Source of the DNA: Paenibacillus urinalis
GTDB lineage: Bacteria > Bacillota > Bacilli > Paenibacillales > Paenibacillaceae
NCBI RefSeq assembly: GCF_028747985.1
Contig: NZ_CP118108.1
Coordinates: forward strand, 3,229,501-3,293,500
Length of the DNA: 64,000 bases
Direction of reading: 5' to 3'
Part shown: in pieces, positions 1-64,000 of the stretch
How positions within the stretch are numbered: position 1 is the first letter of the stretch
Layout of the letters: every line of letters starts with the position of its first letter
Program-made: the position numbers and the translations under genes
The notes under the pieces: model-generated
Database searches by the model: none
Seen by the model: only the letters and a program-made list of their open reading frames with translations
What the model was told of the DNA's origin: nothing

Positions 1-197
1 ATGGTGTCTTCCGCACCCTCGCCTACAAGATTAATACCCGGATGACTTAAATGAATCTTCTCATGATAAATGCCTGCTCTTATATAGATGGTGCAGCACT
101 CAGAGCTCCCGGCTCTAAGATGGGGAAGATGATCAATCGCTTCCTGAATTGAAGTAAAGTCAGCCGTGCCATCTTGAGATACCGTTATTTCAATCAC
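1..197 (-). CDS. Pectinesterase (CE8 family), N-terminal part only
   Basis: The gene runs off the left edge, leaving about the first 65 residues. They show the typical start of pectin methylesterases: a beta strand followed by DGTADFTSIQEAIDHLP, then an IYIRAGIYHEKI stretch and NLVGEGAEDT. The family removes methyl esters from homogalacturonan. The start is a GTG at 195-197 with GGAGGG eight bases upstream. No signal peptide precedes the domain, so this form would act inside the cell on imported oligogalacturonides, an inference from the visible N-terminus only. The catalytic Asp residues lie outside the window. Confidence 0.82.
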   Translation of the reverse strand, partial: MIEITVSQDGTADFTSIQEAIDHLPHLRAGSSECCTIYIRAGIYHEKIHLSHPGINLVGEGAEDT

Positions 198-290
198 TTG
201 ATTAGCCCTCCTTTAGCAAAAAGAACCCGATCAATCCTTAGACTGAATGAGTTCTCCAACTGACTTTTAATTCATTATGCATTGAAAAAT

Positions 291-401
291 TCAACGACGT
301 TTGCGCGAACGAAACAGGTATACTGCAATACCTAGTATAATTGCGATTGGAATAAGAATTACCAATAGAGTTATTATGATGTTCTCCCATAAAATCGTCA
401 A
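291..401 (-). CDS. 36-residue single-pass membrane peptide
   Basis: A short reading frame starts at TTG (399-401) behind a G-rich ribosome site (GGTGGGG) and encodes 36 residues. After MTILWEN comes one hydrophobic helix of about 23 residues, and it ends in a basic tail, RSRKRR, which predicts a cytoplasmic C-terminus. It sits between the pectinesterase and the heme monooxygenase genes, in its own intergenic space. I do not recognise a family. The amphipathic layout with a charged tail is typical of real small membrane proteins, but a chance frame cannot be ruled out. Confidence 0.5.
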   Translation of the reverse strand: MTILWENIIITLLVILIPIAIILGIAVYLFRSRKRR

Positions 402-511
402 TAGATCACCCCACCTATAAATATCATATGTGGTTGATTTTAACATATTAATAGAAAGGGAGACACAATATAGTAAGAATCAATTTACATATCGTGAATG
501 CCGGTAAAATA

Positions 512-838
512 TTATTCAGCAACCGTCGCTTTCACGTCGTACATAGATACTTTCGTCTCCAGCAGATAATCCGGCTTCTCTTGATTCCGGCTGTTCCGAT
601 GTCCTGCAATATGAGCAGGGCTCTTCTCCCAAGCCTTCCAGGCATCCTCCGACTCCCAGCGGATCATGACGACAACCTCTTCTACCTCTTCGTCCTTCTT
701 GCGGTTCTTCTTCACCATCACCGTACGGTCAATAAATCCAGGAATTTCTGTCATTGGACCGCCAGGCTGGCCAAAACGCTCAACGACAGCATCGCTGAAG
801 CCTTCTTTAACGGTAATTGCTCTTATTTGAATCAACAT
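512..838 (-). CDS. Heme-degrading monooxygenase, HmoA/IsdG-like (ABM domain)
   Basis: This 108-residue protein has the antibiotic biosynthesis monooxygenase fold used by IsdG/HmoA/HmoB enzymes, which open the heme ring to release iron. Visible family features are the strand MLIQIRAITVKEGFSDAVV, the EIPGFI turn, the VVVMIRWESEDAWKAWEKS core and the following SPAHIAGHR stretch with a histidine in the heme-ligand region. The start ATG at 836-838 follows GGAGGGTGTTCAC; a longer frame upstream begins with a leucine/isoleucine-rich stretch lacking a ribosome site and overlapping the promoter. A Fur-box-like promoter lies just upstream, which supports an iron acquisition role. The exact subfamily is not resolved. 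Confidence 0.82.
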   Translation of the reverse strand: MLIQIRAITVKEGFSDAVVERFGQPGGPMTEIPGFIDRTVMVKKNRKKDEEVEEVVVMIRWESEDAWKAWEKSPAHIAGHRNSRNQEKPDYLLETKVSMYDVKATVAE

Positions 839-874
839 GTGAACACCCTCCATATGATAGACAAGTATAAAAAT

Positions 875-904
875 ATAGTAAACGATAATGATTATCAGTG
901 TCAA
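875..904 (-). promoter_or_regulatory. SigA promoter with Fur box for the heme monooxygenase gene
   Basis: On the minus strand TTGACA (899-904) and TACTAT (875-880) are 18 bases apart. Between and overlapping them lies GATAATGATTATCAGTGTC (plus strand 884-902), a close match to the 19-bp Fur box GATAATGATAATCATTATC. Fur bound here would block RNA polymerase when iron is plentiful. The match and position are seen; the regulation is inferred from known Fur biology. Confidence 0.72.
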
Positions 905-938
905 TAAAAGGGTGTTCTACGCTTGCTAAATTATATAT

Positions 939-1529
939 TCACATCCAATCATTATCCTCGCCCTGCCCATCCTCTGTCAGTATGGAAGCGCTCATCTCGT
1001 CTGCTATATTTTGAATATCCTCCGAGTAGATCAGGGTCATGCCGTAGCCGTCCGCTTGATGCTTTTTAAGCGCTTTTTCTTTAATATAACGCGGACTGCC
1101 GGGACCATTATCTTCATCATAAACCAGTAGAATATGATCCGTCTTCCGAAAGAGAAGCTCGTCTCTCGCCGCAAACTGCCAAGGACCCGCATAGGGCTGC
1201 TTGCTGACAATACCATAATAATCAACATTTCTTAATATATCTTCGTAATACTCCTTCTTGTCATCAGACCATTTCTCTTCCGGATTCATAAATGCAGATA
1301 TAATGGACAGCTTTAGCTGCGGGTATTCTTTCTTTAGTTCAATGACAACCTCGCATGCCCACAGATCTACACCATACTGACCCGGGGTGATAATCCACTC
1401 GGCGCCTTCCTCAATAAGCGTAATCAGCTTGGATCGGATCGCTTGCTTAATATAAGGAATACCCGGGTGCTTCTGATTGAAGATGCCGAGCTCATTGGCC
1501 CGGTATCCAGTAACTAACACGTTTTTCAT
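939..1529 (-). CDS. ypsA: YpsA family protein (DUF1273, SLOG fold)
   Basis: The 196-residue protein matches YpsA throughout: MKNVLVTGYRANELGIF at the start, the nucleotide-binding GxxG-like loop ITPGQYGVDLWACEV, and the QPYAGPWQFAARDELL and LLVYDEDNGPGSPRYI blocks. YpsA belongs to the SLOG superfamily related to DprA and Rossmann-fold nucleotide binding proteins; in B. subtilis and S. aureus it has been connected to cell division and oxidative stress, with no defined enzyme activity. Length agrees with the family (about 180-200). It stands alone, upstream of the heme monooxygenase gene on the same strand but separated from it by the Fur-regulated promoter. The acidic tail EDGQGEDND is a small extension. 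Confidence 0.88.
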   Translation of the reverse strand: MKNVLVTGYRANELGIFNQKHPGIPYIKQAIRSKLITLIEEGAEWIITPGQYGVDLWACEVVIELKKEYPQLKLSIISAFMNPEEKWSDDKKEYYEDILRNVDYYGIVSKQPYAGPWQFAARDELLFRKTDHILLVYDEDNGPGSPRYIKEKALKKHQADGYGMTLIYSEDIQNIADEMSASILTEDGQGEDNDWM

Positions 1530-1613
1530 AGCCTGTCTTTGTCATACCGCCCTTCACTGTCATGTGCTTCTATATATCGTAACATACATGAATCGATTTC
1601 ATAATCACTCCAG

Positions 1614-1961
1614 CTATTTTTTGTTCACGATCAGCAGCTCTGTTCTTCGTGTCTCATACGTGTGTGAAATGCCTTCCTCGGAGAGGACTCCGAGTTTAAT
1701 CAGACTTGCTATTTTCCCAGTATCCGCCTTCGACAGAAGCTTCCACACCTCTGGATCTGGCAATGCTTTATATAGCAGTTCGTCATCGTATTCCTTCCTG
1801 TTCTGGACAACGATCCTGGCTTCATATTCTCCATGCTCCATGCGGACCGCATTCTCTGCTGTAAGATGATCAATCATCTCCAGGCGCAGGCTCGACAGCT
1901 CATCATCTATATCTTTCTTCAGCTTCTTCAGCTCAAAATAACGCTCCATTTGATCTATCAT
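1614..1961 (-). CDS. Conserved-looking hypothetical protein, coiled-coil N-terminus
   Basis: I do not recognise this 115-residue protein. Residues 5-35 (MERYFELKKLKKDIDDELSS) form a charged heptad-like helix, followed by a beta-rich section (RMEHGEYEARIVVQNRKEYD) and a helical C-terminal part rich in Leu and Lys. The layout, helix then a YEARIVVQ strand then a DDELLYKALPD helix, resembles small nucleic-acid or phage-type accessory proteins, but no motif proves it. AGGAG lies about 12 bases before the start ATG. It is followed by ypsA after a gap of 84 bases and may be co-transcribed. Confidence 0.6.
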   Translation of the reverse strand: MIDQMERYFELKKLKKDIDDELSSLRLEMIDHLTAENAVRMEHGEYEARIVVQNRKEYDDELLYKALPDPEVWKLLSKADTGKIASLIKLGVLSEEGISHTYETRRTELLIVNKK

Positions 1962-2066
1962 CTCATCATCACGCTCCTCTTTATAGATGTATATGCAATA
2001 AGCCCAGGTTCAACGACAGATCAACAGCTTAACTGGTAGAAAACAGTTATAGTCAACGCATGCCCA

Positions 2067-2095
2067 TTGAATTATGTATACAGCTATGCTAAGAT
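2067..2095 (+). promoter_or_regulatory. SigA-type promoter of the hflX leader transcript
   Basis: TTGAAT (2067-2072) and TAAGAT (2090-2095) are 17 bases apart. Transcription would start near 2102, about 26 bases before the leader peptide and 360 bases before hflX, leaving a long untranslated leader. Confidence 0.62.
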
Positions 2096-2127
2096 AGCGT
2101 TAACTTTAGGAACGGAGGGATACCGCT

Positions 2128-2172
2128 ATGATTAATTGGATTCGAGTTAGATTTTCTTTTGCCCTTAACTAA
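2128..2172 (+). CDS. hflX leader peptide, 14 residues with Arg-Val-Arg motif
   Basis: ATG at 2128 follows GGAGGG at good spacing and opens a 14-codon frame, MINWIRVRFSFALN, ending TAA. The IRVRF core resembles the MRLRF core of the ermD leader peptide, where the Arg-X-Arg motif makes macrolide-bound ribosomes stall. A stalled ribosome at codons 6-8 would change folding of the RNA just downstream. The frame, ribosome site and motif are seen; macrolide-dependent stalling is inferred from the known Arg/Lys-X-Arg/Lys rule. Confidence 0.72.
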   Translation: MINWIRVRFSFALN

Positions 2173-2398
2173 ATAGGCAAAGACTCTGCTCTTATGTGTA
2201 AGGCAGAGAACTCGGATTCGATCTATCCATACGCTGGTATTTCACAGAAGATAGACGAAGAGGACAGGAGTGAGATCCCTGGCCTTTTTTCTTATACAAA
2301 TAAACGGGTGTGCCCTTTACCATGCCGATTGCGCGCTGTGATTCTAGGACACTACCTGGCTGTATTCCCGTTGTAACTCCGAGTTCTCTTGAACCTGT

Positions 2399-2430
2399 AC
2401 ACAGGCAGAAGGTTTAGCCTGTGTTTTTTT
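2399..2430 (+). terminator. Intrinsic terminator between hflX leader and hflX
   Basis: ACACAGGC (2399-2406) pairs with GCCTGTGT (2417-2424) around a 10-base loop and runs directly into a tract of T residues. It lies 30 bases upstream of the hflX ribosome site, so by default it would stop transcription before the gene. Confidence 0.82.
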
Positions 2431-2464
2431 ATATTTCAGGTGTAATCATAAGGAGGACGATGGT

Positions 2465-3736
2465 ATGACACAACCATTTAAAGATAAAGCAGTAATTATA
2501 GGACTACAAATGAACGGCCAAGAGGATTTCGAGCACTCCATGGAGGAGCTTGGTAATCTGGCTAACGCTTGCGACATCGAGGTCGCAGCCGTGCTTACAC
2601 AGAAGGCTGAGCGAATTCACCCGGCTCACTATATAGGCAGCGGCAAGATTGAGGAGCTCTCTGATCTGCTGAAGATGCTGGAGACCACCATTGTGATCTT
2701 TAATGATGAGCTCTCTCCTTCTCAGGTTCGCAATCTGGAGAAGAGACTGGATGCGGCTGTGCTGGACCGGACAACACTAATCCTGAATATCTTTGCCGAG
2801 CGTGCGAGATCTAGAGAATCCCAGCTCCAGGTAGAGCTGGCTAGGCTTCAATATGTACTCCCAAGATTGTCCGGAATCAGCTCTTCCTCAGGCAGACAGC
2901 GCGGCGGGGTCGGCACGAAGAACAGAGGTTCAGGAGAAACCAAGCTGGAGCTAAGCCAAAGACGGATCGAAGAGAAGATTACAGAGCTGAACCGTGAACT
3001 GGAGCTGCTCGTTTCCCAGCGCCAAACGCAGCGCCGTCGCCGCCAAAAGACAGAAATGCCGGTCGTGAGCCTGGTCGGCTATACGAATACAGGCAAATCC
3101 AGTCTCATGAATGCCATGCTTGATAAATACGATGCTGCAAGTGACAAGGCTGTACTGGCTAAGGATATGCTCTTTGCCACCTTGCAGACTTCGGTAAGAC
3201 AAATCTCACTTCCAGATCGTAAGAGATTTCTTCTCACCGACACAGTTGGATTTGTTAGCAAGCTGCCGCATCATCTTGTAAAGGCTTTTCGTTCTACACT
3301 TGAAGAGGTGCTTGAATCCGATCTGCTCCTGCATGTTGTAGACGCGAGTAATTCCGATGCCGAGCAGCTCATTGAAGTGACCAATCAAACATTGAAGGAT
3401 CTCGGTGCCGATAAAATCCCGGTCGTCTATGTCTATAACAAAATCGACCTCAGCAGCGAATTGATGAAGGAAATACAGGTTCGTAGGCCAGCTGTCTTTG
3501 TATCGGCCAAAACAGGTCAAGGACTCGACCAGCTGGAAGATGCCATTAAGGAGCAGCTGTTTGGGCATTATGAGCGAGTGGCGCTAAACATTCCATATGA
3601 CCAAGGACATCTGCTCTCCTATTTCCATGAGCATGCGAATGTCGAAACGGTTCTTTATGAAGAGGATGGTACGAAGCTGACCATTGAGGCTTCACCTGTT
3701 GAAGTGAAGAAATGGAGCCATCTGCAAGCAGAATAA
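2465..3736 (+). CDS. hflX: Ribosome-associated GTPase HflX
   Basis: The 423-residue protein carries the HflX layout: an N-terminal alpha/beta domain (residues about 10-115) ending in the YIGSGKIEEL and FNDELSPSQ blocks, a coiled-coil linker with the glycine-rich GRQRGGVGTKNRGSGETK loop (143-160), and the GTPase domain with G1 GYTNTGKS (205-212), G3 DTVGF (259-263), NKID and SAKTG. HflX splits stalled 70S ribosomes, and HflXr homologues give macrolide and lincosamide resistance. AAGGAGG precedes the ATG. The gene stands alone behind an attenuator, which fits an antibiotic-induced HflXr-like role, although sequence reading alone cannot separate HflX from HflXr. Confidence 0.94.
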   Translation: MTQPFKDKAVIIGLQMNGQEDFEHSMEELGNLANACDIEVAAVLTQKAERIHPAHYIGSGKIEELSDLLKMLETTIVIFNDELSPSQVRNLEKRLDAAVLDRTTLILNIFAERARSRESQLQVELARLQYVLPRLSGISSSSGRQRGGVGTKNRGSGETKLELSQRRIEEKITELNRELELLVSQRQTQRRRRQKTEMPVVSLVGYTNTGKSSLMNAMLDKYDAASDKAVLAKDMLFATLQTSVRQISLPDRKRFLLTDTVGFVSKLPHHLVKAFRSTLEEVLESDLLLHVVDASNSDAEQLIEVTNQTLKDLGADKIPVVYVYNKIDLSSELMKEIQVRRPAVFVSAKTGQGLDQLEDAIKEQLFGHYERVALNIPYDQGHLLSYFHEHANVETVLYEEDGTKLTIEASPVEVKKWSHLQAE

Positions 3737-3746
3737 AAAAGTTTAA

Positions 3747-3789
3747 AAAATAGCCAATCCCTTGTTATAATTAAGGGATTGGCTATTTT
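3747..3789. terminator. Bidirectional terminator between hflX and bshB2
   Basis: A 17-bp perfect stem (3747-3763 with 3773-3789) around a 9-base loop has an A-tract on the left arm and a T-tract on the right, so it can end both the plus-strand hflX transcript and the converging minus-strand yojF-bshB2 transcript. Confidence 0.88.
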
Positions 3790-3833
3790 CCTTATTATCC
3801 GTATAAGCGTGAGTATTCGTTATATCCTCAGCA

Positions 3834-4484
3834 CTATTTTAAAGGGTACGTCCAAAAGTATTCCGTCATCAGCCGATCTGCAAATTGCTTGTCCTTGAGA
3901 AGCGACTCACCTGATAAGATACGGAACTGTGAGCTGTGTGCTGCGATGGACTGTACCTTATTCAGCTTAAATTTCTGAATGTCATAGAATACATCCGGTT
4001 CACCGATAGCTTCCTTGTGACCGTTGGAGAACGCCAGGCATTGCACAACAGGTCTCCGATCCCGATCCATTGCTTCAACTACTCTGACAACCGCTGCACC
4101 CGTTGCATCATGATCCGGATGAACACTATAGCCTGGATAAAATGTAAATACAATCGAAGGATTTAATTCTTCAATCAGTGCAGAAATCGCTCCATCCAGC
4201 AGATCACGGTCTTCGAACTCAATCGTTTTGTCATGGAAGCCGAGCATCCGTAAATCTTGAATTCCGATGGCTCTACAGGATTGCTTCAGCTCTTCCTTGC
4301 GAATCTCCGGCAGCGTGACACGGTTGGCTATTGGAGGATTTCCCATATTCCGCGCCATTTCCCCGAGTGTGAGACAAGCATATGTAACCTGTGCTCCTTC
4401 GCTTGCAAATTTCGCCAGTGTTCCCGACATTCCAAAAGATTCGTCATCCGGATGCGGAAGTACAACTAATATATTTTGTGTCAT
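3834..4484 (-). CDS. bshB2: Bacillithiol biosynthesis deacetylase BshB2
   Basis: A 216-residue LmbE-like zinc deacetylase with the PHPDDE metal motif (residues 10-15, following NILVVL) and the second ligand motif HPDHD (122-126). In bacilli BshB enzymes remove the acetyl group from GlcNAc-malate to give glucosaminyl-malate for bacillithiol, and may also cleave bacillithiol S-conjugates. The pairing with the DUF1806 gene yojF 15 bases upstream matches the B. subtilis yojF-yojG (bshB2) arrangement, which favours BshB2 over the BshB1 paralogue that sits with bshA. It ends at the shared terminator with hflX. Confidence 0.9.
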   Translation of the reverse strand: MTQNILVVLPHPDDESFGMSGTLAKFASEGAQVTYACLTLGEMARNMGNPPIANRVTLPEIRKEELKQSCRAIGIQDLRMLGFHDKTIEFEDRDLLDGAISALIEELNPSIVFTFYPGYSVHPDHDATGAAVVRVVEAMDRDRRPVVQCLAFSNGHKEAIGEPDVFYDIQKFKLNKVQSIAAHSSQFRILSGESLLKDKQFADRLMTEYFWTYPLK

Positions 4485-4499
4485 AAGAACCCCACTTCC

Positions 4500-4844
4500 T
4501 TAAAACAACGTTCTACTGAGCAGCAAAGATACGATCAATCGGCCTTCTTTGTCATGACCTGCCAGCAGTATGCGTCCTTCTTCATTTTCTTCCCAATGCG
4601 TCAAACCTTCTGTATAAACCCAGCCTTCCTTCGTCTTCAAGCCAACTCTATAGTAGGTATCGCCGACAATGGTTCCCTTACTGTATCTCACCGGAACGTT
4701 CTTGATAAAATTCGCGGCTGGATGCTTCGAGCTATCATTATGGGCTGCATAAGCACCCATCGTCATTTCCATATGAAGATACAGATCTTCGTTCGCGTAC
4801 CGGTCAAGCTGCTCCTGCACCATGGCTATATTTATTAGCTGCAT
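4500..4844 (-). CDS. yojF: YojF family protein (DUF1806)
   Basis: 114 residues from the ATG at 4842-4844, which has GGAGGAATTGTT before it; a longer frame reading is not supported by a ribosome site. The YANEDLYLHMEMTMGAYA and PAANFIKNVPVRYSKG blocks are characteristic of YojF. The protein has no assigned activity; its tight pairing with bshB2 in many bacilli points to bacillithiol metabolism. No membrane segment or signal peptide is present. Confidence 0.86.
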   Translation of the reverse strand: MQLINIAMVQEQLDRYANEDLYLHMEMTMGAYAAHNDSSKHPAANFIKNVPVRYSKGTIVGDTYYRVGLKTKEGWVYTEGLTHWEENEEGRILLAGHDKEGRLIVSLLLSRTLF

Positions 4845-5009
4845 AACAATTCCTCCGTTACTCCTGCATTCCGTGAGCATTTACAGATCACAGATATGAC
4901 TTCTCCTAGCCTGCACGATACTCCATATTCGTTAACAGGCTCTTATAGCAGTATAGCTTAAAAAAAAGGGAAAATAAAATGATTGATACGAAATTTATTC
5001 CATCTTAAC

Positions 5010-5035
5010 GAAACTACTCTTACTTATGCTGCGTA
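5010..5035 (+). promoter_or_regulatory. SigW-type promoter of spo0M
   Basis: GAAAC (5010-5014) and CGTA (5032-5035) are 17 bases apart, matching the SigW consensus TGAAAC-N16/17-CGTA except for the first base (C instead of T). B. subtilis spo0M is a known SigW target, so the site agrees with the gene behind it, about 45 bases downstream. Confidence 0.6.
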
Positions 5036-5079
5036 TATGGAAGAGTAATGCATGAATTTATAAGGAGGCTGCTTATTCT

Positions 5080-5856
5080 ATGTCGTTTTTTAATAAAATG
5101 CTGGCCAAGGTCGGAATTGGGGCTGCAGAAATTGACACGCTGTTGGAAAAAACATCTTATGTACCGGGTGAAACGGTCAAAGGTGTTGTTCGCATAAAAG
5201 GCGGCAGCGTTGAACAAGAAATAGAGAAAATTTATATTCAGCTGATGACCCGCTACATTCGTGAACAGGATGACCGGAAAGTAGACTATAACTATACACT
5301 TGCCAAATTCAACGTATCTAAGAACCTTCGGATTGAGAGTAACGAGCAGCTGGAAATTCCATTCTCCTTCCCACTTCCGCTCGAAACACCGGTAACATAT
5401 AATCGTCAGCCGGTATGGCTGAGTACAGGTCTTGATATTGAGATGGCGATTGATCCAAAAGACCATGATTCGATTCAAGTTGAACCGCATCATTATATGT
5501 CAGCTATTTTTGAAGCGGTAGAACACCTCGGCTTCCGATACAAAACTTCATCCTGTGAGCATGCTTCCAGACTTGGCCGCGGCGTTCCTTTTGTACAAGA
5601 GTTTGAATATTACCCGAGCAGCTCCTTCTCTGGACGCGTTAAAGAGCTCGAGCTCATGATGAATCTGGATCAAGACGGTGTTCATGTGCTCGTAGAGGTT
5701 GACCGCAGGGCACGTGGGCTTGGAGGATTTTTTGAACAGGCTTTCGATTTGGATGAGCGTCATGTCAAGCTATACTTTGACCGGGCGGATATTGCTCAAG
5801 GCACAGAGCATATTGCTCGTCAGATTGAACGTGTTATTCACGATCAATCCAGATAA
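5080..5856 (+). CDS. spo0M: Sporulation-control protein Spo0M (arrestin-like)
   Basis: The 258-residue protein opens with MSFFNKMLAKVGIGAAEIDTLL and continues with the YVPGETVKGVVRIKGG strand of the arrestin-like beta sandwich; the second sandwich begins around LETPVTYNRQPVWLSTGLDI. The C-terminal part contains the GRVKELELMM and VEVDRRARGL blocks and ends in a helical tail. Length equals B. subtilis Spo0M. Spo0M influences phosphorelay-dependent sporulation and cell division at the membrane, though its mechanism is unclear. AAGGAGG precedes the ATG. It is monocistronic, with a strong terminator just after. Confidence 0.93.
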   Translation: MSFFNKMLAKVGIGAAEIDTLLEKTSYVPGETVKGVVRIKGGSVEQEIEKIYIQLMTRYIREQDDRKVDYNYTLAKFNVSKNLRIESNEQLEIPFSFPLPLETPVTYNRQPVWLSTGLDIEMAIDPKDHDSIQVEPHHYMSAIFEAVEHLGFRYKTSSCEHASRLGRGVPFVQEFEYYPSSSFSGRVKELELMMNLDQDGVHVLVEVDRRARGLGGFFEQAFDLDERHVKLYFDRADIAQGTEHIARQIERVIHDQSR

Positions 5857-5863
5857 TTTATAC

Positions 5864-5918
5864 AAAGAACGCTGGTTTATTCTCACTTCGAGTGAGAATA
5901 ACCAGCGTTCTTTTTTTT
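5864..5918 (+). terminator. Terminator after spo0M
   Basis: A long stem (AAAGAACGCTGGT with ACCAGCGTTCTTT, plus TCTCACT with AGTGAGA around a TCG loop) ends in eight T residues at 5911-5918. It also separates spo0M from the converging ABC permease gene. Confidence 0.88.
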
Positions 5919-5958
5919 CATTTATGATGGTTGAAGTGTTCTTGTTACACACGACAAG

Positions 5959-6711
5959 TTACTTAATTTTGATTACGATGTTTCGGGATATCAATCGGTG
6001 GAGGAGGATAAACACAGCAGCAAGGACCAATGAAGTAAGCATCGCCGTTGTCGTCGTCAGCTCTATAGGGTAGATAGGAATCCAGTCAGACAGCAGCTCC
6101 TCTGCATCACCGCCGCCCCACACCATATCAAGGAGGATGAGACCAGCGAGTCCTACGGGAATCGATAGCATCCCGCCGAAGAAGCCAAAGCGATAAAAGC
6201 TCATAGAAACCATCCATCCTGCTAAATAATAAACTAGAAACTGCAATGTAAATATTATAAACGGCATCAAGCTAAACATCTCATATCCAATAACAACGGA
6301 TTCTTGACGGGGTATTCCAGCCCATCCCAATATCAAGTACTGAACTCCTGAAAGGATCCACATGAGGATCGGGAGAAGGATGGATAGAAGAATGACAGCT
6401 ATTGTAGAACCTACAAAATAATCCTTCCTAGTTACCCCTTGATGAATATAGTGCTTCAGGAAAGCATAAGAGGATATAATCCCGATTACGAGCATGTAGG
6501 TCTTAGATGCAGTAAGTCCAAAATTCATAAAATACATGGAGGCTGGGGATTCCGCATCAGATACGTTCAGCTTGATGAAATCGGGAAGGAGAAGCATCAT
6601 AAACTGAACCACAAATAAGAATGAGACATACCACAGAGTCCAAACCATCTGGACATAAAACAAATCGAATGCGATCTTCTTGCTGTTCTCAAAAGGTTTC
6701 ATTTCCATCAT
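5959..6711 (-). CDS. ABC-2 type transporter permease
   Basis: A 250-residue integral membrane protein with about six hydrophobic segments (near residues 25-45, 70-90, 100-125, 145-170, 175-200 and 220-240) and a polar loop with EELLSDWIPIYP before the last helix. It overlaps the upstream ATPase gene by four bases, so the two form one transporter. Start ATG at 6711 has GGAGGAAGAATC before it. The order GntR regulator, ATPase, permease is that of YtrA-YtrB-YtrC/D systems, which respond to cell-wall antibiotics. The substrate is not evident. Confidence 0.82.
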   Translation of the reverse strand: MMEMKPFENSKKIAFDLFYVQMVWTLWYVSFLFVVQFMMLLLPDFIKLNVSDAESPASMYFMNFGLTASKTYMLVIGIISSYAFLKHYIHQGVTRKDYFVGSTIAVILLSILLPILMWILSGVQYLILGWAGIPRQESVVIGYEMFSLMPFIIFTLQFLVYYLAGWMVSMSFYRFGFFGGMLSIPVGLAGLILLDMVWGGGDAEELLSDWIPIYPIELTTTTAMLTSLVLAAVFILLHRLISRNIVIKIK

Positions 6712-7577
6712 GATTCTTCCTCCTCCGTTAATAGAATGAATAGATCCTGCAGCGGGACATTCCCTAACTCCAGCCCCAATTGCTGAGCGGTCAGGCGCTG
6801 CTCCTGTGATAACTCCCCATAGATGACTGCTGATTTCGTACCGCCTAACTGCTGTACATTCAGCACTTTCATCCCCTTCGTAAATGCATCGACGGTGGAA
6901 GCTGCTCCTGTGACAGTAGCTCTTCGAGACAAGAGCTCATCTGAAGTCTCTTTGAGTACAAGCTGTCCTTTGTTGATGATAATGACTTCTTCGAACAAAT
7001 AGTCCATTTCAGATACCAGATGTGTAGACATGATAATCGTCCGAGGATGTTTCGCATGATCTTCCAACAACTCTTTATAGAACAGCTCTCTAGTCGGTGC
7101 ATCCATTCCTAGATAAGCTTCATCAAATAAAGTAACGGGAGCTCGGGCCGCAAGTCCAATCGTTACGTTAACTGCGGACTGCATCCCCTTGGACAGACTG
7201 CTCATCCCCTTATCGAGTGGAAGCTTGAAGCGTTTCGCTAAATACAACGCATAATCCATATCGAAGTATGGCCTGTAGCGTTCAGCCGATTCCAGCATCA
7301 CTTTTACTTTTTCCGTCTCAGCGGAGTAATCCATCTCGTACACAAAAGCCACATGACGCATAATTTTGGCATTCTCATACGGGTTCTCTCCATGAATTCG
7401 AAGAGTGCCTTGTGTCTGGCGTCTAAACGATGCGAGTATCGTTAATAAGGTCGTCTTACCCGCACCGTTTCTCCCCAGCAGCCCATATATTTTGCCACTG
7501 TCCAAACTTAGGGATAAATTATCGAGCGCTACATGCTTCCCATATTTCAGACCGAGCTGATTCATCTCAATGATCAT
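6708..7577 (-). CDS. ABC transporter ATPase, YtrB/EcsA-like
   Basis: 289 residues with Walker A GRNGAGKT (35-42), Walker B TLFDEAYLGMD and switch histidine STHLVSE. The signature reads LSKGM instead of LSGGQ, a pattern common in YtrB-type export ATPases. The C-terminal 70 residues form an extra domain. The gene overlaps both the regulator upstream and the permease downstream by four bases, so translation is probably coupled. Together with the permease it likely forms an efflux or cell-envelope stress transporter. Confidence 0.86.
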   Translation of the reverse strand: MIIEMNQLGLKYGKHVALDNLSLSLDSGKIYGLLGRNGAGKTTLLTILASFRRQTQGTLRIHGENPYENAKIMRHVAFVYEMDYSAETEKVKVMLESAERYRPYFDMDYALYLAKRFKLPLDKGMSSLSKGMQSAVNVTIGLAARAPVTLFDEAYLGMDAPTRELFYKELLEDHAKHPRTIIMSTHLVSEMDYLFEEVIIINKGQLVLKETSDELLSRRATVTGAASTVDAFTKGMKVLNVQQLGGTKSAVIYGELSQEQRLTAQQLGLELGNVPLQDLFILLTEEEES

Positions 7578-7954
7578 GAATTCGTCCCCCTTGCTCTTCG
7601 TTGTTCAATTAACTTAATGAGCTCCTGATCTGTCATCCCGAGCTTCTCTGCTTCCTGCAGCATCGGCAGGATGTATTGATCCGCAAAGGCACCCTTACGC
7701 CCTTCAAGCAGCTTCTCTCTTGCCCCTTCCGCGACAAACATGCCTACACCTCTCTTTTTATAAATAATCTCTTCATCGACCATAAGATTGATCCCTTTCG
7801 AAACCGTAAGATGGTTAATCTTATAGAACTGCACGAGTTGATTGGTTGATGGAATTTGTTCGTGTTCTTTAATCTCACCGTTCACGATCTGGTCTTCGAT
7901 CTTTTCCTTGATTTGCTGAAAAATAGGTTTGTTATCCGTTAGTCCTTTGCTCAA
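7574..7954 (-). CDS. GntR family regulator, YtrA subfamily
   Basis: 126 residues: an N-terminal winged helix (PIFQQIKEKIEDQIVNGEI, then IPSTNQLVQFYKINHLTVSKGINLM) and a short helical C-terminal domain of about 50 residues, which marks the small YtrA group rather than FadR or HutC types. The start is TTG at 7952-7954 behind GGTGGTGAG. It heads the ABC operon and probably represses it through the inverted repeat just upstream. Ligand unknown; for related regulators cell-wall-active peptides are the trigger. Confidence 0.86.
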   Translation of the reverse strand: MSKGLTDNKPIFQQIKEKIEDQIVNGEIKEHEQIPSTNQLVQFYKINHLTVSKGINLMVDEEIIYKKRGVGMFVAEGAREKLLEGRKGAFADQYILPMLQEAEKLGMTDQELIKLIEQRRARGTNS

Positions 7955-7991
7955 TATACTCTCACCACCTGTTCACCATGCGTCGTTCGAT

Positions 7992-8023
7992 ATATGGTTA
8001 TATAGTTATGTATATAACCATAT
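7992..8023. promoter_or_regulatory. Operator of the YtrA-like regulator
   Basis: A perfect inverted repeat with 13-bp arms (ATATGGTTATATA and TATATAACCATAT) separated by GTTATG lies about 40 bases before the regulator start. Size and position fit autoregulation of the three-gene operon. Confidence 0.72.
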
Positions 8024-8074
8024 CACATATTTATGACAAGTCAAGCTGAAATGACACTTGATCTGCCTAAATAC

Positions 8075-8120
8075 AAAAAAAGACTGAAAAAGAGTACTCG
8101 CCTCTTTATCCAGTCTTTTT
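8075..8120 (-). terminator. Terminator after the DUF1648 gene
   Basis: AAAAGACTG pairs with CAGTCTTTT, with an inner AAAGAG/CTCTTT stem. Read on the minus strand the hairpin ends in a run of seven T residues, so it closes the 9669-8155 transcription unit before the next operon's promoter. Confidence 0.8.
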
Positions 8121-8154
8121 ATCATCTAATATTTGTGAGAGATCGATTCAATCA

Positions 8155-9255
8155 TCAGCTAATCAGAAAGGTCACCGCCAGGATCGTCCCAATAATGCTG
8201 ACGAATAAGAACCAAGCCATCGGCCTTGCATGATTAATCGTCCAGCCATAACCCATTCTTTTTTCCACAAAGATAGCAGGGTCCTTCGGGTCAAAATAAA
8301 ACATCCCCAGCTTCCAGCTCTCATCGTTCCCATAGGGCTCAAGAGAGGAAGGCTCTGCTTGAAGCTTCACTCGACTTCCGCCCTGGCCCGTTGTGAAGTA
8401 CAGAATCGCTACACCGACAAGTACTAGGCATACAACCGCAATAACGACCGCCATCATGACACCTGCATCCACAGGATATAACATGGTAAACTGCATGAAA
8501 TTGAACAGCAACACCAGCAGCAAGGAAGTAATAACATTAAAAACAGAGTTTCTCATCCGAAAGATTCGGTTCTTACTTAATGAAATCTCAGGGTTATCTG
8601 TATCAACCTGTTGTTTGCTGCGATAGATCATAGAGTTTATGAAGATAAACAAGAGGGTCATCATCAACTGCATTATGACAGGCATATAGACTGTTCCCAG
8701 GCTCTTATCCCGAATTGTCGTCGGATTACCCTGCAGATCATACTGAAACGGAATTTGATCCGGGAAGCGATCGTAGTTTATGGCAGTGAATATAGCGGTA
8801 CCGATAATAATGAGGACATGAATGAAGTACCACTTGTTAGATATAACCAGCTTCTTTTTGCGAAATGTAGTGTCTATGCTCATCTTGGACGGCTTAATTG
8901 AGGCAGGAAGCTGCTCAGCCTTATATCTCTTCATTTTATTGTGAAAGTAGAACAAGGTGATGAAGTGAATAATGACTACGCCAAAAATATAGATCATCAT
9001 CCATGTTGCCTGCTTAGCCGAATCCTGAACAAGGCTCGTTCCCCACAGACATATAGCGAGAAGGGCTACCTGCAAAATGATGATGACAGCTGCAAAATTT
9101 CTTCTCATTCTCTTCAAAGGTTCGCTGTAGAACACCTCTTCACTCACCGTTATTCCAAAGCTTTCTGTCCGCCGGGTAAAGTAAGGCGTGAAAGCAATAA
9201 GCAGAGTGATAGGTAAAAACATAACTCCAAGCATTACAAAATGAATCCATTGCAT
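8155..9255 (-). CDS. DUF1648/DUF5808-type membrane protein
   Basis: 366 residues with about eight hydrophobic segments. The central block YDRFPDQIPFQYDLQGNPT, followed by an aromatic/aliphatic membrane helix, is the DUF1648 signature shared with SdpI-type immunity proteins. The C-terminal WKLGMFYFDPKDPAIFVEKRMGYGWTINHARP stretch matches the DUF5808 module often fused to it. The start ATG at 9255 has AAGGAG eight bases upstream; the next ATG six bases earlier is too close. The upstream GntR regulator forms a unit with it. A role in sensing or resisting membrane-active peptides is only suggested by the SdpI relationship. Confidence 0.78.
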   Translation of the reverse strand: MQWIHFVMLGVMFLPITLLIAFTPYFTRRTESFGITVSEEVFYSEPLKRMRRNFAAVIIILQVALLAICLWGTSLVQDSAKQATWMMIYIFGVVIIHFITLFYFHNKMKRYKAEQLPASIKPSKMSIDTTFRKKKLVISNKWYFIHVLIIIGTAIFTAINYDRFPDQIPFQYDLQGNPTTIRDKSLGTVYMPVIMQLMMTLLFIFINSMIYRSKQQVDTDNPEISLSKNRIFRMRNSVFNVITSLLLVLLFNFMQFTMLYPVDAGVMMAVVIAVVCLVLVGVAILYFTTGQGGSRVKLQAEPSSLEPYGNDESWKLGMFYFDPKDPAIFVEKRMGYGWTINHARPMAWFLFVSIIGTILAVTFLIS

Positions 9256-9288
9256 GCTCATCTCTCCTTCCAGTCTTTACATTATTGA

Positions 9289-9669
9289 CTATGGCTTAAT
9301 ATCCTTATAGATATCGTTTACAATGACTTCCAATTCATCTCTAGTCATCCCACGAAGAATGGCCTCCGCAATGATGGGACGAAGCTGCTTCAATTGTCTT
9401 GCTGCAAAATCGCCATCCACCTGTGGCATCCCGTCTGGATTAACGACAACACCCTTCTGACGATGTACATGAATGTAATGATCCTGCTTCAACAAATTAT
9501 AGGCTTTGTTAACGGTATGAAGATTAATCCCGATGTCCTGCGCCATACTGCGCACAGATGGCAATGCTTCTCCCGGCTGCAGCTTCCCGCTCGCAATTCC
9601 CTCAATTATCTGATTCGTCAGCTGTGTGTAAATAGGCAGATCTGACTCCATATCAAGCTCAATGATCAT
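9289..9669 (-). CDS. GntR family regulator, YtrA-like, of the DUF1648 operon
   Basis: 126 residues from the ATG at 9667-9669, which has GGAGGTGG at good spacing. Residues 8-75 form the winged helix (DLPIYTQLTNQIIEGIASGKL, LPSVRSMAQDIGINLHTVNKAYNLL), followed by a short helical tail with GMTRDELEVIV. It is a second small-type GntR repressor 1.3 kb from the first. The inverted repeat 35 bases upstream is the likely operator. It probably represses itself and the DUF1648 gene 33 bases downstream. Confidence 0.85.
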   Translation of the reverse strand: MIIELDMESDLPIYTQLTNQIIEGIASGKLQPGEALPSVRSMAQDIGINLHTVNKAYNLLKQDHYIHVHRQKGVVVNPDGMPQVDGDFAARQLKQLRPIIAEAILRGMTRDELEVIVNDIYKDIKP

Positions 9670-9703
9670 GATTTGTTTCCACCTCCGATGCATTTGTTGT
9701 ATG

Positions 9704-9724
9704 TGTTATATATGTAGTATAACA
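9704..9724. promoter_or_regulatory. Operator of the second GntR regulator
   Basis: TGTTATA (9704-9710) and TATAACA (9718-9724) are a perfect inverted repeat separated by seven bases, just upstream of the regulator. Arms and spacing resemble the first GntR operator (both contain GTTATA/TATAAC), consistent with related DNA-binding domains. Confidence 0.65.
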
Positions 9725-9764
9725 GTTAGAATGAATAATTGTAAATAGGACGTTTCAAACGTTC

Positions 9765-9802
9765 CATTTTTGGCTGTCTCTCTCCGGTCGCTCACGAAAG
9801 TC
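9765..9802. repeat. Partial copy of the 9.8-10.1 kb repeat element
   Basis: This copy holds only the left 38 bases of the element, CATTTTTGGCTGTCTCTCTC onward to GAAAGTC, then breaks off into a short TCAAACGTTT link that leads into the next copy. Its truncation suggests decay or slippage. Confidence 0.7.
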
Positions 9803-9810
9803 AAACGTTT

Positions 9811-9912
9811 CATTTTTGGCTGCCTCTCTCCGGTCGCTCCGCGAAAGTCGTTCGTCATCCAAAAATTCCACTCGGGGTGGTGTTTACGTCCAGTGTTCCC
9901 CTCTGGACGTTG
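9811..9912. repeat. Structured intergenic repeat, full copy 1
   Basis: About 102 bases, nearly identical to the copy at 9972-10072. It contains two foldable parts: ATTTTTGG paired with CCAAAAAT across about 40 bases, and the hairpin CGTCCAG-N9-CTGGACG. No reading frame spans it. It may be a REP/MITE-like or RNA element. Confidence 0.8.
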
Positions 9913-9971
9913 TTGATTAAATCACTTTTAGATTCTGGCTGCGCGGAATATAAGTGTTTATATGGACGGTC

Positions 9972-10072
9972 CATTTTTGGCTGCCTCTCTCCAGTCGCTT
10001 TGCGAAAGTCGTTCGTCATCCAAAAATTCCACTAGGGTGGTGTTTGCGTCCAGTGTTCCCCTCTGGACGTTG
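9972..10072. repeat. Structured intergenic repeat, full copy 2
   Basis: Second full copy, in the same orientation as copy 1 and about 160 bases from it, with a handful of substitutions (for example CCAGTCGCTTTGCG for CCGGTCGCTCCGCG). Both palindromic parts are preserved, including CGTCCAG/CTGGACG, which suggests the structure matters. Confidence 0.8.
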
Positions 10073-10077
10073 CTCAC

Positions 10078-10116
10078 AAAAAAGCAACCGTCCTCGGTAA
10101 TAACCAAGGACGGTTG
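10078..10116 (-). terminator. Terminator of the secreted-protein gene
   Basis: CAACCGTCCT (10085-10094) pairs with AGGACGGTTG (10107-10116), the inner bases extending the stem. On the minus strand the hairpin is followed by six T residues. It lies 54 bases after the 10823-10170 gene. Confidence 0.82.
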
Positions 10117-10169
10117 TAACGTAATTACGTATGTTATGGATCGTGATATCTGATGTGTAAGCTTTTTTT

Positions 10170-10823
10170 CTAATCTAACATTCCGCTATATTTCTGTCGG
10201 ACCTGATCTTTTAGTTCATTATAGTAATGTCGATGTACATCATCTCCTATGTACTCGGCATGTTTCAGTTGTTCTGCAGAAATATGGGAGGACTCAAACT
10301 CCAATACATTGTTGTTCAATTGATTTATGTTAAACTTACCTTGATATGAACCGTTTATAGCATACGTGTTCTCGCCAGTATTACGTAAGAACAACAAATA
10401 CGAATCTAGGTCATTCATTTTCACATAGCCCTCTAAATTATAGTATATACCTTCATGAAATCTGCCATCTTCCATTACGGTTATACGATTATTTTCTTCT
10501 AATATCTCTTTTCCCTTAATCACTGTGTCAATGCTGAACGGTGTTTTTCCGAGCTCCTCTATTACTTCTCCATTTCCTGCTTTCACTTGATAGGTTCCCT
10601 GTTCTCCTGAAACATGCCCAACAACGATGAAATCAGATAATTCCTCAAGCATGCTTAAATTGTTATAGATCGGCATCCTGGCTTGTGTTGTTCCAAGCCT
10701 GTAGTTAATATGTTTTGATGCAACCGGCTCGGCAGTACTTCTATCTCCATGTACATTGATTAAACTTAATCCTATCGTGGAAGCAATCGCTAAAAGGGTT
10801 ATCACAGTTAATCTTTTTCTCAT
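10170..10823 (-). CDS. Secreted protein of unknown function
   Basis: I do not recognise this 217-residue protein. It begins with a Sec signal peptide (MRKRLTVITLLAIASTIGLSL, residues 1-26) without a lipobox cysteine. The mature part has a FIVVGHVSGEQGTY strand and an ITVMEDGRFHEGIYYNLEGYVKM segment, followed by YLLFLRNTGENTYAINGSYQGKF. This pattern (whether a cost or transport factor changes with an export signal, then LLFL and GxY) resembles small extracellular proteins that gate their own expression in Bacillales, but no family can be named. The start has GGAGATGACGAC before the ATG. Its base composition is AT-richer than the flanking dpp operon. Confidence 0.7.
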   Translation of the reverse strand: MRKRLTVITLLAIASTIGLSLINVHGDRSTAEPVASKHINYRLGTTQARMPIYNNLSMLEELSDFIVVGHVSGEQGTYQVKAGNGEVIEELGKTPFSIDTVIKGKEILEENNRITVMEDGRFHEGIYYNLEGYVKMNDLDSYLLFLRNTGENTYAINGSYQGKFNINQLNNNVLEFESSHISAEQLKHAEYIGDDVHRHYYNELKDQVRQKYSGMLD

Positions 10824-10952
10824 GTCGTCATCTCCATTCAGTCTTCTAGATTAACTAGACTAAATAGGATCCCGTTTTGGTTCCATTATGTACGAGTTTA
10901 CATTCGTCCTTGAGTTGAGATCTTGGCTGTATGCTAAATATACTATCCACAC

Positions 10953-10990
10953 AAAAAGGCAGAGCCAGATCAATGAATCTGGCTCTGCCT
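10953..10990 (-). terminator. Terminator of the cysteine-cluster gene
   Basis: AGGCAGAGCCAGAT pairs with ATCTGGCTCTGCCT around a six-base loop, and on the minus strand a T-tract follows. It begins just seven bases after the stop codon of the YkgJ-type gene. Confidence 0.85.
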
Positions 10991-10996
10991 CCTATA

Positions 10997-11275
10997 TTAG
11001 CTTGTTCTTGTAATTTTGGGAGCTGGTGCAGTCCGTCTCTCCCATTCCGCCAGCGTGTTGAAGGCCTCATCATTCGTATCACCGCACATCGCCGGCTCTG
11101 CCTTTAGTCTGCTGCATACCTTGGGCCTCTCGGGAAGGCCAAACAGCCTGCATTTGTTCTCCTCTGTCAGCTGAACGCATCTTACGCCAGCAGGCTTACC
11201 ATCGGGCATCCCTGGAATCGGAGATGATATGGATGCTGCAATACAGCATGCCCCACAACCGGTTCTACACTCCAT
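10997..11275 (-). CDS. YkgJ family cysteine-cluster protein
   Basis: 92 residues with six or more cysteines in the YkgJ order: MECRTGCGACCIA, then VRCVQL, NKCRLFG, ERPKVCSRL and AMCGD. The family is thought to bind zinc or an iron-sulfur cluster. The GKPAGVRCVQLTEENKCRLFGLPERP core is characteristic. Function in the cell is unknown. Start ATG has GAGAGGTG before it; the gene is followed directly by its own terminator, so it is monocistronic. Confidence 0.85.
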   Translation of the reverse strand: MECRTGCGACCIAASISSPIPGMPDGKPAGVRCVQLTEENKCRLFGLPERPKVCSRLKAEPAMCGDTNDEAFNTLAEWERRTAPAPKITRTS

Positions 11276-11389
11276 CTTCTACACCTCTCATTATAGCCAG
11301 TTCGCAAGCCAAGGCTTATTTGTACTAGCTTATGCGAAAGACATAGCGCAATATAACTGCTTGTTCTATAGAGCTCGAAGAACCTGAAC

Positions 11390-12262
11390 CTAGCCTGTCT
11401 TTACACTATAACGATGCAGTTGTCCAGGTGCTCCCTTGAACTGCAGCTTCTTAGTTTCAATCAGTGACCGTAATCTAAATTCCAAGAAATCCTTGCGCAA
11501 ATAATAACGATGAAGCTTAACAAGCACCTCAGCCACAACCTTGGAAGCAGGAACGTAGTGATCATCAAATTGCAAACCAAGCTCCGTTACAACTTCATCG
11601 ATGATATCATCCAGTGCGTTCTCATCGCTGCATCTAAACTGATTATTCTCCCATAGTCTGAGCGGTAAATCCTTCAGAGAGAGATCTTGCCAATCCTTGG
11701 TGAGCTGGATTCTTTGTTCACTATTTAGAGAGACCTTCTGTTCCAGCCGACCCAGCATCGGAATAAAATGTTCCTTTTTAAGCTGGGCTAGGTTTACAGG
11801 TAACAAAACAGGCATTTTATTCTCAGCCTCTATGTCACTAGCTTCACTTAAAAAGAGCGTTTGGTATTCCTCCGCAACGTTATTCAATACGATCTGTACT
11901 TCCCGATCCTGTAACAAATAAACCGCAAATCGCAAACCAATCTGATCATGTGCGTGATCTCCGTGCCAGATCGTAATTCTGCTTCCCTCCGGAATCGACT
12001 TGATTGCTTTGATGACTGTTCCAATCTGATGCTCGGGATTGTACGTATACAGTTTGTCATAATTGGACAATCGCTGGGACATCCACGATATACGGCTATT
12101 CTCTCCATCTGTAAGATCAATGCCAGACAGTGGGCCATATGCAAACCAGTCATTAAACGAAAGTACTTTGTGTGAATGACGAATTTCCGCTTTATGTAAT
12201 GCAGCTTTCATGACTCCCTGCTCTGACATCCCAAACATTAAATGAACATGCTGCTCCGTCAT
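11390..12262 (-). CDS. DUF1835 domain protein, copy 2
   Basis: 290 residues from the ATG at 12260-12262, with AGAGG eight bases upstream. The N-terminal half is the DUF1835 domain: VHLMFGMSEQGVMKAAL, then VLSFNDWFAYGPLSGID and ITIWHGDHAHDQIGLRFAVYLL. The C-terminal half matches the associated DUF3658 region (LSLKDLPLRLWENNQF, then FLEFRLRSLIETKKLQFKG). Its neighbour at 12322-13410 is a diverged paralogue with the same order. The domain has a Rossmann-like look with conserved His and Asp residues (WHGDHAHD) but no assigned activity. Confidence 0.8.
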   Translation of the reverse strand: MTEQHVHLMFGMSEQGVMKAALHKAEIRHSHKVLSFNDWFAYGPLSGIDLTDGENSRISWMSQRLSNYDKLYTYNPEHQIGTVIKAIKSIPEGSRITIWHGDHAHDQIGLRFAVYLLQDREVQIVLNNVAEEYQTLFLSEASDIEAENKMPVLLPVNLAQLKKEHFIPMLGRLEQKVSLNSEQRIQLTKDWQDLSLKDLPLRLWENNQFRCSDENALDDIIDEVVTELGLQFDDHYVPASKVVAEVLVKLHRYYLRKDFLEFRLRSLIETKKLQFKGAPGQLHRYSVKTG

Positions 12263-12321
12263 GTATGCCACCTCTTTCTATAATAGGGATGTAATTTCAG
12301 CCATTCCCGGTAGGACGTATG

Positions 12322-13410
12322 TTATACCTTAGGAGGCTTCAGATAATACTGGTAAGTCTCATTAGGAACACCAGCAAATTCAAGCTTCTTATTCGCAATT
12401 AACGATCGAAACCGAAATGATATCAGATGAGCACTCGTTAATTCAGGATAACGCTCGAGTATAGGTTCAATCAATAGTCCTGCTGACACATATTCCTTGT
12501 TATAAATATATTTATCATCCACCATATGAATATGGCTATATTGTTCGTGAATGACTTCCATGATTAAAGAATCGTAGGCATCTTCCGCCAAAAACTGGAG
12601 TTCACCTTCTATTAATACGCGCAGCATTTCACTGCGGCCTGAAATATACAGCCATTCACTCGCATATCGTGCTCTATCCTCTTCTGATAACAAATTCCCC
12701 TGAGTTCTCTGTATGAGCTGAGAGAAATCTTTCGTTTGGAGCTGATGTAAGACCGTGTGGTCCACTTTTTTATCGACATCTGGCAAAGGATTTCTCCCAA
12801 GTAAAGGCTTATACTCTTCTGCAGGATTTAAGACCCGAACCTCTGCCTGTACTCCGCGAAGCAAATGCAGTACTAAACATGTAAATATATAGTCATGCGC
12901 ATTGCTCTCTGCCCATATTGTAATCCGTTTATGATCCGGAATGCTCTCAAATATTGGCTTCATTGCTGTAATATGATGTAATCCGTTACTAAAATAATGA
13001 TCATAGCCCATATGATTCATCATCCACATGTAACGTTCTGTTTCATATTGCTGCTGGTCAATATGGCGCAACGGTCCAACCGCATAGAAATCCTCCAAGC
13101 TGTATACGATGGCTTCCTGCCGAATCCCTGCCTTCGATAAGGAGAACTTTAACTTACCAGCTGTAAATAGATTCGAAGTTATATAGATAGTCTGAGGAGT
13201 AACTTCTTGAGTTAATTCCGTATTCAATAAGTTACTCCGAGGAGTAACATCTTGAGTTAATTTACGGATTCGAGATTCTTCCAAGCATTCACGCCAAGTC
13301 TCCTTAATTCTACGGCCCAGCTCTTCGCTCTCCGAGCCCGACTCTCCGATTGAAGAATCGCTTTGTTGCAGCACCCAATCAACAAATTGCTTTAATCTAT
13401 AGTGATCCAT
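12322..13410 (-). CDS. DUF1835 domain protein, copy 1, with repeat-bearing N-terminal extension
   Basis: 362 residues. After an N-terminal region of about 70 residues (a helical segment, then the repeat LTQDVTP/LTQEVTP at 15-residue spacing), the DUF1835 domain starts at IYITSNLFTAGKLKFSL, with YSLEDFYAVGPLRHID and ITIWAESNAHDYIFTCLVLHLL. The C-terminal part again ends in FRFRSLIANKKLEFAG. Compared with its neighbour the WHGDHAHD motif is WAESNAHD, so one His is lost. No strong ribosome site is visible before the ATG, so the start is less certain. The two genes lie 59 bases apart on one strand and are probably co-transcribed. Confidence 0.76.
   Translation of the reverse strand: MDHYRLKQFVDWVLQQSDSSIGESGSESEELGRRIKETWRECLEESRIRKLTQDVTPRSNLLNTELTQEVTPQTIYITSNLFTAGKLKFSLSKAGIRQEAIVYSLEDFYAVGPLRHIDQQQYETERYMWMMNHMGYDHYFSNGLHHITAMKPIFESIPDHKRITIWAESNAHDYIFTCLVLHLLRGVQAEVRVLNPAEEYKPLLGRNPLPDVDKKVDHTVLHQLQTKDFSQLIQRTQGNLLSEEDRARYASEWLYISGRSEMLRVLIEGELQFLAEDAYDSLIMEVIHEQYSHIHMVDDKYIYNKEYVSAGLLIEPILERYPELTSAHLISFRFRSLIANKKLEFAGVPNETYQYYLKPPKV
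13194..13262. repeat. 24-bp direct repeat within the DUF1835 copy 1 gene
   Basis: GAGGAGTAAC-T/A-TCTTGAGTTAATT occurs at 13194-13217 and 13239-13262 with a single mismatch and a 45-base period, giving the 15-residue-spaced LTQ-D/E-VTP repeat. The second copy also completes the palindrome GTTACTCC-GA-GGAGTAAC. Confidence 0.8.
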
Positions 13411-13458
13411 CTCGTTAATTTCATTGTTATAACTAATCCTAATTGTAAGTCCCCATTT

Positions 13459-14607
13459 CTATTGTATAAAATGGTTAAGTGAAGCATCATATCTTCTTGA
13501 AGCGCAATGCTCCTTAATCAATTTATAACTTGTTAATTCGACCACCTCAATACAGCTCTTCGAATCAGGTGAATGTATCATTTTGCCGTCCCCTATATAT
13601 ATACCTACGTGATGAATGCGTCCTTTTCCTTCTTCATATGCAAAAAAAAGCAGGTCTCCCGGACGCAGCCGATTACTCACTGCTTCTGTTCCTGCTAGAG
13701 CCTGATCTGAAGCATCCCGTGGAATGGTAATTCCTTGAGATGCATACATACTATATGCAAAACCCGAACAATCATAGCCATATGAGGACAATCCTCCCCA
13801 CAAATATGCCAAATTCAGAAATCTGTTTGCTTCTGCTGCAATGCGGCTTCCTATGTCTAAGCCTGTTCCGGCATGATGATCTAAGAAGGTAACATCCTTC
13901 ATGCTGAGTACTCCCACTCCATGAGGAGAATGAACATAGACCTCTGTATCTCTCACTTCTATTAATGGAAGCTTTGTTAAATAGCTGAGTTCCAAATACG
14001 GAGCTTCTGCATCTTCTAACAATAGCGCCATCTTGGCAAATTTAGCATAAACTTGTACCAGCCTATTTTCATGAGTCTGAGCATGAATATAATCAGTACC
14101 TCTATCTTGAACATGATCATGCACGTGAGTATTATCTTTCTCTTGATTCTGCACAGGAGCATTAACTTCCACCACCGTATTCATTTGCCCCTGAGCGCTC
14201 TTCTGCGCATATGAATTGATTTGCACCTGTGCATTTAATCGTACTCCGCTGTCACGTGCAATGTCACGGCTCCATTCCGTAAGCTGAATATAAGGAACCC
14301 AGCCCGGATATCCGAGCGGATCCTTCCTTGTGGCTTGGTTAGGTATGCGGATGTTCGCCCATCCATTCCTCACCTCTATGACTACAACTTCCTCGGCATA
14401 TAGAACCTGGGTTTGGGTGCGATTTGATGTGCACAAGTCCAGCCGTTCATCCGGAGTCAGACTGCTGAGCCAAGCTCTCATATCCGCTTTATTTTGCAGC
14501 ACGTTCATATCCATTGCCCGCGGAGACTCCGGTGTAGTCCATACCGTTGCAACCGGGACACTCACTACCATTTTTTTCAGTCCGGGTCTGTATTCAGAAG
14601 GTTTCAT
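13459..14607 (-). CDS. ykfC: Cytoplasmic gamma-D-glutamyl-diamino acid endopeptidase, YkfC-like (NlpC/P60)
   Basis: 382 residues: two SH3-like domains (about 10-115 and 190-240) then the NlpC/P60 catalytic domain (about 250-375). The catalytic Cys is in YDCSGFAYSMY and the His in IHHVGIYIG; RPGDLLFF is the usual third block. No signal peptide, which fits YkfC acting on imported muropeptides. The ATG overlaps the ykfB stop (ATGA). Unlike typical YkfC, the two SH3 domains are joined by an unusual linker of about 65 residues (130-195) rich in Gln, Asn, Val and His. Within the operon it would cleave the D-Glu-diamino-acid bond of peptides delivered by DppBCDE. Confidence 0.88.
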   Translation of the reverse strand: MKPSEYRPGLKKMVVSVPVATVWTTPESPRAMDMNVLQNKADMRAWLSSLTPDERLDLCTSNRTQTQVLYAEEVVVIEVRNGWANIRIPNQATRKDPLGYPGWVPYIQLTEWSRDIARDSGVRLNAQVQINSYAQKSAQGQMNTVVEVNAPVQNQEKDNTHVHDHVQDRGTDYIHAQTHENRLVQVYAKFAKMALLLEDAEAPYLELSYLTKLPLIEVRDTEVYVHSPHGVGVLSMKDVTFLDHHAGTGLDIGSRIAAEANRFLNLAYLWGGLSSYGYDCSGFAYSMYASQGITIPRDASDQALAGTEAVSNRLRPGDLLFFAYEEGKGRIHHVGIYIGDGKMIHSPDSKSCIEVVELTSYKLIKEHCASRRYDASLNHFIQ

Positions 14608-15707
14608 CCGGTTACCCCCATCCCTTCTTGAATGTGTACATCATGAATTCCGAGTCCAGCTGCATCCGTAAAACGGATAACCCTGCCGTCATAAACTACA
14701 CCACCGTTTATATCTCTGCAATCCATCATTAGCGGCGCGTCAAAATCAAACCTTGTTATGTTTTTCTTGCTGGCTGCAAAATGGGCGGCTGCGGTTACCG
14801 CAACTTTGGATTCAATCATACTTCCCACCATACACTCTACACCGTATTCTTCGGCAAGCTGATTAATCATTTGGGCCTTATAGATCCCCCCGGCTTTCAT
14901 CAGCTTAATATTGATCAAATCCGCAGCACGGTGCTGCAGCACTTCAAGTGCCTGGCTTGGAGTGAATACACTTTCATCAGCCATAATGAGTGTATCCACA
15001 GCGTCTGTTACGGTCTTGAGCCCTGTCAGATCACTCGCTCTCACGGGCTGTTCTACCAACTCTATATTCAGGTTCAGATCCTCCAGCTTACGAATACAGC
15101 GGATCGCTTCCTTGACCTGCCAGCCCTGATTGGCATCCAGCCTGATTCCTACCTGGTTACCGACACGGTTGCGAATTTCTTGAATTCTGGCAATGTCCTC
15201 TTCGATCGGGTCTTTCCCCACTTTAATCTTCAGCACATTGAAGCCCTCAGCTACACAGCGCTCCGCATCATCTGCCATTTCTGCCATCGTTCCCACACTT
15301 ACTGTAAAATCCGTCTCGATCCGGTCCCGATATCCACCAAGGAATTGATATAGAGGCATACCACTGTACTGTGCGAGCAAATCGTAAATCGCCATATCCA
15401 CTGCCGCCTTTGCACTGCTGGAACCCACCATGACCGTATGTATTGTCTGTAGTAGCTGCTCGTAAGCGAGCAGGCTTCTTCCCTGAATAGCAGGACCTAA
15501 GGTGTGAAGCACTGCTGACTCAATACTGTCAAGACTGTCTCCTGTAATTACAACGGTAGCCGGCGCTTCACCCCATCCAATTCGTCCATCACTGGCTGTC
15601 ATTCGAACCAATATCGATTCGCTTTGTGTAACGGTTCGTAACGCAGTTTTAAAAGGCTTGATTAATGGCGTATATTTGCGCATAACCTCAATATTCTGAA
15701 TTTGCAC
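14604..15707 (-). CDS. ykfB: L-Ala-D/L-Glu epimerase YkfB
   Basis: 367-residue enolase-superfamily member. The capping domain is followed by the barrel with the base pair LKIKVGKD and INIKLMKAGG lysines, the metal ligands in RLDANQGW, ELVEQPV and MADESVFTP. These features define the muconate-lactonizing subgroup that includes dipeptide epimerases. The enzyme converts L-Ala-D-Glu from murein recycling into L-Ala-L-Glu. The start is a GTG at 15705-15707 behind AAGGAGG. Operon context with dppA, ykfA and ykfC supports the dipeptide epimerase call over other family members. Confidence 0.9.
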   Translation of the reverse strand: MQIQNIEVMRKYTPLIKPFKTALRTVTQSESILVRMTASDGRIGWGEAPATVVITGDSLDSIESAVLHTLGPAIQGRSLLAYEQLLQTIHTVMVGSSSAKAAVDMAIYDLLAQYSGMPLYQFLGGYRDRIETDFTVSVGTMAEMADDAERCVAEGFNVLKIKVGKDPIEEDIARIQEIRNRVGNQVGIRLDANQGWQVKEAIRCIRKLEDLNLNIELVEQPVRASDLTGLKTVTDAVDTLIMADESVFTPSQALEVLQHRAADLINIKLMKAGGIYKAQMINQLAEEYGVECMVGSMIESKVAVTAAAHFAASKKNITRFDFDAPLMMDCRDINGGVVYDGRVIRFTDAAGLGIHDVHIQEGMGVTG

Positions 15708-15777
15708 TTTGATGTACCTCCTTGAAATTTTAAGCGAGGATCTTACCTAAATCCCACTAGAACAATTCATTCAACAC

Positions 15778-16707
15778 CTACCCGAATTGGAGCAGCTTGC
15801 GACTTGTATCCAGCTGTGCAGGAAGCCCTAATGGAATGGCGATATTCGGGGAACAGTGACCGATCCGAAACCCAGCCATAGCGGGTCTGCCCGCCTTCGC
15901 AATATAATGCTGTATTACCTCTTCCAGTGATAGGGACAATTCTCGCTTAACTGGATCACAATGATGAAAATCACCAACGATGATACCCGCTGCTTCCGTC
16001 AGCTTGCCTGCTTGAAGAAGCTGATTCAGCATGCGGTCTATGCGATATGGCTCTTCGCCAATATCCTCAATCAAGAGAAGCCTGCCTGTTGTGTTTATCT
16101 CATAAGGAGTGCCGAGTGTCGTCACAAGCAGTGAGAGATTGCCGCCGACGATAACCCCTTCTGCCGTTCCGGGCCAGAGGACCTCAAGCGGAGAAATTGC
16201 CTCTGTATAGGGCGGTATATCTTTACCAAACAACAGATCAAAGCCTTTGAGAGTAAGTGGATCAACAAAATCAGCGGCCAGGCAGGTCAGCATAGGTCCA
16301 TGAAATGTAATCAAACCCGTACGCTGAAATATCGCGTTATGCAGGAATGTAACATCACTATAGCCCCAGAAAAACTTTGGATGACGCCGAATGAGCTCAT
16401 AATCCAGCAGATCCGACATTCTAGCCGTTCCATATCCGCCTCTCGCGCATACGATGGCCTTAATTTTCGGATTGGCGAACATGTCATTCAGCTCACGAGC
16501 TCTGTCTTCATCCGTTCCGGCCAAATATCCGTAATCATTCTCATTGTATACTGTCTTGCCAAATTGAACCTGTAAACCAAGTCGAAGCAGATGATCAGCT
16601 GCCTTGGTTATGCGGGTACTGTCCCCCGGACTTGCCGGAGCCATTATTCCGACCGTGTCTCCCATACGTAATGGTTCAGGATATATCGTCTTGAGCTCTA
16701 CGTTCAT
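15778..16707 (-). CDS. ykfA: LD-carboxypeptidase YkfA (peptidase S66)
   Basis: 309 residues. The S66 signature is clear: ARGGYGTARM, the nucleophile Ser in FWGYSDVTFLH, and the Glu and His of the triad near LLIEDIGEEPYRIDRML and FRIGHCSPNIAIPLG. S66 LD-carboxypeptidases trim the terminal D-Ala of murein tetrapeptides in the cytoplasm; no signal peptide is present. The ATG is the first possible in-frame start after a stop codon, and AGAGGAG sits 13 bases before it. The gene lies between dppE and ykfB, and the intergenic region upstream holds a hairpin. Confidence 0.9.
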   Translation of the reverse strand: MNVELKTIYPEPLRMGDTVGIMAPASPGDSTRITKAADHLLRLGLQVQFGKTVYNENDYGYLAGTDEDRARELNDMFANPKIKAIVCARGGYGTARMSDLLDYELIRRHPKFFWGYSDVTFLHNAIFQRTGLITFHGPMLTCLAADFVDPLTLKGFDLLFGKDIPPYTEAISPLEVLWPGTAEGVIVGGNLSLLVTTLGTPYEINTTGRLLLIEDIGEEPYRIDRMLNQLLQAGKLTEAAGIIVGDFHHCDPVKRELSLSLEEVIQHYIAKAGRPAMAGFRIGHCSPNIAIPLGLPAQLDTSRKLLQFG

Positions 16708-16747
16708 CTCCTTCGTTCAACTCCTCTTGGGCTCGTATAGAAAGGAA

Positions 16748-16777
16748 CTCCCAGTGATCTGGTTCGATCACCGGGAG
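16748..16777. other. Hairpin between dppE and ykfA
   Basis: CTCCC-A-GTGATC (16748-16759) pairs with GATCAC-C-GGGAG (16766-16777). There is no convincing T-tract on the minus strand, so it looks like a partial terminator or an mRNA-stabilising end for the abundant binding protein rather than a full stop. Confidence 0.55.
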
Positions 16778-16811
16778 AACCTGCATGCAAGTGCTTGAAT
16801 GAAGTCCTTGC

Positions 16812-18437
16812 TTATTGTAACTCTGCGTACTTGTAATCAATATATCCGTATGCATGCCGCAGCACCCCAGTTAAATGATCCTTCTGCAAGTACACGGAAT
16901 TATAGAAATACATCGGCATGATCGGCATCTCTTCCATAAGTATGCTCTCGGCCTCATGCAAATACGTAAATCGTTTCTCCACATCCGGCTCGCTGTAAGC
17001 AGCTGCTATCAGCTGGTCATACTCACTATTGCTCCAGCCTGTCCGGTTATTAGGACTGCCGGATACGAAGATGTCGAGGAAGTTAATCGGGTCTGCAAAG
17101 TCAGGGAGCCAGGAGCTTCTTGACATTTGGAACTGCAGGCTCTTCTGCTCATCGGTCAGCACCTTGCTCTCCTTGCTCGCCAGTGTGATATCGATGCCAA
17201 GATTTGTTTTGATCATGGCCTGCATTGTTTCCGCAATCTTCTGATGAAGGTCATTTGTGTTATAGGATAAAGTAACGGAAGGGAGAGTATCATACCCTTC
17301 TTCCTCCATCCCTTCGGTTAGAAGCCGCTTCGCTTCTTCAATATCAAACTTTACCAGCTCGCCGCCCTGTTCACGGAAGTCCCCTCCGCTCTCACCTTCG
17401 AGCAGGCCATAGGAGACCAGCCCGGTTGCCGGCTTATGCTTCTGCTTGATCACAAGATCTACAATTTGCTGTCTGTCTACAGCCAAGGTGAAGGCTTTGC
17501 GGATCTTCGCATTTGTGAAGGGCTCCATCGTGGTATTAAAACGATAGAAGTATGTTCCGGCTGAATCTTCAATCGTTGCTTTACCTTCGTCGATCAGAGA
17601 TTGAATTACATCCGGCGGCAGGGTTCCTGTAATGTGCAGTTCTCCACTCTCATACAGTTGATAAGCTGTCGTGGAATCATCCACCATCTTCATCGTGATG
17701 CCATCCAAATGTACATTGTCAGCATCCCAATACTGATCATTTTTCACCATTTGAATCTCGGCATCATGCTTCCATTCCGTTAATTTGAACGGTCCGTTGC
17801 TTAGAATGGAAGAAGCCTCTGCCGCCCACTGCGCATTTCCTTCGACGGTTGCCTTATGTACGGGGAAGAACGCAGGGTTCGACATCATACCGAGAAACCA
17901 GGGAGCGGGCTTGTTCAGCTTTATTTCGAGGGTATGCTCATCTACTGCTGTAACCTGTACATCATCTGCAGTTCCTTCTCCCGAGTTATACGCTTCGGCT
18001 CCATCAATAACATAGGCAAGCGTTGCAGATGCAGCGCCAAGGTTCGGATCCAGTATCCGTTTAAATGCGAATTCAAAATCTGAGGCTGTAACCGGATCAC
18101 CGTTAGACCACTTGGCATCCTCCCGCAAAGTGAACGTATACTGCTTCTCATCTTCTGTAACCGTCCACTCACTGGCTACTCCTGGACCTGGCGTATGGTC
18201 TTCCTGAAGACGGGTCAACCCTTCCATGAAATTGTTCAGCACATCATTCGATACCTGGTCAAAGCCAACAGGCGGATCAAGAGACGTCGGCTCCTTGCCG
18301 TTATTGACGAGCAGGATCTTACTGTTCACATCAGCAGCGTCTCCGTCTGCTCCACTACCCTCTCCTCCACAAGCCGCCAGCACAAGACACAGAATCACAA
18401 TACAGTAGAGCAACAGCATGGACCGATGTTTCTTCAT
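16812..18437 (-). CDS. dppE: Peptide-binding lipoprotein DppE
   Basis: 541 residues, with lipoprotein signal MKKHRSMLLLYCIVILCLVL followed by the lipobox LAAC and a GGEGSGADG linker. The rest is the SBP_bac_5 fold: SLDPPVGFDQVSNDVL near the start, WKHDAEIQMVKNDQYWD and FRFNTTMEPFTNAKIRKAF in the middle (KAFTLAVDRQ). As part of the dpp operon it delivers di- and murein peptides to DppBCD. The strong hairpin upstream may protect or punctuate the mRNA. Its position after dppD matches B. subtilis. Confidence 0.93.
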   Translation of the reverse strand: MKKHRSMLLLYCIVILCLVLAACGGEGSGADGDAADVNSKILLVNNGKEPTSLDPPVGFDQVSNDVLNNFMEGLTRLQEDHTPGPGVASEWTVTEDEKQYTFTLREDAKWSNGDPVTASDFEFAFKRILDPNLGAASATLAYVIDGAEAYNSGEGTADDVQVTAVDEHTLEIKLNKPAPWFLGMMSNPAFFPVHKATVEGNAQWAAEASSILSNGPFKLTEWKHDAEIQMVKNDQYWDADNVHLDGITMKMVDDSTTAYQLYESGELHITGTLPPDVIQSLIDEGKATIEDSAGTYFYRFNTTMEPFTNAKIRKAFTLAVDRQQIVDLVIKQKHKPATGLVSYGLLEGESGGDFREQGGELVKFDIEEAKRLLTEGMEEEGYDTLPSVTLSYNTNDLHQKIAETMQAMIKTNLGIDITLASKESKVLTDEQKSLQFQMSRSSWLPDFADPINFLDIFVSGSPNNRTGWSNSEYDQLIAAAYSEPDVEKRFTYLHEAESILMEEMPIMPMYFYNSVYLQKDHLTGVLRHAYGYIDYKYAELQ

Positions 18438-18471
18438 TGATTACTCCCCCTTAAGTTTATGAATGGATATG

Positions 18472-18509
18472 GAATCAATTTCATAGCTGTTTCATAGTGA
18501 AATTGATTC
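18472..18509. other. Hairpin between dppD and dppE
   Basis: GAATCAATTTCA (18472-18483) pairs perfectly with TGAAATTGATTC (18498-18509) around a 14-base loop, without a T-tract. It sits in the only sizeable gap of dppA-dppE, so it may set the level of the dppE transcript relative to the transporter genes. Confidence 0.6.
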
Positions 18510-18541
18510 GAATTCCGGCAATACATGTGTCTATTGTTCGC

Positions 18542-19621
18542 TCAACTAATAGAAGAACGAATCGCCGGTTCAAGCACTTTTGGTGTGGGTACAGATTTCT
18601 TCGGAAACACACCCTTGGAGCGTTCGTCGAGCAGCCAGCAGGCGGCTGTATGTTCAGGCGCTCCGTCCATGCTGACTGACGGCGGATCATATGAACCGCA
18701 CACTTCCATAACATATGGACAACGGGCTGAGTATGGACAGCCTATAGGTGGTGAAAATAAATCCGGCGGTGTTCCAGGGATGGAAATAAGCGGCTTGCTG
18801 CGATCACCGTCTACACGGGGCATGGATGCAAGCAGTCCTTGTGTGTACGGATGCTTTGGATCATAGAAGATTTGCCTTACCGTACCGGATTCCACGATCT
18901 TACCTGCATACATGACACAAACACGTTGAGCCAGATTAGCGACGACCCCCAGATCATGAGTAATCATAATGATGGATACACCGGTTTCTGCCTGCAGCAT
19001 TTTAAACAAATCCAATATTTGTGCCTGGATCGTTACATCGAGTGCTGTTGTCGGCTCATCCGCAATAAGGATGGAAGGATTCCCTATGGCAGCGATCGCA
19101 ATCATGACCCGCTGTCTCATCCCGCCGCTGAACTCATGCAGATACTGCTTCATACGGGCCTCCGGATCTTTAATCCCGATGAGCTGTAACATATCCATAG
19201 CGCGTTTCTTCGCCTCTGCTCTGGACAGCTTCTGATGATGCCTGATTCCTTCCATCAGCTGCTCGCCAATCGAGATGGTGGGATTAAGTGCTGTCATCGC
19301 ATCCTGAAATATCATGGTTATCTCGCTTCCGCGAAGCTTTCGTATCTGTTTCTCGCTCATGCTGACGAGCTCTATATTTTTATACTTAATGCTGCCCTTG
19401 TTAATCGTCGCCGTTTGCTTGGGTAAGAGACGCATGATGCTTCTTGCCGTCACACTCTTACCGCTTCCCGACTCCCCAACAATCGCCAGCGTTTCTCCTT
19501 TATAGAGGGCTAAGTCGACACCACGCACGGCCTGTACACTCCCGCCATACGTAGCAAACGAAACATGCAGGTTATTCACCTCGAGCAGCGGAGCTGCCCC
19601 TTCATTCCTCGTTGCCATCAT
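18542..19621 (-). CDS. dppD: Dipeptide ABC transporter ATPase DppD
   Basis: 359 residues, OppD/DppD type: Walker A GESGSGKS, signature FSGGMRQRVMIA, Walker B ILIADEPTTALD, and the C-terminal region with PHPYTQGLLASMPR (DPKHPYTQGLL) plus the cysteine cluster (CPYSARCPYVMEVC) that binds an iron-sulfur cluster in the OppD group. Only one ATPase gene is found in this operon, so it probably acts as a homodimer, or the OppF-like partner is elsewhere; B. subtilis carries ykfD for this. The ATG pair at 19621 follows GGAGGTAACGC. Confidence 0.93.
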   Translation of the reverse strand: MMATRNEGAAPLLEVNNLHVSFATYGGSVQAVRGVDLALYKGETLAIVGESGSGKSVTARSIMRLLPKQTATINKGSIKYKNIELVSMSEKQIRKLRGSEITMIFQDAMTALNPTISIGEQLMEGIRHHQKLSRAEAKKRAMDMLQLIGIKDPEARMKQYLHEFSGGMRQRVMIAIAAIGNPSILIADEPTTALDVTIQAQILDLFKMLQAETGVSIIMITHDLGVVANLAQRVCVMYAGKIVESGTVRQIFYDPKHPYTQGLLASMPRVDGDRSKPLISIPGTPPDLFSPPIGCPYSARCPYVMEVCGSYDPPSVSMDGAPEHTAACWLLDERSKGVFPKKSVPTPKVLEPAIRSSIS

Positions 19622-19624
19622 GCG

Positions 19625-20551
19625 TTACCTCCTCTGTTTCGGATCAAATATCTGATGTAGACCGTCACCCAGCAAATTAAATGCCAGCATCGTCAAAGAG
19701 ATAAATAAGGAAGGGAAGAGCAAGCGCCACCAATATCCGGACAAAATCGTAGACATCCCGTCATTGGCCATCGTGCCCCAGCTTGCAAGCGGCGCCTGTA
19801 TACCAAGACCGAGAAAGCTGAGGAACGCTTCTGAGAATATGGCCGACGGAACCGAGAATGTAACCTGCACAATAATGACGCCGAATGCATTAGGCAGCAA
19901 ATGTCTTCGAATAATGTTCCATGATCCTGCTCCGAGTGCTCTGGCAGCAAGCGTATATTCAGAGGATTTCAACTGCAGCACCTGTCCACGCACGATGCGT
20001 GCCATCCCAATCCATCCTGTCGCAGTTAGTGCCACGATGATTGTTAGAAGGCCGGGACCCATGGCAACCATGAGCAGAATAACGATGAGTAAATAGGGAA
20101 TTCCGTACAAAATATCAACAAACCGCATCATGACATTATCGATTCTTCCTCCAAAGTAACCGGCAATTCCGCCGTATATGACCCCGATCGCAAAATCAAT
20201 AACAGCCGCGATCACGCCTACGCCGAGCGAAATCTGCGCCCCGTATATAATACGGGCAAATACGTCACGTCCGAGATCATCCGTCCCAAACCAATGGACC
20301 GCAGAAGGCTGCTGATTGGCGTTCACTAAGTTCTGCTCTGCATAGCCGTGTTCAGCTATGAAGGGACCGAAGACAGCGAGTATCCCCAGCAAAATAATGA
20401 CAATAAGTCCTGCAAACGCAAGCTTGTTCTTGTACAGCAGTATCCATGCCCTTTTCCATGCAGGAATTCGGGGTCTAACGATCGCCTCAGCCTCTCCAGC
20501 TTCACGTTTCATGGGTACAAATAGATGATCAGGTACGTCGGATGCTTGCAT
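19625..20551 (-). CDS. dppC: Dipeptide ABC permease DppC
   Basis: 308 residues with an N-terminal cytoplasmic segment, a first helix at about 40-65, and the binding-protein-dependent transport EAA loop (ALGAGSWNIIRRHLLPN). The HWFGTDDLGRDVFARIIYGAQISLGVG block is typical of the DppC/OppC group. Gap of only three bases to dppD and dppB on either side shows a tight operon. AAAGGGG precedes the ATG. Confidence 0.93.
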   Translation of the reverse strand: MQASDVPDHLFVPMKREAGEAEAIVRPRIPAWKRAWILLYKNKLAFAGLIVIILLGILAVFGPFIAEHGYAEQNLVNANQQPSAVHWFGTDDLGRDVFARIIYGAQISLGVGVIAAVIDFAIGVIYGGIAGYFGGRIDNVMMRFVDILYGIPYLLIVILLMVAMGPGLLTIIVALTATGWIGMARIVRGQVLQLKSSEYTLAARALGAGSWNIIRRHLLPNAFGVIIVQVTFSVPSAIFSEAFLSFLGLGIQAPLASWGTMANDGMSTILSGYWWRLLFPSLFISLTMLAFNLLGDGLHQIFDPKQRR

Positions 20552-20554
20552 AAC

Positions 20555-21487
20555 CTAGGCCCCTTTCTTATGCAGTTTGATACGCGGATCAATCAAGCCG
20601 TACAAAATATCAACCAGGAACATCATGATGATGAGCAAAGCGCTGTAGAATACGGTCGTTCCCATAATGACGGAATAATCCCGATTGTTAATGCCATCAA
20701 CAAAGTATTTTCCCATACCCGGTATGGCAAAAATCTTCTCAATAACGAAGCTCCCTGTCAGCACATTGGCCAGCAGCACGCCAAGCAGTGTAATCACCGG
20801 AAGCACTGCGTTGCGCAGAGCATGCTTCACGACGATGACGAGGGGCGGAAGACCTTTGGATCTGGCGGTATCCATATAATCTTGGGTGAGCACCTCTATG
20901 AGGTTTGCGCGTGTTAATCTAGCGATTGTTGCAATGGGTCCTGCCGCCAGTGCCAGCGCAGGCAATACCATATGCTTCCACGTTCCCCATGTGGCTACCG
21001 GCAGCAGCTTCAGTTCAACTGCAATATATTTGATGAGCAGCGGGGCAAGAACAAAGCTCGGTACAGCCACTCCAATCACGGCAATAATCATGGCGATGTA
21101 ATCGATGATGCCGTTTTTTTGCAGCGCAGCAATGGTTCCGAGAAGGATGCCGATGAGAATGGAGATACATATAGCGACTATGCCCAGCTGAAAGGATACG
21201 GGAAATCCGCGTTCTATCATACTGTTCACGCTGTCAGGATAATGAGATATGGAAGGTCCGAGATCTAGAGTTAGAAGAGATTTAATATATTCAATGTATT
21301 GAATGTAGAGAGGCTCATCCAGATGATAGAAGGACATCATGTTCTGAATGACATTGGCATTTGCCTCCTTACCGTCACGATCAAACGGTGAACCCGGTAT
21401 AGAGTGCATTAATAGAAAGGTAATCGTTATAATCAGCCATAAAGTGACGACCATGGATATAAATTTACGGAGAATAAATTGTGCCAT
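20555..21487 (-). CDS. dppB: Dipeptide ABC permease DppB
   Basis: 310 residues with the OppB/DppB start (MAQFILRKFISMVVTLWLII) and about six membrane segments. The EAA-loop block is DYMDTARSKGLPPLVIVVKHALRNAVLPVI. It pairs with DppC to form the membrane channel. The start ATG follows AAAGGAGTCCTGTC. Confidence 0.93.
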   Translation of the reverse strand: MAQFILRKFISMVVTLWLIITITFLLMHSIPGSPFDRDGKEANANVIQNMMSFYHLDEPLYIQYIEYIKSLLTLDLGPSISHYPDSVNSMIERGFPVSFQLGIVAICISILIGILLGTIAALQKNGIIDYIAMIIAVIGVAVPSFVLAPLLIKYIAVELKLLPVATWGTWKHMVLPALALAAGPIATIARLTRANLIEVLTQDYMDTARSKGLPPLVIVVKHALRNAVLPVITLLGVLLANVLTGSFVIEKIFAIPGMGKYFVDGINNRDYSVIMGTTVFYSALLIIMMFLVDILYGLIDPRIKLHKKGA

Positions 21488-21502
21488 GACAGGACTCCTT
21501 TA

Positions 21503-22327
21503 TCAGCAAAATGCGGTTCTCATTGCAAGCTCAGTCATCACAAGCATGGCTTGGTAGGCTTCGAGGATATCATCTGCCTGATAGGATACCACCGGGGAAT
21601 AGCGCTCCATCCGGGTTTTGGGCATGAGATGGGCCCACTCTGCCTGACCGTAATTAGCGAACTCTAGTGTCAGAAGCGGCTTCTCTGGAGGAGTCAGCGG
21701 TTGAACCCGCTCTTTGTTCGCTATGGCCTGAATCGTCTTCTCCCGCAGGAGCTCACCGCTCTGGGCGGGGGTCAAGCACAGGGCTGACGTGCGTGAGATT
21801 TGTCTCTTCACAATAGCGGTTGTGACGTGTGGTATCAGCTCCTCCGCCTCCGCAGCAGTCTCATCATCTCCTGCCACAAGCAGAAGGGGAACCCCATGAT
21901 GTCCCGCGACATAAGCGTTGAAGCCAAGCTCTCCTACGGCCACATCATTAATGTACATATTGCGAATACCGAAGATCATTGAGTGGCTCATCACTCCCGG
22001 TCGTGCCGCTCGAGAATGATAGCCTAGAAAAACTGCACCTCCATAGCTGGAATCGAGACCCTGCATCATGGAGTAGGGCTTCACATCTCCTGATATTAAC
22101 TGAGCTCTCGGATACAGCTCCTCGATGATCAAATTATTCATTTTGGAATGGCTGTCATTAACCACAACTTCATGGATGCCTTCACCAAAAGCCGTTTCGA
22201 TCACGTGATTGGCCTCAGCCGTCATGATCCGCTGTCCCCGGTTGTAATTCCGCTTCGCCGAATCGACAAACGTATCATCCACAAGACCCGTGACGCCTTC
22301 CATATCCATTGAAATGTACAGTTTCAT
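21503..22327 (-). CDS. dppA: D-aminopeptidase DppA
   Basis: 274 residues from ATG at 22325-22327 (same length as B. subtilis DppA), with AGGGGG upstream; a longer reading starting eight codons earlier lacks a good site. Zinc ligand blocks are ISMDMEG at the start, NDSHS, GYHS and SHSM. DppA is a self-compartmentalising decamer that removes N-terminal D-amino acids such as D-Ala from imported peptides. It heads dppABCDE-ykfABC, in the same order as B. subtilis; ykfD is missing. Confidence 0.93.
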   Translation of the reverse strand: MKLYISMDMEGVTGLVDDTFVDSAKRNYNRGQRIMTAEANHVIETAFGEGIHEVVVNDSHSKMNNLIIEELYPRAQLISGDVKPYSMMQGLDSSYGGAVFLGYHSRAARPGVMSHSMIFGIRNMYINDVAVGELGFNAYVAGHHGVPLLLVAGDDETAAEAEELIPHVTTAIVKRQISRTSALCLTPAQSGELLREKTIQAIANKERVQPLTPPEKPLLTLEFANYGQAEWAHLMPKTRMERYSPVVSYQADDILEAYQAMLVMTELAMRTAFC

Positions 22328-22387
22328 GCTGATCGGCCCCCTATTCGTCATAATTGAATGCTAGTGCTTACATCTACTTTTGAGTAT

Positions 22388-22463
22388 AAAAAAAACAGCA
22401 AACCATAACGCGGGCAGCTGCTCCTAGCATAAGAACATGTCTGACCCGGATTATGATTTGCTG
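22388..22463 (-). terminator. Terminator or attenuator between the DUF3870 gene and dppA
   Basis: On the minus strand a 19-base stem (arms 22445-22463 and 22396-22414, three mismatches, two of them tolerable as G-U pairs) encloses a 30-base loop with AGGAGCAGCT and ends in eight T residues. It may simply end the DUF3870 transcript, or regulate readthrough into the dpp operon about 60 bases downstream. Confidence 0.72.
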
Positions 22464-22550
22464 GATTTCATTTACGATATGCTGTACGCAAGGCCTGTAA
22501 TGATGACACAGCCGGTACATGCGAATAAATAAAGCAGCCTATCTTCTTAT

Positions 22551-22874
22551 TTAATTATGGTTAACGATCGAACGATATTTCTTCTGTGCATCCTTATAGG
22601 CGACAATAATCGCCTTCTGAGAGGAGCCGTGATATCTGGACCGAACCTGTTCACTAATAATATCGAGATCATGCATTGTCTTCCCAACAAACAGGGTTCT
22701 GACAAAGGCGGAGGTCAGCGGAATGGTCGAAGAGCATCCGGCATCCACAATCTTATCATTGGTTGTATCAATTACCAGACCGATAAAAAAAGCACTGAAC
22801 TGCTGAGTAATCGGATTATTGACCGAGGTCTGAGCATCGCCCACGATATATATCGTATCCGTATTATAGTCCAA
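22551..22874 (-). CDS. DUF3870 family protein
   Basis: 107 residues, start TTG at 22872-22874 with AGGAGG eight bases upstream. The DTIYIVGDAQTSVNNPITQQF block and the FFIGLVIDTTNDKIVDAGCSSTIPLTSAFV block, with a conserved Cys, are the signature of this family of unknown function, often found beside amino-acid or carbohydrate catabolic genes. Here it lies just upstream of the dpp operon on the same strand but with a terminator between. No signal peptide or membrane segment. Confidence 0.82.
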   Translation of the reverse strand: MDYNTDTIYIVGDAQTSVNNPITQQFSAFFIGLVIDTTNDKIVDAGCSSTIPLTSAFVRTLFVGKTMHDLDIISEQVRSRYHGSSQKAIIVAYKDAQKKYRSIVNHN

Positions 22875-23147
22875 TAGCTTGTCCTCCTGGATCAGCTTCA
22901 GCTTATGGATTAATCAAGGATGCAGATGACTCTTGTCCCGAGTGCCTGCGACTTGATTAGACATCTGAAGTTGAATTGTGTAATTTATTCTAACAACAAA
23001 CTCACTTATTTGTAAATAACCTTTGTGAATTTGTTTCATCTATGTAAAATGATGTTTGAATATTCCTATTCCCTCTTCATTCAAGCATGAATTATGTCAG
23101 TTATATGTTATATAACAACTGGAAATCATCCATTCAAATCTGCTTAT

Positions 23148-23209
23148 TTTACATTTTGATTGCACTGGGATGATTTGGAATTTACAAATTACACTTATGC
23201 TTGTTTACA
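23148..23209 (+). promoter_or_regulatory. Candidate PhoP sites upstream of phoX
   Basis: TTTACA occurs at 23148, 23181 and 23204, with an extra TTACA at 23189. The B. subtilis PhoP box is a TTAACA-like hexamer repeated at 11-base steps; 33 bases between the first two is a multiple of 11, the next step (23) is not. Only suggestive, but the phosphatase gene makes Pho regulation likely. No other feature was seen in the 380 bases upstream of phoX. Confidence 0.3.
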
Positions 23210-23257
23210 TGAGGATTTGGCAAAATCCGACTGATAAATGACAAGGAGTGTGTTCTT

Positions 23258-24934
23258 TTGAGCGAAAAAACGATCGATCGCAAAACCTTTCTATCCTATC
23301 TAGGTACAGGCGCTGCTGCACTTGCTGCTGCTTCTGCCGGTCTTGGTACACTTGACGGTAAAGCCTCCGCAGCTTCCAGTGCGAACCACCTCTTCGGATT
23401 TAACACGAACAAAGTTACAGGCTTCTTCGATCCGATTGAGCCTACTATGGAAGACGAGCTCGTATTGCCAAAGAACTTTAAGTATGACGTTGTCGCTGCC
23501 TTTGACGACATTATTAATCCGGCAGGTGAGAAATTTGGGCAGGGTGCAGATTACAACGCATTTTTCCCTATTGAAGGCTCGAATACGAGAGGACTCCTTG
23601 TTACGAATCATGAATACACAAACATCTTTGCCATCGGTCCTGTAGCGGACAGCGGTCCCACCAAGAAACAAATCGAGCAAAGCCTCTATTACCAAGGGAT
23701 GTCGGTAACGGAAGTGTACCGTGATGAGCAAGGGGTATGGAAGCTTGATCCGACATCAAAATATGCACGTCGTATCACAGGCTTCACCTCCTTCGACATC
23801 ACAGGTCCTGCCAAAGGCTCCGCAACAATTGGAAATGCGACCAAAGCACAAGGTACATTTGCTAACTGCTCCGGCGGCGTCACATTATGGAATACGGTGC
23901 TGTCCTGTGAGGAGAATTTTGAAGAGCTTGCCGGACAAGCGAAGCTGCCAGAAACACACTATGGCTGGGTAGTAGAGATCGATCCTTTTGAAGCCTCTTT
24001 CCGCAAAAAGCATACCGCTCTAGGTCGATTCAATCATGAGAATACAGCGATGGGTATTGCCAAAGACGGACGTGTTGTTGTATACATGGGCGATGACAAG
24101 AAGGATGCCTGCGTATACAAATTTATTAGCAAAGGAAAGTACAACAAAGCCATCGGCCGTTCCAATTCTGCCTTGCTTGAAGAAGGCACACTATATGTTG
24201 CCAATCTTAAATCAGGGAAATGGGCTCCTGTAACGATTGAAGCCGTGAAGGAAGTTCTCTCCTCCGACAGCTATAAGAATCCATATGGCGTGTCTGGTAC
24301 GAAGGAAGAGTTACTTAAAAAGTTCACTTCCCAAGCGGATGTCGTTACCTATTGCAACCAAGCTGCTCTAATTGTTGGCGGAACTCCAACCGATCGTCCG
24401 GAGGATATTGAAATTTCGCCTTTCGACAGCACCGTCTTTATCTGCCACACGAATAACGATATTCATGGCAATATACACGGTCATATTACACGTATTTTTG
24501 AGAACAACGATGATCTCGGATCCCTTGAATTCAACTTCGAAATCTTTGCTGCCGGCGGCAGACAGTCCGGCTTCAGCTCACCGGATAATCTGGCATTCGA
24601 TTCGAACGGCAATTTGTGGGTCGTGACCGACATTTCCACGAGCAGTCACAACAAGGGCGTATATAAATCGTTCATGAACAACGGTTTGTTCGTCATCCCT
24701 ACAAGCGGCAAGAGCCAGGGACAAGCACTGCAATTCGCATCTGGTCCTAAGGATTCGGAGCTGACCGGTCCATACTTCACACCAGATGAGCAAACACTGT
24801 TCATCTCTGTACAGCATCCCGGCGAAATGACTACAGACCTGAACAACCCAACAAGCACATGGCCTCACCGAAAGGGAGATAAGAAGGCCCGCTGTGGCGT
24901 TGCGGCGATTAGTGGATTCAAGCTAGGACTGTAA
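23258..24934 (+). CDS. phoX: PhoX family alkaline phosphatase with Tat-like signal
   Basis: 558 residues (DUF839/PhoX). Signal region: IDRKTFLSYLGTGAAALAAASAGL, then the mature region with WNTVLSCEENFEE, FNHENTAMGIAKDGRVVVYMGDD and DNLAFDSNGNLWVVTD, blocks that in PhoX bind iron and calcium. PhoX hydrolyses phosphate mono- and diesters outside the cell. The start is TTG with AAGGAG upstream. The Tat motif reads D-R-K-T-F-L, with RK rather than RR. tatA and tatC follow directly, which fits a dedicated folded-protein export line, as for phoD-tatAd-tatCd in B. subtilis. Confidence 0.93.
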   Translation: MSEKTIDRKTFLSYLGTGAAALAAASAGLGTLDGKASAASSANHLFGFNTNKVTGFFDPIEPTMEDELVLPKNFKYDVVAAFDDIINPAGEKFGQGADYNAFFPIEGSNTRGLLVTNHEYTNIFAIGPVADSGPTKKQIEQSLYYQGMSVTEVYRDEQGVWKLDPTSKYARRITGFTSFDITGPAKGSATIGNATKAQGTFANCSGGVTLWNTVLSCEENFEELAGQAKLPETHYGWVVEIDPFEASFRKKHTALGRFNHENTAMGIAKDGRVVVYMGDDKKDACVYKFISKGKYNKAIGRSNSALLEEGTLYVANLKSGKWAPVTIEAVKEVLSSDSYKNPYGVSGTKEELLKKFTSQADVVTYCNQAALIVGGTPTDRPEDIEISPFDSTVFICHTNNDIHGNIHGHITRIFENNDDLGSLEFNFEIFAAGGRQSGFSSPDNLAFDSNGNLWVVTDISTSSHNKGVYKSFMNNGLFVIPTSGKSQGQALQFASGPKDSELTGPYFTPDEQTLFISVQHPGEMTTDLNNPTSTWPHRKGDKKARCGVAAISGFKLGL

Positions 24935-24997
24935 GTTTCGACGATAAGCTTTTTATTCAATCATATTGTAATCTAACATTCAACAGGAGATGATATT

Positions 24998-25237
24998 ATG
25001 CCCGGAATCGGAAATATCGGAATCGGCGGACTCATTCTGATTCTTATCATCGCACTCATCATATTTGGCCCTTCGAAGCTGCCTGAGCTTGGACGTGCCT
25101 TTGGCCGGACGCTCAGTGAGTTCAAGGGAGCCACTCGCGGACTCATGGGCGGGGACAATGATGAGGATGAGAAGAAAAAACCTGCGGAAGCTGGCACTTC
25201 CGCTTCGGTTAGCAGCTCCGGATCTAAGTCACAATGA
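24998..25237 (+). CDS. tatA: Twin-arginine translocase subunit TatA
   Basis: 79 residues: a short N-terminal region, one membrane helix ([15 protein letters not shown], residues 10-25), the conserved [17 protein letters not shown] amphipathic helix, and a charged Ser/Lys-rich tail. This is the TatA/TatE form used in minimal Gram-positive TatAC systems. GGAG precedes the ATG by about 8 bases. It overlaps tatC by four bases. Confidence 0.95.
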
Positions 25238-25974
25238 GTAACAATCCAAACGAATTAAATATGATTGGGCATTTGGATGAGCTGCGAAGCCGGCTCATCC
25301 GGACGCTCATCACTTTCCTGCTCTGGATGGTCATCGCCTTTATCTTCGTGAAGGACATCTATGATATTCTCGTTTCGGATATGGAGCGCAAGCTGATCAT
25401 TCTTGGTCCTTCAGATGTCATGTGGGTGTACTTCATGATCGCAGGTGTGGTTGCTGTTACATTAACGATTCCTGTGGCAGCTTATCAAATATGGAAATTC
25501 GTTCAGCCTGCTGTACCGACTGCTGCCCAGCGATCTACGCTGATCTTTATTCCCGTGCTCACTCTAATGTTCATTCTAGGCATATCCTTCGGTTACTTTA
25601 TTTTGTTCCCGATGGTGCTGCATTTTCTGAATGAGATGGCAGCTGATTCGTTTGAGACGATGTATACCGCACAGAAATACTTCACGTTTATGATTCACAT
25701 GACGGTCCCATTTGGACTCTTGTTTGAAATGCCTGTCGTTGTCATGTTCCTAACCAAGCTTGGGATATTAAATCCGGCCAAGCTCGCCAAGGCACGCAAG
25801 GTGTCCTATTTTATTCTCGTCGTCGTTGCCGTCACGATTACACCGCCGGATATCATGTCCGACATTCTAGTCATTATCCCTTTATTCCTGCTATATGAAG
25901 TAAGTTTGACGATCTCAAGAATGGTCTACCGCAAGCAGCTTCAGGCTCAGTCCGAGACGAGCCTGGCCGCGTAA
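25234..25974 (+). CDS. tatC: Twin-arginine translocase subunit TatC
   Basis: 246 residues with the TatC signature: [15 protein letters not shown] at the N-terminus with the conserved Glu, six membrane segments, and the [22 protein letters not shown] and [14 protein letters not shown] blocks; TPPDIMSD follows the fifth helix. Together with TatA it would export the PhoX just upstream. The start ATG overlaps the tatA stop, so translation is coupled. A strong terminator follows. Confidence 0.96.
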
Positions 25975-26006
25975 GCTGACCGTTCCGCTTCTCAGGTTAC
26001 ATCACC

Positions 26007-26060
26007 AACAGCCCTGAGCATGCTCCTTCATTCCCGGGTGGAGCATGCTCAGGGCTGTTT
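26007..26060 (+). terminator. Terminator of the phoX-tatAC unit
   Basis: AACAGCCCTGAGCATGCTCC pairs with the downstream GGAGCATGCTCAGGGCTGTT, a perfect 20-bp stem with a 13-base loop, followed by a TTTACGTTTTG tract. Confidence 0.85.
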
Positions 26061-26135
26061 ACGTTTTGTTATCCTTATCTTGACAAACAGCTCTGCATAG
26101 AGGCTTAATAGATGAGAACAGGAGGAGAAGACATC

Positions 26136-27467
26136 TTGAGTATCTGGCAAAAATGGAAAGCGGAAATCAGAAGCTGGCCCCGCAATATCCAGCTTTTTTT
26201 TCTTGCAAACATCCTATATCAAATGGGCGGAGGCATGTTCTCCGTGCTCTACAATTTGTACATACAAGATCTGGGCTACGACGCAACGATGAACGGCACC
26301 ATTATCAGCGTGCAATCCATTGCCACGGCAATCATGTTCATCCCTATAGGGCTGCTCGGAGACCGTATAAGCAAGAAGCCGATTCTCATTATTGGTGCAC
26401 TCTTCAGCGGACTAACCTTTGTTGGACGAGCCTTTGCTATAGGGGAGCCCCATCTCTTATGGCTGGCGATATCTTCAGGATTATTTGCTTCCTTCTTTCA
26501 AGTGCTCGCGATCCCTTTTCTAGCGGCCAATGTCTCCGAGCATAATCGACTTCGGCTGTTTAGCATTCACGCTTCCCTCGTGCTGGCGGCTCAGGTCATC
26601 GGCAGCTTCGGCGGCGGAGTGCTTGCTGATGTGCTTGGGTTTATTGGGATCCATAGCATTTCCAGCTTACAGATCGTTCTGCTCCTGGGCGGTATAGCTA
26701 CATTTCTTGGTACACTTCCGTTATTTCTAGTAAAAGATTCACCCGTTATACATAACCCTGTATCTGCTATTCGCTCGAACACCGTGTCTGCATCGAATAT
26801 GAACAGAAGTGTATCTTCCAATATGGCAGCAGAGCAGTCCAAATCAGACTTTCGGATTATTAAGCACTTTGTGATGACACAGCTGCTGATCGGCATTGGA
26901 TCAGGTCTTGTCGTTCCATATTTAAATTTGTATTTTACGGACCGGTTTCATATCAGTCTCAGTCTCATGAGTGCCCTGATATCGTTAGGCCAAGTCATGA
27001 CCATCATCTCGATGATGATTGGACCTTCTCTTGTGAGCCGGGTTGGACCCGTGCGAGCCGTTTTCATTTTCCAAACGATGTCTCTGCCTTTCCTTCTGCT
27101 GACCGGGTTCACCTATTCGGTGCTCATTGCTTCCGTCAGCTTCTTGTTTAGACAAGCGCTCATGAATGCAGCCAATCCGATTTTTTCATCGATATTAATT
27201 GACCACGTGTCAGATCGAAGACGAGGTATTGCGAACTCACTCATGCAGACTGCTTTCATGATCGGCTGGGCTACAATGGGACCTGTCCAATCCTATCTCG
27301 TTACAACTTACGGCAGCTACCACGGCTATGCCATCACATTTACAATCACCGGCGTTCTATATGTCCTGGCTTCTACCTGGTTCTATCTGGTGTTCCGAAA
27401 CAAACATAACAACAAACTGGAGCAATCTGTGTCAGGCAAATCATCCAGTCCAAGTAAACCTATTTAA
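26136..27467 (+). CDS. MFS transporter
   Basis: 443 residues from the TTG at 26136, which has GGAGG ten bases upstream; the ATG at 26112 lacks a site. Twelve or so hydrophobic segments with the MFS loop between helices 2 and 3 (GLLGDRISKKP) and a central loop of about 45 residues. The C-terminal tail is short and polar. The protein belongs to the general drug/sugar MFS group; the substrate cannot be read. It stands alone between the tat terminator and the HD gene, 28 bases from the latter, with which it might be co-transcribed. Confidence 0.84.
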   Translation: MSIWQKWKAEIRSWPRNIQLFFLANILYQMGGGMFSVLYNLYIQDLGYDATMNGTIISVQSIATAIMFIPIGLLGDRISKKPILIIGALFSGLTFVGRAFAIGEPHLLWLAISSGLFASFFQVLAIPFLAANVSEHNRLRLFSIHASLVLAAQVIGSFGGGVLADVLGFIGIHSISSLQIVLLLGGIATFLGTLPLFLVKDSPVIHNPVSAIRSNTVSASNMNRSVSSNMAAEQSKSDFRIIKHFVMTQLLIGIGSGLVVPYLNLYFTDRFHISLSLMSALISLGQVMTIISMMIGPSLVSRVGPVRAVFIFQTMSLPFLLLTGFTYSVLIASVSFLFRQALMNAANPIFSSILIDHVSDRRRGIANSLMQTAFMIGWATMGPVQSYLVTTYGSYHGYAITFTITGVLYVLASTWFYLVFRNKHNNKLEQSVSGKSSSPSKPI

Positions 27468-27494
27468 CTATTTTCTAAAAAGGGGATTTGACTA

Positions 27495-28475
27495 TTGAAG
27501 CTGACTTGCCCGATTTACGGTGAATGGGATGAAATTGAAGAAGTTTTTGAGGAGTTGATATGTAGTAGTGCGTTTCAAAGGTTAAAGGAAATTCATCAAG
27601 GCGGAGCAAGTTATTTGGTTAATGAAAAATGGAATGTGACCCGATATGATCATTCGATAGGGGTAATGCTGCTGATTAGGAAACTGGGAGGTTCAATTGA
27701 AGAACAAATTGCAGGACTATTACACGACATTTCTCATACTGCCTTTTCACATGTTGTTGACTTTGTATTAGATAACACAGAGGAAAATTACCATGAGCAC
27801 ATTTATCAAAAAATCATTATCGAGTCATCAATTCCGGATATCTTAAGTCGTCATAATTATGATTATAAAAAGATCCTTTTTGACAACTTATCATGGACAT
27901 TGCTTGAACGACCCGCTCCTGAGCTCTGTGCAGACCGAATCGATTATACACTTAGAGACTTGTATCACTATGGAATCATCACGTTAGAAGAAATTCAATC
28001 CTTTTTAGACAATATAACTGTCGCAAATGGAATAATTGTTGTCCAAAATGTAGCGACTGCGAATTGGTTTGTTAGAGTCTATTACAAGGAGGTCATTGAT
28101 TTTTTCTTAGATCCTCTCAATATTTACGCAAATGAACTTCTAACTAGAATTCTGAAGCTCGCATTAGATAAACAAATAATTAGCCTAGAAATGATGTTAG
28201 GAACGGATAATGACATCATGTCTCTACTACGGACATCTTATGATCAGAATATTCAGAATATTCTGTCCATGCTCCATTCAAATGTGACCGTTATTGTAGA
28301 TGAGAACAGTTATGATATGTGTCGTAGCACAAAAGTAAGACTCATTGACCCATTTATTCTTCACGGAACCGAACTTATTCCAGCTTCTCAACGATCAGAG
28401 GAAGTTTGTATTATAAATGAGAATGCCCGTATCAAAGCACAACAAGGGGTTTGCGTAAGAATTATATCTTTCTGA
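27495..28475 (+). CDS. HD domain phosphohydrolase
   Basis: 326 residues with the HD signature: RYDHSIGVMLLIRKL (first His), LLHDISHTAFSH (HD pair and following His) and CADRIDYTLRDL with the fourth metal-binding Asp. This arrangement is that of dGTPase/SAMHD1-like hydrolases, which act on nucleotides. The start is TTG at 27495 behind AGGGG. The gene is clearly AT-richer than its neighbours and could be a recent arrival. No partner gene points to a precise substrate. Confidence 0.8.
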   Translation: MKLTCPIYGEWDEIEEVFEELICSSAFQRLKEIHQGGASYLVNEKWNVTRYDHSIGVMLLIRKLGGSIEEQIAGLLHDISHTAFSHVVDFVLDNTEENYHEHIYQKIIIESSIPDILSRHNYDYKKILFDNLSWTLLERPAPELCADRIDYTLRDLYHYGIITLEEIQSFLDNITVANGIIVVQNVATANWFVRVYYKEVIDFFLDPLNIYANELLTRILKLALDKQIISLEMMLGTDNDIMSLLRTSYDQNIQNILSMLHSNVTVIVDENSYDMCRSTKVRLIDPFILHGTELIPASQRSEEVCIINENARIKAQQGVCVRIISF

Positions 28476-28481
28476 ATGAAA

Positions 28482-28525
28482 AAGCGATCCACTACGAACT
28501 TATATCAGTTCATAGTGGATCGCTT
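28482..28525. terminator. Terminator between the HD gene and the alpha/beta hydrolase
   Basis: AAGCGATCCACTACGAACT pairs with AGTTCATAGTGGATCGCTT with one internal mismatch and a six-base loop; flanking A and T tracts make it usable by both converging transcripts. Confidence 0.82.
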
Positions 28526-28554
28526 CTATTTATACTCAGCATCATTAGGCATGC

Positions 28555-29457
28555 TTACTTCTTTTTTCGTCCTTTACTAGAAGAGCTCCCCGTGTTTAAT
28601 GAATCCTTATCCCGGTTAACAAACGTATACGTTTCGGCCAGCTTCTCCGCAATATGCCTGACCACCTTGCGGTTCTTCATATAGCCATTATGACAGAACG
28701 GATTCCAGAAGGTCAGCGGATTCCCCACATTCAGATCAATGTCCTGCTTCACCGCCTTCTCATAGGCGGGATCAATATTTCGAAGGGGATATCCCAAAAT
28801 ATCATCCTTATCAAAAAAATTAACCCATTCTCCTTGCAGCCCCGGGAAAATCGCTTGACCTTCCTTGGAAGGTACAACAATCGGCTTGCTAAAATCACGA
28901 TATCTCAGACTCCATAACGGCAGCGTTGTACCGAGTGAATAAAAATGCGTCAGGGTATCTCCCCTCTCCAAGGGAGAAGTCGTATCGATCACTCCTGGAA
29001 AGTGCCTGGAAGTGTACTGCAAATCGTAGAAGAAGTTACTGGCTATCACGCTGCCCAAGCTATGTGATACGACACATAGCGGGGCATTCTTCCCTACTCT
29101 TTGCGATAAGCTGTGCAGTGCATTACTAATGGTCTGGTGTACGGCATCATAATTATGCCCGTTCGTATCGACCGGCTGGTATGCGACAGCATCCGCCAAA
29201 TAGTAGATAAGATAACGACGGAGATGCTTGTAGCGAAGCTTCTTACTCAACACCAGCTCCTGATAGATCCGTTCCTCCTCCTTACCAAATACATCAGCCC
29301 AGTATACAGGCTCTACTTCAATATATGGTCTGGCGGAAGGCACTTGCATCACACTTGAGAAGGCTTTATCGAGCTTTTTCATGAACTTCTCAGCATATTC
29401 CTTCTTCTGAAGCCCGAGTCCATGCACCACAATGACCGCAATCTTCTGCACATTCAT
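28555..29457 (-). CDS. Alpha/beta hydrolase
   Basis: 300 residues with the oxyanion-hole motif IVVHGLG (8-14) and the nucleophile elbow SHSLGS (VVSHSLGSVIASNFF); the remaining triad acids are less clear, with GYMKNRKVVRHI near the end. The C-terminal part ends in a Ser/Lys-rich tail (SSSSKGRKKK). No signal peptide, so it is cytoplasmic. GGAGGGAGAGG precedes the ATG. Substrate unknown; the order of motifs fits esterases that lack a clear lid. Confidence 0.72.
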   Translation of the reverse strand: MNVQKIAVIVVHGLGLQKKEYAEKFMKKLDKAFSSVMQVPSARPYIEVEPVYWADVFGKEEERIYQELVLSKKLRYKHLRRYLIYYLADAVAYQPVDTNGHNYDAVHQTISNALHSLSQRVGKNAPLCVVSHSLGSVIASNFFYDLQYTSRHFPGVIDTTSPLERGDTLTHFYSLGTTLPLWSLRYRDFSKPIVVPSKEGQAIFPGLQGEWVNFFDKDDILGYPLRNIDPAYEKAVKQDIDLNVGNPLTFWNPFCHNGYMKNRKVVRHIAEKLAETYTFVNRDKDSLNTGSSSSKGRKKK

Positions 29458-29585
29458 CCTCTCCCTCCATCATCGTCAGGTCTGGATATATGGGTATGTA
29501 TGTTCCCCTATTATATACGATGCAGCTGCGTTCGAACATTGGTCAGAAGTCCTTGTTTTCCGTATAGGAGCAGGCACTCATTGGC

Positions 29586-30512
29586 TTAAATTTGCAGAAC
29601 TGCAATCGTTCCCGTTACTGTCAGCGTACTCAGCAGTGTCGAAAAAAAGACCGTTTGCGAAGAAAATTCCGGTTCATTATCGAACTGTACCGCAAGAATC
29701 ATGCTGCTGAGTGATGTCGGTACTGCAGAGGAAACGATCAAGGCCTTGGCAACGAGCCCCTCAATCCCCATCATCCATACGGTTAGTGCGGCAAGAAGCG
29801 GACCGGCAATCAGTTTTAAAAACACAGATATGGCTACATTCGTGCTGCCCTTTTTCGCAAAAGTCCATTTCATCGCTCCGAGCTGTACACCCAGCGTCAG
29901 TAATGCCATACCGATAAAGGCAGTATACAAATAATTCAGCGGCGTCTGAATGCTATTGGGGAGAGGTACTTCAAGGAACCTCAACAGAAGCGCTGCAGGA
30001 ATTGCATAAATTACGGGCTGCCCTGCGATAGTTCTCCAAATATCCTTCAGCTTGGCACGATGCGCATTGACGCTGTATATTCCATATGTATTGGGTATAA
30101 AGGATTGAAGCATAAGAATAATGACCTGCACTCCAAGCGTCAGCGGGTTGCCCGAGAAGGCAAGCTGATTAATCGGAAGTCCATAATTTGCGCTGTTGGC
30201 GAACAAGACACTGTTTCGCAGTGCTGCTGGCATTCCACCCTCCAGCTTACGAATTTTGATAATGACAGAGCATACGATGTATTGCAGCAGCATGAAAATA
30301 AAGAAGAAGCCGATCACCTGCCCAAACAGAGACACGGTAATGTCTGTCGTGTATAAAAGATTAAAAACGACAGCCGGGGACAGGATGTAAAAGTTAATGT
30401 TCGATAAGGTTTTGACATCGAGTCCTCTCGTACGGCGGACGATAAAGCCCACAGCAATGACAAGAAATAAGGGGATGACGTTGTTCAGCAATATGTTTAA
30501 AAATAAGGCCAT
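29586..30512 (-). CDS. AEC family transporter
   Basis: 308 residues in ten hydrophobic segments, opening with NVIPLFLVIAVGFIVRR and carrying the NSANYGLPINQLAF block in the fourth segment and the VSSAVPTSLSSMILA block near the end, both typical of the auxin efflux carrier family of solute exporters. Substrate is unknown; some family members move malonate or malate. The kinase gene lies upstream on the same strand. Confidence 0.83.
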   Translation of the reverse strand: MALFLNILLNNVIPLFLVIAVGFIVRRTRGLDVKTLSNINFYILSPAVVFNLLYTTDITVSLFGQVIGFFFIFMLLQYIVCSVIIKIRKLEGGMPAALRNSVLFANSANYGLPINQLAFSGNPLTLGVQVIILMLQSFIPNTYGIYSVNAHRAKLKDIWRTIAGQPVIYAIPAALLLRFLEVPLPNSIQTPLNYLYTAFIGMALLTLGVQLGAMKWTFAKKGSTNVAISVFLKLIAGPLLAALTVWMMGIEGLVAKALIVSSAVPTSLSSMILAVQFDNEPEFSSQTVFFSTLLSTLTVTGTIAVLQI

Positions 30513-30533
30513 GATGGTAATATCCTTTCTATG

Positions 30534-30560
30534 AAAAAAGACTTCCTCTACTTAGAGGAA
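30534..30560 (-). terminator. Compact terminator overlapping the kinase stop codon
   Basis: TTCCTC pairs with GAGGAA around a six-base loop, and on the minus strand a TCTTTTTT tract follows. The stop codon at 30548-30550 lies within the hairpin. Confidence 0.6.
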
Positions 30561-31396
30561 TGATTTTGTTTCAAAACATGCAAATCATGAATGAACTCAT
30601 CGGTACTTAAATAGGGCTCCTTCAGCTCGAGCAGCCGCTCAATGACCTCCTGTAGCTCGGTCGAAATTGACAGCTCCTCCTGCCAGCTCCGCTCAGTATC
30701 TGTGCCATCCTCAGACTCATAGGTCGAATACAGCATGAACAGCATAAAATGACCAATATCGGTAAGATCAGATTGCTCCTCAGCCAACTTGAACTGTGCT
30801 GCATAGGAACTGCGGGCTTTCTTCCACGGGTGAGCAGTCGTTGACCTCCTTGTCGTCGGGGGAGCTTCACCGATCTGTCTTGCCAGGCCAAAATCAATTA
30901 ATGAGAGTCTCTCCTCCCGAAATAGCACATTCGGAATTCGCAGGTCCAGATGAACATACCCTTTCTTATGAATATACTGGATTACATCCAGCAGCTTCAG
31001 AGTCATTTCAATGCAAGAGACTTCATCATATGTGCAGCCCTGCTCAAAGATCAAATCCTCGAGTGTATCTCCCTCCACATAGGTCATGACAAGATAGGTA
31101 TGCTTGCCTTCAACAAAAAAATCAAGCGGTTCAGGAATCTGCGAATGACGGAGGGCCTGCAGGATGTTCCTCTCTCTTCGAAGCAAATACTGTGCATACT
31201 CCCCCTTACTGGGCCTGGACTGCTTAAGAGCAACGACCGCTCCACTCTTCTGATCCAAGCATTTGTATGTCATGCCATAGCTTCCTTCACCCAGCAGCTG
31301 CATATTGACATAACGATCCCCAAGCACCGTATTTATTTCAGCCGGATAATCCCGCCACGCAGATAGGAATGAGCTCAGGAATGAAAAAAAACGCAT
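30548..31396 (-). CDS. Hanks-type serine/threonine protein kinase, soluble
   Basis: 282 residues with the eukaryote-like kinase domain: glycine loop LLGEGSYGMTY (about 35-45), VALKQS lysine, catalytic loop YVHLDLRIPNVLF and metal motif IDFGLAR. In the catalytic loop HRDLKPEN reads HLDLRIPN: the Asp is kept, but the Lys of DLK is Arg. It lacks the membrane helix and PASTA repeats of PrkC, so it is a cytoplasmic kinase. Target is unknown; the AEC transporter gene follows. An N-terminal aromatic segment (MRFFSFLSSFLSAW) could touch the membrane. Confidence 0.84.
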   Translation of the reverse strand: MRFFSFLSSFLSAWRDYPAEINTVLGDRYVNMQLLGEGSYGMTYKCLDQKSGAVVALKQSRPSKGEYAQYLLRRERNILQALRHSQIPEPLDFFVEGKHTYLVMTYVEGDTLEDLIFEQGCTYDEVSCIEMTLKLLDVIQYIHKKGYVHLDLRIPNVLFREERLSLIDFGLARQIGEAPPTTRRSTTAHPWKKARSSYAAQFKLAEEQSDLTDIGHFMLFMLYSTYESEDGTDTERSWQEELSISTELQEVIERLLELKEPYLSTDEFIHDLHVLKQNHSSK

Positions 31397-31462
31397 AAAT
31401 CAACGATTCTCCTTTGATGAATAGACTGTGAACGCTATTTTTTATGTTCGCATTGCCCATCT

Positions 31463-31471
31463 ATTATAGCA
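31463..31471 (-). promoter_or_regulatory. Extended -10 promoter of the kinase gene
   Basis: On the minus strand TG-C-TATAAT (31471-31463) is a textbook extended -10 element about 65 bases upstream of the start codon; no good -35 is needed for such promoters and none is obvious. Confidence 0.55.
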
Positions 31472-31693
31472 CCAATCCGTGAACGTGGACTTCGCGATTA
31501 CACTAATGATTGGGATAGTTTTGCGTTATCTTCAATAACGAGAGGGTTAGCGGATAGTACATGAGCACAGACGAAGTTTATTCCATATTAGAATAAAGAT
31601 TACTTAATTTTACAAATGTATTCGAACTTTGATGTGGATATATCACTTATAATCGCTAATTTACCATAAGTTAATTTCATTTTGATAAAAAGA

Positions 31694-31702
31694 TGCTATA
31701 AT
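31694..31702 (+). promoter_or_regulatory. Extended -10 promoter of the chromate transporter genes
   Basis: TG-C-TATAAT at 31694-31702, 38 bases before the first start codon. The region between the kinase and chromate promoters (about 220 bases, AT-rich) shows no reading frame or clear repeat. Confidence 0.55.
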
Positions 31703-31739
31703 GACGATATATTCAGTCTACAAGAGGTGAAATCGCCGC

Positions 31740-32369
31740 ATGACATCAGGCATGAAGAACACCATTTCACGTTATTTTCAATTATTCTGGCTCTTCTTTA
31801 AAATAGGACCATCAACCTTTGGCGGTGGATATGCTATGATCCCCGTGCTGGAACGAGAGATCGTGGAGAAGCGGGGTTGGATCAGCAGACAGGAAATGAA
31901 TGACTTAATGTCCTTGGCCGGATCTGCTCCGGGCGGGGTTGGCGTTAATGCCTCTGCTTTTATCGGGTACCGAATAGGTAAAGTGCCGGGAGCTATTGCC
32001 GCCACTGTCGGGATTACGCTTCCGACCTTTATTATCGTTTTTATTCTAAGCAGCATCTATTCTGTCTTTCAGCATGAACCGAAGGTACAGGCCGCAATGA
32101 AGGGAATTCACGGTGCGATTATCGGTCTGATTGCCGTCGCTGCCTATAACATGGGTAAGAACGCCCTGTTTGATCGTACCACGATTGCCATTGCCGCAGC
32201 ATCTCTCATCGTATTGATCGCAACAAGCATCAATCCAACCTTCATGATCCTGATTGGACTTGTATTAGGGATGATCATTATCTCTGTTAAGAAAAAACTC
32301 GGAATGAGCGTACAAACCGAGAAAAAATCCGCTTCGGAACATGCAGCAACAATCGAATATTACATTTAG
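31740..32369 (+). CDS. Chromate transporter, N-terminal-type half
   Basis: 209 residues of the CHR family: LFFKIGPSTFGGGYAMIPVLERE (first conserved motif), the MSLAGSAPGGVGVNAS block and GYRIGKVPGAIAATVG. The family exchanges chromate and sulfate. Each short CHR protein has one of the two repeated domains, and two are needed for transport. The second half is encoded directly downstream, its ribosome site overlapping this stop codon. Confidence 0.87.
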   Translation: MTSGMKNTISRYFQLFWLFFKIGPSTFGGGYAMIPVLEREIVEKRGWISRQEMNDLMSLAGSAPGGVGVNASAFIGYRIGKVPGAIAATVGITLPTFIIVFILSSIYSVFQHEPKVQAAMKGIHGAIIGLIAVAAYNMGKNALFDRTTIAIAAASLIVLIATSINPTFMILIGLVLGMIIISVKKKLGMSVQTEKKSASEHAATIEYYI

Positions 32370-32379
32370 GAGACTTACT

Positions 32380-32916
32380 ATGCTGTACTGGGAATTATTC
32401 ATTACTTTTCTTAAGATTGGACTTCTATCCTTCGGTGGTGGCTACGCTGTTATCCCGATGGTTCAGTTCGAGGTTGAAAAATATAGCTGGCTCTCCGCTG
32501 AAGAGTTTCAACGAATCGTCTCTCTCGCCGGAATGTCCCCCGGCCCGGTTGCTACCAACAGCGCTACACTTATAGGCTATCATACCGCTGGTATTCCGGG
32601 GGCAGTTACAGCAACAACAGGCATCATCCTTCCCTCCCTGCTAATCGTCATACTGATTGCCGCCTTCTTTTTCAAGATCAACAAGAATCCTCTGGTACAA
32701 TCCTCGTTCTACGGACTTCGTCCGATCATTACCGGACTGATTGTCTATGCTGCCCTTCATTTCGGCTTCAGTGGAAATGGTGAAACGATTTTTCAATGGA
32801 GTACATTTGCCACCTTATTTACGGCTGCAACTGCTTTTCTGGCGAATATCAAATATAAGCTTCATCCGCTCGTGGTCATCCTGCTCTCTGCATGTGTCGG
32901 AATCGTCTTATTTTGA
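32380..32916 (+). CDS. Chromate transporter, C-terminal-type half
   Basis: 178 residues from the ATG at 32380, which has TTAGGAGAC upstream; a longer reading upstream has none. Motifs: LKIGLLSFGGGYAVIPMVQFEV, VSLAGMSPGPVATNSA and GYHTAGIPGAVTATTG, the same order as the preceding protein but diverged. The pair corresponds to the B. subtilis ywrB/ywrA arrangement. Confidence 0.87.
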   Translation: MLYWELFITFLKIGLLSFGGGYAVIPMVQFEVEKYSWLSAEEFQRIVSLAGMSPGPVATNSATLIGYHTAGIPGAVTATTGIILPSLLIVILIAAFFFKINKNPLVQSSFYGLRPIITGLIVYAALHFGFSGNGETIFQWSTFATLFTAATAFLANIKYKLHPLVVILLSACVGIVLF

Positions 32917-33056
32917 CAAATCAGCGAACTAAACAATATGAAGTTGAGTATTTAATGGCTGGAAAGTACTATTAAAGGAAGAGCTATTGTATTTAAGCTC
33001 AGCTTCATATCGTCAGAACATGTAGAATAGGCTCAGCTAGGAGTGACTTTATATTA

Positions 33057-34886
33057 ATGTACACAACACTGGAATCATGTTTAATTGACTTGGAGCGGAA
33101 CGGACATCTGGTTCGGATTCGGGAAGAAGTGGACCCCGAGCTCGAAATGGCCGCTATCCACCTGAGAGTATTTGAAGCAGGGGGACCCGCTCTCTTATTT
33201 GAAAATGTAAAAGGCTCGTCATATCGTGCGGTATCGAACCTGTTTGGAACGATTGAACGCAGCAAATTTATGTTTCGGCAGACCTGGGATTCAACTCAAA
33301 ATGTGATTGCGCTCCGCAACGATCCCATGAAAGCACTTAAAAATCCGTTTCGCCACGTCAGTGCGGCGACTTCGGCAATCAAAGCCCTCCCGCTCAAACG
33401 GGGAAGCAGCGTCTCAGGCTTCAAAGAAATTCGAATAACCGATCTTCCGTTAATCAAGCACTGGCCCATGGACGGAGGCGCCTTCGTGACACTTCCTCAA
33501 GTGTATACAGAAGATCCTGACAAGCCAGGGATCATGAAAGCCAACCTGGGGATGTACCGCGTACAGCTTACCGGGAATGATTACACAGCCAATGAAGATA
33601 TCGGTTTGCATTATCAAATTCACCGCGGAATCGGGATTCACCAGCATAAAGCCAATCGCAAAGGTGAGCCCCTTAAGGTGAGCATCTTCATAGGTGGACC
33701 ACCCGCACACACGCTATCGGCGGTTATGCCGCTGCCAGAAGGGTTAAGTGAACTATTATTTGCAGGTCTGTTATCGGGAAGAAGATTCAGGTACGGATAT
33801 GATGCGGACGGTTTCTGCATTAGTCACGATGCGGATTTTGTCATAACCGGTGAGATTCATCCCGGCGAAACCAAGCCGGAGGGTCCGTTCGGAGACCATT
33901 TTGGCTACTATAGCTTGATTCACCCGTTTCCGATGATGCGGGTTCGAAAGGTGTACGCCAAGCAGAATGCCATCTGGCCGTTCACTGTCGTTGGCCGTCC
34001 TCCACAGGAAGACACTGCATTTGGAGATCTCATTCACCAGCTGACCGGAGGGGCAGTTAAGCAGGAGGTACCCGGAGTAAAAGAGGTTCACGCTGTCGAT
34101 GCAGCAGGCGTTCACCCTCTTCTACTTGCAATTGGCTCGGAACGATATACACCTTATACCAAGGTGAAGCAGCCAGCCGAGCTGCTTACGATTGCGAATC
34201 GAATTCTCGGCACTGGACAGCTCAGCCTTGCTAAGTACTTATTCATCGCTGCTGAGGAAGAGCAGCCGCTCAGCACACATCATGTATCCGAATTTTTCTC
34301 ATACATACTGGAGCGCATCGATCTCAAGCGGGATATTCATTTCCAGACCAATACTACGATCGATACGCTGGACTACTCAGGCAGCGGACTGAATCAAGGG
34401 AGCAAGGTGGTCTTCGCTGCATGTGGAGACAAGAAGCGCGAGCTCTGTACGGAAGCTCCAGAACACCTTCAAGGGCTGCGGAATTTCGTTAATCCTAGGC
34501 TTGTGCTGCCAGGTGTTGTGGCGCTGGAAGGCCCTGCTTTCAGCAGTTATTCTGATGCAGCACAGCAGCTCGAAGAACTGACAAGCGCGATCCGTGTGCG
34601 AGGAGACATGCCGGGCTGCCCGCTCATAATTTTATGTGATGACAGCCATTTTCTAAGTGGATCCATCGATAATTTCTTATGGGCAACTTTTACACGGAGT
34701 AACCCATCTCATGATATTTACGGAGTAAATGCGGAATATACATATAAGCATTGGGGCTGCGACAACATCATTATTGATGCTCGAACCAAGCCTCATCATG
34801 CCCCACCACTCATTCCGGATCAGGCTGTTGAGCAACGAATCGACCGCTTGTTTGCGAAGAGCGGCAGCTTACATGGTGTTCTGTAA
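33057..34886 (+). CDS. UbiD family decarboxylase
   Basis: 609 residues, longer than the E. coli enzyme (497). Visible UbiD blocks: LESCLIDLERNGHLVRI at the start, GGPALLFENVKGS, ALRNDPMKAL, the metal/prFMN region EGPFGDHFGYYS, and HAVDAAGVHPLLLAIGSER. UbiD enzymes need prenylated FMN made by UbiX and decarboxylate aromatic acids in quinone or phenolic acid pathways. No ubiX or menaquinone gene lies nearby, so it is an orphan. The start has AGGAG about 13 bases upstream. The last 120 residues include SDAAQQLEELTSAI and CDDSHFLSGSI. Confidence 0.86.
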   Translation: MYTTLESCLIDLERNGHLVRIREEVDPELEMAAIHLRVFEAGGPALLFENVKGSSYRAVSNLFGTIERSKFMFRQTWDSTQNVIALRNDPMKALKNPFRHVSAATSAIKALPLKRGSSVSGFKEIRITDLPLIKHWPMDGGAFVTLPQVYTEDPDKPGIMKANLGMYRVQLTGNDYTANEDIGLHYQIHRGIGIHQHKANRKGEPLKVSIFIGGPPAHTLSAVMPLPEGLSELLFAGLLSGRRFRYGYDADGFCISHDADFVITGEIHPGETKPEGPFGDHFGYYSLIHPFPMMRVRKVYAKQNAIWPFTVVGRPPQEDTAFGDLIHQLTGGAVKQEVPGVKEVHAVDAAGVHPLLLAIGSERYTPYTKVKQPAELLTIANRILGTGQLSLAKYLFIAAEEEQPLSTHHVSEFFSYILERIDLKRDIHFQTNTTIDTLDYSGSGLNQGSKVVFAACGDKKRELCTEAPEHLQGLRNFVNPRLVLPGVVALEGPAFSSYSDAAQQLEELTSAIRVRGDMPGCPLIILCDDSHFLSGSIDNFLWATFTRSNPSHDIYGVNAEYTYKHWGCDNIIIDARTKPHHAPPLIPDQAVEQRIDRLFAKSGSLHGVL

Positions 34887-34924
34887 CCCAAAATCGTAAA
34901 CAGTACCCTCCTGATTTTCAAGTC

Positions 34925-34960
34925 AAGGCGAGCTCCATGTGATTGGACGCTCGCCTTTTT
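34925..34960 (+). terminator. Terminator of the UbiD gene
   Basis: AAGGCGAGC pairs with GCTCGCCTT across a 15-base loop and ends in five T residues, 38 bases after the stop codon. Confidence 0.82.
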
Positions 34961-35162
34961 GTTAGGCTTGGAGTCTTTGATATTGTACCGATTGGGGCAT
35001 AAACCGATGAGGGTGTAGAGCAAAATCAAACAGCCACTGTACGAAATAGCTCTCCAAGCATGAAGTATTGTAAAAAACCATTATATTGATTTATCACCAC
35101 TTTGGCGGCAATTACCATGCTAACATGGATGAGTACACTTACTTAGAATGGAGATCAATGAT

Positions 35163-36185
35163 ATGAACACTCTACGAGAACGAATTCAAGAGCGAATGGA
35201 ACAAATCCATTTTTCAGGAAGCATTCACGTCAAATCGAATAATATCGATATGCTTAAGCTAAGTCATGGTTATGCAAATCGTTCAGAGCAGATTCCAAAC
35301 CAAGAGAATACACGCTTCGGTATGGCTTCGGGTTGTAAGTTGTTCACTGCGATTGCAATCTGTCAGCTGGTTGAGCAGAAGAAACTCGCTTTCACTACAA
35401 CAATTGAAGAATGTCTCAGCGCCTATTCCTTTCCTTATTTGGATCTCAGCGTTACCGTTCATCAATTGCTAACGCATACTTCAGGTATCCCCGACTATTT
35501 CGATGAAGATGTAATGGATGACTTTGAGGAACTGTGGGTTCAACGACCTATGTATCATATCCGTCGTCTGGAGGATTTCCTCCCTTTGTTCCAGAATGAG
35601 CCTATGAAGCATTCAGCCGGGAGTCCATTTCATTACAACAATGCTGGGTATATTTTGCTTGGGCTCATTGTCGAGCAGATAAGCCAAATGGGTTTTCAGG
35701 AGTACGTGGAAGCCCATATTTTTGCCAAGGCAGGAATGACTGATTCAGGTTATTTTGAAATGGATCACTTGCCTGAACGGACAGCGCTTGGCTACATCCA
35801 GACGGAAAATGGCTATCGTACTAACATCTATTCGCTGCCGGCAAGAGGAGGGTCTGATGGAGGTGCCTATGTAACAGTGGGTGACATGATGAAGCTGTGG
35901 GAAACCGTGTGCAGCGGGCAGCTCATCCGTGCAGAAATGACGGATCTCCTGCTGACACCGCATGCGGAGGTAGATGATCATACAAGCTATGGATACGGAA
36001 TATGGATGACGAAGCATTCAGCTTCCGAGCAGGTTGAGAAATACGTACTTATGGGCTACGATCCCGGAATTAACTTCCGTGCGTTGTTCTATCCTGATGC
36101 GTCGCTGCATGTTGTCGTGTGCTCGAATCAATCAGACGGCGCTTATGAGATTATCCGGGAGATTGAGCAAGCCTTTAGAGCATAG
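35163..36185 (+). CDS. Serine hydrolase, beta-lactamase/D-alanyl peptidase class C fold
   Basis: 340 residues from the ATG at 35163 with GGAG ten bases upstream. The nucleophile motif is S-G-C-K (GMASGCKLFTAIAI), the second motif HYNNAGYIL (YxN) follows, and the HLPERTALGYIQ region precedes a GYGIWM stretch where the third motif lies. No signal peptide, so it is cytoplasmic, unlike true class C beta-lactamases. The substrate is unknown; the family includes esterases and peptidases. A second serine hydrolase of the same fold lies at 46066-47106. Confidence 0.82.
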   Translation: MNTLRERIQERMEQIHFSGSIHVKSNNIDMLKLSHGYANRSEQIPNQENTRFGMASGCKLFTAIAICQLVEQKKLAFTTTIEECLSAYSFPYLDLSVTVHQLLTHTSGIPDYFDEDVMDDFEELWVQRPMYHIRRLEDFLPLFQNEPMKHSAGSPFHYNNAGYILLGLIVEQISQMGFQEYVEAHIFAKAGMTDSGYFEMDHLPERTALGYIQTENGYRTNIYSLPARGGSDGGAYVTVGDMMKLWETVCSGQLIRAEMTDLLLTPHAEVDDHTSYGYGIWMTKHSASEQVEKYVLMGYDPGINFRALFYPDASLHVVVCSNQSDGAYEIIREIEQAFRA

Positions 36186-36210
36186 GTCATGAGGTAATAC
36201 AATTCTAGCT

Positions 36211-37191
36211 CTACGCCTGCCCCTTCAATAATATGTACAGCAGCTCCCTGATCGACAGCAATGTCTCTTCCCGCTGTGTAACCAGGTTGTCATGAGGCCA
36301 GAACGGCGTTGGACTCTGTAAATCCCGGTCAATCAAGAGCAGCATCCACAGGGAGAAGAAGGCAGAGAACAGCTGATACTCTCTCTTGAACACTTCTTCC
36401 TCGTAGTCTTTGCCGAGCTGTCTGGAGTATAGAAGATATGTATCCAGCACCTTGCTGCGAATGTGCGCGGCATGAGCTCTTGGAAACAGCGGATGTGATA
36501 TATCCAGCAGATGGTATAAGTCCCACATCGGGGTGTTACGATGATTATGCTCCCAATCCAGCACAACGATTCTGCCGGAGGATGTCCTTCCATAATTACC
36601 GGGATGCAGATCGCCGTGCGAGTAGACCTCTATTGGGGAGAGCTGAAATGTATCCAGCAATTGATAAAACGTATTTACCTCGCTCCAATTGAAGCCTAGG
36701 GCCTCGAGCAATGCACTGATGCTGGTCTGCTGGGCCAAGAGATCAGATACGACTTGCTCAAGCCGCGGCTTCTGACCTGCATGAGGCAGCTCCGGATACG
36801 AATCTAGCGGAACTGCATGCCATATCGCCATCCATTCGGCAATTTGGATCAGTACCTCTTCCTCTGCTTCGTGACTAATGGTGCCTACATCTTCAAAAAG
36901 AAGCCAAGGTCTCTCCTCTCCCTCCTGATCCGATTGAGCAATTAGTCGAGGATAGATGACAGGAAGCTGTGTCAGTACTTTGGCATAGGCCCAGCTTTCA
37001 CCTGTAAGAACCGTCTCGTCTGGAAGGTATTTTAATATATAACTGACTGTATCATCCCCTGTCAGACGCTCTACTTGTCGTCCTTCCAGCCCGACATGCA
37101 GCACTGCACGGTTACGGACAATGAACCCCTGATCAAGCATCCCTTTAGGGAGGGGCCTATCCCCGGATTCTATTGTTTCCTTCAATCTCAA
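36211..37191 (-). CDS. Aminoglycoside phosphotransferase-like kinase
   Basis: 326 residues with the APH/choline-kinase signature: VYSHGDLHPGNYG (catalytic Asp and Asn) and VVLDWEH (metal-binding Asp), preceded by an LFEDVG adenine-contact block. The start is uncertain: TTG at 37191 has GGGAG only four bases upstream, whereas TTG at 37185 has it at ten. Such proteins often phosphorylate small molecules other than antibiotics, and no resistance function can be read. Confidence 0.82.
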   Translation of the reverse strand: MRLKETIESGDRPLPKGMLDQGFIVRNRAVLHVGLEGRQVERLTGDDTVSYILKYLPDETVLTGESWAYAKVLTQLPVIYPRLIAQSDQEGEERPWLLFEDVGTISHEAEEEVLIQIAEWMAIWHAVPLDSYPELPHAGQKPRLEQVVSDLLAQQTSISALLEALGFNWSEVNTFYQLLDTFQLSPIEVYSHGDLHPGNYGRTSSGRIVVLDWEHNHRNTPMWDLYHLLDISHPLFPRAHAAHIRSKVLDTYLLYSRQLGKDYEEEVFKREYQLFSAFFSLWMLLLIDRDLQSPTPFWPHDNLVTQREETLLSIRELLYILLKGQA

Positions 37192-37283
37192 GCATCTCCC
37201 TTTTGTTAACAGAACGTTAAATCAGCATGAAGTGAATCCATCTGATTTACAAAATTGATTCAAGTATACTCTAAATGGGCAGC

Positions 37284-37367
37284 AAAAAGTAACGCCTCAT
37301 TGCCCAGTCTCCGCTTCCTGCTGCTATCAAGGGCACAGAAGCAGTGAGTACTGCAGCAATAAGGCGT
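37284..37367 (-). terminator. Probable terminator of galU with long loop
   Basis: ACGCCT-C-ATTGC (37292-37303) pairs with GCAAT-A-AGGCGT (37356-37367) over 52 bases; on the minus strand TTTTT follows within a few bases (37284-37288). The long loop makes efficiency uncertain. Confidence 0.42.
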
Positions 37368-37405
37368 ATCCTTCGTTACTCTTGATTAGCGTAATTCAAA
37401 ATCCC

Positions 37406-38284
37406 TTAAACCAATTCACGCTGCTCAAGCACCTTCTTCAAATAAACCGCGAGGTCATCCTTCAATTCTTCATTCTGCATGGCATAATGAATGGTCGTTT
37501 GAATGAAGCCCAGCTTCTCGCCTACATCGTGACGAGTACCATCGAAGTGATACGCGATCAGATCCTCTTCAAGACCTAATTTAGCGAGCGCATCGGTCAG
37601 CTGGATCTCCCCGCCAACCCCGGCTGGAGTTTCACCCAGAATATCGAAAATACGAGGTGTCAAAATATAACGGCCGAGAATGGCCAGATTGGACGGTGCA
37701 TCCTCACGCTTCGGTTTCTCTACAAAGCGATTCGCCTTGTATACTCGCTCTGACAGCTCTTCACCATCGACGAGACCATATCGCGAGACCTGCTCCCAAG
37801 GCACCGGCTGTACGCCGACAATGGAAGATTCATGCTTCTCGTATATGTCCATCATCTGCTTGAGACATGGCACCTTGGACTCTACAATGTCGTCCCCAAG
37901 CATTACGGCAAAGGGTTCATTGCCGACAAATTTACGGGCACACCATATCGCATGGCCGAGTCCAAGTGGTTCACCTTGGCGAATGTAGTGAATGTCTGCC
38001 ATTTCAGACGATTTGCGCACTTCATCCAGCAGTTTCCATTTATGCTGCTCAGCCAGATTATACTCTAGCTCAAACGAATTGTCGAAATGGTCTTCGATTG
38101 CGCGTTTGCTCTTTCCTGTCACAATAATAATATCTTCAATACCGGAAGCAACGGCTTCCTCTACAATATATTGAATTGTCGGTTTATCGACAATTGGGAG
38201 CATTTCCTTGGGCATTGCTTTTGTTGCCGGCAGGAAGCGAGTTCCCATACCTGCTGCCGGTATAATGGCTTTACGAATTTTCAT
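37406..38284 (-). CDS. galU: UTP-glucose-1-phosphate uridylyltransferase GalU
   Basis: 292 residues from the ATG at 38282-38284, with GAGGAGGAGAAC before it; an upstream reading would overlap ots[37 protein letters not shown] and the [20 protein letters not shown] block are the GalU hallmarks. It makes UDP-glucose, the glucosyl donor of the OtsA domain encoded directly upstream. The gene follows the otsAB stop by 16 bases and shares its transcript. Confidence 0.95.
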
Positions 38285-38300
38285 GTTGTTCTCCTCCTCC

Positions 38301-40517
38301 TCATTGCTGCTGTTGTGGATGCAACTTAGCTGTGTCACTTAGTTCCTCAAGTCTTTTAAGCAGTGTTCTGAATTCCTTATTGGTCTTCAGCTGATATTTG
38401 GCATTCGTGTTCCCAGAACCAATCTTGATAGAGAATGCTTCATCCGGAAGTGCATTAAACATATCTTCATCTGTATAATCATCACCCGCACCAATAATGA
38501 AATCAAAGGCCTCTGCCCGTGTCAGCAAATGAACCCCGTGTCCCTTATTGATTCGGCTGTCCTTCACCTCGAGCACTTTATTTCCTTCAAGTACACCAAG
38601 GCTCATGGACTGCGTAATGGATATCAATGCTTCTCTAAGCTCATCCCGCTTGAGTGCGATGACATCAGGCTCACACTGCCTATAGTGCCAAGCCAGGGAA
38701 TATTCCTTCTCCTCAATTAACGAGCCTGGCATCCGATCTGTATACATTTCGAGAATGTGGCGAATTTTATCCTTCCAATCATTATCGACATTAATGGTCT
38801 TGATCCATTCCCCTCCAGCTTGCTTAAACCACAATCCATGGGAGGCGATCAAATGGAGATTCAGATCTCCAAGCCATTTTTCGATAACGCCGCGATCTCT
38901 GCCAGTAATAATAACGACTGTATTCTTCGGATCCTGTGATAAACCAGCCAGCATCTGCCTTAGCTCTTCATCTGGCTTAGCTTGATCCGGCGTCGGCTTG
39001 AAGCCGACAAGCGTTCCATCATAATCCAGAAGGATCAGGCGCCGCTCTGCATCCGTATAGGCGGTTTTTATCACCGAAGAATCAGAGACCTCGACCAAAG
39101 GCTTCGTTTGCAGGGCCCCGGTCTCGCTATTCCCCAGAGCTGTAATAAATTCATCTGCCCAGAAGTTAATATTGTATCTGGATAGACGATGATGCATCAT
39201 TTTATTGCGTTCAATCTTCTCATGATCCGGCATATCTAGTGCGGTCTTCAGACCTTCAGCAATGGCACCATGATCATTCGCATTAACGATAACTGCCTCA
39301 CCCAGCTCACTCGCCGCTCCGGCTGTTTCACTCATCACCAGCATGCCCTTGAAATCATTGCGGGAAGCAATATACTCCTTCGCTACAAGGTTCATACCGT
39401 CTCGAAGCGGAGTCACCAGAAGCACATCGCTATGGCGATAGAAAGCGATCAGATCATCCTGACTGAACGTTCGGAAGAAGAACCATATCGGCATCCAGTT
39501 GACTGTACCGAACTGACCGTTTACTTCACTGACGAGCACTTCGATATGTTTTTTTAACGTGTCATAGGTTTCCACTTCCACTCGGGACGGAGCAACGATC
39601 AGATTCAGACGAACCTTCTCGTGATATTCCGGATATTTCGTCAAGAACCGCTTAAAGGCTTTGATTCGGTCAGGAATACCCTTAGTATAATCCAGTCGGT
39701 CGATTGACAGAATGTTCTGGATGCTGCGTGTGCTTTCTACAAAATCCTGCAGTTCGCTCGACAATTCCACTGTGCCTGATTTGGAGAAATAATCATAATC
39801 AATACCCATTGGGAAGGCTTCGACCTGCACCGTATGTGTCTCATAGCTTAGCTTGTTCAAGCTGTGTTCCACGCCAAGTATTCTGCGTACGGTACTGAGG
39901 AAGTGCCGAACATAATCATAAGTATGGAAGCCGATCAAGTTGGCCCCGAGCAATCCCTGAAGTATCTCTTCGCGCCAGATCAATAGTCTGAATATCTCGA
40001 ATGAAGGGAAAGGAATGTGGAGGAAAAATCCGATTTTGGCATTCGGGTATTTCTCTCGAATCATTTGGGGCAGCAGCATCAGCTGATAATCATGCACCCA
40101 TATCGTGTCATCAGGCTCAATGACTTCATCCAGTGCATCAAAGAACTTCTGATTAACTCGCTTATAGGCCTCCCAAGTATCTATGCTGTATTCCGTATTG
40201 CTCGTGAAGTAATGAAATAAAGGCCAGATCGTTTCGTTACAGAAGCCATGATAATATTGATCAATCTCCTGCTCTGATAGAAAAATAGGAAGACAGTTGT
40301 ATTGCTCTGACAGTTCGGTGTTAATGGAGGCTTGCTCCGCGTCAGACAGCTCATTGCTGGAGATACCCGGCCATCCGGCCCAGACACTGTTTCCTTGTTC
40401 ATGGTAGCTCTTTAGTCCCGTTGCCAGACCACCAATACTCTTACTGTAGGTGAGTTCCGACTCGTTCTTCTTGACAGTAACAGGCAAACGATTTGATACA
40501 AAAATAAGTTTACTCAA
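38301..40517 (-). CDS. Bifunctional trehalose-6-phosphate synthase/phosphatase
   Basis: 738 residues, a fusion of OtsA and OtsB. The synthase part (1-470) shows [49 protein letters not shown] and [15 protein letters not shown]. The phosphatase part (490-730) has the HAD motif [19 protein letters not shown] and [18 protein letters not shown]-glucose and glucose-6-phosphate give trehalose-6-phosphate, then trehalose, in one protein. The start is TTG at 40517 with AAAGGGG upstream. Such fused forms occur in plants, fungi and some bacteria; next to galU it makes a compact osmoprotectant pathway. Confidence 0.93.
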
Positions 40518-40547
40518 GTGTTGATCCCCTTTCCAGTAAAGGTTTCT

Positions 40548-40580
40548 CTGTTCTCTAGATTATTCTGTTCTCTAGATTAT
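40548..40580. repeat. Tandem 16-bp repeat upstream of otsAB
   Basis: CTGTTCTCTAGATTAT occurs at 40548-40563 and 40565-40580, separated by one base, about 30 bases before the start codon. It includes the TCTAGA palindrome twice at a 17-base interval and overlaps a possible -10 region, so it could be a regulator site. Confidence 0.65.
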
Positions 40581-40740
40581 ATAATTCTGTTTTGCTTGAA
40601 ATTGCGCTCTTCCAAGCAAGTTACCTGTAACTTTCATACCCGCTTTCAACCGAAATGACGCAAACGCATAGGATAAACCCGATAATGGCGGTCTTTTTCC
40701 GAACAATAGACAAGTAGTTTACGAGGACAATAAGCACAGC

Positions 40741-40769
40741 AAAAAAACCTGGAAATCAGGTTTCCAGGC
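40741..40769 (-). terminator. Terminator of the HPr-like gene
   Basis: CCTGGAAA (40748-40755) pairs with TTTCCAGG (40761-40768) around a short loop, and the minus-strand transcript then runs into seven T residues. Confidence 0.85.
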
Positions 40770-40804
40770 CTTTCTCTTCTTCAATATATAAATCTGATAT
40801 GAAT

Positions 40805-41089
40805 CTAATGCTCCGCTTCCAATCCCGGTACTCTGCTAAAGCAATCAATCAACGTTTCAAGCGCCTCGAGCTCATCCTTCCCTCTCGTGGACAATCGAAT
40901 CCTCGTCCCCGCGTGAATGGGCTGCAGGATCATACCTAGCAGACTCTTCACATCTATTACATGCTCATTGTCGTTAGGATCAGTGTACGTGATGATAATT
41001 TGAGAGACAAAGCTTGAAGCCAGATTCGAAATTTGAATGAGTTCCTGCTGAGCATATTCCGATTGCACAATGAATTCATGTACCCTCAC
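40805..41089 (-). CDS. HPr/Crh-like protein without the active-site histidine
   Basis: 94 residues from the GTG at 41087-41089, with AAGGG eight bases upstream; the ATG six bases earlier is too close and a far upstream ATG overlaps a -10-like TACAAT. The fold matches HPr by length and by ASSFVSQIIITYTDPNDNEHVIDVKSLLGMILQPIHAGTRIRL. At the HPr GIHARPA position it reads EYAQQEL: no His15, no Arg17. The regulatory Ser46 context (KSLLGM) is kept, as in B. subtilis Crh. So it cannot carry PTS phosphate but might be a target of HPr kinase and a CcpA partner. Confidence 0.75.
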   Translation of the reverse strand: MRVHEFIVQSEYAQQELIQISNLASSFVSQIIITYTDPNDNEHVIDVKSLLGMILQPIHAGTRIRLSTRGKDELEALETLIDCFSRVPGLEAEH

Positions 41090-41284
41090 ATCCATCACCC
41101 TTCGTCTGTCTTTTGATAATAGCTTTATGCAGATATAGATCCGTTGGTGATACAGGCTATCAGCCATATCTGATTGTACAGTTATTTTAAAGGAAATGAG
41201 CCCATTGGTAAACGGTTACAAAGAATCAAAGTACGTGCTCATATTCTGAGCATCGTGATGTTCATATGTTGGGTGGCAGCTTCT

Positions 41285-41902
41285 TCAATCCTTGCTTAAA
41301 TGCAGATAGAAATTAAGATCAGACTCAAGATGAATCTTCATCAGCCGCTCGGCCTCTTCTCCATTATGTGTCTTAATGGCGTCCAGAATTTGCTGATGCT
41401 CCTCGATCAAAAAAGGACGCTTGTAGTGGACGACTGCTTTGCGGAATAAGTAAATAATGGACTGCATGCGTTCAATAATGTTAACCAGCTCAGGGTTGCG
41501 GCTTGCCTTGACAATGATATCATGGAACTGCTTGTTCGCTTCCATCGTCTCCTCCACATTGCCGTGCTGTGCCATATCGATACAATGCTGAAGTTGATTC
41601 TGGGAAGCCTCGTCCATATATATCGCAGCACATCGAGCTGAATATCCCTCAAGCAGGATCCGCACTTCAAATATATGCCTCAGGTCCTCATCTGTCGGAC
41701 TAACGACTCGCTTGCGTTTAATCAGACCCTCTTGCTCCAGCTTCCGAATGGATTCTCTGACCGGCGTACGGCTGACTCCCATCTCTTCTGCCAGTCTCTC
41801 CTCCACGAGCTTTGTACCAGCAGGCAGATCCCCGTTTAAGATTTTGTCTCTAATTTGCTCATAGCAATGGAGGTACGCCGCTTGTAAACCTTGCTTTGCC
41901 AT
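41285..41902 (-). CDS. GntR family regulator, FCD (FadR) type
   Basis: 205 residues: winged helix (residues 10-75, EERLAEEMGVSRTPVRESIRKLEQEGLIKRKR) and FCD ligand domain with metal-binding His residues (IFEVRILLEGYSARCAAIYM, KQFHDIIVKASRNPELV, EEHQQILDAI). FCD regulators bind organic or sugar acids. It is divergent from the dehydrogenase-permease-kinase operon, and the 280-bp space between carries four operator-like decamers, so it almost certainly controls that operon. Confidence 0.87.
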   Translation of the reverse strand: MAKQGLQAAYLHCYEQIRDKILNGDLPAGTKLVEERLAEEMGVSRTPVRESIRKLEQEGLIKRKRVVSPTDEDLRHIFEVRILLEGYSARCAAIYMDEASQNQLQHCIDMAQHGNVEETMEANKQFHDIIVKASRNPELVNIIERMQSIIYLFRKAVVHYKRPFLIEEHQQILDAIKTHNGEEAERLMKIHLESDLNFYLHLSKD

Positions 41903-42028
41903 ATGTTGTTCTCATCCTTTTCATCCTCTTAAAACCCTCTATAAATGGGAATCTGACCTTCATTATAGGGGAAAATCCGTTCTAATAAAAGCAAAATCAC
42001 CAAAATAAAGCAGAAGATCTATGATATT

Positions 42029-42101
42029 TTGTATTCATTTTTATTATTTTTGTATACAATTTTATATTTATTGTGTACATATTTGAACTTTTTGTGTACA
42101 A
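42029..42101 (+). promoter_or_regulatory. Four operator-like decamers at 21-bp steps
   Basis: TTGTATTCAT (42029), TTGTATACAA (42050), TTGTGTACAT (42071) and TTGTGTACAA (42092) start exactly 21 bases apart, two helical turns, so the sites lie on one DNA face. The second is a perfect palindrome and the others differ from it by one to three bases. Sites of the TNGTNNACNA kind are the usual GntR/FCD target. They end 82 bases before the dehydrogenase start and lie between the two divergent units. Confidence 0.75.
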
Positions 42102-42183
42102 TACATTTGAAAATACGAAAATCTTAAGACCCAAACAAGATTACAAAATAATGGTCAAACGATCATACAAGGAGGATTTCATC

Positions 42184-43077
42184 ATGAGAATTGGCTTCAT
42201 AGGACTAGGAATTATGGGTAAGCCGATGGCAGCGAATCTCTTAAAGAAGGGATACAGCATTATCGTCAATGACTTAAACCATTCGGCTGTGGAAGAGCTG
42301 AAGGCACTTGGGGCAGACACGGGCGACACCCCTAAGCAGGTTGCATTTGAAAGCGATATCATCATTACCATGCTTCCTAACAATGCGATTGTTAAAAGTG
42401 TCATTTTGGGTGAAGAAGGCATCATCCATGGAGCGAAGGAAGGCTCGATTGTCGTTGATATGAGCTCCATCTCACCGGTTGCGGCAACTGAAATTGCCGA
42501 GGCTTTGAAGAAGCAAGGGATCGAAATGCTGGATGCACCTGTCAGCGGTGGAGAACCTAAAGCGATCGACGGAACCCTGTCTGTTATGGCGGGTGGAAAT
42601 GAAAACGCATTTAATCAAGTTAAGCCTATTCTGGCCTGCATGGGTAAGGATATTACCTGGGTTGGTCCGAGCGGCAGTGGAGCTACAGCCAAGCTGGCGA
42701 ATCAAATTATGGTAAACGTTAACATTGCCGCGATGTCAGAGGCTCTAGTACTGGCAGCCAAGGCCGGCATTGACATCGAGAAAATGTATCACGCCATTCG
42801 CGGCGGACTGGCTGGAAGCGCTGTATTAGATGCTAAGCTTCCCATGATTATTGAACGCAACTTCAAAGCCGGAGGACGTGTAGACATTAATTTGAAGGAT
42901 CTGACCAATGTTATGGAGACGGCAGATGCTTATGAGATGTCACTCCCTCTTACTGAACACGTGAAGCATATATTCGAGTCCCTGAAAAATGAAGGAAAAC
43001 AAGCTGATGATCATGGGGGCATCGTGCAATATTATGAGAAGCTGGCTGGTGTAGAAGTCCGCAAAGCGCAGCAATAA
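42184..43077 (+). CDS. NAD-dependent beta-hydroxyacid dehydrogenase, LtnD/GarR-like
   Basis: 297 residues from the ATG at 42184 with AAGGAGG upstream. The NAD motif is GFIGLGIMGKPMA (4-16), the substrate motif VSGGEPKAIDGTLSVMAGG, and the catalytic Lys is in TAKLANQIMVNVN. The beta-hydroxyacid dehydrogenase family includes tartronate semialdehyde reductase (GarR) and L-threonate dehydrogenase (LtnD). The downstream DUF1537 kinase and GntP permease favour a four-carbon sugar acid such as L-threonate or D-erythronate as substrate. Confidence 0.86.
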   Translation: MRIGFIGLGIMGKPMAANLLKKGYSIIVNDLNHSAVEELKALGADTGDTPKQVAFESDIIITMLPNNAIVKSVILGEEGIIHGAKEGSIVVDMSSISPVAATEIAEALKKQGIEMLDAPVSGGEPKAIDGTLSVMAGGNENAFNQVKPILACMGKDITWVGPSGSGATAKLANQIMVNVNIAAMSEALVLAAKAGIDIEKMYHAIRGGLAGSAVLDAKLPMIIERNFKAGGRVDINLKDLTNVMETADAYEMSLPLTEHVKHIFESLKNEGKQADDHGGIVQYYEKLAGVEVRKAQQ

Positions 43078-43107
43078 TCCTAATCTTCTAGTAAAGGTGG
43101 AAACAAC

Positions 43108-44451
43108 ATGTTGACAGGACCTATGCTGATCGTCGTGTTTCTGATTGCATTAGCATTTCTGTTTCTTCTTATTATCAAGTGGAAGGTTGAGCCGTTTCTG
43201 GCTCTCGCCTTCACTGCATTTGCAACAGCAATTGCCATTGGCATTCCTATGAAGGAGGTTCCCGGCGTTGTTACCTCCGGTTTCGGAAGCACACTGACCG
43301 GGGTCGGTATATTAATCGGTCTTGGTGTGATTTTCGGTCAATTTCTGGGGGCATCTGGTGCCGTTGAGAAAATTGCCAGCTCCATGCTGAAAATATTCGG
43401 TATCAAAAAATCGCCTGCAGGACTGGCGCTGTCCGGTACCGTGGTGTCGATCCCCGTCTATTTTGACGCTGCATTTGTCATTTTGAGCGGACTGCTTAAG
43501 AGTCTTGCTTCACGTACAGGTATCTCAATCGTTACCTTTGTAACCGCTCTCGGAGTTGGATTAATTACCGCACATAATATGATTGCGCCAACGCCAGGCC
43601 CGATGGTTGTAGCTGAGAATACAGGCTCGGATTTAGGACTGTTTATTCTGTACGGCATTATCGTAGCGATTCCGGCAACTCTTGTTGGGGGATACATCTA
43701 TGGAATGTTCATAGGAAAGCGCATCAAGACGGAGGATGAAGTTGAAACCGTTGAGGAAGAAGTTAAACAACTGCCGCGTAAGGAAATCAGCACAGCGATG
43801 TCCTTCGGCATGCTCTCCCTTCCGATCATCCTGATCCTTGCCAACACAATTTCACAGATGCTGTTTCCTGGGACATTCATTGAAACGTTGTTCGGATTTC
43901 TGGGAGACAAGAATGTTGCGCTGCTGATCAGTGTATTAGCTGCTATTGTCCTGCTTCGCCCTTATATTGCAGAAGATTCAGGCAAATTGTACACCGAAGC
44001 CATCGCAACAGGCGGTATGATCATTCTGATTACCGGTGCCGGCGGCGCGTTCGGTGCTGTCATTAATCACAGCGGAATTGGTGACTATCTGATTACGACG
44101 ATGCAGAGCTGGAGCATACCTGTGCTGCTGCTGGCATTCATATTCACACAAATTCTGAGAGCATCCTTAGGATCTTCAACTGTTGCCCTCGTTACTACAT
44201 CAAGCATTATGGGACCGCTCGTTGCGGATCTTGGTGTATCTCCGATCCTGCTTGGACTGGCCATCTGTGCCGGGGGTATCGGCTTGTCCCTTCCGAATGA
44301 TTCCGGATTCTGGGTTGTTAACCGGTTTGGTAAGCTGACGGTTACCCAGACTCTGAAGGTATGGACACTGGGTGGATTTATCGCAGGATTGACAGCGCTT
44401 GCGACAGTCTATGTATTAAGCTTGTTCAGCGGAATTCTGCCGGGAATTTAA
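43108..44451 (+). CDS. GntP family sugar acid permease
   Basis: 447 residues with about twelve hydrophobic segments and the GntP blocks GFGSTLTGVGILIGLGVIFG, ALSGTVVSIPVYFDAAFVI and AHNMIAPTPGPMVVAEN. Family members import gluconate, glycerate and related acids with protons. In this operon it likely carries the four-carbon acid handled by its neighbours. GGTGGAAAC precedes the ATG. Confidence 0.9.
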   Translation: MLTGPMLIVVFLIALAFLFLLIIKWKVEPFLALAFTAFATAIAIGIPMKEVPGVVTSGFGSTLTGVGILIGLGVIFGQFLGASGAVEKIASSMLKIFGIKKSPAGLALSGTVVSIPVYFDAAFVILSGLLKSLASRTGISIVTFVTALGVGLITAHNMIAPTPGPMVVAENTGSDLGLFILYGIIVAIPATLVGGYIYGMFIGKRIKTEDEVETVEEEVKQLPRKEISTAMSFGMLSLPIILILANTISQMLFPGTFIETLFGFLGDKNVALLISVLAAIVLLRPYIAEDSGKLYTEAIATGGMIILITGAGGAFGAVINHSGIGDYLITTMQSWSIPVLLLAFIFTQILRASLGSSTVALVTTSSIMGPLVADLGVSPILLGLAICAGGIGLSLPNDSGFWVVNRFGKLTVTQTLKVWTLGGFIAGLTALATVYVLSLFSGILPGI

Positions 44452-44492
44452 TCAATACCATAATTACAATATATAGATAAGGTGTGGATACG

Positions 44493-45935
44493 ATGAGTGG
44501 AACGACAGAGAAACGAGATGCTGCGGAAATATTAGACCAGCTCCCTTCACTAGATCATGAGATGGTGCAGCAGCTTCTGTCCATAGAAATTAAGGAGCTG
44601 GATCGAAAAATTATCGTTCTGGATGATGATCCGACAGGAGTGCAGACCGTACACGGCATATCTGTATACACGGACTGGTCTATGTCCACCATGCTGAATG
44701 GTTTTCGCGAGGAGCAGTCCATGTTCTTCATCCTGACGAATTCCCGTGCCATGGTGGCCACTGAATCAGAAGAGGCTCACAAGGAAATTGCCCGCAATGC
44801 CGCTGCGGCTTCTAAAGAGCTTAATAAGCCTTTTCTCATCATCAGCCGAGGTGATTCCACATTACGGGGCCATTATCCGCTGGAAACAGATACATTGAAG
44901 GATACGATTCAAGCGGAGTCAGGCTCCACATTTGATGGAGAAGTTATTCTTCCTTATTTCAAGGCAGGCGGACGTTATACGATCGACAACATTCACTATG
45001 TACAGTATGGCGATAAGCTAGTTCCTGCTGGCGAAACTGAATTTGCCAAGGATCGAACCTTTGGTTATACCAGCTCTCATCTGGGGGATTGGGTTGAGGA
45101 GAAATCTGAGGGTGCTTATCTGGCCAAGAACACCACTTACATTGCTCTGGATACACTGCGCTCTATGGATATTGATACGATTGTAGAGCAGCTTATGCAG
45201 GTCCAGCACTTTAACAAAGTCGTGGTTAACGCCGTTGACGATGTAGATGTGAAGGTCTTTACAATAGCGCTGATCCGTGCCATCCGCGGCGGGAAAAATT
45301 TCATGTTCCGTACAGCAGCCTCCTTCACCAAGGTCATTGGAGGAATCAGCGACAAGCCGCTGCTAAACAGGGAAGAGCTAATCCCCTCCCCTTCTAATGA
45401 AGGCGGACTGATTCTGGTCGGTTCCCATGTTCAAAAGACGACAGAACAGCTTGAACAACTAAAAACAATGGCGGATATCGCATTTATCGAATTTGATGTA
45501 CATCTCGTTACCGATGACACCGCATTTGCAGCTGAAACAGAACGGGTCATCTTGGAAGCCGAGCAAACCATTGCATCAGGCAAGACCTGTACCGTATATA
45601 CTCGCCGTGAACGGCTGGATCTCGGTGAAGGCATGAAGAATGAGGAATTGAAGCAGTCTGTAAAAATATCCGATGCCGTAACAAGTATCGTCCAGCAGCT
45701 CAACGTGCGTCCGCGCTTTATCGTAGCCAAGGGCGGTATTACTTCGAGCGATATCGGGACCAAGGGACTCAAGGTGCAGCGTGCTACCGTTGCTGGTCAG
45801 ATCAAACCCGGCGTTCCGGTGTGGATTACAGGTGAAGAGAGCAAGTTCCCTCACATTCCTTATATCATCTTCCCTGGTAATGTCGGAGATCAGAACACGC
45901 TCAAAGAAACGGTCGAGCTGTTAGATCAACAATAG
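44493..45935 (+). CDS. Four-carbon acid sugar kinase (DUF1537)
   Basis: 480 residues from the ATG at 44493 with AAGGTG upstream. IIVLDDDPTGVQTVHGI near residue 35 is the N-terminal substrate motif, RGDSTLRGHYPLE and FNGxGE-type residues follow, and the C-terminal half has the nucleotide blocks FIVAKGGITSSDIGTKGL and FPGNVGDQNTL. DUF1537 kinases such as OtnK and DtnK phosphorylate 3-oxo-tetronate or threonate. With the upstream dehydrogenase this suggests 3-oxo-tetronate-4-phosphate as product. The usual aldolase and isomerase (OtnC, OtnI) are not in the window. Confidence 0.88.
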   Translation: MSGTTEKRDAAEILDQLPSLDHEMVQQLLSIEIKELDRKIIVLDDDPTGVQTVHGISVYTDWSMSTMLNGFREEQSMFFILTNSRAMVATESEEAHKEIARNAAAASKELNKPFLIISRGDSTLRGHYPLETDTLKDTIQAESGSTFDGEVILPYFKAGGRYTIDNIHYVQYGDKLVPAGETEFAKDRTFGYTSSHLGDWVEEKSEGAYLAKNTTYIALDTLRSMDIDTIVEQLMQVQHFNKVVVNAVDDVDVKVFTIALIRAIRGGKNFMFRTAASFTKVIGGISDKPLLNREELIPSPSNEGGLILVGSHVQKTTEQLEQLKTMADIAFIEFDVHLVTDDTAFAAETERVILEAEQTIASGKTCTVYTRRERLDLGEGMKNEELKQSVKISDAVTSIVQQLNVRPRFIVAKGGITSSDIGTKGLKVQRATVAGQIKPGVPVWITGEESKFPHIPYIIFPGNVGDQNTLKETVELLDQQ

Positions 45936-45960
45936 TTCAGGAGTATTATCACGTATTCAA

Positions 45961-46002
45961 TATAAACAAGGGCTGACGGATATCCGTCAGCCCTTGTTTA
46001 TA
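45961..46002. terminator. Terminator after the four-carbon acid operon
   Basis: A near-perfect palindrome (TATAAACAAGGGCTGACGGA with its mirror TCCGTCAGCCCTTGTTTATA) stands between the plus-strand operon and the converging serine hydrolase gene. Confidence 0.85.
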
Positions 46003-46065
46003 TTATCGAAACTTCGCTCTTGAATTCTCGTTCATTACGAAGGGATGCTCAGGTTACATGTGTCT

Positions 46066-47106
46066 CTACTCATTCAGACAGGAGCTAAATACATTGTGCA
46101 CATGAATATTGTCTACCGTTTTGGCCAGCTGCGCCGTCATCAGTACAAATGCATATCCTTGCTTCGGATACATCCAGACCATACAGCCGCCTATACCGTT
46201 ATGACCAAAAATATCCCGTTCGATGTACCCTTTGTGACGCGCAGGCATTTTCCATACAAATCCGTAATCCGAATCGACCTCATCAATATGAAGCGTCTGA
46301 GGTGTAACCATCTGTCTGAACGTCAGTGGCTGTAGAAGACGCTTGTCTTCCGCATACTTCGTTTCATTCAGCATGGCTTTTGCGAAGATCATCAGATCAT
46401 CCGCTGTACTGATCAAGCCGCCAAAGGGCAGCTTCGCACTCATCAGCTGGTCCATTCGCCCCGCTATCGCTTCTAAGCTTCCTATAGGTGCCATTCTGGA
46501 CTGATCTGCACCAGGTTCACCAAAGCCGGTATCCTTCATCCCCAGCGGATCAAAAATATGTGTCTTCAGATAATCTTCATAGGTCATGCCGCTGATACGC
46601 TCGATGATCTCCGCAAGCACAGTAAATGCAATATTGTTGTAGCTTACTGAAGTACCTGGAGCAGCTGTTAAGGTACTGGATACGAGAGAAGTGAAGATCT
46701 TGGAATGATTCATTCCGTCTGCTTCAAGCTTGCCTTGAGCCCATCTTGCCATATAGGACTCATCCAATCCTGACGTATGGGTCAGCAAATGCCATAAGGC
46801 AAGCTTGTCTTTTCCCTGTTCACCGAACTCAGGGAGCAGCTCAGTTATAAGCTGGGATGGATGAAGTAACCCCTGCTCCCATAACTGCATAATGGCTAAT
46901 CCAAACATGGGCTTCGTGATGGAAAATACCGGATAAGTGCTCGTACTGTCTATATTTGTTCCATGATCATGCATGCCATAAGACCGCAGATCAATGGAAT
47001 GCTCTTTATCTGTGATGCCAAGTACAGCAGATGGCCATGCTCCAGCCTGCACTTTCTGTTCGATGTAACGATACATGGGTTCAAATTGACTTAATTGCTG
47101 GCTCAC
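46066..47106 (-). CDS. Serine hydrolase, beta-lactamase class C fold
   Basis: 346 residues from the GTG at 47104-47106 with GGAGG eight bases upstream; the ATG 15 bases earlier lies in the ribosome site. The nucleophile motif is S-I-T-K (PVFSITKPMFGLAIMQL), then VSYNNIAFTVLAEII (YxN) and FGHNGIGGCMVWM (HxG). No signal peptide, so it is a cytoplasmic esterase or peptidase of the same fold as the protein at 35163-36185. Substrate is unknown. Confidence 0.84.
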   Translation of the reverse strand: MSQQLSQFEPMYRYIEQKVQAGAWPSAVLGITDKEHSIDLRSYGMHDHGTNIDSTSTYPVFSITKPMFGLAIMQLWEQGLLHPSQLITELLPEFGEQGKDKLALWHLLTHTSGLDESYMARWAQGKLEADGMNHSKIFTSLVSSTLTAAPGTSVSYNNIAFTVLAEIIERISGMTYEDYLKTHIFDPLGMKDTGFGEPGADQSRMAPIGSLEAIAGRMDQLMSAKLPFGGLISTADDLMIFAKAMLNETKYAEDKRLLQPLTFRQMVTPQTLHIDEVDSDYGFVWKMPARHKGYIERDIFGHNGIGGCMVWMYPKQGYAFVLMTAQLAKTVDNIHVHNVFSSCLNE

Positions 47107-47203
47107 TCCTGATACCTCCATCTAAATATGTAAATTTGGGGCTGATTTTGTCGTGCTTACTACTAGCCCATCCCATATCGTAACACGGAAATTTATTGGT
47201 TAC

Positions 47204-47239
47204 AAAAAAACGTCTGCTCCTTAGCAAAGGAAGCAGACG
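47204..47239 (-). terminator. Terminator after the S-layer cohesin gene
   Basis: CGTCTGCT-CCTT and AAGG-AAGCAGACG form a hairpin with one bulge, and the minus-strand transcript continues into seven T residues, just past the SLH gene end. Confidence 0.83.
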
Positions 47240-47271
47240 ATGTTCCTATGAAATTTCGGGGAGCAGAACAT

Positions 47272-48504
47272 TTAGTCAGTCCACTCTTGAATTCGATTCA
47301 GCATGACACTGACCTCAGCACGATTCGCCATGTCATTCGGTGCAAATTTGGACTGGGATTTACCTTGGATCAGCTGGTTGTTGTACAGATAGGAGATGGA
47401 GGACTGGGCCCAGTGATTCTGAATATCTGTAAATGGTGCCGTTTTAACGGTCGACTCACTTGTCCCTGCCGTAAGATGCCTGGATAGGATCGCAGCTAAT
47501 TCTGCTCTTGTAATGGGAGCATTCGGCTTGAACGTCAGCGCCCCACTCTTATCCTTGGAGCCCTGAATCAGACCGTAACTCGCAGCGGTTTCCACATAAT
47601 CATAATACCAATCGGTCGTTTTGATATCCGAGAATGAGGGTGCCATCGTCTGAGCCATATTAAGCTCAAGTGCAGTTACAACCGCTTTGGCGAATTCAGC
47701 CCTTGTCATATTGCGGAGCGGTTCAAAGTTGCCCTCATTCGTGCCGACAAGCACTTCACTTGTAGCCAGACGAATGATGGCATTCTCTGCCCATTTGACT
47801 TTGGTTAATGCCGACTGATCTTTAAACCCGGAGATGATCTCTTTACTTGTCGGCAGACTCACTTTTTGCTCAGCTTTATCTCCCACGGTCTCAATGACTT
47901 CATTTACTTTACCTGCTCCTGATCCGCTCCCTGAGATCGTAATTGTAGGATGGTTCACACGATGTATGATGTTAATGCCAGGATTATCCGGCTGAATAAT
48001 GATCGACTTGGACTGGGTCAGTTTAGCTGCCCCGGCCTTCAATGCGCGAAATTTTACCGTACCTACTTTACCATAGCCCATAAACAGCTTCGCATTCTTC
48101 GATGTAATTGCCTCGGCAATTTGTACGTTACCTGACGCATTCACTTTATTAAGCAGGCTCATCGGATTGCTCGTTTTCTTAAAAACGCTTGGCGTAAGCT
48201 TGGTCTCTCCCTCGACAGGCGCAAGCAGTGTTTTATCAAAATTCAAGTGAACCTCATAGCCCTGTACTTTGCTGTAGTCTCCCGTAAAACCCTGCAGCCA
48301 TATCGCAACTTCAACGACATCTCCTGTCTTGACATGGTATGAAGAGGGCACGAGACGAACCATCGGAAGATCGGATTGGCTGTTCGAGGCAGAAGTAACG
48401 GCTGTCGATTCTGCAGCAAAGATCGCTGTAGAATTTATAGTAAGTACTAGACTGCTTACCAGTAGAATTGCGGCTAATTTCTTCGATATCGGAGAATTGG
48501 TCAT
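47272..48504 (-). CDS. S-layer anchored cohesin-like protein (three SLH domains)
   Basis: 410 residues from the ATG at 48502-48504 (a TTG directly before it is an alternative). A Sec signal (residues 1-30, KKLAAILLVSSLVLTINS) precedes a cohesin-like beta sandwich of about 140 residues: MVRLVPSSYHVKTGDVVEV, QGYEVHLNFDKTLLAPV and the FMGYGKVGTVKFRALKAG strand. A linker of about 50 residues follows, then three SLH repeats (NMTRAEFAKAVV, PITRAELAAILS, MANRAEVSVML) that bind pyruvylated cell-wall polymers. It lies 89 bases downstream of the dockerin-bearing protease on the same strand. The order suggests a small surface scaffold for dockerin partners. Confidence 0.84.
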   Translation of the reverse strand: MTNSPISKKLAAILLVSSLVLTINSTAIFAAESTAVTSASNSQSDLPMVRLVPSSYHVKTGDVVEVAIWLQGFTGDYSKVQGYEVHLNFDKTLLAPVEGETKLTPSVFKKTSNPMSLLNKVNASGNVQIAEAITSKNAKLFMGYGKVGTVKFRALKAGAAKLTQSKSIIIQPDNPGINIIHRVNHPTITISGSGSGAGKVNEVIETVGDKAEQKVSLPTSKEIISGFKDQSALTKVKWAENAIIRLATSEVLVGTNEGNFEPLRNMTRAEFAKAVVTALELNMAQTMAPSFSDIKTTDWYYDYVETAASYGLIQGSKDKSGALTFKPNAPITRAELAAILSRHLTAGTSESTVKTAPFTDIQNHWAQSSISYLYNNQLIQGKSQSKFAPNDMANRAEVSVMLNRIQEWTD

Positions 48505-48593
48505 CAAGAGTACAGCTCCTGTCATCTTAATATGTAAGGAGAGAGGACTTGTGGTCCTCCCTCCAGCTTACTGATTCGTTCATTCATTCGAAA

Positions 48594-51500
48594 TTACAGC
48601 TCGTAGTTTCCGATGATGTATGAGATGTCCAGCAGGTCTATTGCGCTGTCACGATTGATGTCCGCTGCAGAGGCTTTAGCATTTGTCCAAGCGGAACCTT
48701 TCGTTTTGCCGAACTCTTTGGCTGTCAGCTGCAGATCTACGAGATTCACTGCACCGTCATTATTGACATCACCTGCTGTCAGCGGTCCGAAGTTCAATGT
48801 TTCATTGCCGTCTACGGTTACGCCTGCTGTTTCCGTGATGTGACCCGGAACAACAACGCGTACTGTGTAAGTTCCTTCAGGAACCTCAATGGTGTACGTA
48901 CCGTCAGCCCGAACCGTTCCAACACCTGCTACTGAACCGTTGCTATCAACAGCTTCAACAACGACCTTGTGTACGCCATCCGCACCTTGGTACCAAGTCT
49001 CGCTGTAGTCAACACCGTCAGCGAAGGCTTCGGCATCAATGCTGCCTGTAATGGAGTATTGACCTGGTGAAGGATCACTTGTTACCGTTACAGACGCTCC
49101 GGTTATGTCACCTACAGCAATATCTGCAGAAGTACTGTTCAGTGCACGAACATTCGATAATTCGAAGTCGTATTCGCCTTCACTTGCGCCAGCGAAGTTG
49201 AACGATGCAAGTGCACCCTCTCCGGTATACCCAGACTCCAATCCTACCAAAGTAATGACGTAGTCTGTTTTCGCCAGCCCATTACCGAGTGCCGTTGTTT
49301 CTTCATAGACGTATGGTGTTACGCCCGGATTCTGCTCTTCTTGATACGTTGCGAGAACCACGCTTGGTGCTGTTGTGCCTTTTACCAGATCCTCGTCATA
49401 CGTCAAGCTGAACTGAGCAGAATAGAGATCCTCCACTTCGGAGAAATCAATGTCCAGATTGAAGGATTCATTGACACCAACTTCATCAGCGGAAGGATCC
49501 ACCGTTAAGGAGATTTCGCCTGGTGTCGGTTCGCCAGGTTCTTCTCCGTCACTTTCGTAGCTGACAAGATGTGAAGGTTCAATAAACCCATTGCCTGTGT
49601 AATCATAGACATACACTTCGAAATCATTTTGGCCTTCTACAATGGGTACTTCAATTGTAAATTCACCGTTATCCGAGATCGATCCAATTGCATAGTCCCA
49701 CTCGCCATCAACAAGGTAACCTGCCTCAACACCAATACCTGAATAATCACCCAGAGCATCTACCATAAGGTCGGATTCAATCTGCCCCCGGATGGTCCCG
49801 ACGTCACCTTCGACGGTAATTTGTGGGTCATCCAGAGTCGACACTGGTGCTGCCGTATCGAGAACAAATGGATACGCTTCATCTAGATACTCTATCCAGC
49901 CTCCATTTATTAAAGCTGATCCAGAGGCAAAGTAAATTCCATCCTCAAGTTTGATAATGTTAGGCCCATTAATGATCGTTCCATCCCATTGTTGTATCCA
50001 GTAATCTCCAGGCTCCATTTCTCCATTAGATTCATCAATTGAACCCAGCCATTTTCCATTAGGATTAAGAATATCTAAAGCTATTTTTTCGTTCCCTGCA
50101 TTCACGGAGAAATATACATCTGTATAGTCATACAGCTCATCTTCATTAGGTGAGAAAAATTGAGGGTCAACCGCAACATCGGATACGACAGGGATTTCAA
50201 CAGGCTCACCAACGTACACATAGACTGGAATTTTCAGCTGGTGACCGCCAGCTTCCGTCAATATAAGCTCGCCTTCGTAATTTCCATCCGCTATCCCATT
50301 ACTCATTGCAATCGTTACATCAATCGAAGCTTCTCCATTAACGGGAACAGAAATGCTGGATTCACTGACACTCAGCGTCCCTGGAGGAGTACCATACCAC
50401 TCTGTGGATACGCTGTAGGAAGATCCTTCACCCACCACATCACTGACTTCAATCGTTTTGGTTGATGTCGATCCTCCATCAAGTATTCCATAGCTCAGTA
50501 GTCCTGTCTCATAAGGAGTCTCTTCACCCGACTCTACTGCGGTTGTTTCCTCCTGAACCAAGGCTACTGCCTTCGCTTCCAAGGTACTCTCCAGATCAAG
50601 CCTGCCTGCCCCTTGAATGTTGTGCTCATACCGGTTTCCATTTAGATCACTCAGTTTAAGTGCATTATTGGTCATTAAACCTTTGATTTCAGATAGGGTT
50701 AAGCTCGCATCCTTATCCAGTAGCAGTGCAGCTGCTCCCGCAACATGCGGTGTAGCCATACTTGTACCCTGGAAGTCCGCATAAGCTTCTGAATAATCTC
50801 CACCATAGGCTGGAATTGAAGAACGAATCGCAACACCAGGTGCGGAGATATCCGGTTTGATTCCATATTTAGGAAGAGCGGGACCTCTGGAGCTGAAATC
50901 TGCCATTAAGTCCTGCTGTAAGTCAATTCCGAATGTAATTTCATAACCAGGAGTAGCCTCGATCTTGCTCTTCAAGGCTGTACCATCCTCAAGAGATATA
51001 CTAAGGGTTGGGATGTAATCCCCTGGTACACCCAAGGTTCCACCAAAGTTCCCTGGTTCGTTATTATAAATGATGGCAGCTACAGCACCCGCAGCCTGTG
51101 CATTTACAGATTTCTCTGTAAAGGAAATGCTTCCTCTTTGGATAAGTGCAACCTTTCCAGTCAAATCGACTGCTTCTGTTTCGTCCGTCGTTCCAAGACC
51201 TGCATAAACGACTTCTATTGTTTCTCCATCCAGTGTGGATAAATCCGGAGAGAATGTCATCAGGCTGCCATAAGAAGTAAGTAGCCCCTCACCATCAACT
51301 GTTGGTACATTAAGAGGGGGAGTAGAAGCACCTACCGAGATGGGTATTTCGGCAGCTCCCGGCGAACCAAGTGTATAATCATCTGGTCCCGAATTACCAT
51401 TAGCAACCACGGCAACAACACCAGCCAGAGCCGCATTGTTTAGTGCAACGGAAGCAGGATCAAATTCGTTGTTCATTTCGCTTCCCAAAGATAGATTTAT

Positions 51501-52547
51501 GATATCCATGTCATCCTCAACCGACTGTTCAATTGCTGCAATTACTCCTGATGTTGGACCGCTGCCGCCTGGACCGAGCACCCGATACGCATATATATCA
51601 GCTCCATAGGCTACGCCCCGTACCCAGCCTGTTCCACTTTCTGGATCAAGCGGATTGCCGCGGCCGGCAATCGTACCGGACACATGCGTTCCATGATCGG
51701 TAGCAGCTTCAGGATCATTAGGATCTGGAGGTGTTTCGTAAGGATCATCATCATTATCAATGAAATCATATCCGCCTTTATATGCATCAGCTAAGCTTGG
51801 ATGCTCATAATCAATTCCCGTATCCAGTACACCTACCTTAATGCCTGCCCCATCATATCCGATATCCCAGAACGTATCTGAACCAATAAACGGTGCACTT
51901 TCATCCATATTAGGAGTAATACTGTTGATTGGCGTCGCTTTCATCTCACTATCCGGATACACGGCTTTGACACCCGGAATCGCTAACAGGCTTTCAACCC
52001 GATCAGCCCGGATATCTACTGCATACCCGTTAAAAACAACAGAATATGGTGTCTTCAGCGTGGCATTCAGTCTTTTTGCAGCAGAGGCAAAAGACTGTTG
52101 CTGTTTCTGAATGAGGCTGCGCTGATCGTTATTTCCCGAGTTTAAATTTTGAGAAGACTTCGATTCATAGAGTGCGATCGGCTCTTCTGATAACTCTACG
52201 ATTACACTGATTGTACTTGTACTGTCTGATTCAGGAACATAATTTTGCGGGGTAATTACTGAGGAAGCTCGTTCGGAATTATCACTCTGTGTATAGGATT
52301 CAATTTTCGAACCGGTATTCGTACTCTGATCTGTGTTATTTAATGCAGCTTGCTTCTTGCTACTATTCAATGTGACACCATTCATCTGAGAGTTCAGCTT
52401 GCTCTCATCTAAATTAAATAAGGAAGGATCAAACTTTCTATTCGTTGCTTCAGCTCCGGAGACTACCGCGGGAAATACTGTGGATAGGAATAACGTGGAG
52501 ACAACCGATAATGACATCAATCTACGTCGAATGGGCTTAGACTGCAT
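48594..52547 (-). CDS. Secreted subtilisin-like protease with PA, cohesin-like and dockerin domains
   Basis: 1317 residues. Signal peptide 1-32; I9 propeptide about 110-205; S8 catalytic domain about 230-670 with Asp242 (VLDTGID), His285 (TDHGTHVS) and Ser596 (GTSMATPHVAG); a PA insert around 440-510. After Fn3-like and wall-associated modules comes a cohesin-like domain at about 1010-1158 (DLYSAQFSLTYDEDLV), a carboxypeptidase-regulatory-like domain at 1159-1258 and a type I dockerin at 1259-1317 with two calcium loops (DVNNDGAVNLVDL, DINRDSAIDLLDI). Up to the PA domain it resembles Vpr of B. subtilis. It is followed by an SLH cohesin protein. AGGAGG precedes the start. Confidence 0.9.
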   Translation of the reverse strand: MQSKPIRRRLMSLSVVSTLFLSTVFPAVVSGAEATNRKFDPSLFNLDESKLNSQMNGVTLNSSKKQAALNNTDQSTNTGSKIESYTQSDNSERASSVITPQNYVPESDSTSTISVIVELSEEPIALYESKSSQNLNSGNNDQRSLIQKQQQSFASAAKRLNATLKTPYSVVFNGYAVDIRADRVESLLAIPGVKAVYPDSEMKATPINSITPNMDESAPFIGSDTFWDIGYDGAGIKVGVLDTGIDYEHPSLADAYKGGYDFIDNDDDPYETPPDPNDPEAATDHGTHVSGTIAGRGNPLDPESGTGWVRGVAYGADIYAYRVLGPGGSGPTSGVIAAIEQSVEDDMDIINLSLGSEMNNEFDPASVALNNAALAGVVAVVANGNSGPDDYTLGSPGAAEIPISVGASTPPLNVPTVDGEGLLTSYGSLMTFSPDLSTLDGETIEVVYAGLGTTDETEAVDLTGKVALIQRGSISFTEKSVNAQAAGAVAAIIYNNEPGNFGGTLGVPGDYIPTLSISLEDGTALKSKIEATPGYEITFGIDLQQDLMADFSSRGPALPKYGIKPDISAPGVAIRSSIPAYGGDYSEAYADFQGTSMATPHVAGAAALLLDKDASLTLSEIKGLMTNNALKLSDLNGNRYEHNIQGAGRLDLESTLEAKAVALVQEETTAVESGEETPYETGLLSYGILDGGSTSTKTIEVSDVVGEGSSYSVSTEWYGTPPGTLSVSESSISVPVNGEASIDVTIAMSNGIADGNYEGELILTEAGGHQLKIPVYVYVGEPVEIPVVSDVAVDPQFFSPNEDELYDYTDVYFSVNAGNEKIALDILNPNGKWLGSIDESNGEMEPGDYWIQQWDGTIINGPNIIKLEDGIYFASGSALINGGWIEYLDEAYPFVLDTAAPVSTLDDPQITVEGDVGTIRGQIESDLMVDALGDYSGIGVEAGYLVDGEWDYAIGSISDNGEFTIEVPIVEGQNDFEVYVYDYTGNGFIEPSHLVSYESDGEEPGEPTPGEISLTVDPSADEVGVNESFNLDIDFSEVEDLYSAQFSLTYDEDLVKGTTAPSVVLATYQEEQNPGVTPYVYEETTALGNGLAKTDYVITLVGLESGYTGEGALASFNFAGASEGEYDFELSNVRALNSTSADIAVGDITGASVTVTSDPSPGQYSITGSIDAEAFADGVDYSETWYQGADGVHKVVVEAVDSNGSVAGVGTVRADGTYTIEVPEGTYTVRVVVPGHITETAGVTVDGNETLNFGPLTAGDVNNDGAVNLVDLQLTAKEFGKTKGSAWTNAKASAADINRDSAIDLLDISYIIGNYEL

Positions 52548-53120
52548 ACTACTCCTCCTATACTATTCAATGTAAGCTAAGTTTCTGCAATACTCTATCA
52601 ATCTTCTTCATGTCCTCTCCTCATCGCATGTCTCCTTTTTCGATAAACTTCTTCTTATGTAGCTTGAAGTAACACTATCGTTCTTCGAAAACTATTTTAA
52701 TTCAACACGCTTAAAAACATTGTAGAATTTCCTGATATACCTCACATGATGGTAGAATTGTTGTCAAACGCCTTATTTTTACACAAAACTCGAGCTATTT
52801 TCGCATAAAATCGAACATACCAAACTGCTTAGGTGAAGTTATTTGACATCGATTCTAATCTACCATTGGTTGAATGCTGTATAATGGATAGATCTTTTGT
52901 CATATCGACTCGTATTCTCGGAATCGAATATTAAAAAACAGGAATTTAGTGCTACACATTGTATCGAAATGGTTATATACTTAGTCGAATTGTACTAGAA
53001 CTAAAGAAGCTGTAAATTACATCTAGAAGTAAGTGGGTTGGTCAATCTATCGAGAATTATTTGAGAAAATAGGTGTAATCTTATAAATGTTTGATTTGTT
53101 CGGCATTGAGTCGAACCATC
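52548..53120. other. Long AT-rich gap upstream of the protease gene
   Basis: About 570 bases without a convincing reading frame. It must hold the promoter of the protease. A minus-strand TTGACA is at 52760-52765, but no -10 lies at the right distance (TATATC is 22 bases away), and GTAGAATT occurs twice at a 33-bp interval in the same region. No hairpin with a T-tract or conserved RNA motif was recognised. Confidence 0.4.
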
Positions 53121-53158
53121 AAAAAAACCTTGAGAGGCGGGAAGCCAATCAAGGTTTA
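53121..53158 (-). terminator. Terminator of the GNAT gene
   Basis: AAACCTTGA pairs with TCAAGGTTT around a 15-base loop, and the minus-strand transcript runs into seven T residues (53121-53127). Confidence 0.82.
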
Positions 53159-53244
53159 CTAATCTAATTTGATTCTTCTCTCTGTTTCAAGGGCTAACTA
53201 TGTCTTCTCGCCATGCAACCCACCCTAATGGTAAGTCGGCAACG

Positions 53245-54219
53245 TCAACAATTGCTGGGTCCATCATATTTGATTTCATTCTGTTTCCTTCTCTTGATAG
53301 CACTTGTGCATTCTTCAGTATTTAAAATGTAGAATTCGAGCTCCTGCTCGACAGTAAAACCCGCCCTTAAATAGACCCCAAGCGCTGTATGATTAGAGCT
53401 CGACACGCATAACTTTACCTCTTCAATAGCTCTTTCAAACAAATCCGTTACCGCATACCGCATTAGTGCAGTACCAATCCCCTTATTTCGAGCTGCAGCA
53501 GCTACCGCAATATATTCCAAGCTGCCTTCAGCATGCTCTTCGTTTCCTTCCGTGTAGACATAACCGAGGAGCTCTTCTTCTTGAGTATATAGAAATAGTC
53601 GATTCTCGTTACTCCGTCGTTCTAGAATTGCTGTTGAATTATAGTAGGTACTTGGAAAGCACTGATCATGCAACGTCGAGAAGGGCGCTGCCCACCGCTC
53701 ATCCCAAGCTTCTATTGAACCATTTGAAGCATGATGGAAGTATGCCCCTCCTTGTTCCTTTATTAATGCATCTGGTTTAATTACAAGAACCGTTTCCTTC
53801 TGTTTATAATCAGCCTTTAACTGGTTCATTAACTCTCTTCCACGATCGTTCGCCGTATTATAGAAGCCTTTGAATGTATGTACACGACTCTCTAGCTTGG
53901 CTAGGCCTGTATTCCATAGATCAGTGGCAATCCTCTGCCACAAGGGTCCAAACTCCGTGTCGATAAAAGGCCCCCAAATTTCTGCTGCTCCTGCTTCCAG
54001 TTCGACATCAAACCCAAGGATGCCAACAATTTTTCCTTCCTCCATATAAACTACGATAGAGTCTTCAAGAGACAAATCTGAGAATTCTTCTGTCAGACTA
54101 GCCTCAATCTCGTGTCTATTCATTCCTGCATAACCAACATTGCTGCTCTTACTGCTATTCATTCTGGCGATAAACGTTGCGATCTCTTGAATCGGGGGTG
54201 TACGGACAAATTCAGCCAC
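53245..54219 (-). CDS. GNAT acetyltransferase with two GNAT-like domains
   Basis: 324 residues. The C-terminal GNAT domain (about 170-305) has the acetyl-CoA loop RNKGIGTALMRYAV and SSNHTALGVYLRAGF. The N-terminal domain (1-150) looks like a second, less conserved GNAT fold (DSIVVYMEEGKIVGILGFD) without the Q/R-x-x-G-x-G/A motif. The start is GTG at 54219 with AGGAGG upstream. Substrate unknown. The layout is common in Firmicutes proteins that acetylate small molecules or amino acids. Confidence 0.8.
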   Translation of the reverse strand: MAEFVRTPPIQEIATFIARMNSSKSSNVGYAGMNRHEIEASLTEEFSDLSLEDSIVVYMEEGKIVGILGFDVELEAGAAEIWGPFIDTEFGPLWQRIATDLWNTGLAKLESRVHTFKGFYNTANDRGRELMNQLKADYKQKETVLVIKPDALIKEQGGAYFHHASNGSIEAWDERWAAPFSTLHDQCFPSTYYNSTAILERRSNENRLFLYTQEEELLGYVYTEGNEEHAEGSLEYIAVAAAARNKGIGTALMRYAVTDLFERAIEEVKLCVSSSNHTALGVYLRAGFTVEQELEFYILNTEECTSAIKRRKQNEIKYDGPSNC

Positions 54220-54372
54220 GCTGCAAGTCCTCCTTTTTTTTTCACAAGTTAATAGATCTGTACTTATTTATTCGACAATCACCTTACCGTCTCTTCTACT
54301 TTCCCGCAAGGGTAAGAATAATTATAGCCAATTCATTTTTCAGCCAATATATCTCATTGAGCTCTCTATAAC

Positions 54373-54404
54373 AAAAAGAAGCTGTCCCCTTAGTAGAAGA
54401 CAGC
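54373..54404 (-). terminator. Terminator of the glycoside hydrolase gene
   Basis: GCTGTC (54381-54386) pairs with GACAGC (54399-54404) around a 12-base loop; on the minus strand TTCTTTTTG follows. Confidence 0.75.
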
Positions 54405-54419
54405 CTTTGGCCTAATAGC

Positions 54420-55973
54420 TCAAATCAGATATTTTCTAATAAAATAGGTCGGTGTACAGCTCCAGGCATGACAATAACTGTTGATCAGATTGCTGCCGTA
54501 TGGCGACATTTTTTTATCATCTGGATTGTATACCTCCCAGAAGGTATCCGCCCCGTCCTTAATCATTTCGCCCCAATATTTGCGCATTTCATCCAAGGCC
54601 TTCTCCTTCTTGCCTGCTTCAAACAACGCCTCGATGAGATGATGCACCATGTAAGGTGTCATGGGAGCAACCGTCGGTGGATCTATAAACAGTCTGTCGA
54701 GCAATTCAGCCCGATCTTCCTTATCCGGCACTTCCGCAAGCACCATCCAGATTTGGGAGGCCCAAGACAGGTTTCTATCCTCGCCACTAATGAAGTAACC
54801 TAGATTCTCGTCCCACAAATACTCCAGTGCAGCTTGGGTCAATCGATCGATCTCCATTGAAAGCATGCTGCTTAATTCTAACTCCGATAGCTCTTGAGCC
54901 AGCAGCCTTGCACGCTTAAGGCAATAGATCAATACAGCCTGTGCAGGGGCCTGTTTATTCAACTCCGGATGCCAATCAACAAAGCACCACCACTGGGGAT
55001 CATCTCTCACGATTCCCCGATCATCCACTCGTTCGAGCGCAAATCGTATCTGGTCTTTCGCTGCCGGCCAGAGCAGCTCCGCTGTGGCTTTATCCTTTGT
55101 CGCATTGTAGTAATCATAGAGGGTTGATGCAAAAAACAGTGAATAATCAAACAAGAAGGTATCATCTGCATGAGGCTCAGGCTGTTCAAAGATACATGCT
55201 GATATCTGGCCTTGATCCGCTCGCAGTCCGGCAAATAAGTACAAACAGCGCTTAACCAGATCATGATTGTTAAATGTGTAATAGTTCGCCAGTGCTTGCA
55301 GCCTCAGGTCTCCAAGCCATAGTCTGCGATCCCTTTTGGGCCCGTCCTCAAAGACCGTATGCATACAGTTTTGCAGGGTGCGAATGCCGATTCGATCCAT
55401 TTCTGCAATATCCGCCGGAAGACCTGCGGGCAGCGGCTTAACCTCTGCCAAGTTCCCTGATGTGACTGCTCTTGCCTGAATGTCCGCAAATTGAACTTTG
55501 TATTTCTGAGAGGTACTCAGCACAATGACCTTCATATAGCGGAAGGTATACCGACGCGGCAGCTCAATCCGCTGTGGCAATACATCAATAATGATAACCT
55601 CATCCTGAAGCCAGGAACGGCTGAGCCATCCGTTATAGGAATCGAATTCTTCCCCCATCTCACAGGGCATCTCCCCAAAGACAAGCTTCAGCCGCAGCGG
55701 GGCATCCTGGGGGCTTCCGGCAGCACGAACGCTAAAGGATACATAGCCTACATGATGATCACCAAAATCCAGAATGAAGCTCTCGTTACTATTGTACGTT
55801 CTGTCCAATACATCCTCCACTGCCGACTGGGGCTGCATCCTCCAGCCTTGAAATGCAGTTTCGTCAGCGATGACCTGTACCGCTTCTCTTGGATAAATAG
55901 TAGATTCATATAATTTGGGGAGTAAATCTTGGGCACGCTCCAGCAGACTTCCTCCAGGTACGAGCATTGGCAT
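54420..55973 (-). CDS. GH78-like glycoside hydrolase, cytoplasmic
   Basis: 517 residues, well below the usual 900 or more of full alpha-L-rhamnosidases. The EDGPKRDRRLWLGDLRLQALANYYTF block (about 213-238) is the conserved GH78 core with the probable catalytic acid, followed by the (alpha/alpha)6 barrel. The N-terminal part (60-190) contains FILDFGDHHVGYVSF, a beta-sandwich module. No signal peptide, so it acts on imported oligosaccharides. It is the last gene of the ABC importer operon, so the imported sugar is its likely substrate, perhaps a rhamnose-containing oligosaccharide. AAGGGAAG precedes the start. Confidence 0.8.
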   Translation of the reverse strand: MPMLVPGGSLLERAQDLLPKLYESTIYPREAVQVIADETAFQGWRMQPQSAVEDVLDRTYNSNESFILDFGDHHVGYVSFSVRAAGSPQDAPLRLKLVFGEMPCEMGEEFDSYNGWLSRSWLQDEVIIIDVLPQRIELPRRYTFRYMKVIVLSTSQKYKVQFADIQARAVTSGNLAEVKPLPAGLPADIAEMDRIGIRTLQNCMHTVFEDGPKRDRRLWLGDLRLQALANYYTFNNHDLVKRCLYLFAGLRADQGQISACIFEQPEPHADDTFLFDYSLFFASTLYDYYNATKDKATAELLWPAAKDQIRFALERVDDRGIVRDDPQWWCFVDWHPELNKQAPAQAVLIYCLKRARLLAQELSELELSSMLSMEIDRLTQAALEYLWDENLGYFISGEDRNLSWASQIWMVLAEVPDKEDRAELLDRLFIDPPTVAPMTPYMVHHLIEALFEAGKKEKALDEMRKYWGEMIKDGADTFWEVYNPDDKKMSPYGSNLINSYCHAWSCTPTYFIRKYLI

Positions 55974-56000
55974 GTTGTAATCTTCCCTTCATTCATAATG

Positions 56001-56831
56001 TCAGCCCTTCACGGCACCCGCCGTCATTCCGGCAACAATCTTTTTGTTGAATATAATGAACAGCAGCAGAGGCGGTATAGTAATCAGCAAAATATTCATG
56101 AATAGAAGATTCCATTGTGTATTAAACTGGCTCTGAAAATTGTATAGTGTCAGCTGGACCGTTGCATTCTTCGCGCCTGGGAAGAAATACAGCGGGTTAG
56201 TAAAATCGTTAAAGATGCTGACCGAGGAAGTAATAATAATCGTCGCCGTAACCGGCTGAAGCAAAGGAAAAATGATTCGGTAAAACAATGTAAAGCCGTT
56301 AGCCCCATCCACTACCGCCGCCTCATCAACCTCCCGGGGAATTTGGGACATAAACCCTTTATACAGCAGCACGCCAAAAGGAAAGCTGAGCGCCACTTCT
56401 ACCAGTACGAGACCCATCATCGTTTTGTATAGACCGATACTATCCAGTACCCAGATCGTTGGGACAATTGCAGGAGGGATGATCAGCCCGGCGAGAATAA
56501 AAAAGTTTATGAATGGCGTCGCTTTGCTGACCCTTCGCTGAACGACATACCCGGCCATCGCACAGACGGCAATTAGAACAAAGATGGATAGCAAAGTGAG
56601 GACGGTACTATTCACAAATGCAGTAAGTAACATATAATCACGGGCTGTGATCACTTCACGGATATTGTCCCACAGATGAACTTGAGAGGGCCAGCTCAGA
56701 TTAAGTACCGCCGCCTCCTTTTGATCCTTCAATGCATTGACCAGCACGAAATACAGCGGAACGATAAATATAATGACCGTAAGAAGGACAGATACAATCT
56801 CGACAATAGCTCTCTGAATGGACTTCTTCAT
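56001..56831 (-). CDS. Carbohydrate ABC permease, MalG-type
   Basis: 276 residues with six membrane segments and the EAA loop (EVDEAAVVDGANGFTLFYRIIFPLLQP). This is the CUT1 second permease. It overlaps the upstream permease by four bases. The substrate follows from the GH78-like enzyme downstream. Confidence 0.9.
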   Translation of the reverse strand: MKKSIQRAIVEIVSVLLTVIIFIVPLYFVLVNALKDQKEAAVLNLSWPSQVHLWDNIREVITARDYMLLTAFVNSTVLTLLSIFVLIAVCAMAGYVVQRRVSKATPFINFFILAGLIIPPAIVPTIWVLDSIGLYKTMMGLVLVEVALSFPFGVLLYKGFMSQIPREVDEAAVVDGANGFTLFYRIIFPLLQPVTATIIITSSVSIFNDFTNPLYFFPGAKNATVQLTLYNFQSQFNTQWNLLFMNILLITIPPLLLFIIFNKKIVAGMTAGAVKG

Positions 56832-57694
56832 AGGTCAACCTCTTTCCGGTTCAAATACATGTACAGCGGAAAAGCGAGTGCCGTTACAAACAGGAACAGA
56901 ATGACATTGCCCGCTGTCGCGAGTCCGTAGAACCCTCCTTGATATTGCTTATAAATAATAGACGCAATAAGGTCTGTCGTGAAGCCAGGGCCTCCCTTGG
57001 TCATCGCCCATACAAGATCGAAGGAGCGCAGCCCGCCGATAAAGGACAGAATAATTACGGAGTTGGTGGCCGGCCGGCTCAGAGGCATGATAATATTCCA
57101 AAACTTGCGGAAAGAGCCGCCCCCATCGATTTGAAGAGCTTCGTAATATTCAGCAGGGATCGATAAGATCCCCGCAATGTATATGACTGTTGCAAAGCCG
57201 ACTCCCTTCCATACATCCACCAGAGCGACCGACAGCAGGGCGATCCGCGTATCACCCAGCCAATCCGGACCGGTGATGCCTATGAAGGACAGCGCAGTAT
57301 TAATCAGCCCCTCGGTCGGATGCATCATCATGCTGAAGGCTATACCGATGGCGATGGTGCTCACTAGGGTCGGGAAAAAGATTACAGACTGCAGAAACCC
57401 TTTGGTACGCAGCTTGGAGGTAAGAAACACACCCAGCAGCAGACCGAGGATTACTTTTAGACTGCAAGTCACGACCGCATAGATGAATGTATTTTTAAAT
57501 CCGATGCTTAGTGAGGATTCCTGGAAAAAGGTAATGAAATTTTCGAATCCGATAAATTCCCAATCGGCCAATGTCCACCTCGTCATACTGAAGAAAAAGG
57601 ACATGATGGTAGGAAAAATAAAGATCACGAAATAGATGATGGCTGCTGGGAGCAGAAACATGTAAGAATAGGTTTTTCGGAATACTTTGGACAT
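56828..57694 (-). CDS. Carbohydrate ABC permease, MalF-type
   Basis: 288 residues from the ATG at 57692-57694; a longer reading would start inside the upstream gene. Six membrane segments and the EAA loop EYYEALQIDGGGSFRKFWNIIMPLSRP. First CUT1 permease, paired with the MalG-type protein. The ATP-binding subunit is absent from this locus, as in many Bacillota where one shared MsmX-type ATPase serves several importers. Confidence 0.9.
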   Translation of the reverse strand: MSKVFRKTYSYMFLLPAAIIYFVIFIFPTIMSFFFSMTRWTLADWEFIGFENFITFFQESSLSIGFKNTFIYAVVTCSLKVILGLLLGVFLTSKLRTKGFLQSVIFFPTLVSTIAIGIAFSMMMHPTEGLINTALSFIGITGPDWLGDTRIALLSVALVDVWKGVGFATVIYIAGILSIPAEYYEALQIDGGGSFRKFWNIIMPLSRPATNSVIILSFIGGLRSFDLVWAMTKGGPGFTTDLIASIIYKQYQGGFYGLATAGNVILFLFVTALAFPLYMYLNRKEVDL

Positions 57695-57701
57695 ACGGCA
57701 A

Positions 57702-59018
57702 TTACCAGCCTTCCAGTCCAAGCTGTTTGGCTTGTTTCTCTACATCCTTGTCGTATACCTCGGCACCTTCGGCGGAGGATTTGATTCCGGCACCTACTTC
57801 CACCGTAATTTGCGGCAAGCTCGGTCCTTTAATTGGAGAGAGGAATTCCAGGGCAGGAGCTGTTTTTCCCGATTCAAAATAAGGCACCATATCTTTAACG
57901 GCAGGAGCTACATCTTCCGGCATCTCGGCCCCATTGATTACATAAGGCCCTGTCGGCATGGATACGGTAGCACTGGCTGCCATTCCTTCTGGAGAAGCAA
58001 TAAATGATACAAATTTCTTAGCCTCCTCAGGGTGTTCCGTATTCTTATAGATGTAGGCTGCGCCTGGCATCCAGACGGTCAAGCCGTGATCATCAGCACG
58101 GTCACCCGGCTGAGGGAAAAATCCGATGTCTTCGATCTGATCCGCATAGTTCTGGACAAGCGGAGGGATGGCAAACGTCAGCATTGGATAATGTGCGCCT
58201 GTTCCTTCAACCAGCATCTTCAATCCAGCATCATAAGTTGTTGCCAGAAAATCTTTATTCAGATAACCTTTATTAAATATTTCCTGAAGCTTCTCGAAGC
58301 TGCGAAGCGCTGCAGGTGTGGTCGCATATTTCGCTGTTCCTGCGGTGTAATCGTCTGCGAACCCCGGAGCATCAGATTGAACGTTATAATAATCCGCAAG
58401 AACCACTAGCTGAGAGGTCCAGCTGTCCTTGTATGTGCCAATGACCGGAGTGATGCCGGCAGCCTTAATTGTCTCGTTGTTCACCATCAGCTCTTCCCAG
58501 GTTTCAGGGACGGTCAGCCCCAGCTGCTCATATACCTTCTTGTTGTAGAACCAGCCGCCAGCCATCGTGGAACCCGCAGGGACTCCATAAATTTTCCCGT
58601 TATACGTAACTGTCGGTTTGAAGGTGTCCATTACATTGTCCATAAGCGATTCATTGGTCAAATCCAGCAGATTCACTTCCGGGTTAAGCGCTTGCATTAA
58701 TGAACCTGAATTATACATGATGATGTCGGTCATATCCCCAGTAGACAGCCTTGTCTTGACCAGATTGTCTCCTTCATCTCCTCCGGGTCTCGTCTCGACT
58801 TCTACTTTAATATTCGGGTTCTTCTCTTCAAAAGCAGCGATCATCGCTTTTGCACTGTTTAGTGCATCCTGCGTGTTATCACTAAGCAGCGTCAATGTCA
58901 CATCTCCCTCTGCGGATGATGGAGCTCCCTCTTCTCCACCAGCAGCACATCCTGATAGTAACCCAACCGCAAGCAGTACAGAAATGATCAGTGCAGCTCT
59001 TTTTCTTCCTTTTTTCAT
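57702..59018 (-). CDS. Carbohydrate-binding lipoprotein of the ABC importer
   Basis: 438 residues from the ATG at 59016-59018 with GTAGGGGGCC upstream; an earlier in-frame ATG lacks a site. Lipoprotein signal with lipobox LSGC, then the SBP_bac_1 fold (NIKVEVETRPGGDEG, AMIAAFEEKNP, TMAGGWFYNKKVYEQLG). It captures the sugar for the MalF/MalG permeases encoded directly downstream, seven bases from the next start. The YesM/YesN pair upstream most likely controls the operon. Confidence 0.92.
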   Translation of the reverse strand: MKKGRKRAALIISVLLAVGLLSGCAAGGEEGAPSSAEGDVTLTLLSDNTQDALNSAKAMIAAFEEKNPNIKVEVETRPGGDEGDNLVKTRLSTGDMTDIIMYNSGSLMQALNPEVNLLDLTNESLMDNVMDTFKPTVTYNGKIYGVPAGSTMAGGWFYNKKVYEQLGLTVPETWEELMVNNETIKAAGITPVIGTYKDSWTSQLVVLADYYNVQSDAPGFADDYTAGTAKYATTPAALRSFEKLQEIFNKGYLNKDFLATTYDAGLKMLVEGTGAHYPMLTFAIPPLVQNYADQIEDIGFFPQPGDRADDHGLTVWMPGAAYIYKNTEHPEEAKKFVSFIASPEGMAASATVSMPTGPYVINGAEMPEDVAPAVKDMVPYFESGKTAPALEFLSPIKGPSLPQITVEVGAGIKSSAEGAEVYDKDVEKQAKQLGLEGW

Positions 59019-59090
59019 AAATACTGGCCCCCTACCTGAATGAATTGACATTCGGGACTACTACATCCCCTGAGTACATTGTAAATGCTT

Positions 59091-60296
59091 TCATTCAGGT
59101 TCAGTCAGTGGGTCATTTTTTGGATTGATGTCCGTATTTTTTGGGTCCTCCTTATATTGACCTGGAAGAACACCTGTATATTTCTTGAATACCTCGGAAA
59201 AATGGCGATACGTATGATAACCAACCCGTTCACTGACGTCCGCGACCTTCAATCCTCTCTGCAGCAGCCACTTTGCCTTCTCCATCCGCAGTCTGGTCAA
59301 ATATTTGATAAAGGACTCTCCCGCAGAATCCTTGAATAGGACACTGAGGTAGGCTGCATTCAAGCCAACATGCTCAGCAACCTCAGCGAGTGACAGGTCC
59401 CGCATTCCGTTCAGATGGATATAGGCAAGAGCCTTCTCGATCGCTTCCTTGCCTTTAGATTCGTTCTTATCTCGAGCTTTGGCCTTATACGGGCACAGCC
59501 CTGTCCATCCCACTTCCTCCGCTTGCTTCAGAGCATATCTTGCCGTCTCCAGGCTGATGAACAGATCCGCTGGTTGAATCGCGATCTCCCCCTGCCCAAT
59601 GGGATAATCCTTGTCACGGTAATATTGTGCATGCTGTGCCCAGTAATCTTCGCCTGGCATTGTACGGTGCAGCATCACTGCGAGCTTATCCTTACCCATC
59701 TGAAGCTGAATGACTGCTTCTTCACTAGCGTGAATTGTAAAATGATCGGCACGAAATGCAAGAACTGTAGCGCAGATAACGCCGGTATGCTCCAGCTCAT
59801 GAAGCTCAGACCATGCATTCGGACAGCTTTCGTTATTGAGCAGGAGGTTCAGCAGCGCTCTTTCGACCAGCGCCTTTCTATTGCCCTCCCAATCGCTGCG
59901 GAGCACCTCCATTTCTTCCCGTTTAGATATGTGGCCCAGGACCTTGGTCAATGCCTGATTGATGTGCTCGATCGTAAAGGGCTTCTCCAAATAATCGGCT
60001 ACTCCGAGCTGGATCGCTCTTTTGACATATTCGAATTCGTTAAAGCCGCTGAAGACAATAAAAGAAGCGTTCTGTACCTCCTTCGCTGCCAACTCGATCA
60101 GCTTCAGTCCATCCATTCCCGGCATGCGAATATCGGTAAGAATTAAATCCGGCCGAACATCTCTCACAAGCTCCAGTGCCCTGCAGCCGTCATTCGCTGT
60201 ACCGGCAAGCTGAATGCCAAGGCCGTTCCAATCTACCATTTGCCTCAGCCCTTCTACTACAATGTATTCGTCATCAAAGATTACGGCTTTATGCAT
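59091..60296 (-). CDS. Response regulator, AraC type, YesN-like
   Basis: 401 residues: receiver domain (1-120) with phosphoacceptor Asp in LILTDIRMPGMDG and Lys in YLEKPF, a middle region of about 150 residues, and a C-terminal AraC HTH domain (about 290-385) with LSLAEVAEHVGLNAAYLSVLFK and SERVGYHTYRHFSEVFKKYTG. YesN-type regulators activate plant polysaccharide genes. It overlaps yesM by eight bases. It lies 72 bases upstream of the sugar-binding lipoprotein gene on the same strand and is its likely activator. Confidence 0.9.
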   Translation of the reverse strand: MHKAVIFDDEYIVVEGLRQMVDWNGLGIQLAGTANDGCRALELVRDVRPDLILTDIRMPGMDGLKLIELAAKEVQNASFIVFSGFNEFEYVKRAIQLGVADYLEKPFTIEHINQALTKVLGHISKREEMEVLRSDWEGNRKALVERALLNLLLNNESCPNAWSELHELEHTGVICATVLAFRADHFTIHASEEAVIQLQMGKDKLAVMLHRTMPGEDYWAQHAQYYRDKDYPIGQGEIAIQPADLFISLETARYALKQAEEVGWTGLCPYKAKARDKNESKGKEAIEKALAYIHLNGMRDLSLAEVAEHVGLNAAYLSVLFKDSAGESFIKYLTRLRMEKAKWLLQRGLKVADVSERVGYHTYRHFSEVFKKYTGVLPGQYKEDPKNTDINPKNDPLTEPE

Positions 60297-62067
60297 GCCT
60301 GCGTCCCTCCTCTTGTGTTAATGGTTTAAAGCTTAGCTCAATACACGTACCCTTCCCTGGAATGCTGGCAATCTGAAATCTGCTTGAGGATCCATAATAG
60401 AGCCGCAGCCTTTCCTTCACATTGCTCAAACCATAACCATGCTCGATTGCTGCCGGGTCTTCAATTCCCACCCCGTCATCCTCAACACGAAATACAATGA
60501 ATTCACCTTCTCTTCGTCCTGTCAGCCGAATCCGGCCTTCCCCAACTTTGGGCTCGAGTCCATGATAAATTGCATTTTCAACCAGCGGCTGCAGAAGCAG
60601 CTTGATCATCTCCATGCTCATCATGGATTCTTCGATGTCCTCCTCAAAGTGAAAACGGTTATTGTACCGGATATTTTGAATGTTCAAGTAATGCTTAATA
60701 TGCTGCAGCTCTTTAAAAATAGGAATCAGCTCTTTGCCCTTGTTCAGGCTAAGCTTAAAGCTCTCGGATAAAGAAATAGCCATCTGAGCGGCCTCCGGAC
60801 TTCCCTTGAGCATGGCCATCCAATAGATGGAATCAAGCGTGTTATATAAGAAATGCGGCTTGATCTGTGCCTGTAGTGCCCTTAGCTCAGCTTCCCTTTC
60901 CTTAAGTACAAGGGACACGACTTTTTCATTCAGTTCATCATTTTCAGAAGCCATACGCTTAAAAGTCTCGCCGATGACACCGACTTCATCCTGCTCAAAT
61001 GTAGCCGTGAACTCTCTTTTTCCTTTGTTCCATTCCATCATCATTTTTTTAATCGAGATCAGCGGTTTGGTAATGGTGCCGGACAATATGTACGACAGAA
61101 CAAGAGCGGTAAGTGAAATTAACAGTGCAATGACCATAGTTGCCGTACCGATCCGGTTTGACTCTGCCAGCAGCTCCTTCTTCTGTACTGAATGAATAAA
61201 GGTCCAATTCGTCGTCTCGTTCCGATAGGAGCTTACCAGATATTTTTCCTCCTTTAATTTTTGAATCGCTTCACTGGCAGAGCTGTATGGAGAGACCAGA
61301 TGATCTCCTTCCGAGGCGTCAGGAAATACGACCCTGCTTCTCAGCTGCGTATCCTCAATTGCCATATAGCTTCCGGTATGGTGATGAACATTAAATGCAC
61401 TGTCAAATATATTTTTGGATACATTGACAATAATCACGCCCAAGCTCTCTCCATTCATACCTTCCGAATCTCGAAACAGCTTGATGGTCGAGAAGGAATC
61501 TTTCGTATCACTAAGCACGTCTGTTCCATAAAAAATGACTCTACCCTCGGCGTTAACGGCCTTTTGGTACCATTCTGCATTTTGAATCTGTGTTATTTTC
61601 GTATCATGCTCATATGTGCCTGCATCGTCTGAGCGGCCTAAACAGTAGATTTGAAAGTGATAATCCAGTATGCAGATGGAATTAACGAAGCGGTTGTCCA
61701 GGAGATGGGTATTGATAACACGCTGAATTTGAGCAGCCATTCGCTCACTTGTTCCCGATGGTGAAGCCGCTTGCTCACCGTTCTTGATATGTATAAGCTC
61801 ATTGCGAATCGATTCATTAAGCACTAGAGCCCGATTCAGATTGATTAAATTACGAAATAACAAATCTGCCATCTCGCTAGCCGTCTTTAAATGATCGGAA
61901 TTGGTCTGCGCATGAGTTCGCATCATTGTATTTGTAGTCGTTTGAAAGGAGAAATAGCCGAGAATAAACAAAGGAGGGATCGATAGAGCAATCATTGCAA
62001 ATAAAAACCGGGTTCTCAGCTTCTTGAAACGTATAGAACTCACGAGAAAGCGTTTCCAATTATTCAT
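60289..62067 (-). CDS. Sensor histidine kinase, YesM-like
   Basis: 592 residues: a membrane helix at 20-40, an extracytoplasmic sensor domain (45-305), a second helix around 310, HAMP (SGTITKPLISIKKMMMEW), the phosphoacceptor block LQAQIKPHFLYNTLDSIYWM (His in QIKPHFLYN) and the ATPase blocks LVENAIYHGLEPK and GVGIEDPAAIEHGYGLSNVKERL. This His-kinase 5 form without DHp coiled coil is typical of YesM. The signal is likely an oligosaccharide outside the cell. GGAGG precedes the start. Confidence 0.92.
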   Translation of the reverse strand: MNNWKRFLVSSIRFKKLRTRFLFAMIALSIPPLFILGYFSFQTTTNTMMRTHAQTNSDHLKTASEMADLLFRNLINLNRALVLNESIRNELIHIKNGEQAASPSGTSERMAAQIQRVINTHLLDNRFVNSICILDYHFQIYCLGRSDDAGTYEHDTKITQIQNAEWYQKAVNAEGRVIFYGTDVLSDTKDSFSTIKLFRDSEGMNGESLGVIIVNVSKNIFDSAFNVHHHTGSYMAIEDTQLRSRVVFPDASEGDHLVSPYSSASEAIQKLKEEKYLVSSYRNETTNWTFIHSVQKKELLAESNRIGTATMVIALLISLTALVLSYILSGTITKPLISIKKMMMEWNKGKREFTATFEQDEVGVIGETFKRMASENDELNEKVVSLVLKEREAELRALQAQIKPHFLYNTLDSIYWMAMLKGSPEAAQMAISLSESFKLSLNKGKELIPIFKELQHIKHYLNIQNIRYNNRFHFEEDIEESMMSMEMIKLLLQPLVENAIYHGLEPKVGEGRIRLTGRREGEFIVFRVEDDGVGIEDPAAIEHGYGLSNVKERLRLYYGSSSRFQIASIPGKGTCIELSFKPLTQEEGRRHA

Positions 62068-62194
62068 ACATAACCTCCTTTCCCTAATTATCTCGATGAG
62101 GATGAGCAGATTATATTACAATTTCATAGCATTGTTAAAGAATTTTCTCTTTTTGCCAATTCCACATTCGTCTAGATCAATTCCATATTTCTGT

Positions 62195-62203
62195 CATACC
62201 CTA
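62195..62203 (+). promoter_or_regulatory. Candidate SigK -10 element of the YjcZ genes
   Basis: CATACCCTA fits the mother-cell SigK -10 pattern CATANNNTA, 29 bases before the start codon. The -35 AC dinucleotide is not at the ideal distance, so this is tentative; late sporulation expression would suit these peptides. Confidence 0.32.
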
Positions 62204-62232
62204 TCTTATCTTCGATCAAAGGAGGAGTTCAG

Positions 62233-62376
62233 ATGGGTGGAGTAGTAGAAAGTTGCGGCGTAGGTGGCTACGGCGGTGGAAATAAAATTGGTGCAATCTT
62301 GGTACTCTTTATTCTTCTCGTCATTATTGCGGCTTCATTCGGATGGGGCGGACTTGGCGGATTTGGCGGTTACTGA
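62233..62376 (+). CDS. YjcZ family sporulation peptide, first copy
   Basis: 47 residues with GGAGGAG ahead of the ATG. Composition is typical: a glycine-rich N-terminus (GVGGYGGGNKI), one membrane helix AILVLFILLVIIAASFGW and the glycine tail GGLGGFGGY. YjcZ-like peptides are found across Bacillales and are linked to sporulation, but the function is unknown. The first copy has a lone Cys (ESCGVGG) not present in the second. Confidence 0.9.
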   Translation: MGGVVESCGVGGYGGGNKIGAILVLFILLVIIAASFGWGGLGGFGGY

Positions 62377-62491
62377 TATTTGAGTCATTAAGACAGGGCT
62401 CTGATCGTGAAATTCAGGGTAAAAAAGTCCAGACCAATGGACTCAATGCAACATAAAAATATTTTATCTTGATGGTAAAGGAGGAATTTCT

Positions 62492-62623
62492 GTGAGCGGA
62501 GTAGTTGGAGGTTTCGGTTACGGCCAAGGCGGCGGATACGGAATCGGTGCAATCCTGGTTCTCTTTATCCTCTTGGTTATCATTGCTGCATCTTTCGGAT
62601 GGGGCGGATTCGGCGGTTACTAA
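62492..62623 (+). CDS. YjcZ family sporulation peptide, second copy
   Basis: 43 residues starting at GTG (62492), with AAAGGAGG before it. The helix and the FGWGG-FGGY tail are almost identical to the first copy, while the N-terminal glycine stretch differs (GGFGYGQGGGYG). The copies are 115 bases apart and probably arose by tandem duplication, with a shared terminator downstream. Confidence 0.9.
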   Translation: MSGVVGGFGYGQGGGYGIGAILVLFILLVIIAASFGWGGFGGY

Positions 62624-62633
62624 TGGATTAAGC

Positions 62634-62672
62634 ACAAAAGAGGTGTTCCATGCGTGGAACGCCTCTTTTTGT
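62634..62672. terminator. Terminator after the YjcZ genes
   Basis: AAAAGAGG-TGTTCC pairs with GGAACGCCTCTTTT around a short ATGCGT loop; A-tract left and T-tract right make it usable by both the YjcZ transcript and converging leuA. Confidence 0.85.
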
Positions 62673-62746
62673 GTGCTGTACTGCAGAGATATGAAACCCC
62701 GCTCAAACCAATCCATCTGTAGCCAGTTCTGACTGGCCATCATCAT

Positions 62747-64000
62747 TTACTGCTTCTGGTTCATCTTATTCACGGCGCTAAACAAAGCCTTAACTGAAGA
62801 TTTGGCGATATCGGCGTCAACGCCGCAGCCCCAAAATACGGTTCCATTACTGGATGTAATACCGATGTAAGAAACGGCCTGTGATTTGGAGCCCGTCTCA
62901 AGTGCATGCTCGCGGTATACGAGATCGGTATACTCCAATCCGCAATGCTTCTGCAGCGCATTACTGATGGCATCCAGTCTTCCGTTACCGTTACCGGTAA
63001 TTTGTTTAACCTCTCCTCCAGATTGAATCGTTACGATCGTATGGAAGTCCTCATCATCCGGGAACTGGTATTTGACAAATTCGACGGGTGCTGAAATGTT
63101 TACATATTCCTTCATGAAGATCTCGTAAATTTCATTAGGCATCAGCTCTTTTTGAGTACGATCTGACACATTCTTGACGACATAACCAAAGTCTTCGCGC
63201 ATCTTCGGCGGAAGATCAAGACCATATTTCTGCTGTAGTACGAAGCCGATACCGCCCTTGCCGGATTGACTGTTGATTCGAATGATGTCACCTTCATATT
63301 CACGGCCAATATCGATTGGATCAATCAGCAGATAAGGAACAGACCAGTGAGCACGCTGCTCCTCCTCACGCCATTTCATCCCTTTGGCAATGGCATCCTG
63401 ATGCGAGCCTGAGAAGGCCGTAAATACCAGTTCGCCGCCATATGGATGTCTTTCATCCACATTCATTTTCGTCAGGCGTTCATATACCGAGATAATCTCA
63501 GGAATATTGGTAAGATCAAGCTGAGGATCTACACCATGAGAATACATATTCAGTGCCAAAGTGACGATATCTACATTCCCTGTGCGTTCTCCATTCCCAA
63601 ATAAGGTTCCTTCTACCCGCTGTGCTCCTGCCAGCATCGCCAGCTCCGCATCTGCTACACCCGTTCCTCTATCATTATGCGGATGGACCGACAAGATTAC
63701 ATGTTCCCGATGGCTTAAGTGTTCACTCATATATTCGATCTGGCTCGCATAAATGTGCGGCATGGACATCGATACGGTAGCTGGCAGATTAATGATTACC
63801 TGATTGTCAGCTGCAGGCTGCCATACATCAAGCACACTATTACAGATATCAAGAGCAAATTCAATCTCCGTACCGGTAAAGCTCTCAGGCGAATACTGGA
63901 ACTTGAAGTTCCCTTCTGTATCCTCTGCACACTGCTTCAACAGCTTTGCCCCGGATACCGCAATATCAATAATTTCTTCCTTGGATTTACGGAACACCTG
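62747..64000 (-). CDS. leuA: 2-isopropylmalate synthase LeuA, C-terminal part
   Basis: The gene runs off the right edge; 416 or more residues of about 560 are present. Barrel motifs include LSVHPHNDRGTG (metal-binding HxH) and GAQRVEGTLFGNGERTGN; the C-terminal regulatory domain binds leucine (GNGNGRLDAISNALQKHCGLEY). The layout, including a STVSMSMPH block, is the long LeuA type of actinobacteria and some Bacillota. LeuA condenses acetyl-CoA with 2-oxoisovalerate, the first step of leucine synthesis. Confidence 0.94.
   Translation of the reverse strand, partial: QVFRKSKEEIIDIAVSGAKLLKQCAEDTEGNFKFQYSPESFTGTEIEFALDICNSVLDVWQPAADNQVIINLPATVSMSMPHIYASQIEYMSEHLSHREHVILSVHPHNDRGTGVADAELAMLAGAQRVEGTLFGNGERTGNVDIVTLALNMYSHGVDPQLDLTNIPEIISVYERLTKMNVDERHPYGGELVFTAFSGSHQDAIAKGMKWREEEQRAHWSVPYLLIDPIDIGREYEGDIIRINSQSGKGGIGFVLQQKYGLDLPPKMREDFGYVVKNVSDRTQKELMPNEIYEIFMKEYVNISAPVEFVKYQFPDDEDFHTIVTIQSGGEVKQITGNGNGRLDAISNALQKHCGLEYTDLVYREHALETGSKSQAVSYIGITSSNGTVFWGCGVDADIAKSSVKALFSAVNKMNQKQ

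What the first reader, a model, noticed from the sequence alone, without database searches (positions are those of the whole stretch)
2103..2464. Ribosome-sensing attenuator upstream of hflX with an Arg-Val-Arg leader peptide
Seen: a 14-codon frame MINWIRVRFSFALN with its own Shine-Dalgarno, a 12-base perfect long-range complement (2205-2216 with 2378-2389) that competes with a hairpin at 2184-2208, and a terminator at 2399-2430 just before hflX. Known: ermD-type leaders carry an Arg-X-Arg motif where macrolides stall ribosomes, and Listeria hflXr is antibiotic-induced through an upstream frame. Inference: macrolide stalling on this peptide switches the RNA fold and prevents termination, inducing ribosome rescue. 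The peptide and fold may be a new leader class.
Basis: partly seen in the sequence, partly recalled or inferred. Interest (0 to 1): 0.88.

Follow-up and report, generated by a model that had tools for sequence, protein, structure and literature searches.

The report
Macrolide-sensing RNA switch before hflX
A short peptide gene and a folding RNA ahead of a ribosome-rescue gene look like a switch that turns the gene on when macrolide antibiotics stall ribosomes, and the same switch sits before at least five other kinds of macrolide-resistance gene in related bacteria.

Summary
This hflX is of the resistance type (HflXr). Its leader encodes MINWIRVRFSFALN with Arg6-Val7-Arg8, the positions at which erythromycin and telithromycin stall ErmDL. 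Both alternative helices covary across family leaders (0 of 2000 permutations), though not testably in the window's own near-identical clade. A covariance model finds the proven Listeria rli80-hflXr leader (E 2e-9), and finds the element before mph, erm, Msr-like ABC-F, RlmA-II-like and macrolide-esterase genes: 104 of 107 hits examined have a macrolide-resistance gene downstream. Rfam has no such family; nine paper searches showed no description. The locus is a new member of the rli80/ermK kind; the shared RNA family is the new part. Against: in silico the switch flips in only 45 of 100 relatives, and the second hairpin is unexplained. Drug response is unmeasured.

The parts
2067..2095 (+). 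promoter-like TTGAAT, 17 nt, TAAGAT with TGC before it (extended -10)
   Evidence: read; TGCTAAGAT kept in the aligned relatives that reach this far; NOT found by the scan (8 of 12 matches)
2114..2119 (+). Shine-Dalgarno of the leader ORF (GGAGGG)
   Evidence: GAACGGAGGG is well conserved in alignment A1
2128..2172 (+). leader ORF MINWIRVRFSFALN, arrest motif Arg6-Val7-Arg8
   Evidence: +x+ motif enriched in hflXr leaders
2135..2148 (+). strand 1: arrest codons, pair with strand 3 (OFF state)
   Evidence: in silico pairing probability 0.98 (2140-2148) without a ribosome
2184..2208 (+). hairpin P2 CTCTGC(loop)GCAGAG
2195..2199 (+). P2 loop UGUGU, pairs with the terminator's 5' arm 2399-2403 (ON state)
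   Evidence: exact complement of the first 5 nt of the arm in 66 of 109 leaders, shuffled loops mean 2.0
2205..2222 (+). strand 3: 2209-2222 pairs with strand 1, 2205-2216 pairs with strand 4
2261..2290 (+). T1: second terminator-like hairpin AGGACAGG..CCTGGCCT plus U-run, not switched in silico
   Evidence: in L007-L010, not found in L011-L013
2378..2389 (+). strand 4, 12-base complement of 2205-2216; in the OFF fold 2385-2390 pairs with the hflXr Shine-Dalgarno
2399..2430 (+). T2: intrinsic terminator ACACAGGC..GCCTGTGT plus U-run
   Evidence: CACAG-type terminators before most other genes that carry the leader
2450..2456 (+). Shine-Dalgarno of hflXr (AAGGAGG)
2465..3736 (+). hflXr, 423 aa, resistance-type HflX

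Best explanation
A ribosome-mediated transcription attenuator that senses macrolide-type drugs and controls hflXr. Without drug, ribosomes clear the 14-codon ORF; its Arg-Val-Arg codons (strand 1) then pair with strand 3, strand 3 cannot reach strand 4, terminator T2 forms and transcription stops before hflXr. With drug, the ribosome stalls with Val7 in the P site and Arg8 in the A site, covers strand 1, and frees strand 3. Strand 3 pairs with strand 4 and the P2 loop pairs with the terminator's 5' arm; T2 cannot form and HflXr is made, which splits drug-stalled ribosomes. Shown here: the parts, their conservation and covariation in relatives, homology to the proven Listeria leader, and the link to macrolide-resistance genes. 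Inferred: stalling, termination, inducer identity, and HflXr function in this organism.
For: Arg6-x-Arg8 sits exactly where ErmDL stalls (PMC8298421 passages). Among the leaders found, the motif takes many R/K-x-R/K forms: RVR, RIR, RLR, KFR, RSR, RVK (enrichment over shuffles). Strand 3:4 duplex, 101 distinct hflXr leaders: cognate mean -23.4 vs permuted -18.7 kcal/mol, 0 of 2000 permutations as low, also 0 of 2000 within the 58 IRVR leaders. Strand 1:3, 90 distinct: -14.3 vs -10.6, 0 of 2000; also 0 of 2000 within the IRVR and KFR classes. Loop holds the exact complement of the first 5 nt of the T2 arm in 66 of 109, shuffled loops mean 2.0. Window partition function: masking 2113-2162 drops T2 from 0.98 to 0.001 and raises 3:4 from 0 to 0.96; 31-nt footprints with the P site at any of codons 2-11 leave T2 at 0.12 or less. 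The model R1 built on these leaders finds Listeria rli80 (42.5 bits, E 2.2e-9), whose ORF reads MRYIRLRFPKNLCN. 104 of 107 R1 hits examined have a macrolide-resistance gene downstream; 72 of 75 if hflX hits are set aside. HflX here is HflXr: 424 bits to PDB 8a57 vs at most 287 to other HflX chains, the reverse order for a housekeeping copy; clades separate 100/99.
Against: In the window's own clade the permutation tests fail: 3:4 cognate -28.7 vs permuted -30.4, 1:3 -16.67 vs -16.72, 2000 of 2000 permutations as low; sequences are nearly identical, so this neither supports nor excludes. Equilibrium folding with a masked ribosome flips T2 in only 45 of 100 hflXr leaders whose T2 was above 0.5; 55 stay at or above 0.5, and 8 more had T2 at or below 0.5 without a ribosome (control masks flipped 0 of 69). 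Of 8 distinct leaders with a CGCAG arm only 2 hold its exact complement in the loop. T1 is not switched in silico (0.75 vs 0.74); if it terminates efficiently the downstream switch would rarely be reached. For erythromycin the Arg-x-Arg motif of ErmDL is not essential. RNAalifold on A1 gives little covariation (10 pairs, 1 with both sides changed). My rule found no leader in 33 of 150 orthologous upstream regions, and one more was dropped as false.
Confidence: 0.9

Rival explanations
1. The leader measures arginine supply (amino-acid attenuation) or general slowing of translation rather than a drug.
For: The ORF holds Arg codons inside a switching helix, as biosynthetic attenuators do; in silico a ribosome halted anywhere from codon 2 to 11 flips the window's switch.
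Against: Lys replaces the first Arg in the KFR class, which an Arg sensor would not keep; the same element precedes mph, erm, ABC-F, RlmA-II-like and esterase genes, none of them arginine genes; [quoted passage not shown]
Confidence: 0.05
2. Control is mainly translational: strand 4 sequesters the hflXr ribosome-binding site, and T2 is a minor part. A milder form, a second layer on top of termination, is not excluded.
For: Classical erm leaders act on translation and tlrB uses both layers (passages). In the window's OFF fold 2385-2390 of strand 4 pairs with most of the hflXr Shine-Dalgarno (2452-2456 at 0.93-0.96), and a stalled ribosome removes that pairing, though the Shine-Dalgarno then pairs diffusely, mostly with the U-run (0.65-0.87).
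Against: A terminator with a U-run is kept before hflXr in 36 of 37 loci while the stretch between T2 and the gene varies; CACAG-type terminators also precede esterase 9 of 9, mph 32 of 34, abcF 10 of 11 and erm 10 of 13 genes (rlmA2 1 of 5). Sequestration was tested in the window only.
Confidence: 0.06
3. The T1 hairpin at 2261-2290 is the working terminator and the 3:4/T2 arrangement is secondary.
For: T1 has a U-run, is kept with paired changes in L007-L010, and T1-like hairpins are the only terminator my scan found before hflXr in L167, L173, L169, L179, L170 and L146.
Against: L011-L013 lack T1 and keep everything else; T1 is not switched by ribosome masking, so alone it could not give regulation as modelled.
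Confidence: 0.1

Closest known systems
Listeria monocytogenes rli80-hflXr attenuator (Duval et al. 2018, PMC6310831, passages)
   Same: Homologous RNA (R1 hit E 2.2e-9), 14-aa ORF with R-x-R, HflXr-type gene, transcription attenuation with antiterminator and anti-antiterminator, the latter in a region encompassed by the ORF
   Different: Listeria ORF is MRYIRLRFPKNLCN; by eye its terminator is not of the CACAGG type, so the loop-to-arm pairing found here is not evident there
ermD/ermK leaders of Bacillus licheniformis (MTHSMRLRFPTLNQ, PMC4335068 passages)
   Same: Arg at codons 6 and 8; ermK is regulated by transcription attenuation; an erm gene found with R1 has the leader MTHSMRLRFPTLNR (L255)
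   Different: Other gene; peptide before Arg6 differs (INWI vs THSM). The B. licheniformis RNA itself was not tested with R1
tlrB (yxjB) leader of Bacillus subtilis, MIIQFIRYR (PMC6851288, passages)
   Same: Short ORF with I-R-x-R close to the hflXr peptides; stall with second Arg in the A site
   Different: There the stalled ribosome blocks the terminator directly, with RNAP pausing and SD sequestration; no 3:4 helix in the passages read; not tested with R1
mef(E)/mel leader of Streptococcus pneumoniae (PMC4335068, passages)
   Same: MTASMRLR leader, stall-driven antiterminator
   Different: Its authors saw no homology of the RNA to ermK's; not tested here against R1

Membership tests
Drug-sensing ribosome-mediated transcription attenuators (rli80/ermK kind) | short ORF with its own Shine-Dalgarno upstream of the gene | tested here: met
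   translation itself not measured
Drug-sensing ribosome-mediated transcription attenuators (rli80/ermK kind) | known macrolide arrest motif near codons 6-8 | tested here: met
   Arg6-Val7-Arg8
Drug-sensing ribosome-mediated transcription attenuators (rli80/ermK kind) | intrinsic terminator and a mutually exclusive antiterminator | tested here: met
   in the window; conserved in relatives; but 55 of 100 relatives did not flip in silico
Drug-sensing ribosome-mediated transcription attenuators (rli80/ermK kind) | drug-dependent read-through | not testable with these tools
   needs expression data
rli80 RNA of Listeria | sequence and structure homology | tested here: met
   R1 finds L298:917-1044, 42.5 bits, E 2.2e-9, filters off, 10,854 bases searched
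HflXr | closer to HflXr than to housekeeping HflX, co-occurring with a housekeeping copy | tested here: met
   that PDB 8a57 is Listeria HflXr is recalled
HflXr | confers macrolide/lincosamide resistance | not testable with these tools
   no phenotype data
Any Rfam 15 family | match to a curated RNA family | tested here: not met
   no match in the leader at E up to 1 nor in the leaders of 11 relatives' loci at E up to 0.5

The most novel reading that the evidence does not exclude
One homologous RNA switch, not yet in Rfam, has been shared among at least six unrelated kinds of macrolide-resistance gene across Bacilli. It keeps a fixed chassis (hairpin whose loop invades a CACAGG terminator, strand 3 competing between the ORF and strand 4) and an exchangeable sensor ORF. 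The ORF sets which drug is felt: Arg-x-Arg around codons 5-8 for drugs that let 6-8 residues through, and a three-codon ORF before esterases, whose NCBIfam model is named for 16-membered macrolides, for drugs that stop synthesis earlier (the residue numbers are recalled). An organism such as this one thus answers a single class of drug with a coordinated set of resistance genes without any protein regulator.
Probability: 0.5. Interest if true: 0.78.

Novelty: new variant of a known kind. Interest (0 to 1): 0.66.

Why it matters
It turns a single-locus guess into a testable RNA family that marks putatively inducible macrolide resistance with high specificity (104 of 107 hits examined), so unannotated genes behind it are candidates for macrolide-resistance functions. 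It joins rli80, ermD-like and other leaders, suggests how a ribosome stalled about 250 bases upstream can dismantle a terminator (the loop pairs with the terminator's own arm), and offers natural sets of arrest peptides to ask how drug class is read by the ribosome.

Tried and rejected
Considered and rejected: a known riboswitch or T-box (no Rfam match); an arginine attenuator (Lys in the KFR class, gene set); a chance long-range complement (conserved, covarying). The second weak R1 match in the window (61991-62084, minus, 21.6 bits, E 0.002) lies at the start of a long open frame, whose product I did not identify by a search, and is taken as chance.

Led nowhere: generic promoter/terminator scan (nothing found); window leader against plasmids by blastn (no match); R1 against Lysinibacillus and Paraclostridium plasmid hflX loci (none, and one at E 0.59 on the other strand); RNAalifold consensus did not recover helix 1:3, perhaps because the ORF classes align poorly.

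Rows dropped before counts: L091 (false leader) from the leader set; 7 leaders without a CACAG-type terminator and the loop test (L146, L163, L167, L169, L170, L173, L179); identical rows collapsed. One search's 1:3 test used 35 of the 72 non-hflX loci, those with the exact model span. Only 10 downstream proteins were named by NCBIfam: erm and esterase representatives pass a curated cut-off, the ABC-F (cut short by the locus end) passes the general ribosome-protection model but not the Msr one, and the Mph and RlmA-II-like ones match only below the curated cut-offs. The other loci were assigned by tblastn to these and to HflX (E up to 1e-12, within the 1.5-2 kb fetched); I did not check that nothing lies between. 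In one search, where several starts were possible, the one with the motif nearest residue 6 was taken, so the position count leans to 6.

Papers: PMC6310831, PMC6851288, PMC8298421, PMC4335068, PMC10201436, PMC10219788, PMC8116656, PMC2965389 were read as passages only; others seen as search listings. That the shared RNA family is not in print rests on the searches in open-access PMC papers only.

Full report
WHAT IS THERE. The region folds better than 100 of 100 dinucleotide shuffles (z -3.56). Three more parts emerged. The arrest codons themselves (2135-2148) pair with 2209-2222. The hairpin loop holds UGUGU (2195-2199), the complement of ACACA (2399-2403) at the base of the terminator's 5' arm. 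And a second terminator-like hairpin T1 with a U-run lies at 2261-2290.

THE GENE. The downstream protein passes the HflX model (TIGR03156, 436 bits). It is a second copy: of 75 genomes of the genus all have an HflX match, but only 10 have this type (55-100% identity), each beside a copy at 41-43%. Across 295 genomes of the family 184 have a match at E 1e-120 or better. It scores 424 bits against PDB chain 8a57_D, 286-287 against 8vkw, 8vio and 8kab and 279 against 5ady; a housekeeping copy (L027) scores 289 against 8a57_D and 311 and 299 against 8vkw and 5ady. That 8a57 is Listeria HflXr, 8vkw mycobacterial and 5ady E. coli HflX is recalled. A tree of 43 rows splits the second copies from the housekeeping ones with 100/99 support. 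So the gene is hflXr.

CONSERVATION OF THE PEPTIDE. In 150 upstream regions of hflXr orthologues (window, 36 loci of the genus and family, 80 more of the family, 33 of other families) a short ORF of 8-30 codons with a 5-base or longer Shine-Dalgarno match and an R/K-x-R/K motif was found in 112. Dinucleotide shuffles give 11.2 on average, at most 16; the reverse strand 7; upstream of housekeeping hflX 0 of 20. Peptides fall into kinds: MINWIRVRFSFALN, MIDFIRVRTLRG, MINIKFRFTTLRG, MIDKAAFFHFGRIRLNVFDTN (start codon written as M; the last kind has its motif further in, beyond the stretch that this rule reads). Among those found the motif reads RVR, RIR, RLR, KFR, RSR or RVK and the like, forms that macrolide arrest at +x+ allows. 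Over all gene kinds below, the motif starts at residue 6 in 55 of 89 leaders, by a rule that leans to 6. In ErmDL, with Arg6-Leu7-Arg8, the stalled ribosome holds Leu7 in the P site and Arg8 in the A site (PMC8298421 passages).

CONSERVATION OF THE SWITCH. A terminator of the CACAGG type or a near variant (CGCAGG, CACGGG and the like) plus U-run stood before hflXr in 36 of the 37 loci first examined; the 37th was found. In 109 leaders with such a terminator I compared the duplex of strand 3 plus loop with strand 4 plus terminator arm. Over 101 distinct pairs the cognate mean is -23.4 kcal/mol against -18.7 for permuted partners, 0 of 2000 permutations as low, and -14.3 for shuffled strands; within the IRVR kind 0 of 2000, within KFR 18 and GRIR 19 of 2000. 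Strand 1 with strand 3, 90 distinct pairs: -14.3 against -10.6, 0 of 2000; within IRVR and KFR 0 of 2000, within GRIR 126 of 2000. The loop carries the exact complement of the first five bases of the terminator arm in 66 of 109, against 2.0 (max 6) with shuffled loop letters. Compensating examples in helix 1:3: GAGU:ACUC in IRVR leaders becomes GAUU:AAUC in L014 and CGUUU:AAACG in KFR leaders. In the loop-arm pairing, CGCAG arms go with CUGCG loops in L063 and L104, but six other distinct leaders with CGCAG arms lack the exact complement. Also against: in the window's own clade both permutation tests fail (2000 of 2000), since its sequences hardly vary, so support for the window rests on the wider family.

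IN SILICO SWITCHING. For the window, masking 2113-2162 moves T2 from 0.98 to 0.001 and helix 3:4 from 0.00 to 0.96; footprints with the P site at any of codons 2 to 11 leave T2 at 0.12 or less, while positions at codons 12-15 give 0.29-0.75. T1 is unaffected (0.75 to 0.74). In the OFF fold strand 4 also pairs with the hflXr Shine-Dalgarno, which a stalled ribosome would undo, so a second, translational layer is possible. Over 108 distinct hflXr leaders, T2 exceeded 0.5 without a ribosome in 100; a ribosome on the arrest motif brought 45 of these below 0.5 and left 55 at or above; a mask of equal length elsewhere brought 0 of 69 below. Equilibrium folding of the finished leader ignores that strand 4 is made before the terminator's second arm, so I read this as partial support.

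ONE RNA FAMILY, SIX KINDS OF GENE. A covariance model (R1, 116 positions, from 48 hflXr leaders) was run on whole genomes: hits in 53 of 75 genomes of the genus (E 0.1), 80 of 118 of the family (E 0.01) and 83 of 299 of the class, 37 of 118 genera (E 0.001). Many genomes of the genus with a hit lack hflXr, and some have extra hits. I took 107 hits in hand (30, 10 and 27 fetched by the tool; 40 picked from unfetched rows), not the whole lists. Downstream on the same strand, within the stretch held, lay hflX in 32, macrolide phosphotransferase mph in 34, erm in 13, Msr-like ABC-F in 11, macrolide esterase (EstT/Mle type) in 9, an RlmA-II/TlrB-like methyltransferase in 5, and none of these in 3 (names by NCBIfam for ten representatives, some below the curated cut-offs). 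The hflX hits are partly circular, as R1 was built on such leaders; without them it is 72 of 75. The R/K-x-R/K motif is present in 31 of 32 hflX, 31 of 34 mph, 10 of 11 ABC-F, 12 of 13 erm, 5 of 5 RlmA-II-like and 0 of 9 esterase leaders. By eye, 8 of 9 esterase leaders have only a three-codon ORF after the same Shine-Dalgarno (VLI, VLN, VAN, VID); the ninth reads VVNFSRLSKHCK (L198). CACAG-type terminators precede esterase 9 of 9, mph 32 of 34, ABC-F 10 of 11, erm 10 of 13, RlmA-II-like 1 of 5, and strand 1 pairs with strand 3 in these too (35 loci tested, -20.0 against -16.1, 0 of 2000). The genome nearest the window (G001) has a second element, before mph, with ORF MLIAYIRLRNA (L231).

LINK TO A PROVEN SYSTEM. 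The Listeria monocytogenes hflXr-type locus, found in a plasmid-collection record at 49% identity, is hit by R1 at 42.5 bits, E 2.2e-9. The ORF there reads MRYIRLRFPKNLCN, fitting the 14-aa peptide with an RLR motif described for rli80. In that system start-codon and antiterminator mutants lose induction by lincomycin, the anti-antiterminator mutant is constitutive, and the ORF is translated (PMC6310831 passages).

READING. I take the window element as an orthologue of rli80: a macrolide-sensing, ribosome-mediated transcription attenuator of hflXr. What is new is not that such attenuators exist (ermK, tlrB, rli80, mef(E) are known) but that one homologous RNA, without a match in Rfam 15 and not described in what my nine paper searches showed, stands before six kinds of resistance gene. 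Not settled: the inducing drugs, whether T1 terminates, and whether the three-codon ORFs sense other macrolides.

Noticed in passing
L198, L238, L239, L240, L250, L253, L257, L260, L261 (element start): Leaders of macrolide-esterase genes keep the RNA element and a CACAG-type terminator but have no Arg-x-Arg; 8 of 9 show only a three-codon ORF (VLI, VLN, VAN, VID). Perhaps sensors of drugs that stop synthesis after 2-4 residues.
   Followed up: partly
window 2261-2290; L053, L156, L169, L170, L173: A second terminator-like hairpin (often GAGGG..CCCTC plus U-run) between leader and main terminator; in some loci of other families it is the only terminator found before hflXr. Its control is unexplained.
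   Followed up: partly
L300:1002-1049: Plasmid-borne hflX of Paraclostridium bifermentans (25-kb plasmid, next to a gene annotated rlmN) has a short ORF MMVICRGIFFLRLRG upstream (read by eye), but R1 does not match it: perhaps an independent Arg-x-Arg leader.
   Followed up: no
L241 and L242: The element survives where the resistance gene behind it seems truncated or gone (mph-type and esterase-type leaders).
   Followed up: no
L295 element: An R1 hit with ORF MKMILLDSEIYVALLTE and none of the six gene kinds behind it; the next gene was not identified.
   Followed up: no
L053:4020-4115: Two weak CRISPR-DR2 matches below the gathering score, starting 67 bases apart, about 600 bases upstream of an hflXr leader.
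   Followed up: no
window 3739-3798: Strong symmetrical hairpin after hflXr (AATAGCCAATCCCTT..AAGGGATTGGCTATT), probably a two-way terminator shared with the convergent bshB2 gene; it gives a spurious Rfam plastid psbA 3' UTR match below threshold.
   Followed up: no
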